Below, in pieces: positions 1 to 21,648 of a DNA stretch of 21,648 nucleotides. Origin of the DNA: a virus. Under the pieces are notes generated by a model. It did no database searches and was not told where the DNA came from. It was given only the letters and a program-made list of their open reading frames with translations. The position numbers were made by a program, and so were the translations under genes. The DNA lies in the IMG/VR virus record IMGVR_UViG_3300042987_000667, positions 1 through 21,648 of that record. One strand, 5' to 3'. Positions within the stretch are counted from its first letter, which is position 1; each line of letters starts with the position of its first letter.

Positions 1-170
1 AAGAGAAACAAGATAGATACAATCTGATTGCTCAAGCTGAAAAACAATATGGTATGCCTATTGCACAAATAAGACAGAAGTTTAGAGGCGTTCCATTGGA
101 CCAATTGATCAAAAAAGAGACAAAGTTGATGGAGATCTTGAAAAAATTATTGGCTAAAAAGTTACAATGA
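1..170 (+). CDS. C-terminal end of an unknown protein (5' partial)
   Basis: An open frame runs from the window edge to TGA at 168-170 and gives about 55 residues ending in LLAKKLQ. The fragment is charged and probably helical (QIRQKFRG, LIKKETKLMEILKK). The stop overlaps the next start as ATGA, which supports it as a real gene translationally coupled to the cupin-like gene. The family is not recognisable from this fragment. Confidence 0.6.
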   Translation, partial: EKQDRYNLIAQAEKQYGMPIAQIRQKFRGVPLDQLIKKETKLMEILKKLLAKKLQ

Positions 171-448
171 GTCATCCATATAAACAGTCTTCGTTAGGCA
201 ACAATGTGTATATTCGTGAGTTTGACAAAGATGTTGATTCGCACGAATTAGAGTGGCATTTAGACAAAGAAGACAGGCTGGTTGAGGCAGTGGATAATAG
301 TGGCAACTGGGAGGTCCAATTGGACAATAAACTGCCTGTTTTGTTGAAAGGATCAATATTTATACCTAAAGAAACTTACCATAGGGTCATCAAAGGATCT
401 GGTAAGCTTGTGGTCAAAATAACCAAATTATATGGATCAAAAGGTTAA
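167..448 (+). CDS. small cupin-like protein
   Basis: This 93-residue protein has the pattern of a single small cupin barrel. WHLDKEDR at residues 30-37 supplies candidate metal ligands (H31, E35). A glycine turn follows (LLKGSIFIP, 59-67), then the second-half histidine motif IPKETYHRVIKGSG (66-79, H72). Small cupin-like proteins of this type are common in T4-like phages, but their substrate is unknown. The start overlaps the previous stop (ATGA), and the 3' end overlaps the next small gene by 17 nt, so expression is probably coupled. The sequence supports the fold better than any activity. An exact ATATTTATA lies inside the gene at 356-364. Confidence 0.6.
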   Translation: MSHPYKQSSLGNNVYIREFDKDVDSHELEWHLDKEDRLVEAVDNSGNWEVQLDNKLPVLLKGSIFIPKETYHRVIKGSGKLVVKITKLYGSKG

Positions 449-569
449 AAATACTCTGCAAAAAGTTCTTAAAGCCAAACAGCTTAAAGAGGAAAAATTG
501 CGTAAAGAACAAGAACCCAAGAAGCCTGTTGTGTCAGACTACAAGTTGATTGCGCAATCATTCCTATGA
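432..569 (+). CDS. 45-residue lysine-rich small protein
   Basis: ATG at 432-434 opens a 45-codon frame ending with TGA at 567-569. It begins 17 nt before the end of the cupin-like gene, and its stop overlaps the next start as ATGA (566-569). This double overlap matches the coupling between the preceding genes, and it fills what would otherwise be a 117-nt gap. The product is very basic and helical (QKVLKAKQLKEEKLRKEQEP) with a short hydrophobic end (YKLIAQSFL). No family is recognised. It could be a small DNA- or nucleotide-binding accessory protein, but that is only a guess from charge. Confidence 0.6.
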   Translation: MDQKVKNTLQKVLKAKQLKEEKLRKEQEPKKPVVSDYKLIAQSFL

Positions 570-1105
570 CCAAGAAACTAAGAGTATTTGATTTTGACGA
601 CACACTTTTTGAAACGGGTGGCAAAGTAATATTGACTAAATCAGATGGGTCTGTGGTTAAATTAACGCCTGCTCAGTATGCGGTTTATACACAACAGCCG
701 GGTGACAAGTTTGATTTCTCTGAGTTCAGTTCTGTCATAGATCCGGTGGTTATTCGCAACGTAGCTAAGAGATTTTATAAAATAGTCAATGCGGGGGTAG
801 AAGGTCGTCTTGCCGTCGTTTTGACTGCGAGGGGTCCAGAGAGTCAACCTCACATACAAAACGTCTTACAGAGGTATTTTAAGGTGAATATACCCATTGT
901 TACGGTTGGAACCAGTGATCCTATGGCTAAAGCTAATTGGATTAAAGATAAAATTAATAATGAAGGTTATAATGACATCTTCTTTATTGATGATAGTCCC
1001 AAGAACATAAAGGCTGTTTATGCTACTATAAAAGATATGCCAATTAAGTATAAAATTGTGGATTTGAGTGGTCCACGAAAGTTTGAAGGTAATAATTTGG
1101 TATAA
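566..1105 (+). CDS. HAD-superfamily phosphatase-like protein
   Basis: This is a 179-residue single-domain HAD hydrolase. Motif I is VFDFDDTLF (nucleophile D9, acid D11, T13), motif II is VLTARGP with T88, a lysine is available around K122-K127, and motif IV is FFIDDSPKNI with D142 and D143. All catalytic positions are present, so an active Mg-dependent phosphatase is likely. T4-like phages carry several such HAD proteins, some acting on DNA or RNA 3' ends or on nucleotides, but nothing here fixes the substrate. It is the last gene of the operon starting before the window. Its start overlaps the previous stop (ATGA) and no Shine-Dalgarno is seen. Confidence 0.8.
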   Translation: MTKKLRVFDFDDTLFETGGKVILTKSDGSVVKLTPAQYAVYTQQPGDKFDFSEFSSVIDPVVIRNVAKRFYKIVNAGVEGRLAVVLTARGPESQPHIQNVLQRYFKVNIPIVTVGTSDPMAKANWIKDKINNEGYNDIFFIDDSPKNIKAVYATIKDMPIKYKIVDLSGPRKFEGNNLV

Positions 1106-1122
1106 ATTAGATTTTAGCACTA

Positions 1123-1141
1123 ATATCGAATATTCCGATAT
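1123..1141 (+). repeat. small inverted repeat overlapping promoter-like motif
   Basis: ATATCG (1123-1128) and CGATAT (1136-1141) form a 6-bp inverted repeat around a 7-nt centre. The right arm overlaps the first bases of the ATATTTATA motif at 1138-1146. It could be an operator or a weak hairpin, but it may also be chance in AT-rich DNA. Confidence 0.3.
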
Positions 1142-1146
1142 TTATA
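1138..1146 (+). promoter_or_regulatory. ATATTTATA late-promoter-like motif, 4 nt before start
   Basis: Exact ATATTTATA in the 45-nt gap before the neck gene, ending 4 nt before ATG 1151. There is no Shine-Dalgarno in between. If it acts as a -10 element with T4-like spacing, transcription would start at or next to the start codon. Confidence 0.55.
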
Positions 1147-1150
1147 TTTA

Positions 1151-2386
1151 ATGAGTGCTAATTTAGACCAAGATAGAGTAAGGTGGCCTGGCAGTGGATC
1201 AACAGTTAATTCTGCATCCGTTCCATTTGGTTACTATCTGGACGAGACGAGTTGTGATTCTGATGAGACCACGTTTGAAAATGATTGTAGCAGCAGTGCG
1301 ATGTGGGCCGCTAAAAGATTAGGATATCCAATCGTTGATATTGAAATGATTGATGCCAACTTTTATGCGTGTTTTGAAGAATCTGTTTTGGAGTATAATC
1401 GTGTTGTAAATGAGTTCAATATTGTTAATAATTTGATCAATGTTCAAGGCTTACCACAAGATCAATATCCTAATTTATTGGGATTGAGTGTAAAAGGAAC
1501 TGGCCTACCGTTTGTTGTTCAATTAAGTAAACAATATGGAAGTGAAGCGTTGGTTGGCGGCGAAACAGAACTTAAACGTGCCTCATTCTTGGCAACAGGT
1601 TCTGCAAGTTTTGGTGGACCTCAAGACAGTCATCAAGTGTTTGATTTGAATCAAATCATTGGCAGTGATATTGAACACTTGACTGGATCACGTATTGAAG
1701 TTCGTCGAGTATTTCATTTTAGACCACCTGCAATTTCCCGTGTATATGATCCGTTCAGTATGACTGGTATGAGTTATAGTAACGTTCTACAAGAAATGGG
1801 ATTTAGTGCGTATAGTCCTGCAACTCAATTTTTGATGACGCCAATATTTGAAGATTTAGAACGTGTTCAAGCTATTGAATTTAATGATATGGTGCGTAAA
1901 AGTGCTTATGGTTTTCAAATTACTGGCGATAACATGTTAAGAATATTCCCAATTCCAACTCATGATTTTAGAATTTATATTGACTATTATATTGAGAGCG
2001 ATAAGAATATTACTAACTTTTTTAGTGGATCACGATATGAGTATATTAGTGATCCAAGTGATGCTCCATATCAACTGTGTCAATATTGTAAGATAAACCA
2101 AGCCGGTAAACAGTGGATCAAAAAATATTTTTTAGCTCTTTGTAAAGAAACGTTGGGCCGTATTCTTCAAAAATATAGCACAGTTCCAATTCCAGGCGGT
2201 GAAGTAACATTAGACGGTGCCGAATTAAGATCCGAAGCTAAAGAAGAGAAGGATACTCTTTTAGAGAAATTAAGAGATATGCTTGATAAAAGTTTGAGAG
2301 TAAATCAACTTGAAAATAAAGACAAAGAATCTGATGCGATGATAAAAATGCTTGGTAAGGTTCCATTACATATCTACATAGGATAA
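1151..2386 (+). CDS. neck protein, gp13-like (head completion)
   Basis: This 411-residue protein heads a three-gene block. The best-conserved-looking part is residues 50-100 (WAAKRLGYPIVDIEMID, FEESVLEYNRVVN), followed by long alpha/beta stretches and a charged helical C-terminus (about 345-400) rich in Lys and Glu. It resembles a family seen next to gp14-like genes in T4-like marine phages. In T4, gene 13 sits immediately before gene 14, and both proteins form the neck that closes the filled head. The assignment rests mainly on position and on the two better-recognised genes that follow. It is longer than T4 gp13 (about 310 residues). The ATATTTATA motif immediately upstream marks it as first in its unit. 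Confidence 0.5.
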   Translation: MSANLDQDRVRWPGSGSTVNSASVPFGYYLDETSCDSDETTFENDCSSSAMWAAKRLGYPIVDIEMIDANFYACFEESVLEYNRVVNEFNIVNNLINVQGLPQDQYPNLLGLSVKGTGLPFVVQLSKQYGSEALVGGETELKRASFLATGSASFGGPQDSHQVFDLNQIIGSDIEHLTGSRIEVRRVFHFRPPAISRVYDPFSMTGMSYSNVLQEMGFSAYSPATQFLMTPIFEDLERVQAIEFNDMVRKSAYGFQITGDNMLRIFPIPTHDFRIYIDYYIESDKNITNFFSGSRYEYISDPSDAPYQLCQYCKINQAGKQWIKKYFLALCKETLGRILQKYSTVPIPGGEVTLDGAELRSEAKEEKDTLLEKLRDMLDKSLRVNQLENKDKESDAMIKMLGKVPLHIYIG

Positions 2387-2389
2387 AAT

Positions 2390-2962
2390 ATGTCAGCACC
2401 AATTACACCGCAATGGCCTCAACAAAATCCAGCATTTCCACAATATTGGACAAATGGTCGTAAGGACATTGGTATTTATGGAACTAATTATTTGCCTGGT
2501 AGATATTTCTCTCAAAGAGATATGAACCTTCTTGGGTCTGTAAATGCTGAATTATTGGGCGACATTATTGAGTGTGTTGTCCAGTTGTTTAAAGTTGCAG
2601 TTAGTGAAACAAGGGTCAATATATACGGCGAATCTACATCGGAAACTGGCAAAGCATTTTATCCGGCTATTAACATGACCGCGTTGATTCAACGTGAAGA
2701 TATTACGGGTGATGATAATCAAGGATTTGGTCCAGATCGTAATCAGTCTGTAGTCTATAAGTTTCGTGAACGTGACTGTATTATTACTGGATTTTTCCCA
2801 GAAATTGGGGATATTTTGTTATACAATGAACGTTTTTACGAAATTGATAATGTGGTTCAAGAACAATTTTTAGGTGGTCATCCAGACAAGTCTTGGAGCT
2901 TTATCTGTAATACTCATTACAGCAGATTAAGTAAGCTTAATGTTGTAGAAAGGCAGACATAA
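2390..2962 (+). CDS. neck protein, gp14-like
   Basis: This 190-residue protein starts 3 nt after the previous stop, with an AGGA (2380-2383) 6 nt before ATG as a plausible ribosome site. The pattern resembles gp14 neck proteins: an N-terminal helix with LLGDIIECVVQL, a beta segment VNIYGESTSETGKAFYPA, a long loop FGPDRNQS, and an end with GDILLYNERFYEIDNVV. In T4, gp14 joins gp13 at the portal to seal the packaged head and take up the tail. The order gp13-like, gp14-like, gp15-like supports the call. It is shorter than T4 gp14 (about 256 residues), and homology is judged from pattern alone. Confidence 0.55.
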   Translation: MSAPITPQWPQQNPAFPQYWTNGRKDIGIYGTNYLPGRYFSQRDMNLLGSVNAELLGDIIECVVQLFKVAVSETRVNIYGESTSETGKAFYPAINMTALIQREDITGDDNQGFGPDRNQSVVYKFRERDCIITGFFPEIGDILLYNERFYEIDNVVQEQFLGGHPDKSWSFICNTHYSRLSKLNVVERQT

Positions 2963-2965
2963 TTT

Positions 2966-4402
2966 ATGGCATGGAAAGGCAATCCAACTGGTAAAAGTCA
3001 AGATGGACTTGGTATTAACCCTGCTCCAAACGTCAAACAGAACAATTCAAATCTGTCTGACGTTATCAAGCCTTTTGTTCAAAACGAGGACACTGGATTT
3101 GTTACAGACCAACAAACTCCTATTCCATTGGTGGGCCCATATCATAAAGAAAATGCAATTAGACGTGATATGGACAAGACTGAGAATTTTTCAGTCACGT
3201 TAATTGATGTTGATACTACAATAATAAATCATATGACTCAAAGAATACAGTTATCTGTGATGGATAACGGTTCTTTGGTTACTGTTCCTGTTCTTTATGC
3301 TAGCCCAGAACGTTGGAAAGCGGTGAAACGTGATGGGTATTTACGTGACAATCAAGGTAAGATATTGTTGCCTGCTATTTTGATCAAACGAGCAACAGTT
3401 AGTAACAATAAAGATTTAATGACTTTAAATAGATATTTGTCATATCAAGTAGTTGCCCAGTTTGATCAAAAAAATAAGTATGATAAATTTAATATACTTA
3501 ACTCAAATAATCCATTTAAAAACAAACCAACCAAACAAATTTACAATGTAACCTTACCTGATCACGTCACCATAACATATGAATGTATTTTGTGGACAGA
3601 CTATGTTGATCAAAATAATAAATTATTGGAAAAAATTAATTTTTCTACACACGATTATTGGGGTGTGGGTGATTTCAGATTTAGAACAAAAGTAGACGAT
3701 TATACTAATACGGTTGAATTAGGCAGCGGTGAAGATCGAAATGTAAAAACTACTTTTAATCTGGTGGTAAATGCTTATCTTCTACCAAAAACAATTGATG
3801 GTGTTAAATCAACAACTCAAAAATCATTTACTGTCAGAAAAGTTGTTGTTGATGATAAAGTTGTTAATGCGGTTGAGATGTTTGATGTTGAGTCTGCTTC
3901 AAAATCAACAAATCCATATGCTTATTTAAAAAATATTGGTGTCAAATACGTATCTGAACAAAAAACTATACCGAATGATCTTGGGGTTACTGCAAAAAAT
4001 AAAGTTGAAAAAACATTATTTCATCCTACGCCAACTTCTACATCCGATTATGGTCAAAATGGATGGTTGTCATATGATAGTGATTATTTTTATGTATACA
4101 GATCACCACTTGGTTGGACACGTAGAGCTATAGCATCATTTGATTTTGACCCAAATTCAGGTGCATATATTAGTGGATATGACTGTAATGGTGACCCTGT
4201 ATATACCACCCAAACTCGACCAATTAACACTGCTTTTAGAGTATTTCAAAGGTTTCCAGAGAAGTATTATTATCAAGTTCCATACAAATCTACTGACTAT
4301 GGTGAAGATGGATGGATGAGCTACGATGGTAACTATTTTTACATATATTCAAACAAAGAATGGAGAAGAGTGCCAATAGCAATGGTCGATGAAACATTTT
4401 AA
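2966..4402 (+). CDS. tail terminator / proximal sheath stabiliser, gp15-like, with C-terminal tandem appendage
   Basis: Residues about 60-310 match the gp15 pattern: VTVPVLYASPERW, KILLPAILIKR, NKPTKQIYNVTLPDHVTITY, CILWTDYVDQNNKLLEKINF and VVNAYLLPKT. T4 gp15 caps the tail tube and sheath and provides the surface that docks to the neck. At 478 residues this protein is far longer than T4 gp15 (272). The extra C-terminus (about 355-478) holds two copies of a 35-residue module with the pattern DYGxxGWxSYDxxYFYxYxxxxWxRxxIA, near residues 360-393 and 442-475. This resembles short beta modules seen in phage fibre and tail proteins. It starts 3 nt after gp14-like and has no separate promoter motif. 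Confidence 0.7.
   Translation: MAWKGNPTGKSQDGLGINPAPNVKQNNSNLSDVIKPFVQNEDTGFVTDQQTPIPLVGPYHKENAIRRDMDKTENFSVTLIDVDTTIINHMTQRIQLSVMDNGSLVTVPVLYASPERWKAVKRDGYLRDNQGKILLPAILIKRATVSNNKDLMTLNRYLSYQVVAQFDQKNKYDKFNILNSNNPFKNKPTKQIYNVTLPDHVTITYECILWTDYVDQNNKLLEKINFSTHDYWGVGDFRFRTKVDDYTNTVELGSGEDRNVKTTFNLVVNAYLLPKTIDGVKSTTQKSFTVRKVVVDDKVVNAVEMFDVESASKSTNPYAYLKNIGVKYVSEQKTIPNDLGVTAKNKVEKTLFHPTPTSTSDYGQNGWLSYDSDYFYVYRSPLGWTRRAIASFDFDPNSGAYISGYDCNGDPVYTTQTRPINTAFRVFQRFPEKYYYQVPYKSTDYGEDGWMSYDGNYFYIYSNKEWRRVPIAMVDETF
4038..4399 (+). repeat. tandem 35-residue protein module at the gp15-like C-terminus
   Basis: Two diverged in-frame copies encode DYGQNGWLSYDSDYFYVY and DYGEDGWMSYDGNYFYIY, each followed by a Trp-Arg segment (GWTRRAIA and EWRRVPIA). 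They are separated by about 48 residues. The repeat is clear in protein and weak in DNA, so the duplication is not recent. Confidence 0.7.
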
Positions 4403-4424
4403 TTGAATATATTGATCATTGTCC

Positions 4425-4433
4425 ATATTTATA
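4425..4433 (+). promoter_or_regulatory. ATATTTATA late-promoter-like motif, 12 nt before start
   Basis: Exact ATATTTATA in the 43-nt gap before the fibre-like gene, ending 12 nt before ATG 4446. The short leader would hold no clear Shine-Dalgarno (ATAGACTAAAGT). Confidence 0.5.
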
Positions 4434-4445
4434 ATAGACTAAAGT

Positions 4446-5996
4446 ATGATTTTTCTCGAAAAGGATTTATTATTAAGTAGAAGAAGTGGTAGTTCATTTG
4501 TTGAACAAATTATTCGTCCACAGACCGCTTCTTTGTTAGCTTTTGACGAGAATAAATTACCAGTTGTAATTCCTTCATCATCTTTAGTTATTACATCCGC
4601 ATCATATGCATTAAGTGCTTCTTATGCTTCTAATGGTGGCACTGGCGGTTCGGGGTTTCCCTTCAGTGGTAGCGCGGTTATAACAGGTAGTTTGTTTGTA
4701 ACTGACCGTATTAGTGGATCATTTACTGGTTCATTATTGGGGACAAGTAGTTATGCTCTTACTTCACTTACTGCTTCTTACGCTTTAAATGGCAGTGATG
4801 GTCCAAATCCTTCATTAGTTAAGGTTCAAAATGGTGCTGGATTTAGTTTGTTGAGGGGTCAAGTAGTTCAAGTAATTGGAAGTAACTTGTCTGGAGAATT
4901 GGTAGTAGATCTTGCTGTATCAAAGATACATACGCCGGGTTCAACTGTTACCAGTGATGTTTTAGGTGTTGTATCTGATGTTTCTATACTCAATGGATCT
5001 GTTGGTAATATATTAATAACTGGGTATCTTGAAGGTCTTAATACCAACACAGGTTTTAGTGCTGGTGATGTTTTATATTTAAGTCCATCTGTTTCTGGTT
5101 CATTTACAAATATCAAACCATCTGCTCCTAGAGATGTTGTTAAAATTGGATATATAACCGTTGTTGATACATTTGATGGTGGTATATTTGTTGATCTTAA
5201 ACAACCAGTCACAATTGATGAAATTAGCAACATTAGTAGTAGTGCTTCTCCATCAAACGGTGCATTTTTGGTTTACAATGCTGTTGACGGAGTGTGGGAA
5301 GATAAAAGTTCTGGATTGGTTCTGAGTGGTAGTTTAAGTGCTAGTAATGCTGATGTTGGCAATTTAATGGCTGGAACTGTCGTAGTAAGTGATTTGCTTA
5401 CTTCTCTTGATATTCATGCTAATAACAATGTTGTTGCTGAGAATGATATAACAGTAGGACGTGACATCCTCGTTGAACGTCAAATTATTGCAAGTGGTTC
5501 ATCAGCTCCATTTAGGGTTGTAAGTAAAGTAGACGGAACAAATGTTTTATATGTAACGGGTAGTAGAGTTGGTATAAACAAGGATGATCCACAATTTAAT
5601 TTAGAGGTTAATGGGTCGTTTGCCGCTACTACAAAATCATTCGTAATTGATCACCAAAAAGACGAGACCAAACGATTGGTTCATGCTTCGTTGGAAGGTC
5701 CAGAACACGGTGTATTTGTTCGTGGTAGATCAAATAGTCTTTGTATAGATTTGCCAGATTATTGGCCATGGTTGGTTGATGAAAATTCTATTTCTATTCA
5801 CATTACTCCAATTGGTAGACCTGATGTGTATTATGTTGAAAAAATTAAAGACAACAAAGTATACATCAATGTTGATCGCAAAGTTGGATTGTTTAAAAAG
5901 TTATTTAATAAAGAATCATATGATTTTTATTATATGATTAATGCTGAACGTAAAGATGTCGATAAGCTACAAACTATAATTGATAAAACAATATAA
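4446..5996 (+). CDS. tail-fibre-like structural protein
   Basis: This 516-residue beta-rich, Ser/Gly/Val-rich protein has a modular layout. Residues 1-115 contain SASYA-type repeats (ITSASYALSASYASNG, GTSSYALTSLTASYAL), typical of trimeric phage fibre shafts in environmental phages. Residues about 120-255 form a beta domain with GFSLLRGQVVQVIG and GFSAGDVLYLSPSVSGSF. Residues 330-395 look like another beta segment. The C-terminus (about 398-510) has LVHASLEGPEHGVFVRGR, LPDYWPWLVDENSISIHITP and AERKDVDKL, a pattern common at the ends of marine phage virion proteins. The likely role is a tail or baseplate fibre contacting the host surface, but attachment site and receptor cannot be told. The preceding motif at 4425-4433 heads its unit. 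Confidence 0.65.
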   Translation: MIFLEKDLLLSRRSGSSFVEQIIRPQTASLLAFDENKLPVVIPSSSLVITSASYALSASYASNGGTGGSGFPFSGSAVITGSLFVTDRISGSFTGSLLGTSSYALTSLTASYALNGSDGPNPSLVKVQNGAGFSLLRGQVVQVIGSNLSGELVVDLAVSKIHTPGSTVTSDVLGVVSDVSILNGSVGNILITGYLEGLNTNTGFSAGDVLYLSPSVSGSFTNIKPSAPRDVVKIGYITVVDTFDGGIFVDLKQPVTIDEISNISSSASPSNGAFLVYNAVDGVWEDKSSGLVLSGSLSASNADVGNLMAGTVVVSDLLTSLDIHANNNVVAENDITVGRDILVERQIIASGSSAPFRVVSKVDGTNVLYVTGSRVGINKDDPQFNLEVNGSFAATTKSFVIDHQKDETKRLVHASLEGPEHGVFVRGRSNSLCIDLPDYWPWLVDENSISIHITPIGRPDVYYVEKIKDNKVYINVDRKVGLFKKLFNKESYDFYYMINAERKDVDKLQTIIDKTI

Positions 5997-6032
5997 AAAA
6001 GGCAATAGTTGGATCGACAGTATATATTGTAT

Positions 6033-6314
6033 ATGAGTGATAATGTTATAAAATTTACAGATGCAGAAATGCAACAAATTGCGCAACTTCAAGGCAAATA
6101 TCAACAAAAAATATTTGAACTTGGTCAAAATGAACTTGCCAAAGTCGATTTGACTCAACAGTTGCAAGATGTTGAAGAAATTCGTAAAAAGATTTTTGAA
6201 TCGTGGTCTGAAATTCAAAAAGAAGAACAACAGATTCTTCAAGACTTGAGTCAAAAATATGGCGATGGAACTCTTAATATAAAAGACGGAACTTTTAAGC
6301 CTGCTGCTAAATAA
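6033..6314 (+). CDS. small coiled-coil protein
   Basis: From ATG 6033 the product is about 93 residues (MSDNVIKFTDAEMQQ...). An upstream TTG at 6009 could add 8 residues, but ATG gives a cleaner N-terminus. Residues 10-75 form a long, charged, Gln-rich helix with heptad character (LQGKYQQKIFELGQNE, VEEIRKKIFESW, QKEEQQILQDL). It ends with a short conserved-looking tail, KYGDGTLNIKDGTF. Similar small helical proteins occur near tail genes of T4-like environmental phages, and their function is unknown. A chaperone or minor structural role is possible. No exact promoter motif is seen, so it may be read from the fibre unit. Confidence 0.65.
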   Translation: MSDNVIKFTDAEMQQIAQLQGKYQQKIFELGQNELAKVDLTQQLQDVEEIRKKIFESWSEIQKEEQQILQDLSQKYGDGTLNIKDGTFKPAAK

Positions 6315-6319
6315 TTCAC

Positions 6320-6328
6320 ATATTTATA
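6320..6328 (+). promoter_or_regulatory. ATATTTATA late-promoter-like motif, 4 nt before GTG start
   Basis: Exact ATATTTATA in an 18-nt gap, ending 4 nt before GTG 6333. The same 4-nt spacing is seen before 1151, 6912, 13245 and 21249, which supports the GTG as the start. Confidence 0.5.
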
Positions 6329-6332
6329 TTAT

Positions 6333-6518
6333 GTGAAAGTTAGATTTGAGCCGTATGATGATTCTGTATACTACGACTCGCTTATTGAGCCGCCAGAAAA
6401 GCCTTTAATTGAAGAGGACTTTTTAGATTTATTCAGCAAAATATATCAATCTGATAAAATAAAATTGGATATTTCTGTTGGTATAAGTTTAAAATTTGTT
6501 GACATTCTGAATATATAA
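6333..6518 (+). CDS. 61-residue hypothetical acidic protein
   Basis: A GTG-started frame encodes MKVRFEPYDDSVYYDSLIE followed by a proline-rich turn (PPEKP) and a hydrophobic, helical second half (FLDLFSKIYQSDKIKLDIS). The ATG two bases upstream is out of frame and meets a stop at once, so GTG is the only sensible start. The motif spacing supports it. No family is recognised. Its small size and its place between structural genes leave its role open. Confidence 0.5.
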   Translation: MKVRFEPYDDSVYYDSLIEPPEKPLIEEDFLDLFSKIYQSDKIKLDISVGISLKFVDILNI

Positions 6519-6520
6519 AG

Positions 6521-6557
6521 TATAAGCGCAGCAAGCCTTGCTGTTTATATGCTTATA
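6521..6557 (+). repeat. nested inverted repeat (stem-loop) before the EExxH gene
   Basis: Outer arms TATAAGC (6521-6527) and GCTTATA (6551-6557) enclose inner arms CAGCAAG (6529-6535) and CTTGCTG (6537-6543). The transcript could fold into a short inner hairpin followed by TTTATAT, and this may be a weak terminator or a regulatory hairpin. The TTTATA core of a promoter-like motif lies between the arms, so folding and promoter function may interact. Confidence 0.45.
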
Positions 6558-6613
6558 AATTATGAATGCAAAATTAAATAAGCGCAAAAAGCGCAGCACT
6601 ATCAAGCGCAGCA
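6524..6613 (+). repeat. AAGCGCA short repeats across promoter and gene start
   Basis: AAGCGCA occurs at 6524-6530, 6580-6586, 6589-6595 and 6604-6610. Three of these extend to AAGCGCAGCA (6524, 6589, 6604). One copy is intergenic, the others are inside the first codons of the next gene. The words are GC-rich against the AT-rich background. Confidence 0.5.
6541..6549 (+). promoter_or_regulatory. degenerate TATTTATA-like motif
   Basis: CTGTTTATA matches ATATTTATA at 7 of 9 positions and ends 12 nt before ATG 6562, as at 4446. It lies inside the inverted repeat. This is a weaker site than the exact ones. Confidence 0.3.
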
Positions 6614-6897
6614 GCTTAAAATTAGATAAAAGTAAGCAGCTCAGCATAGAAACTTACTTAAAACAAGTTATTCCGATACATTTTAAGTCTTTGACGACCG
6701 CTGATGGATATTGTTATAATCCCAATTTAAAAAACTCACGTATTGAAATTGGTGATCATTTACTATCTCGTAGAAAGTTAAATGTATTAATCGAAGAGGT
6801 TACACATGCTTTCTTTTGGGATTTACCAGAGTATAAAGTCAGAAAGTTTAGCGCTGAACTTGGAAGAGTAATATACCGTTTATTTCTTAAAAAGTAG
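6562..6897 (+). CDS. small basic protein with EExxH motif (degenerate metalloprotease-like)
   Basis: This is a 111-residue protein. The first 25 residues are strongly basic (KLNKRKKRSTIKRSSLK). The C-terminal half has LNVLIEEVTHAFFWDLPEYKV (E78, E79, H82), laid out like the HExxH helix of small phage metallopeptidase-like proteins, with WDL and a following amphipathic helix (VRKFSAELGRVIYRLF). The first histidine is replaced by glutamate, so a standard zinc site is not complete. It may be a non-peptidase relative or use another metal geometry. The first codons contain unusual CGC and AGC repeats. The preceding stem-loop suggests post-transcriptional or promoter control. Confidence 0.55.
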   Translation: MNAKLNKRKKRSTIKRSSLKLDKSKQLSIETYLKQVIPIHFKSLTTADGYCYNPNLKNSRIEIGDHLLSRRKLNVLIEEVTHAFFWDLPEYKVRKFSAELGRVIYRLFLKK

Positions 6898-6898
6898 A

Positions 6899-6907
6899 AT
6901 ATTTATT
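6899..6907 (+). promoter_or_regulatory. ATATTTATT late-promoter-like motif, 4 nt before start
   Basis: ATATTTATT (one base from the exact form) lies in the 14-nt gap and ends 4 nt before ATG 6912. No Shine-Dalgarno is seen. Confidence 0.45.
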
Positions 6908-6911
6908 ATAA

Positions 6912-8072
6912 ATGGTAGAATCAAAATACAAAATTTACGTTGACATGGACGGCGTTTTAACGGACTGGGAAAAACAGTTTGAAAAAACATTCGGTGTTCC
7001 AGTTGAAACATATGAAGCTGAATATGGCAAAGAACAACGTTATAATTTAGTAAAAAGTCATAGTCCAAATTTTTATGCTACAATGCCGTGGATGAGTGAT
7101 GGTAAAATACTCTATAATTTTATCAAAGAGTTTCCCACTGAAATATTAAGTCATGCAACGGATCCAGAGTGTAAACAAGGCAAAGAAAAATGGTTAACAG
7201 ATCACAACGTTACATTTAAACAGAATCTGGTTCCACACAGAGAAGATAAGGCTAAATTTGCAAGTCCAAACGCAATATTAATTGATGACCGAAAAGACAA
7301 TATTGAGGAATTTGTAAATGCTGGTGGTATTGGAATATTACATACCGACGCAACAGATACCATCAACAAGTTAAAGGAATTACTTGGGGTAAAACAATCA
7401 TTTAGAATTTACAACAGTATACTTTGCCCTGACATATGGGACGGCGACGCCATTAAACCAGACGTATTGGATCGTTTGTTAAATATTGCTACAACATTCT
7501 ACAAAAGCACAGATCTTACTGCTCCAATTGAAGACATATTGTTCCTTGGAAGCACCGCCGGTTATAACTGGACACCAACTAGCGATATAGATTTACATAT
7601 AGCAATTGATTTTTCAAAAATTGACGAAAATAAAGATCTGGTTCAAAAACTGGTAGATGGATATAAAAGTCAATGGAATGACAAACATGATATAAAAATA
7701 AACAACCATCCAGTAGAAGTTTACATTCAAGATGTTGGACATGAAACCAGAAGTCAAGCATCCTACAGTGTATTAAACAATAAATGGATAAAAAAACCAA
7801 AATATGAAGCTCCACAAATTGACACAGAAACTGTAAAAACAAAATATAAAGATTTAGTATCAAAGATCAATAAAGCTGTAGATGATCAAAATCTTGAAAA
7901 ACTCAAAGCTATGGTCAAACGTTTGTATGATATGCGTGAAACTGGCCTTAGCTCAGGAGGAGAATTTAGTATAGAAAATATTGTTTTTAAACTTTTGAGA
8001 AGTAGTGGTTTTGTTAATAAACTCAAAACTAATATAACAAAACTCACAGACAAAGAGCTCAACAAAATATAA
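6912..8072 (+). CDS. HAD 5'-nucleotidase-like + nucleotidyltransferase fusion
   Basis: This 386-residue protein has two enzyme domains. Residues 5-155 form a HAD fold of the 5'-nucleotidase type: YVDMDGVLTDW (D11, D13), ILSHATD (S80), lysines at 91-93, and ILIDDRKDNIEEF (D125, D126). Residues 165-295 are a minimal polymerase-beta-type nucleotidyltransferase: FLGSTAGYNWTPTSDIDLHI (G213, S214, D225, D227), with a third acid in HPVEVYIQD (E269). Residues 300-386 are helical. All key acids are present in both domains, so both may be active. The substrate is unknown, and end-healing of RNA or nucleotide-group transfer are guesses. It is placed between small late genes and the tail tube gene, so it is probably expressed late. 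Confidence 0.8.
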   Translation: MVESKYKIYVDMDGVLTDWEKQFEKTFGVPVETYEAEYGKEQRYNLVKSHSPNFYATMPWMSDGKILYNFIKEFPTEILSHATDPECKQGKEKWLTDHNVTFKQNLVPHREDKAKFASPNAILIDDRKDNIEEFVNAGGIGILHTDATDTINKLKELLGVKQSFRIYNSILCPDIWDGDAIKPDVLDRLLNIATTFYKSTDLTAPIEDILFLGSTAGYNWTPTSDIDLHIAIDFSKIDENKDLVQKLVDGYKSQWNDKHDIKINNHPVEVYIQDVGHETRSQASYSVLNNKWIKKPKYEAPQIDTETVKTKYKDLVSKINKAVDDQNLEKLKAMVKRLYDMRETGLSSGGEFSIENIVFKLLRSSGFVNKLKTNITKLTDKELNKI

Positions 8073-8100
8073 AAAAAATCATAAATATTTAATCTTAATC

Positions 8101-8109
8101 ATATTTATA
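8101..8109 (+). promoter_or_regulatory. ATATTTATA promoter-like motif for the tail tube gene
   Basis: Exact ATATTTATA ends 24 nt before ATG 8134 and leaves room for a ribosome site. A second AT-rich element in T4 orientation (ATAAATA, 8081-8087) lies just upstream. With T4-like spacing the transcript would begin near 8115 with a leader of about 19 nt. Confidence 0.55.
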
Positions 8110-8120
8110 TCTAGGACATA

Positions 8121-8125
8121 AAGGA
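8121..8125 (+). promoter_or_regulatory. strong Shine-Dalgarno of the tail tube gene
   Basis: AAGGA with 8 nt to ATG 8134. It is the clearest ribosome binding site in the window, where most other starts have none, and it fits the need for very high tube protein output. Confidence 0.7.
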
Positions 8126-8133
8126 ATAATATT

Positions 8134-8625
8134 ATGGCAGAACTACTAAATCCATCGGAAATATTTTACACAGCGTTTGAGCCAAAGGTTCAAAATCGTT
8201 TTATCTTGTATTGTGACGGCATTCCTTCATTTATTATCAAGAAGACAGACCGTCCAAAGATAACTCAAGCTGCAAAAGAACTTGATCACATCAACATCAG
8301 AACCTTCTACAAAGGCAAGAGCATTTGGGGAACAATCACAATGGAACTATATGATCCAGTTGTTCCAAGTGGTGCTCAAGCTGTAATGGAATGGGTTCGT
8401 CTACACCACGAATCTGTAACTGGTCGTGATGGTTATCAAGACTTTTACAAGAAAGACTTGACCGTCAACGTTCTAGGTCCAGTTGGTGATAAGGTTGAAG
8501 AATGGACCCTCAAGGGAGCATTCATCACTGAAGCATCATTCAACTCACTAGACTGGAGCAATGATGGTGAAGCAATGAAAATTAACTTGACCATTCAACC
8601 TGACTACTGTATCCTTCAATACTAA
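8134..8625 (+). CDS. tail tube protein, gp19-like
   Basis: This is 163 residues, the same as T4 gp19. The pattern fits the T4 gp19 tail tube family: an N-terminal loop (NPSEIFYTAFEPKVQNRFILY), the IPSFIIKKTDRPKI strand, the central WGTITMELYDPVVPSGAQAVMEWVRLHHE segment (residues 66-92, motif WGTITMELYDP), and the C-terminal strand pair WTLKGAFITEASF and MKINLTIQPDYCILQY. Six-fold rings of this protein stack to form the inner tail tube through which DNA passes. It has its own promoter-like site, a strong Shine-Dalgarno and a strong terminator, so it is probably a separate, highly expressed message. Codon use is richer in C-ending codons (TTC, ACC, ATC) than in neighbours, consistent with high expression. 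Confidence 0.9.
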   Translation: MAELLNPSEIFYTAFEPKVQNRFILYCDGIPSFIIKKTDRPKITQAAKELDHINIRTFYKGKSIWGTITMELYDPVVPSGAQAVMEWVRLHHESVTGRDGYQDFYKKDLTVNVLGPVGDKVEEWTLKGAFITEASFNSLDWSNDGEAMKINLTIQPDYCILQY

Positions 8626-8650
8626 TTCTTGTTCATTTATGTCCTTTAAA

Positions 8651-8680
8651 CCCTTCGCTGAAAAAGCGAGGGGTTTTTTT
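8651..8680 (+). terminator. strong intrinsic terminator after the tail tube gene
   Basis: The arms CCCTTCGCT (8651-8659) and AGCGAGGGG (8665-8673) form a 9-bp stem with one G-U pair and a GAAAA loop, followed by seven T. It is the only clear rho-independent terminator seen in the window. Confidence 0.9.
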
Positions 8681-8688
8681 CTTTTCAT

Positions 8689-8697
8689 ATATTTATT
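8689..8697 (+). promoter_or_regulatory. ATATTTATT late-promoter-like motif, 3 nt before start
   Basis: ATATTTATT directly after the terminator, ending 3 nt before ATG 8701. As the terminator should block read-through, this gene needs its own promoter, which strengthens the reading of this motif as a promoter. Confidence 0.55.
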
Positions 8698-8700
8698 GAT

Positions 8701-9489
8701 ATGAACAAAGTAACGGTGCTACTACCAGGCGGATTCAAACCACCACATGCTGGACATTTGGGGTTAGCTAACAAATTTGCCAGTAGGGCTGATGTAGGCA
8801 AAGTAATTGTGATGGTTGGACCCAGTGAACGTGATGGCATTAACCGTCAACAAAGTGTGGCCATTTGGAACCTATTGCCTACCAACCCAAAGATCAAAGT
8901 GGTTCCAGTAGATGATGACAGTCCAATGAACGCTGCATTTGGATATGTATTTAGTTTGCCAAAAGACAGTAATGAAGTGATTGCTTTGGCTGCAAGTTCA
9001 AAGAGTCCAGAAGACGCAAAACGAAGCAAGATATTTTCTGCTGCTGTTCAACGTTATAAAACTAAACCAACAAAGGACGGCCGAACAGCACCAGAAAATG
9101 TATCGTCTGTGGAAATGACTGATGATGCTCCAGTATTGTATCAAGGTAGATCTGATGACAAAAACGGACAAAGTATCAGTGCTAGCACATTGAGACAAGA
9201 TTTAGCAAACAACGATTTTGAAAATTTTACCACTAATTATCCAGGTGTAAAAACTGGTGTGGTCAAAAGTATTTATAATATATTAACCAAAAATAAATCT
9301 ATGGATGAAGCTAAAAAACAAAAGTATAAGGAAATAGTGAAACAAATGATCAAGGAAGACAATAGTTTTATGGATGCGTTAATTGGGCCAGAATCAAAAT
9401 TTAAAGATGCTATTGCTAAAATTAATACCAGAGCTACAATTTTGACTAAAGCGGCTCAAGATGCTCAAAATAAAATAAAGCCAAAATAA
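8701..9489 (+). CDS. HxGH nucleotidylyltransferase (cytidylyltransferase-like superfamily)
   Basis: This is a 262-residue protein. The N-terminal Rossmann-type domain carries PGGFKPPHAGHLGLA with the HxGH motif (H16, H19), and the second signature SISASTLRQDL (I159-R165) corresponds to ISSTxxR. These are the hallmarks of NMN adenylyltransferase, phosphopantetheine adenylyltransferase and related enzymes that join a nucleoside monophosphate to a phosphate acceptor. Which substrate is used cannot be told; NadM-like NAD synthesis is a reasonable guess. Residues about 200-262 are an added charged helical tail (DEAKKQKYKEIVKQMIKE). It starts after the tail tube terminator with its own motif and stands alone among structural genes. 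Confidence 0.8.
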   Translation: MNKVTVLLPGGFKPPHAGHLGLANKFASRADVGKVIVMVGPSERDGINRQQSVAIWNLLPTNPKIKVVPVDDDSPMNAAFGYVFSLPKDSNEVIALAASSKSPEDAKRSKIFSAAVQRYKTKPTKDGRTAPENVSSVEMTDDAPVLYQGRSDDKNGQSISASTLRQDLANNDFENFTTNYPGVKTGVVKSIYNILTKNKSMDEAKKQKYKEIVKQMIKEDNSFMDALIGPESKFKDAIAKINTRATILTKAAQDAQNKIKPK

Positions 9490-9533
9490 AATATTTAAAA
9501 AGTCAGATATTGGTCTATGTATTGTTATAATTT

Positions 9534-10340
9534 ATGAGCGAAGAAATTGTTTTACAAAGAACAGCGGTCAACAAACCACAAAATACGTTTCCTACTGAAG
9601 TTATAGATCTTCCGAGTAAAGGATTGTTTTATCCAGCAAATCATCCATTATCAAAAGGAACAGTTGAAATAAAGATGATGACTGCTAAAGAAGAAGATAT
9701 TCTTACCAGCCCAAATCTTCTCAAGAAAGGATTGGCAATTGATAAACTTCTTGAGTCTCTTATTGTTGATAAAAACATCAAAACAACCGACTTTCTTATT
9801 GGCGATAAAAATGCTGTAATCTTTGCAGTTCGTCGTATAGCTTATGGTGACAATTATGGTCCAGTTGATGTTCCATGCCCTAAATGTCAATCTGTTAACA
9901 AAGTAAATGTAAATCTGAGTGAGCTCAAAGAAAAGGAATTGGACGAAACAAAATTTGAACCAGGCGTAAATTTGTTTGATTATACTTTACCCTATTCAAA
10001 GGTTAATATAAAGTTCAAATTGTTGACAGACGAAGACGAAAAGTCTATTGAACGTGACGCAACCGCTTTGACAAAATTAAACAAGACTGCTTCTGCTGAA
10101 ATTACATCACGTCTAAAGAAAATGATTGTAGAAGTCAATGGTGATGCCGATCCAGTCAAGATCAAGTCATTTGTTGACAATATGCAAAGTAGAGACAGTT
10201 TAGCTCTACGTCAATATGTAAGAGAATTTACTCCCGATATTGATTCATCATTTGACTTTAGTTGCAAAGAGTGCGGTGCCGAAGAAAGGGCAGCAGTGCC
10301 AATGACTGTCCAATTTTTTTGGCCTGACTCCAGAGTATAA
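9534..10340 (+). CDS. T4 gp26-like baseplate protein / putative tail assembly chaperone
   Basis: This is a 268-residue protein of the T4 baseplate gp26 type. It has an N-terminal FPTEVIDLPSKGLFYPANHPLSKG, a helical MTAKEEDILTSPNLLKKG segment and a split zinc ribbon (VPCPKC, C115 and C118; FSCKEC, C244 and C247), ending in MTVQFFWPDSRV. T4 gp26 acts in hub assembly and gene 51 follows it. Here the gene lies just before the tape measure, the place that tail assembly chaperones take in many phages. The 3' end runs into a T7 run (10314-10320) and another frame stays open to 10548. No promoter motif lies close to the start, though TTATAAT (9524-9530) is near. Confidence 0.75.
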   Translation: MSEEIVLQRTAVNKPQNTFPTEVIDLPSKGLFYPANHPLSKGTVEIKMMTAKEEDILTSPNLLKKGLAIDKLLESLIVDKNIKTTDFLIGDKNAVIFAVRRIAYGDNYGPVDVPCPKCQSVNKVNVNLSELKEKELDETKFEPGVNLFDYTLPYSKVNIKFKLLTDEDEKSIERDATALTKLNKTASAEITSRLKKMIVEVNGDADPVKIKSFVDNMQSRDSLALRQYVREFTPDIDSSFDFSCKECGAEERAAVPMTVQFFWPDSRV

Positions 10341-10548
10341 GGTTTACATCCAACAAGTTATATTTGACCTCTGTTATTATGGTAATGGAGGATTCTTTCC
10401 GACTGAGGTATACAACCTACCAGTATATCTTAGAAACTTTTATTACAAAAAACTCATAGATGCCAAGGAAAAAGAGGCTGAACAAACAAAATCAGCATCA
10501 AAACCACCACCACGTTCTGGTAAAATAGATAGACCTAGTTTTGGATAA
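10306..10548 (+). CDS. frameshift extension of the gp26-like gene (gp51/GT-like position)
   Basis: After TGA at 10303-10305 a frame +1 relative to the gp26-like gene is open for 80 codons to TAA 10546-10548. It encodes SNFFGLTPEYKVYIQQVIF, then GNGGFFPTEVYNLPVYLRNF and a Lys/Pro-rich end (SKPPPRSGKIDRPSFG). It looks like real protein: hydrophobic-aromatic core, balanced composition, and it fills a 237-nt gap in a genome that otherwise has almost none. There is no in-frame ATG, GTG or TTG. Expression therefore needs a +1 or -2 shift on the T7 run at 10314-10320 (CAA TTT TTT TGG), a CTG start at 10306, or correction of a homopolymer error. The frame sits directly before the tape measure. Confidence 0.65.
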   Translation: MSNFFGLTPEYKVYIQQVIFDLCYYGNGGFFPTEVYNLPVYLRNFYYKKLIDAKEKEAEQTKSASKPPPRSGKIDRPSFG

Positions 10549-10552
10549 CTAG

Positions 10553-10561
10553 ATATTTATT
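10553..10561 (+). promoter_or_regulatory. ATATTTATT late-promoter-like motif, 16 nt before start
   Basis: ATATTTATT just after the frameshift frame stop, ending 16 nt before ATG 10578. The short leader has no Shine-Dalgarno. Confidence 0.4.
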
Positions 10562-10577
10562 AATATAATAACAGAAT

Positions 10578-13223
10578 ATGGCATCGTCGTTCGATAAAGA
10601 CATCAGAAGTTTGGAACAAGCACTTCAAGGAGTTGGCAAAAAATTTGCTAAAGAACTTGAAGAAGGCATGAAGAACCTTAATTCTATTACTAGATCAGCT
10701 GAAGATCTTGGTAAAAAAATGAATGGTTGGGTTGATCCAGCTGCATTGACTACAAAAAAATTAGCGGAAATGCAAGTTCAAGAAACTGCATTAAAAAACA
10801 AAGCTCTTGAAATGAAGAGTGTTCAAGAAAGAGCTCTTAGTGATGTTTTTAGAATAAATTCATATATAAAAGAAAGAAACGAATTAGAAGCTAAAAGATC
10901 AGCGGGTGTCCGTTTAACTGTTACAGAAGAACTTCGCCTAAACCAATTGGTCGCAGACAATTTGGAAACACAAAGACTTTTGATTGGTAGAAAAGCTGGT
11001 CAAGCTGGAATGGCTGCACGTGCTGCTGAACAAGAAGCATCAGCATTAAAACGAAATAGAGAACTTTACGACAAAATTTTAGGAGTATATCAAACAATCA
11101 TGTCATTGGCCGAAGGATATGACAAATTGTTGAGCGACACTGCCAAAGCACAAGGAACAACCAAAGACGAAATCAATAATCAGTATAAAGAAATTCAGAA
11201 AGTCAATACTGGATTATCAACTAATTTAGCATCAAATCAAGAAATACTTGCTGCCGTTACTGCTATTCGTAAAGAATATGCTCTTACTGGACCACAACTT
11301 GCCGCAATTGGTAAAGAATCAGCAAACATTAGTCGTTTGACTGGTTTGAGTGTTGATGAAGCAACCAAGTTTCAAACCACACTTGCTGAAGTAGGCGGCA
11401 CGTCTGTTATGGCTCAAGAAGCAATGACCGCAATTGCTTCTAAAGCAGCCGAAGCAGCCGGTGTTCCAATCGGCACAGTAATGAGAGATGTTGCCAGTGC
11501 AAGTGGTGCTGTTAGAACAATCTTTAAAGGCAATACTGCTGAGTTAATCAAACAAGCAGCTGAAGCAAGAAAACTCGGAACTTCATTAGACGGTATGGCC
11601 AAGTCAGCCGAAGCACTTTTAAATTTTGAATCATCAATTGGTGCAGAATTAAAAGCCTCCGCATTGCTTGGTCAAAATATAAATTTTAATGAATCACGTA
11701 GATTGGCATTTGCTGGTGATTTGCTTGGTGCTGAAAAAGCATTACAAAAAGAAGTTGAACGTGTTGGTGATCTTGATAAATTGAATTACAACCAACGTAA
11801 AGCACTTGCTGAAGCTACTGGTAAAGATTTTGGTGAACTACAAAAGATTCAAACTCAACGTAAGAACATGCTTGAGGCTGAACGTATGTTCCCAGAAGAA
11901 GCAGAAAAAATGAAAAAGGCTCAAAAGGAGCTTGAAAAATTACAGAAGGGTGGGCTTGAAGCACGTAAAGAAGAACTCAAAAAAATACTTGAACAAAAAA
12001 CTGCTGAAGCAGAACTTCAAAAATTAACTCAAGCAAAACAAGAAGCTTTGAATAATATTGGTAAATTGATGAAACCACTTTATGACTTGATCATGGGTGT
12101 TCAAGTTTATTTCTTCAAATTTATATCGTTAATAACCAATATTGAAAATCCACTTGGTAAATGGGCAGCAGTAGGCGTTACGGCCATTCTTTTAGTAATT
12201 GGAACGTTTAAACTACTAAAAGGAACATTATCCTCGGTGCTTAATTTTCTTGGAGATGCCTTGGCAAAAGCTGCAGAATCTGCCGGAACTGGTGTTGGTA
12301 AAGGACTGGAGTCTATGGCAAGAGGAATCAAAGGCATGGCTTCCGCATTTGGTTCAATAAGTCCAGCTCAACTTATAAAAATGGCACTGGTTTTAGGAAT
12401 ATTAACATTGTCGGTGATGGGTCTAGCCAAAGCATTTAGTATGTTGGGAAGTGTGAGCGGTGAACAAATAATGGCATTTACCAAAGCACTTGTAATACTT
12501 GGTGTTTCACTGGTAGCACTAGGAGCAATAATGTTGATACCAGGTTTAAACGTGGGGGTAATATTATTTGCAGCTGCTCTAGGAATAGTATCATTAGCAG
12601 CAATTGGATTTGCTAAAGCTATTCAAATGATAGCTCCATCACTCGCAATTTTAGGAGTGATATTTACTGGGTTGGCAACTATTGTAGCCGGAGTTCTTAC
12701 CAAAGCATTTGAAACCATGTTGGCAGCATTCAAACAACTACCAGAGGTCATAGCTGGTGTTTCTGCTCCACTTATAAAACTTGCTCTTGTTGCTCCATTA
12801 CTTCTTGTTGGAGCAGCAGGTATAACAGCACTAAGTTACTCACTGGGTATATTGGGTGCTGCTATGATATTGTTTCCCACAAGAGAATTGACCAGAATAA
12901 CAACACAGTTGTCATTATTGAGCAATGCAGCTGCTGGAATCAAAGTTGCTGCTGGTGCATTAAAAGAACTGTCTGGAACTAAACTACCAGAACTCAATAT
13001 TGATGTAAAAGGAGCTGAAGTATTAGCCAAGATGAACGAGACAAAAGATGCTGGTATGGCAAAACTAGAAGAAGGTTTAAGATTTATTGCTGATAGAGTC
13101 GATAACTTAACTGAAACTATGGTTAATGGTGGTATCTCAGTTAATCTTGATGGTCAAAAGGTTAACTATGCTTTGGCTAAATCTTCTAATACAAGAGGAT
13201 CATTAGGACAAGCAACATTCTAA
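10578..13223 (+). CDS. tail tape measure protein (gp29 role)
   Basis: This is an 881-residue protein with tape-measure layout. Residues 1-515 are almost all helical, charged and Gln/Ala/Glu-rich, with long coiled-coil stretches (AEKMKKAQKELEKLQKGG; LKKILEQKTAEAELQKL). Residues about 525-800 hold a run of hydrophobic segments (AVGVTAILLVIGTF; KMALVLGILTLSVMGLAKAF; ALVILGVSLVALGAIMLI; LAILGVIFTGLATIVAGVL; LALVAPLLLVGAAGITAL), and the last 80 residues are soluble. The protein sets tail length from inside the tube and is ejected with DNA. It is longer than T4 gp29 (590 residues), and at roughly 1.5 angstrom per residue suggests a tail near 130 nm. It is placed after the gp26-like gene and before baseplate genes, as expected. 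Confidence 0.85.
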   Translation: MASSFDKDIRSLEQALQGVGKKFAKELEEGMKNLNSITRSAEDLGKKMNGWVDPAALTTKKLAEMQVQETALKNKALEMKSVQERALSDVFRINSYIKERNELEAKRSAGVRLTVTEELRLNQLVADNLETQRLLIGRKAGQAGMAARAAEQEASALKRNRELYDKILGVYQTIMSLAEGYDKLLSDTAKAQGTTKDEINNQYKEIQKVNTGLSTNLASNQEILAAVTAIRKEYALTGPQLAAIGKESANISRLTGLSVDEATKFQTTLAEVGGTSVMAQEAMTAIASKAAEAAGVPIGTVMRDVASASGAVRTIFKGNTAELIKQAAEARKLGTSLDGMAKSAEALLNFESSIGAELKASALLGQNINFNESRRLAFAGDLLGAEKALQKEVERVGDLDKLNYNQRKALAEATGKDFGELQKIQTQRKNMLEAERMFPEEAEKMKKAQKELEKLQKGGLEARKEELKKILEQKTAEAELQKLTQAKQEALNNIGKLMKPLYDLIMGVQVYFFKFISLITNIENPLGKWAAVGVTAILLVIGTFKLLKGTLSSVLNFLGDALAKAAESAGTGVGKGLESMARGIKGMASAFGSISPAQLIKMALVLGILTLSVMGLAKAFSMLGSVSGEQIMAFTKALVILGVSLVALGAIMLIPGLNVGVILFAAALGIVSLAAIGFAKAIQMIAPSLAILGVIFTGLATIVAGVLTKAFETMLAAFKQLPEVIAGVSAPLIKLALVAPLLLVGAAGITALSYSLGILGAAMILFPTRELTRITTQLSLLSNAAAGIKVAAGALKELSGTKLPELNIDVKGAEVLAKMNETKDAGMAKLEEGLRFIADRVDNLTETMVNGGISVNLDGQKVNYALAKSSNTRGSLGQATF

Positions 13224-13231
13224 GTATAATA

Positions 13232-13240
13232 CTATTTATA
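13232..13240 (+). promoter_or_regulatory. CTATTTATA late-promoter-like motif, 4 nt before start
   Basis: CTATTTATA (contains TATTTATA) in the 21-nt gap, ending 4 nt before ATG 13245. No Shine-Dalgarno. It would drive the baseplate unit to 21233. Confidence 0.5.
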
Positions 13241-13244
13241 TACA

Positions 13245-15860
13245 ATGGCAAATAGCAATACATTCGTAGAAGGATTTACAGGTGGATCAGACCAAATCAC
13301 CACGTTATCAAATGTTCAAGGTGCTGGTTTAACACTTCCTCCACCTGATTTTATTAATATTAGATCCCCAGGCAAAATACGTGCTTTGTTTGAAAATAAC
13401 GGAAATGCTGAAAAATTATATAGTATTAATAAACCAGAAGATGTGGGTCTGGCAGATGCTTTAAAGAAAAGATATGATTATAAAAATCCAAATCAAGGTC
13501 AACGATCTGGAAAAATTACTAATATAGTCAATGCAGCTGCCGCAGATGCAAATTTAATTAGAAAATATCTTGGATCTAGTAATGGAACACAATTCATAGT
13601 CAAACAATTGATTCTTCAAGGATATCAAGCATTTGACGAAACAAAGGTATATAATCCAGGTTCACCATTAATTGCTGCATTAAGACCCGCGTCATTTGGT
13701 TTACTCGACAGACCAACTCGTCATATTGACACCAGTAATGTTCTTGGAGGTATTATAAACGGACTTGGCATTGGAAGTGTGGTATCCACAGTTGGTGCTT
13801 TGGTTGGCAGCGCACCTCCTCAACCACCACCACCAAGATCGTCTGTTGCTAGCACAGCAAGTAACGGACTTGGTTTAAGCACATTAACCAGTTTAGTTGG
13901 TGGTGGAGACCGTGCTGATGAAGTGGTCGCTCCTATAGCTAGAGGTGACGTTAAAGACCTGTTGAGAGGACAAACTGCTACAAATGCATATAATGCTGCT
14001 AGATACACAAGATTAGTAAATCAAGGCGGAGGATCATTTTTTGGCAGACTATTATCTGGTATTGGAAAATTTATACAAAACAATACTGCTATAGGTGGCA
14101 TTCTTCCCCCAAAACAACCGTGGGCATCAAAATACCGTGCAGACGAACAAACCTATGATTTGTATCTAAACGCTGGCAAATTATTTAATCCATCATCAAC
14201 CGGTGTAGGTGGTGGAGGTATTTTAAGTGGATTGTTGAATTCGATTGGATTTGGCAAAAGAGCAAGTTATTCTCAAGCTGTTCCTCAACGTTTTTATGGT
14301 GAGTCTAGTAACAAACCAAATGTTGTAAGATCAACAGTTACAATCAATTTGGCTAGATCAAGTAAATCGTCAATAAGTTATTCAACAACTGATGAAGTTG
14401 GTGTATATGACGGAGGAACACCATTTAAATCCAATTCAATAGGAACCGAAAAGAGTAAAAATTCGGAACAAGGCAATTCATTAAAATATGGAGACTTAGT
14501 TGGTGGAGGAATTGACAATAATCTTGAAATTGAAAAAAGTGATCAACTATTAAACTATAAAGCATTAGTTGAACAACCAAAAAATTTCAAAGACACGTAT
14601 GCTGACGAAGAAAATCTTTACGTTAAAAAAATTATTAACAATTTAGATTCGGTTTTAACAGATATTGGTGGACCTAATAAAACAAAATATAACGTAAATG
14701 GTAAAGGATTAAAACCCCTTCAATTCGCAAAATTTAACACAAATGAAATTGGTATGGATTTTGTTAAAGCCGTTGATCCTGCCAAGAAGAATCAACCTGG
14801 TATCGACAACAAAACATATCAAGGATTGTTTAGAGCCAATCCACAACCAGGCAAAGAAGTTCCCACAAGACTTGGTGAAGGTCCAAATGATAGATATATC
14901 AGACCAACAAATAACGTTGATTATGTAAATGCATTGGAAGTATTAAGACCACCACAATTTGATGCTTTATATGCTAACACAAAAGAGTTTGGATCATATG
15001 GACCAGATATCATCAAGTTTTATTTCTATGATATTGTAAACAAGAAATACATACCATTCAATGCCACAGTAAAAAGCATTAATGATAATAATAATGCTAC
15101 TTGGGAAACTATTGAATATTTAGGACGACCAGACAAGTTGTATTACTATAAAGGATTTACTCGTAGCGTTAGCTTTAATTTCTCTGTAGTAGCACATAGT
15201 ATCAAAGAGTTGATGCCTATGTGGAACAGAATCAATTATTTAGTTGGATTGACAAGACCATCCAATTATACACTACAACAGTTTGGTGGATTTATGGTGG
15301 CTCCAATGGTTCAACTTACGTTAGGTGATTTCTATAAGAATCATAACGTGGTTATCAATAGTTGTAACGTAACTATTCCAGAAGATGCTGGTTGGGAAAC
15401 AATACCAGAAGAAGCATCAAAAAATAATCAAAATTGGTATTATGGTCCATACTATGGATCTAATCCACAAAAAGCAATTAATTGGAACGAAGAAAATATT
15501 TTACTGAATAGTTCGGTTGACCAAAGAAAAGCTAATTCACTGGGTAGAGTAGCACAATTTCCAAGACAAGCTGATATTCAAATTGAAATGAATGTTCTTG
15601 AAAAAGATCTTCCTAAGACAGGTAGAGCAATATGGGGTGATGCTCCAGTCAAAAATGTCACAGTGGATGAATTTGCTAATCAAATAGCTGCTCAATATAA
15701 TTTACAAATGGATAAACAACAGTTGGCAAGAGATGGAGTTACAAGAGTTGATACTTATGATGATGTATTAAATGGACTGAACACATTTTCAGTTAATGTT
15801 CGTTATGATAATGATTTAGCAGCCGCAAACAATAATACACAACAAACAACCAATCCATAA
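13245..15860 (+). CDS. baseplate protein, tail-tube cap/initiator-like (gp48/gp54 position)
   Basis: This is an 871-residue protein. The C-terminal part (about 585-770) looks conserved and beta-rich: IIKFYFYDIVNKKYIPFNAT, WETIEYLGRPDKLYYYKGF, VAHSIKELMPMWNRINYLVG, GGFMVAPMVQLTLGDFYKN and CNVTIPEDAGWETIPEE. Similar sequences occur downstream of tape measure genes in T4-like environmental phages, which fits a baseplate ring or tube initiator, a role taken by gp48 and gp54 in T4. Residues 1-580 are low in known motifs, with Gly/Pro/Ser-rich stretches (SAPPQPPPPRSS; STGVGGGGILSG). Naming rests on position and beta pattern, not on a firm family match. The next gene starts 2 nt downstream. Confidence 0.5.
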   Translation: MANSNTFVEGFTGGSDQITTLSNVQGAGLTLPPPDFINIRSPGKIRALFENNGNAEKLYSINKPEDVGLADALKKRYDYKNPNQGQRSGKITNIVNAAAADANLIRKYLGSSNGTQFIVKQLILQGYQAFDETKVYNPGSPLIAALRPASFGLLDRPTRHIDTSNVLGGIINGLGIGSVVSTVGALVGSAPPQPPPPRSSVASTASNGLGLSTLTSLVGGGDRADEVVAPIARGDVKDLLRGQTATNAYNAARYTRLVNQGGGSFFGRLLSGIGKFIQNNTAIGGILPPKQPWASKYRADEQTYDLYLNAGKLFNPSSTGVGGGGILSGLLNSIGFGKRASYSQAVPQRFYGESSNKPNVVRSTVTINLARSSKSSISYSTTDEVGVYDGGTPFKSNSIGTEKSKNSEQGNSLKYGDLVGGGIDNNLEIEKSDQLLNYKALVEQPKNFKDTYADEENLYVKKIINNLDSVLTDIGGPNKTKYNVNGKGLKPLQFAKFNTNEIGMDFVKAVDPAKKNQPGIDNKTYQGLFRANPQPGKEVPTRLGEGPNDRYIRPTNNVDYVNALEVLRPPQFDALYANTKEFGSYGPDIIKFYFYDIVNKKYIPFNATVKSINDNNNATWETIEYLGRPDKLYYYKGFTRSVSFNFSVVAHSIKELMPMWNRINYLVGLTRPSNYTLQQFGGFMVAPMVQLTLGDFYKNHNVVINSCNVTIPEDAGWETIPEEASKNNQNWYYGPYYGSNPQKAINWNEENILLNSSVDQRKANSLGRVAQFPRQADIQIEMNVLEKDLPKTGRAIWGDAPVKNVTVDEFANQIAAQYNLQMDKQQLARDGVTRVDTYDDVLNGLNTFSVNVRYDNDLAAANNNTQQTTNP

Positions 15861-15862
15861 TT

Positions 15863-16153
15863 ATGAGATATCAATTTACACCTATAAGTAAAAGATGGGA
15901 TGGTCAACGAGTATATAACACTACGTATTACCCTGTTATTCAACCAGACACCACTGACATTTATATTATTGCTGGTGAACAAGATTACCTTGACAGTTTA
16001 GCTAAAAAATATTATGGTAATGAATCATATTGGTGGGTTATTGCAAATGCAAATAATTTAGGTAATGGAAAACTTTCTATACCGCTTGGAAAACAAATAA
16101 GAATTCCAGGCAATTTACCAATAATAATTCAGTCATTAAAAAATGCTAATTAA
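15863..16153 (+). CDS. baseplate wedge protein, gp53-like with LysM-type domain
   Basis: This 96-residue protein starts 2 nt after the previous stop. After an N-terminal strand region (WDGQRVYNTTYYPVIQP) comes a LysM-like fold at residues 36-84: AGEQDYLDSLAKKYYGNESYWWVIANANN, then GKLSIPLGKQIRIPG (key pattern LAxxYYGxxxxWWVIANANN). T4 gp53 and the LysM proteins of many contractile tails have this layout and link wedges to the central hub. It is shorter than T4 gp53 (196 residues), so it may be the minimal domain. It sits in the same unit as the tube-cap-like and hub-like genes, as expected. Confidence 0.75.
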   Translation: MRYQFTPISKRWDGQRVYNTTYYPVIQPDTTDIYIIAGEQDYLDSLAKKYYGNESYWWVIANANNLGNGKLSIPLGKQIRIPGNLPIIIQSLKNAN

Positions 16154-16158
16154 GTTAT

Positions 16159-19100
16159 ATGGCACAAGACACCGATCCAAACAAACAGCCAACATGGGCC
16201 TCACCACAAACAAATGATATTGTAGAAGAGGTTAGATGGTGGGAAGCGCAAAATATTCCGTGGCAATTGGTTCGTGAGTTAAGAAGACGTAGTAATAATA
16301 CTAATATTGGTCAAAATGCCGGTGTAAATACTGTTATTAATTTTCAAACAGACCATGCTACATACAGAGGACCAATGACTGCGTGGGTTAGAGCATTTTC
16401 TAATGGAACGGGTCAGATTGGAAGTCCAACGGTTCCAGTTAGTAAGTATTTGTTTAAGAACGACCAACTTCCAAAGTATGATGGATTTTTGTTACAAGGA
16501 GGTGCTGGGTTTGGCGAAGCCTATGGATACAAACGAGAAGGAAATACATTAGTTGAAGATAAAGCAATCATTGGATATGAAGCCACAGGTAAACCACATT
16601 ACATAGACACGAAATATAGAACAAATACATACTATGATTCTGGACCACACTGTCCTTCGGGTCAAAAGTTCCCTCAAAATTCTGTAGTTCCATCTATACT
16701 ACCTCCTCCAGGCATAATATCAGTCAACGTTAAAACCAATAAAGACATGATGTCAAATGCTACTATAAACTGGAAATGTTATAGTTTGGCACAACTTGAA
16801 TATATGATGCCTTTTTGGTTAAGTCCAAAAATTAATGTATTTTTAGAATTTGGTTGGAACTTATTCAATATTGACTCATTGCTTACTCTGTCAGATAAAC
16901 TAGATTGTTATAAATTAATTGTTAGACCCGAACAAGCGTTGGAAAGATATTACAAGTCTTTTGGTAATTATGGATTGGTAACTGGTATTATATCAAAATA
17001 CAACTTCTCAACAGATGATGGATTTGTTTATAACTGCACAACGGAATTAATATCACGTCAAGCAATGTATGCAGGTTTTCGTGCTGACAATCCAACGGTA
17101 ACAGATAAAGAGGATGGTTCCTCAACCGAATATGTAAACTTAAAAGAATTTTTTTCTACTTATCTTCAATTTACAAAGGAAGTAGTTGAAGAAAGAGATA
17201 ATTTTTTAAATTATATACTTAAAAATGCTAAAAAAATTAGTGAAAAAATTAGTAAGGATGCAAAGGAAGCGAAAAAGACACAATCAACCACTGAAGTTTT
17301 TTTGAGTAAATTGTCTGCGTTAGGTAGTTCACCATCACAACCAACACCATCAACAACACCACAGTCATCCAATTCACAACCATCAATAAATTCAAAATTA
17401 TTTTATAATGGCAACCCAGAGAATAGAATATTCATGGGTCGTTATCAAAGTGTATATAAAGGTTCTAAAATACCAAAAGCTGCTGCTAAAAAAACTATAA
17501 GTCGTGCTGAAGCAGCAAGTAGAGGCGGTCGTAGAAATCCCACACCTGGAAATCCATCGCCTCCGGGTTCAAGAGCAGCAGCTGCAGCAGCTGCAGGTCA
17601 ACGTGGCAATCAACTATCTACAAACCCATCGCCTCCGGGTTCAAGAGCAGCAGCTGCAGCAGCGGCAGGTCAACGTGGCAATCCAATTCCAACACCGCCA
17701 AAACCAGCAGATTCGCCTACGATTTCATATGGATCATTATCAGAGGGACCATTTCAAGGTCGCAGTATTGTGTCTTTTGCTGACAAATCAACCGACTTTG
17801 ATTATGAAGACGGATCAAATGATGAAGTGTGGTATCAATTGGACTTTGTTTTTGAATTGATCAATTTGTTTTGTTCTGAAAAATCAACAAAAAATAACAA
17901 AATAGACATCTCAGACATCATCATCACAGCACATCCTAATTTGATTTCGTGTGATAAACATGTTTTAATTCCAAATCCAATAGCTCCAAAAATTAGTATT
18001 GGCAGAACTCCATCAGTTAGAGATGTCGCAGGTAACAAAAAAGTATCTGATGGATATCTAGAAACGATTGATGCTTCTCAAAATTTATTTATAGATCAAT
18101 TTTATTGGAAAAAATTTGACAAAGAAATACAGGCTGGACAATTAGCTGAAAAAAATAAAGCAAACAGTAAACTTGATCCAGAATGTATTGATCCAAACAC
18201 ACCGGATTCAACTATTTGGAAAGCTGCTTTAAAAGCAAGAAATACGTTCAAAACGTTAGGATCCGTGCGTGATAATTTAGATATTGTAATAAATTGGTTA
18301 TATTATAATATTAATAATCCTAATAAATCATCTGCCGCGTTTCCATTCGCAAACTCACAGAACAAATATCAACCATATTATTATGGATACTTAAAACATC
18401 TTTACATTAGTAAGTCTAAGTTGATTGAAATTGGAAAAGACAATGAATTGAAAACGTTGGAACAAATTGTTAATAAAATTTTAAGTATAATAAATGAATC
18501 GGTTGATAATTTTTGGAACTTGCAAACAGTTAAAAGTGACAATGGTGGTTTATCTATAATTGATAAAAATTTAAAAATTCCAAGACAAGCTGCAATTTAC
18601 AAATTTGATATCGGATCAACTTCCAATGTTATTAAAAAAATTGACTTTAATGTCAACATGACTAATGAACAAGTCAATCAAGTATTGTATGGTAGTGGTC
18701 AAAATGCAGCAAATGTAATGTCAAAGATCACCGAGGTTTCAAAAAACATGGACATCAGTGCCAAACAAAAGAAAGATAGAATTACGCAAATTAAAACCGG
18801 ATTACCATCTTTAGTTTATGCGGATCGATTTGATGATCTTGAGTTACAAAAACAGATTGAACAAAAATTAAAAGATATTGATAAAGAAATAGCAGAAGAA
18901 GAAAAAAGAACACAAGAAAATCCAAATGAACCTCAAAATAATGGTGTGCCACATGGACCAATAGTTGACAAAAACGAGGAAATACGACAACTACAAACAC
19001 AAGGTAAACAATCTGATGAAATACTGGTGATGCGAATGATCGCACTAAAACCAGGCCAAGATCCATATGCTTTTGTGGAATCGACCGATAAATGGTTTTC

Positions 19101-19491
19101 GAGCATAAGAAAAGGTGCGCAACAAAAAGCACTCGTAGAAAACACAACGAGTGGAGATATAAAATTAGGATGGGTATATTTGAATTTACCAAGCACACTA
19201 AAAGGTAAATTAAGAGAGATGTTGGATGATGGAGACACAATCAATAACTCGGGCAAATACTCAGGACCAGCAGACAACTTTACATTAACTTTGACATTTG
19301 ACGGTATATTTGGATTTAGAATGTTTCAACACATTGCTATAGCAAACTTACCAAAACCATATGTTCCAGGCAACGTTATATTTATGATTAATGAAGTTGA
19401 CCATCAATTAAACGCCGGTAAGTGGGAAACTGTAGTTACGGCAATGTTGAGATGTGCTCCTGATCAAGATTACAAATATATATTGGTATGA
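16159..19491 (+). CDS. large baseplate hub-like protein
   Basis: This is a 1110-residue protein, 5 nt after gp53-like. The N-terminal 380 residues include YRGPMTAWVRAFSNGTG, LPKYDGFLLQGGAGFGEAYG, PPPGIISVNVKTNKDMMSNA and WLSPKINVFLEFGWNLF. The C-terminus has GIFGFRMFQHIAIANLPKPY and INEVDHQLNAGKWETVV, a pattern like the last barrel of gp27/gpD-type hub proteins. Between them, residues about 385-520 form a Ser/Pro/Ala-rich linker with two copies of PSPPGSRAAAAAAAGQRGN. Residues about 860-960 are charged helix. A hub role (central trimer joining tube and wedges) is inferred from the C-terminal pattern and gene order. It is far larger than T4 gp27 (391), so it may combine several parts. Confidence 0.55.
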   Translation: MAQDTDPNKQPTWASPQTNDIVEEVRWWEAQNIPWQLVRELRRRSNNTNIGQNAGVNTVINFQTDHATYRGPMTAWVRAFSNGTGQIGSPTVPVSKYLFKNDQLPKYDGFLLQGGAGFGEAYGYKREGNTLVEDKAIIGYEATGKPHYIDTKYRTNTYYDSGPHCPSGQKFPQNSVVPSILPPPGIISVNVKTNKDMMSNATINWKCYSLAQLEYMMPFWLSPKINVFLEFGWNLFNIDSLLTLSDKLDCYKLIVRPEQALERYYKSFGNYGLVTGIISKYNFSTDDGFVYNCTTELISRQAMYAGFRADNPTVTDKEDGSSTEYVNLKEFFSTYLQFTKEVVEERDNFLNYILKNAKKISEKISKDAKEAKKTQSTTEVFLSKLSALGSSPSQPTPSTTPQSSNSQPSINSKLFYNGNPENRIFMGRYQSVYKGSKIPKAAAKKTISRAEAASRGGRRNPTPGNPSPPGSRAAAAAAAGQRGNQLSTNPSPPGSRAAAAAAAGQRGNPIPTPPKPADSPTISYGSLSEGPFQGRSIVSFADKSTDFDYEDGSNDEVWYQLDFVFELINLFCSEKSTKNNKIDISDIIITAHPNLISCDKHVLIPNPIAPKISIGRTPSVRDVAGNKKVSDGYLETIDASQNLFIDQFYWKKFDKEIQAGQLAEKNKANSKLDPECIDPNTPDSTIWKAALKARNTFKTLGSVRDNLDIVINWLYYNINNPNKSSAAFPFANSQNKYQPYYYGYLKHLYISKSKLIEIGKDNELKTLEQIVNKILSIINESVDNFWNLQTVKSDNGGLSIIDKNLKIPRQAAIYKFDIGSTSNVIKKIDFNVNMTNEQVNQVLYGSGQNAANVMSKITEVSKNMDISAKQKKDRITQIKTGLPSLVYADRFDDLELQKQIEQKLKDIDKEIAEEEKRTQENPNEPQNNGVPHGPIVDKNEEIRQLQTQGKQSDEILVMRMIALKPGQDPYAFVESTDKWFSSIRKGAQQKALVENTTSGDIKLGWVYLNLPSTLKGKLREMLDDGDTINNSGKYSGPADNFTLTLTFDGIFGFRMFQHIAIANLPKPYVPGNVIFMINEVDHQLNAGKWETVVTAMLRCAPDQDYKYILV
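17554..17683 (+). repeat. 58-bp in-frame direct repeat (poly-Ala linker)
   Basis: Copies at 17554-17611 and 17626-17683 differ at one base by eye and are offset by 72 bp, exactly 24 codons. Each encodes PSPPGSR, seven Ala and GQRGN. The copies are much richer in G+C than flanking DNA. The near identity points to a recent duplication. Confidence 0.9.
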
Positions 19492-19874
19492 TTCAAGACG
19501 CAGATCCAGAATTGGTGGCTAAATTAGGATTGTCAGATTACGAAATGACATATCCAAGCACCTATTTACCTACACCATCCAAGAATGATTATCAATATGG
19601 GTTTATTACTAGATATTTTGTTGGACGAATTAATCAACGTCAAATTATAGAAACATGTGCTAGAGATTATAATGCTATTAATATTAAGTTTTTTCTCAAA
19701 ACAAAAGTTGATTGGCAAATAAGTGGCAGAAAAAATAATTTATATCAAGGTAAAATGTTGATGGAAGCAGGTGTTCAAGAATATAATCTTATACAAATCA
19801 ACAAAGCAAAGTCTGTATTGCCTGGAATAGAAACGGTGTTGAATAACCCCCTTCAATTTTGGCAAGGTTATTAA
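19488..19874 (+). CDS. hypothetical baseplate-associated protein
   Basis: This 128-residue protein overlaps the hub-like stop by 4 nt (ATGA, 19488-19491), so it is translated by coupling. It has YPSTYLPTPSKNDYQYGFITRYFVGRINQ near residues 22-50 (key pattern YLPTPSxxDYQxGFITRYF), then an alpha/beta part with VDWQISGRKN and a hydrophobic C-terminus. Similar short proteins with a YLPTPxxxDYxxGxxxRYF pattern occur after hub genes in related phages. Function is unknown, but the position suggests a small baseplate component. Confidence 0.6.
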   Translation: MIQDADPELVAKLGLSDYEMTYPSTYLPTPSKNDYQYGFITRYFVGRINQRQIIETCARDYNAINIKFFLKTKVDWQISGRKNNLYQGKMLMEAGVQEYNLIQINKAKSVLPGIETVLNNPLQFWQGY

Positions 19875-19880
19875 AATAAG

Positions 19881-21233
19881 TTGGACATACTGAACTTGTG
19901 GTATATACTACAAGCTGTGACACAGTATCAAAAAATTTATCTCAAGTTTGTATTTCGAGACAATCACCTACATCCATCTCAAGACAAGGTGATTGCAGCG
20001 TTTGTGTATGAATTTGATACAAAACAGTCACACTACTATAACTTTAATCATCCAGATGTTGTTGTAAATTCTTCACTACGAGAGTTCAAGAAACTGTTGG
20101 TCAATAAGAAGGTTTATGTTAACAATAAGAAACGATACAAGTATCATATTCCAAATGTGGATTTGTATGATGTAAATTTGTTTAGTTTTCTCAAGGATGG
20201 TAATGTGGTTGAAATGCCAGTTCATTCTTATACAACTCAACTACAAATGGTTCATCACAACATGAATCATATCAACATTGTGATTCCGTATGTTGTTCAC
20301 CAAAATGAATTTGATGCGGAGGTAGACGTTGTAGACGGTTATGAAGACGAAAATGTAGAATCATATTGTTTCAAGTTTTTTAATAATATTGTGACTGACA
20401 CATTGTTTGAGGTGGAACGCAATGGTCTTCATGTAAACAAACCAGTGTTTCAATCATACTTTTCCAATGCAAAAGTTGTGAGTGGTGAACATAATGGTAG
20501 CGATGATACTGTATATAGTGAGTATTATATTTACAATCCGACTGGTAGACCAAGCAACAAGTTTGATTCGGTCAATTATGTTGCTCTAAACAAAGAAGAT
20601 GGTTGTAGAACAAGTTTTACATCACGATTTGCAACTGGTAAATTGTTGATGGTAGACTTTACTGGGTTTCATCCATATCTGGTGGCACAACTCATACAAT
20701 ACCAAGTTCCAGAGAATGAGACTATTTATGAACATTTGGCAAAACAGTATTATAATATTAACACTGTTGATGCAGAAACATTGGGTAAGTCTAAAAAACA
20801 GACGATGGTCAATTTGTATGGTCAGATAGGTGACAAACATTTACATATTCCATACTTTCAAAAAGTGGATGAACTCAAGAACAAATATTGGGAGGAGTTT
20901 ACTACTAAAGGATATGTAAAGACTCCAATTTACAAAAGAAAGATTAGTAGTCATCATATCATCGATCCTAACAAAAATAAGTTATTTGCTTATATAATTC
21001 AAGCAACTGAGACTGAATATGGACTTAACAGTTTGGGTAACGTGAACAAATATGTTAGAGGAAAAGACATAATTCCTATTTTGTATATTTATGACAGTAT
21101 TTTGTTTGACGTTGGTGAAAATGTCAAACCCGAGGAAATCAAGGATGTTGTAGATATTATTAGAAATAAACGGTTCAAAGTCAAGGTCTACGAAGGAAAT
21201 AATTACAATGAAATGGAATTAGTGACAATTTAA
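19881..21233 (+). CDS. compact family A DNA-polymerase-like protein
   Basis: This 450-residue protein has the order of PolA motifs. LFEVERNGLHVNKPVF (175-190) matches the PolA ERNGVxID start. TGRPSNKFDSVNYVAL (221-236) matches TGRxSSxxPNLQN with R223. LLMVDFTGFHPYLVAQL (255-271) is motif A with D259, but the steric-gate Glu is H264. GKSKKQTMVNLYGQIG (302-317) is a motif B-like helix. GYVKTPIYKRKI (344-355) matches GYVxTxxGRRR. YIIQATETEYGLNSL (371-385) matches PIQGTAADxxK with Q374. ILYIYDSILFDV (400-411) is motif C with D405 but S406 for Glu. Residues about 35-110 resemble a degraded 3'-5' exonuclease domain. The thumb is reduced to about 30 residues. The start is TTG 19881, with GTG 19917 possible, and no Shine-Dalgarno is seen. 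Confidence 0.75.
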   Translation: MDILNLWYILQAVTQYQKIYLKFVFRDNHLHPSQDKVIAAFVYEFDTKQSHYYNFNHPDVVVNSSLREFKKLLVNKKVYVNNKKRYKYHIPNVDLYDVNLFSFLKDGNVVEMPVHSYTTQLQMVHHNMNHINIVIPYVVHQNEFDAEVDVVDGYEDENVESYCFKFFNNIVTDTLFEVERNGLHVNKPVFQSYFSNAKVVSGEHNGSDDTVYSEYYIYNPTGRPSNKFDSVNYVALNKEDGCRTSFTSRFATGKLLMVDFTGFHPYLVAQLIQYQVPENETIYEHLAKQYYNINTVDAETLGKSKKQTMVNLYGQIGDKHLHIPYFQKVDELKNKYWEEFTTKGYVKTPIYKRKISSHHIIDPNKNKLFAYIIQATETEYGLNSLGNVNKYVRGKDIIPILYIYDSILFDVGENVKPEEIKDVVDIIRNKRFKVKVYEGNNYNEMELVTI

Positions 21234-21235
21234 AC

Positions 21236-21244
21236 ATATTTATA
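21236..21244 (+). promoter_or_regulatory. ATATTTATA late-promoter-like motif, 4 nt before start
   Basis: Exact ATATTTATA in the 15-nt gap after the polymerase-like gene, ending 4 nt before ATG 21249. It opens a new unit that continues beyond the window. Confidence 0.5.
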
Positions 21245-21248
21245 ATTG

Positions 21249-21648
21249 ATGAAATTCAACTCAATTATAAACGATGTTTGTTGTGACAGTCGTATAAAAG
21301 ATGGCGTGTTGAGGCTAGAAGTGCCTGAACACGTATTTGTTTTACAAGAATATCTAGAAAAAGCGGGGTTTAGTTTAGAAACAATTGTAAACAATACGGC
21401 TAAATTGTTTGAGGCGGGCAAATTCCCAGAACGTCAAGCATACAATAAAGACGGTATTTTAGTTACATTTCCTAGTAAAGAATATCGTGATAGAGCAGTT
21501 GATAAAGGAACACATTTTGCAGAAAATCCTAAAAAGAACGTTGGAACATTATTCTCGCCTACTGATGCAGGCGGACTCTCAACCGCTGATATTGAAAAGA
21601 CCGATTCTGAGGAAGAAAAACAAGACTCAGACAAATCTGACACAGTAT
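21249..21648 (+). CDS. hypothetical protein with acidic tail (3' partial)
   Basis: ATG 21249 opens a frame that runs to the window end without a stop (133 codons visible). It begins MKFNSIINDVCCDSRIKDG and continues with a helical segment (HVFVLQEYLEKAGFSLE) and FPERQAYNKDGILVTFPSKEYR. The last 30 residues are strongly acidic (DIEKTDSEEEKQDSDKSD). No family is recognised. The sites at 21236-21244 and the 4-nt spacing support this start. Confidence 0.7.
   Translation, partial: MKFNSIINDVCCDSRIKDGVLRLEVPEHVFVLQEYLEKAGFSLETIVNNTAKLFEAGKFPERQAYNKDGILVTFPSKEYRDRAVDKGTHFAENPKKNVGTLFSPTDAGGLSTADIEKTDSEEEKQDSDKSDTV

What the first reader, a model, noticed from the sequence alone, without database searches (positions are those of the whole stretch)
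19881..21233. Compact PolA-like polymerase in a baseplate gene cluster
The sequence shows, in correct order, counterparts of the PolA palm start (ERNGLHV), TGRxS (R223), motif A (D259), motif B (K305/K306, Y313), GYVxT, QGTAAD (Q374) and motif C (D405). Known biology: family A polymerases have about 600-900 residues, and T4-like phages usually replicate with a family B enzyme from the early region. Here the protein has only 450 residues, a thumb of about 30 residues, a degraded exonuclease-like region, His in place of the motif A steric-gate Glu (H264), and YDS in place of HDE. Inference: this is a diverged, possibly specialised polymerase (repair, end-filling, primer or non-templated synthesis, or a virion-carried enzyme) expressed with late genes.
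Basis: partly seen in the sequence, partly recalled or inferred. Interest (0 to 1): 0.75.

Follow-up and report, generated by a model that had tools for sequence, protein, structure and literature searches.

The report
Compact second phage DNA polymerase (divPolA1)
The gene encodes a shrunken Pol I-type polymerase that many aquatic T4-like viruses carry beside their main replication polymerase; the family was described in 2024 as divPolA1, and new here are an invariant active-site change and a promoter that starts the message at its GTG start codon.

Summary
The ORF encodes a real family A polymerase-fold protein, but its start is GTG 19917 (438 aa), not TTG 19881. A 42-sequence AlphaFold2 model (pLDDT 93.6) matches Bst Pol I at Z 28.3. 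R211, D247, K293, Y301, Q362 and D393 are invariant across three clades about 25% identical; dN/dS is 0.03-0.10.

It is a new clade of divPolA1 (Yutin et al. 2024, PMC11348598): intact palm, truncated thumb, dead exonuclease domain, always a second polymerase. Related phages also encode a full-size PolB (or PolA) and usually a DnaG-type primase.

The 'baseplate cluster, late expression' reading fails. The gene is the first of the replication module (SSB-UvsX-FEN-DnaB) and follows the baseplate genes. In 18/18 representatives of this clade a -35 TTGAC-like box lies at near-fixed distance before an invariant GTG, and 17/18 also have a -10 box, predicting a leaderless message. In the Flavobacterium-phage clade a terminator precedes the gene.

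Not in the 2024 text: Glu710 is always His, Arg754 of RxxxK is lost, His881 is Tyr. YDS instead of HDE is half ordinary, since T5-type PolA has HDS. Best function: short-patch gap filling with FEN, SSB and UvsX (inferred).

The parts
19917..21233 (+). compact PolA-type polymerase CDS (divPolA1), GTG start, 438 aa plus stop
   Evidence: GTG is the only start shared by the clade (18/18 representatives); homology; model
19881..19887 (+). -35 element TTGGACA (consensus TTGACA in relatives)
   Evidence: TTGAC/TTGGAC 34-36 nt before GTG in 18/18 representatives, 0.14 expected from shuffles
19904..19909 (+). -10 element TATACT; places the predicted transcription start at or next to the G of GTG 19917
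   Evidence: TAnnnT at this spacing in 17/18 representatives versus 2.3 expected; both boxes 17/18 versus 0.018
20541..20549 (+). TGR motif, R211 (Pol I R668)
20655..20678 (+). motif A DFTGFHPY: catalytic D247 (D705) and H252 at the steric-gate position (E710)
   Evidence: D and H invariant in 44 representatives; E in all seven reference PolAs
20781..20822 (+). motif B LGKSKKQTMVNLYG: K293 (K758), M297 (F762), Y301 (Y766); Arg of RxxxK (R754) absent (L289)
21000..21002 (+). Q362 (Pol I Q849)
21090..21098 (+). motif C YDS: Y392 (H881), catalytic D393 (D882), S394 (E883)
19917..20351 (+). N-terminal exonuclease-like domain without the DEDD acids but with its own invariant residues H19, H45, K71, K72, D85, P124
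   Evidence: model residues 3-435 align with Bst 312-876; conservation
21246..21648 (+). next gene, cut by the window end; homologue of the 609-aa protein g609 that follows the polymerase throughout this clade; no known family
13245..19874 (+). upstream baseplate genes (hub1 13245-15860, gp53/LysM-like 15863-16153, hub2 16159-19491, small 19488-19874); conserved neighbours, not part of the polymerase unit

Best explanation
The gene encodes a divPolA1-type enzyme: a compact family A polymerase used as the phage's second, accessory DNA polymerase. Shown by sequence and model: PolA palm and fingers with the core catalytic residues, thumb reduced to a stub, exonuclease-like domain without proofreading acids, gene placed first in the gp32-UvsX-FEN-DnaB module with its own promoter, and a separate full-size polymerase plus a primase in related genomes. 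Inferred: it is made early, binds short gapped or recombining DNA with low processivity, and fills short patches. It would supply the polymerase half of a split Pol I whose 5'-3' exonuclease half is the operon's FEN, in Okazaki-fragment maturation and UvsX-driven recombination repair. The invariant His at the steric-gate position and the lost RxxxK arginine imply changed nucleotide handling (weaker sugar discrimination or lower affinity), which suits patch synthesis better than bulk replication.
For: Fold: AF2 pLDDT 93.6, Z 28.3 over 403 residues to Bst Pol I, Klenow TMq 0.79. Homology. Catalytic residues invariant. Purifying selection, dN/dS mostly 0.03-0.10. Thumb interval from ERNG to TGR is 42 residues against 125 in E. 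coli Pol I. Conserved order hub1-gp53-(hub2)-small-polymerase-...-SSB-RecA-FEN-helicase in the commonest arrangements among 240 loci of three clades, gene identities confirmed by Pfam/PHROGs. Separate PolB; separate 777-791 aa PolA in the immuto clade. Primase. Own promoter and GTG; terminator before the gene in the immuto clade. Monophyletic with support 1.0, apart from the full-size PolA of the same phages. Published precedent divPolA1.
Against: No biochemical data. The FEN partnership rests on gene order only. T4 does the same job with its replicase plus RNase H, so a second polymerase is not obviously needed. Loss of the RxxxK arginine and of the thumb could mean weak or altered activity. 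Yutin et al. note that the divPolA1 context looks more replicative than that of the 'regular' polymerase, so it might have a central replisome role.
Confidence: 0.5

Rival explanations
1. It is a core replisome polymerase, for example extending primers or copying one strand, and the 'regular' PolB or PolA is a partner or does another job.
For: Always first in the SSB-UvsX-FEN-helicase module, whereas the regular polymerase lies elsewhere and may be family A, B or C.
Against: Thumb stub and no proofreading acids argue against processive, accurate copying of 150-300 kb genomes; a canonical gp43-like PolB is present.
Confidence: 0.2
2. It is a translesion or error-tolerant repair polymerase acting on UvsX-coated or damaged DNA.
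For: Remodelled nucleotide pocket (E710H, R754 lost, H881Y), no proofreading acids, UvsX neighbour.
Against: No lesion-bypass signature beyond these changes; its presence in every clade studied suggests a routine role.
Confidence: 0.15
3. It is an RNA- or mixed-nucleotide-synthesising enzyme (primer maker or small RNA polymerase), as suggested by loss of the steric-gate Glu.
For: H252 replaces E710 in every member; the window clade has Met at the F762 position as T7 RNAP does, and YDS resembles its HDS (T7 RNAP residues from general knowledge).
Against: Met is clade-specific (Phe in the other clades); Ser/Ala after the motif C Asp is ordinary in phage PolA; DnaG-type primase coexists in most genomes, including the 303-kb member of this clade.
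Confidence: 0.09
4. It is a late, virion-associated enzyme.
For: Lies directly after baseplate hub genes.
Against: Own sigma70-type promoter, terminator in front of the gene in the immuto clade, downstream operon is replicative.
Confidence: 0.03
5. It is a catalytically dead PolA fold retained as a DNA-binding or scaffold protein.
For: Several nucleotide-contact residues are altered.
Against: Both metal-binding Asp and the Lys758, Tyr766, Gln849 and Arg668 equivalents are invariant over 44 diverse members.
Confidence: 0.03

Closest known systems
divPolA1 (Yutin et al. 2024, PMC11348598; Flavobacterium phage immuto and related phages, 14 in all)
   Same: PolA palm with main catalytic residues, truncated thumb, inactivated exonuclease domain, second polymerase beside a regular one, replication genes downstream. 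The immuto protein is a homologue of the window protein (25% identity over 80% of it, E 7e-27).
   Different: The window belongs to a clade about 25% identical to the immuto clade. E710H, R754 loss and H881Y are not mentioned in the paper's text; Met at F762 and the leaderless GTG promoter are features of this clade. Whether any of the paper's 14 genomes falls in this clade could not be tested: the accessions I tried are not held.
Bacterial DNA polymerase I (Klenow, Bst, Taq)
   Same: Fold over nearly the whole chain including the vestigial exonuclease domain; R668, D705, K758, Y766, Q849, D882.
   Different: About 13-16% identity, thumb interval 42 against 125 residues, E710H, R754 lost, no FEN domain in the same chain.
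T5-, SPO1- and N4-like phage PolA replicases
   Same: Family A palm; Ser or Ala after the motif C Asp, as here.
   Different: 855-1101 aa in the examples used, with E710, R754 and H881; from general knowledge they are the replicase of their phage.
divPolA2 (barbaviruses, same paper)
   Same: Extra divergent PolA without a canonical thumb, beside a PolB.
   Different: Variable gene neighbourhood and an unrelated N-terminal domain, as described.
TV-Pol (Iyer et al. 2008, PMC2579912)
   Same: 400-600 aa minimal PolA-related polymerase of selfish elements.
   Different: TV-Pol keeps the helical thumb and RxxxK, is linked to D5 helicases, and never to nucleases.

Membership tests
Family A DNA polymerase superfamily (PolA palm/fingers) | Palm fold with two metal-binding Asp (motifs A, C) and motif B K and Y | tested here: met
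   D-D distance itself not measured
Family A DNA polymerase superfamily (PolA palm/fingers) | Sequence-profile relationship to DNA_pol_A | tested here: met
   14 of 42 members match PF00476, immuto-clade members over the curated cut-off; the window protein alone does not match
Family A DNA polymerase superfamily (PolA palm/fingers) | Templated DNA synthesis | not testable with these tools
   needs biochemistry
divPolA1 | Homologue of the Flavobacterium phage immuto divPolA1 protein | tested here: met
   25% identity over 80% of the query, E 7e-27; one monophyletic group, support 1.0
divPolA1 | Truncated thumb | tested here: met
   ERNG to TGR 42 residues against 125 in E. coli Pol I
divPolA1 | Exonuclease domain present but catalytic acids replaced | tested here: met
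   domain aligns with Bst 312 onward; only four columns with 70% or more acid in residues 1-145 and no DxE pair
divPolA1 | Second polymerase beside a regular PolA, PolB or PolC | tested here: met
   met in relatives; the window itself is a 21.6-kb fragment without that region
divPolA1 | Replication genes downstream | tested here: met
   gene identities; met in relatives, the window ends inside the next gene
TV-Pol | RxxxK motif in the fingers | tested here: not met
   the R position (289) is L/M/I or Y in all 42 members
TV-Pol | Thumb of two antiparallel helices | tested here: inconclusive
   interval too short by sequence; geometry not inspected
Single-subunit (T7-like) RNA polymerase | Best structural match to RNA polymerases | tested here: inconclusive
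   listed matches are DNA polymerases; absence from a capped list excludes nothing
Single-subunit (T7-like) RNA polymerase | De novo RNA synthesis from a promoter | not testable with these tools
   needs biochemistry

The most novel reading that the evidence does not exclude
The invariant His at the steric-gate position together with the lost RxxxK arginine marks an enzyme with altered substrate choice: it uses rNTPs or mixed nucleotides to make or extend primers in recombination-dependent replication. It would be a PolA-fold primer enzyme working beside a DnaG-type primase, produced from a conserved leaderless GUG message.
Probability: 0.1. Interest if true: 0.75.

Novelty: new member of a known kind. 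Interest (0 to 1): 0.42.

Why it matters
A two-polymerase strategy is common in abundant freshwater and marine T4-like phages, yet I found no report of a divPolA1 enzyme being assayed. The invariant E710H change and missing thumb give a direct test of how little of Pol I is needed for synthesis and how sugar selection can be rebuilt. The promoter-on-start-codon architecture gives a testable case of conserved leaderless GUG translation in phages. For annotation, the window's protein escapes Pfam, PHROGs and NCBIfam.

Tried and rejected
Primase substitute: rejected as the general explanation, because DnaG-type Toprim primase is present in the immuto and Microcystis-phage clades and in this clade's 303-kb genome and five other contigs. 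It was not found in G001, which may be incomplete.

Only replicase: rejected in relatives by PolB or full-size PolA.

Truncated or decaying PolA: rejected by dN/dS mostly 0.03-0.10, invariant residues and a long monophyletic stem.

RNAP-like motif B (Met at F762): first looked like a pointer to RNA synthesis, but it is clade-specific.

HMMER search with the 17-sequence profile against PDB found nothing; the 42-sequence profile did. The single sequence gave only noise. No relatives were found in GTDB genomes. A viral scan with the 484-kb phage protein found none. The first AF2 model with 17 sequences was weaker and was replaced. Three accessions of the divPolA1 paper (MK892584, LR796625, MK892784) are not in the held collections. 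RNAP chains did not appear among the listed structure matches; no conclusion is drawn. IQ-TREE failed on a thread setting, so the tree is FastTree only. No host was established for this clade.

Full report
What is there. The window is a 21,648-base viral contig fragment with a T4-like tail and baseplate cluster (tube, hub, tape measure, gp53-like) followed by the ORF in question. The ORF is open from 19881 to 21233. On its own it matches nothing convincing in Pfam, PHROGs or PDB sequences. IMG/VR holds many relatives: 99 confirmed stretches for a profile of the window's clade, 312 for the Flavobacterium phage immuto protein and 109 for the Microcystis phage Mel-JY01 protein; some may be counted by more than one query. 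None was found in GTDB genomes. In the phage collection the relatives are immuto ('DNA polymerase family A'), Mel-JY01 and a 484-kb uncultured phage.

Start codon and promoter. The members of the window's clade share one possible start, a GTG just before the conserved N-terminal strand; in the window it is 19917, so the protein has 438 aa. Upstream, 18 of 18 representatives under 80% identity have TTGAC (TTGGAC in the window) 34-36 nt before the GTG, 17 of 18 also have TAnnnT at the -10 spacing, and shuffles give 0.018 sequences with both. This spacing puts the transcription start at or next to the G of GTG, so the message is predicted to be leaderless. Start codons 4-10 nt after such promoters are also enriched elsewhere in these genomes: 41 for 99 promoter matches in G011, where 7 would be expected from the background rate of 0.0101 per position, and 12 for 41 in G001. 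In the immuto clade the gene instead follows a stem-loop plus T-run, in 42 of 54 distinct upstream regions, directly after the baseplate operon. Both facts speak against simple late co-expression with the tail genes.

Homology and fold. Profile comparison with seven PolA proteins gives E=1.2e-10 over 253 columns. A 42-sequence family HMM finds Klenow at E=0.0015 with motifs aligned in register. 14 of 42 members match DNA_pol_A, nine match PHROG DNA polymerase families, and several match NCBIfam Pol I models. The 42-sequence AlphaFold2 model has pLDDT 93.6 and pTM 0.89. It matches Bst Pol I large fragment with Z 28.3, 403 residues at 3.1 A, Klenow at Foldseek TMq 0.79, and phage PolAs in BFVD. 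Model residues 3-435 span Bst 312-876, so the N-terminal third is the exonuclease-like domain; it lacks the catalytic acids but has its own invariant residues H19, H45, K71, K72, D85 and P124. Between ERNG and TGR there are 42 residues where E. coli Pol I has 125: the thumb is a stub.

Active site. Pol I R668, D705, K758, Y766, Q849 and D882 are all present and invariant (R211, D247, K293, Y301, Q362, D393). E710, the sugar-selecting residue, is His in every member, while all seven reference PolAs have Glu. R754 of RxxxK is replaced by L, M, I or Y. H881 is Tyr. Ser or Ala at E883 is not special: the T5-like, SPO1-like, actinobacteriophage and N4-like PolA share it. Met at the F762 position is confined to the window's clade. 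Selection is purifying, dN/dS mostly 0.03-0.10, and the family is monophyletic with support 1.0 on a long stem, apart from the full-size PolA of the immuto phages.

Context. In 240 loci of three clades the commonest arrangements all read tape measure-hub1-gp53-(hub2)-small-polymerase-(clade-specific genes)-SSB-RecA-FEN-helicase, as far as each contig reaches. The neighbours are gp32-like SSB, UvsX-like RecA, 5'-3' exonuclease (FEN) and DnaB-type helicase. The large genomes also have a full-size polymerase: PolB in G001, G007, G008, G011, G012, G018, Mel-JY01 and the 484-kb phage, or a 777-791 aa PolA in the immuto clade. A DnaG-type primase is present in most, including the 303-kb member of the window's clade. 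The compact enzyme is therefore neither the only replicase nor a substitute primase.

What it most likely does. I favour an accessory polymerase that fills short gaps together with the operon's FEN, SSB and UvsX, in effect a split Pol I, in Okazaki-fragment maturation and recombination repair. Shown: polymerase fold, intact core catalytic residues, missing thumb and proofreading acids, replication gene context, coexisting replicase and primase in relatives. Inferred: activity, early timing, gap substrate, FEN partnership. A core replisome role, translesion synthesis and RNA or mixed-nucleotide synthesis remain open.

Comparison with the literature. Yutin et al. 2024 (PMC11348598) describe divPolA1 in 14 phages including immuto, with the same palm, truncated thumb, inactivated exonuclease, downstream replication genes and a coexisting regular polymerase; only that paper and its preprint use the name in the held library. 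The window protein meets these features, directly or in its close relatives, and is filed as a new clade of divPolA1. The paper's main text does not mention the steric gate, histidine or a promoter; its figures and supplements were not examined. TV-Pol (PMC2579912) is excluded by the missing RxxxK arginine.

Verdict. The family is known, so novelty is modest; the invariant E710H, the R754 loss and the conserved promoter-on-GTG architecture are the parts worth testing.

Noticed in passing
L063-L071 (G001), L082-L088 (G002), L367-L382 (G011): Many TTGAC/TAnnnT promoters in these phages are followed by an ATG or GTG start 4-10 nt after the -10 box, peaking at 6 and 9 nt (41 starts for 99 promoters in G011), which suggests a class of leaderless genes; not seen in immuto.
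   Followed up: partly
upstream of the polymerase in loci L187-L265 (immuto clade): A stem-loop plus T-run terminator, with loop and stem changes between phages, separates the baseplate operon from the replication operon in 42 of 54 distinct upstream regions.
   Followed up: partly
window, about 17500-17680, inside hub2 16159-19491: The hub2 protein has a low-complexity insert with two near-identical copies of NPSPPGSRAAAAAAAGQRGN; coordinates approximate.
   Followed up: no
window 6912-8072: A protein within the tail cluster with weak matches to a 5' nucleotidase (NT5C) at its N-terminus and a Pol beta-type nucleotidyltransferase in the middle, both below curated cut-offs.
   Followed up: no
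window 8701-9489: A cytidylyltransferase-like protein (E 0.0029, below cut-off) next to tail tube and hub genes.
   Followed up: no
L058:16589-17875 (Microcystis phage Mel-JY01): The replication module of the Microcystis-phage clade contains an S-adenosylmethionine lyase-like protein (Pfam E 4.4e-10), a type known as anti-restriction in T3.
   Followed up: no
L070:13995-14900: A 301-aa protein with repeated NHPMYGK-type motifs, probably a homing endonuclease, sits between g132 and SSB in G001; judged from the sequence only.
   Followed up: no
L096 (G007 25794-30215): The DnaB-type helicase of G007 is split over three ORFs, and RecA is split in another locus, as if interrupted by introns or inteins.
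   Followed up: no
L070:15369-17198 (g609 in G001); window 21246-21648: The 609-aa protein that follows the polymerase throughout this clade matches no Pfam or PHROG family and may be a cofactor of the enzyme.
   Followed up: partly
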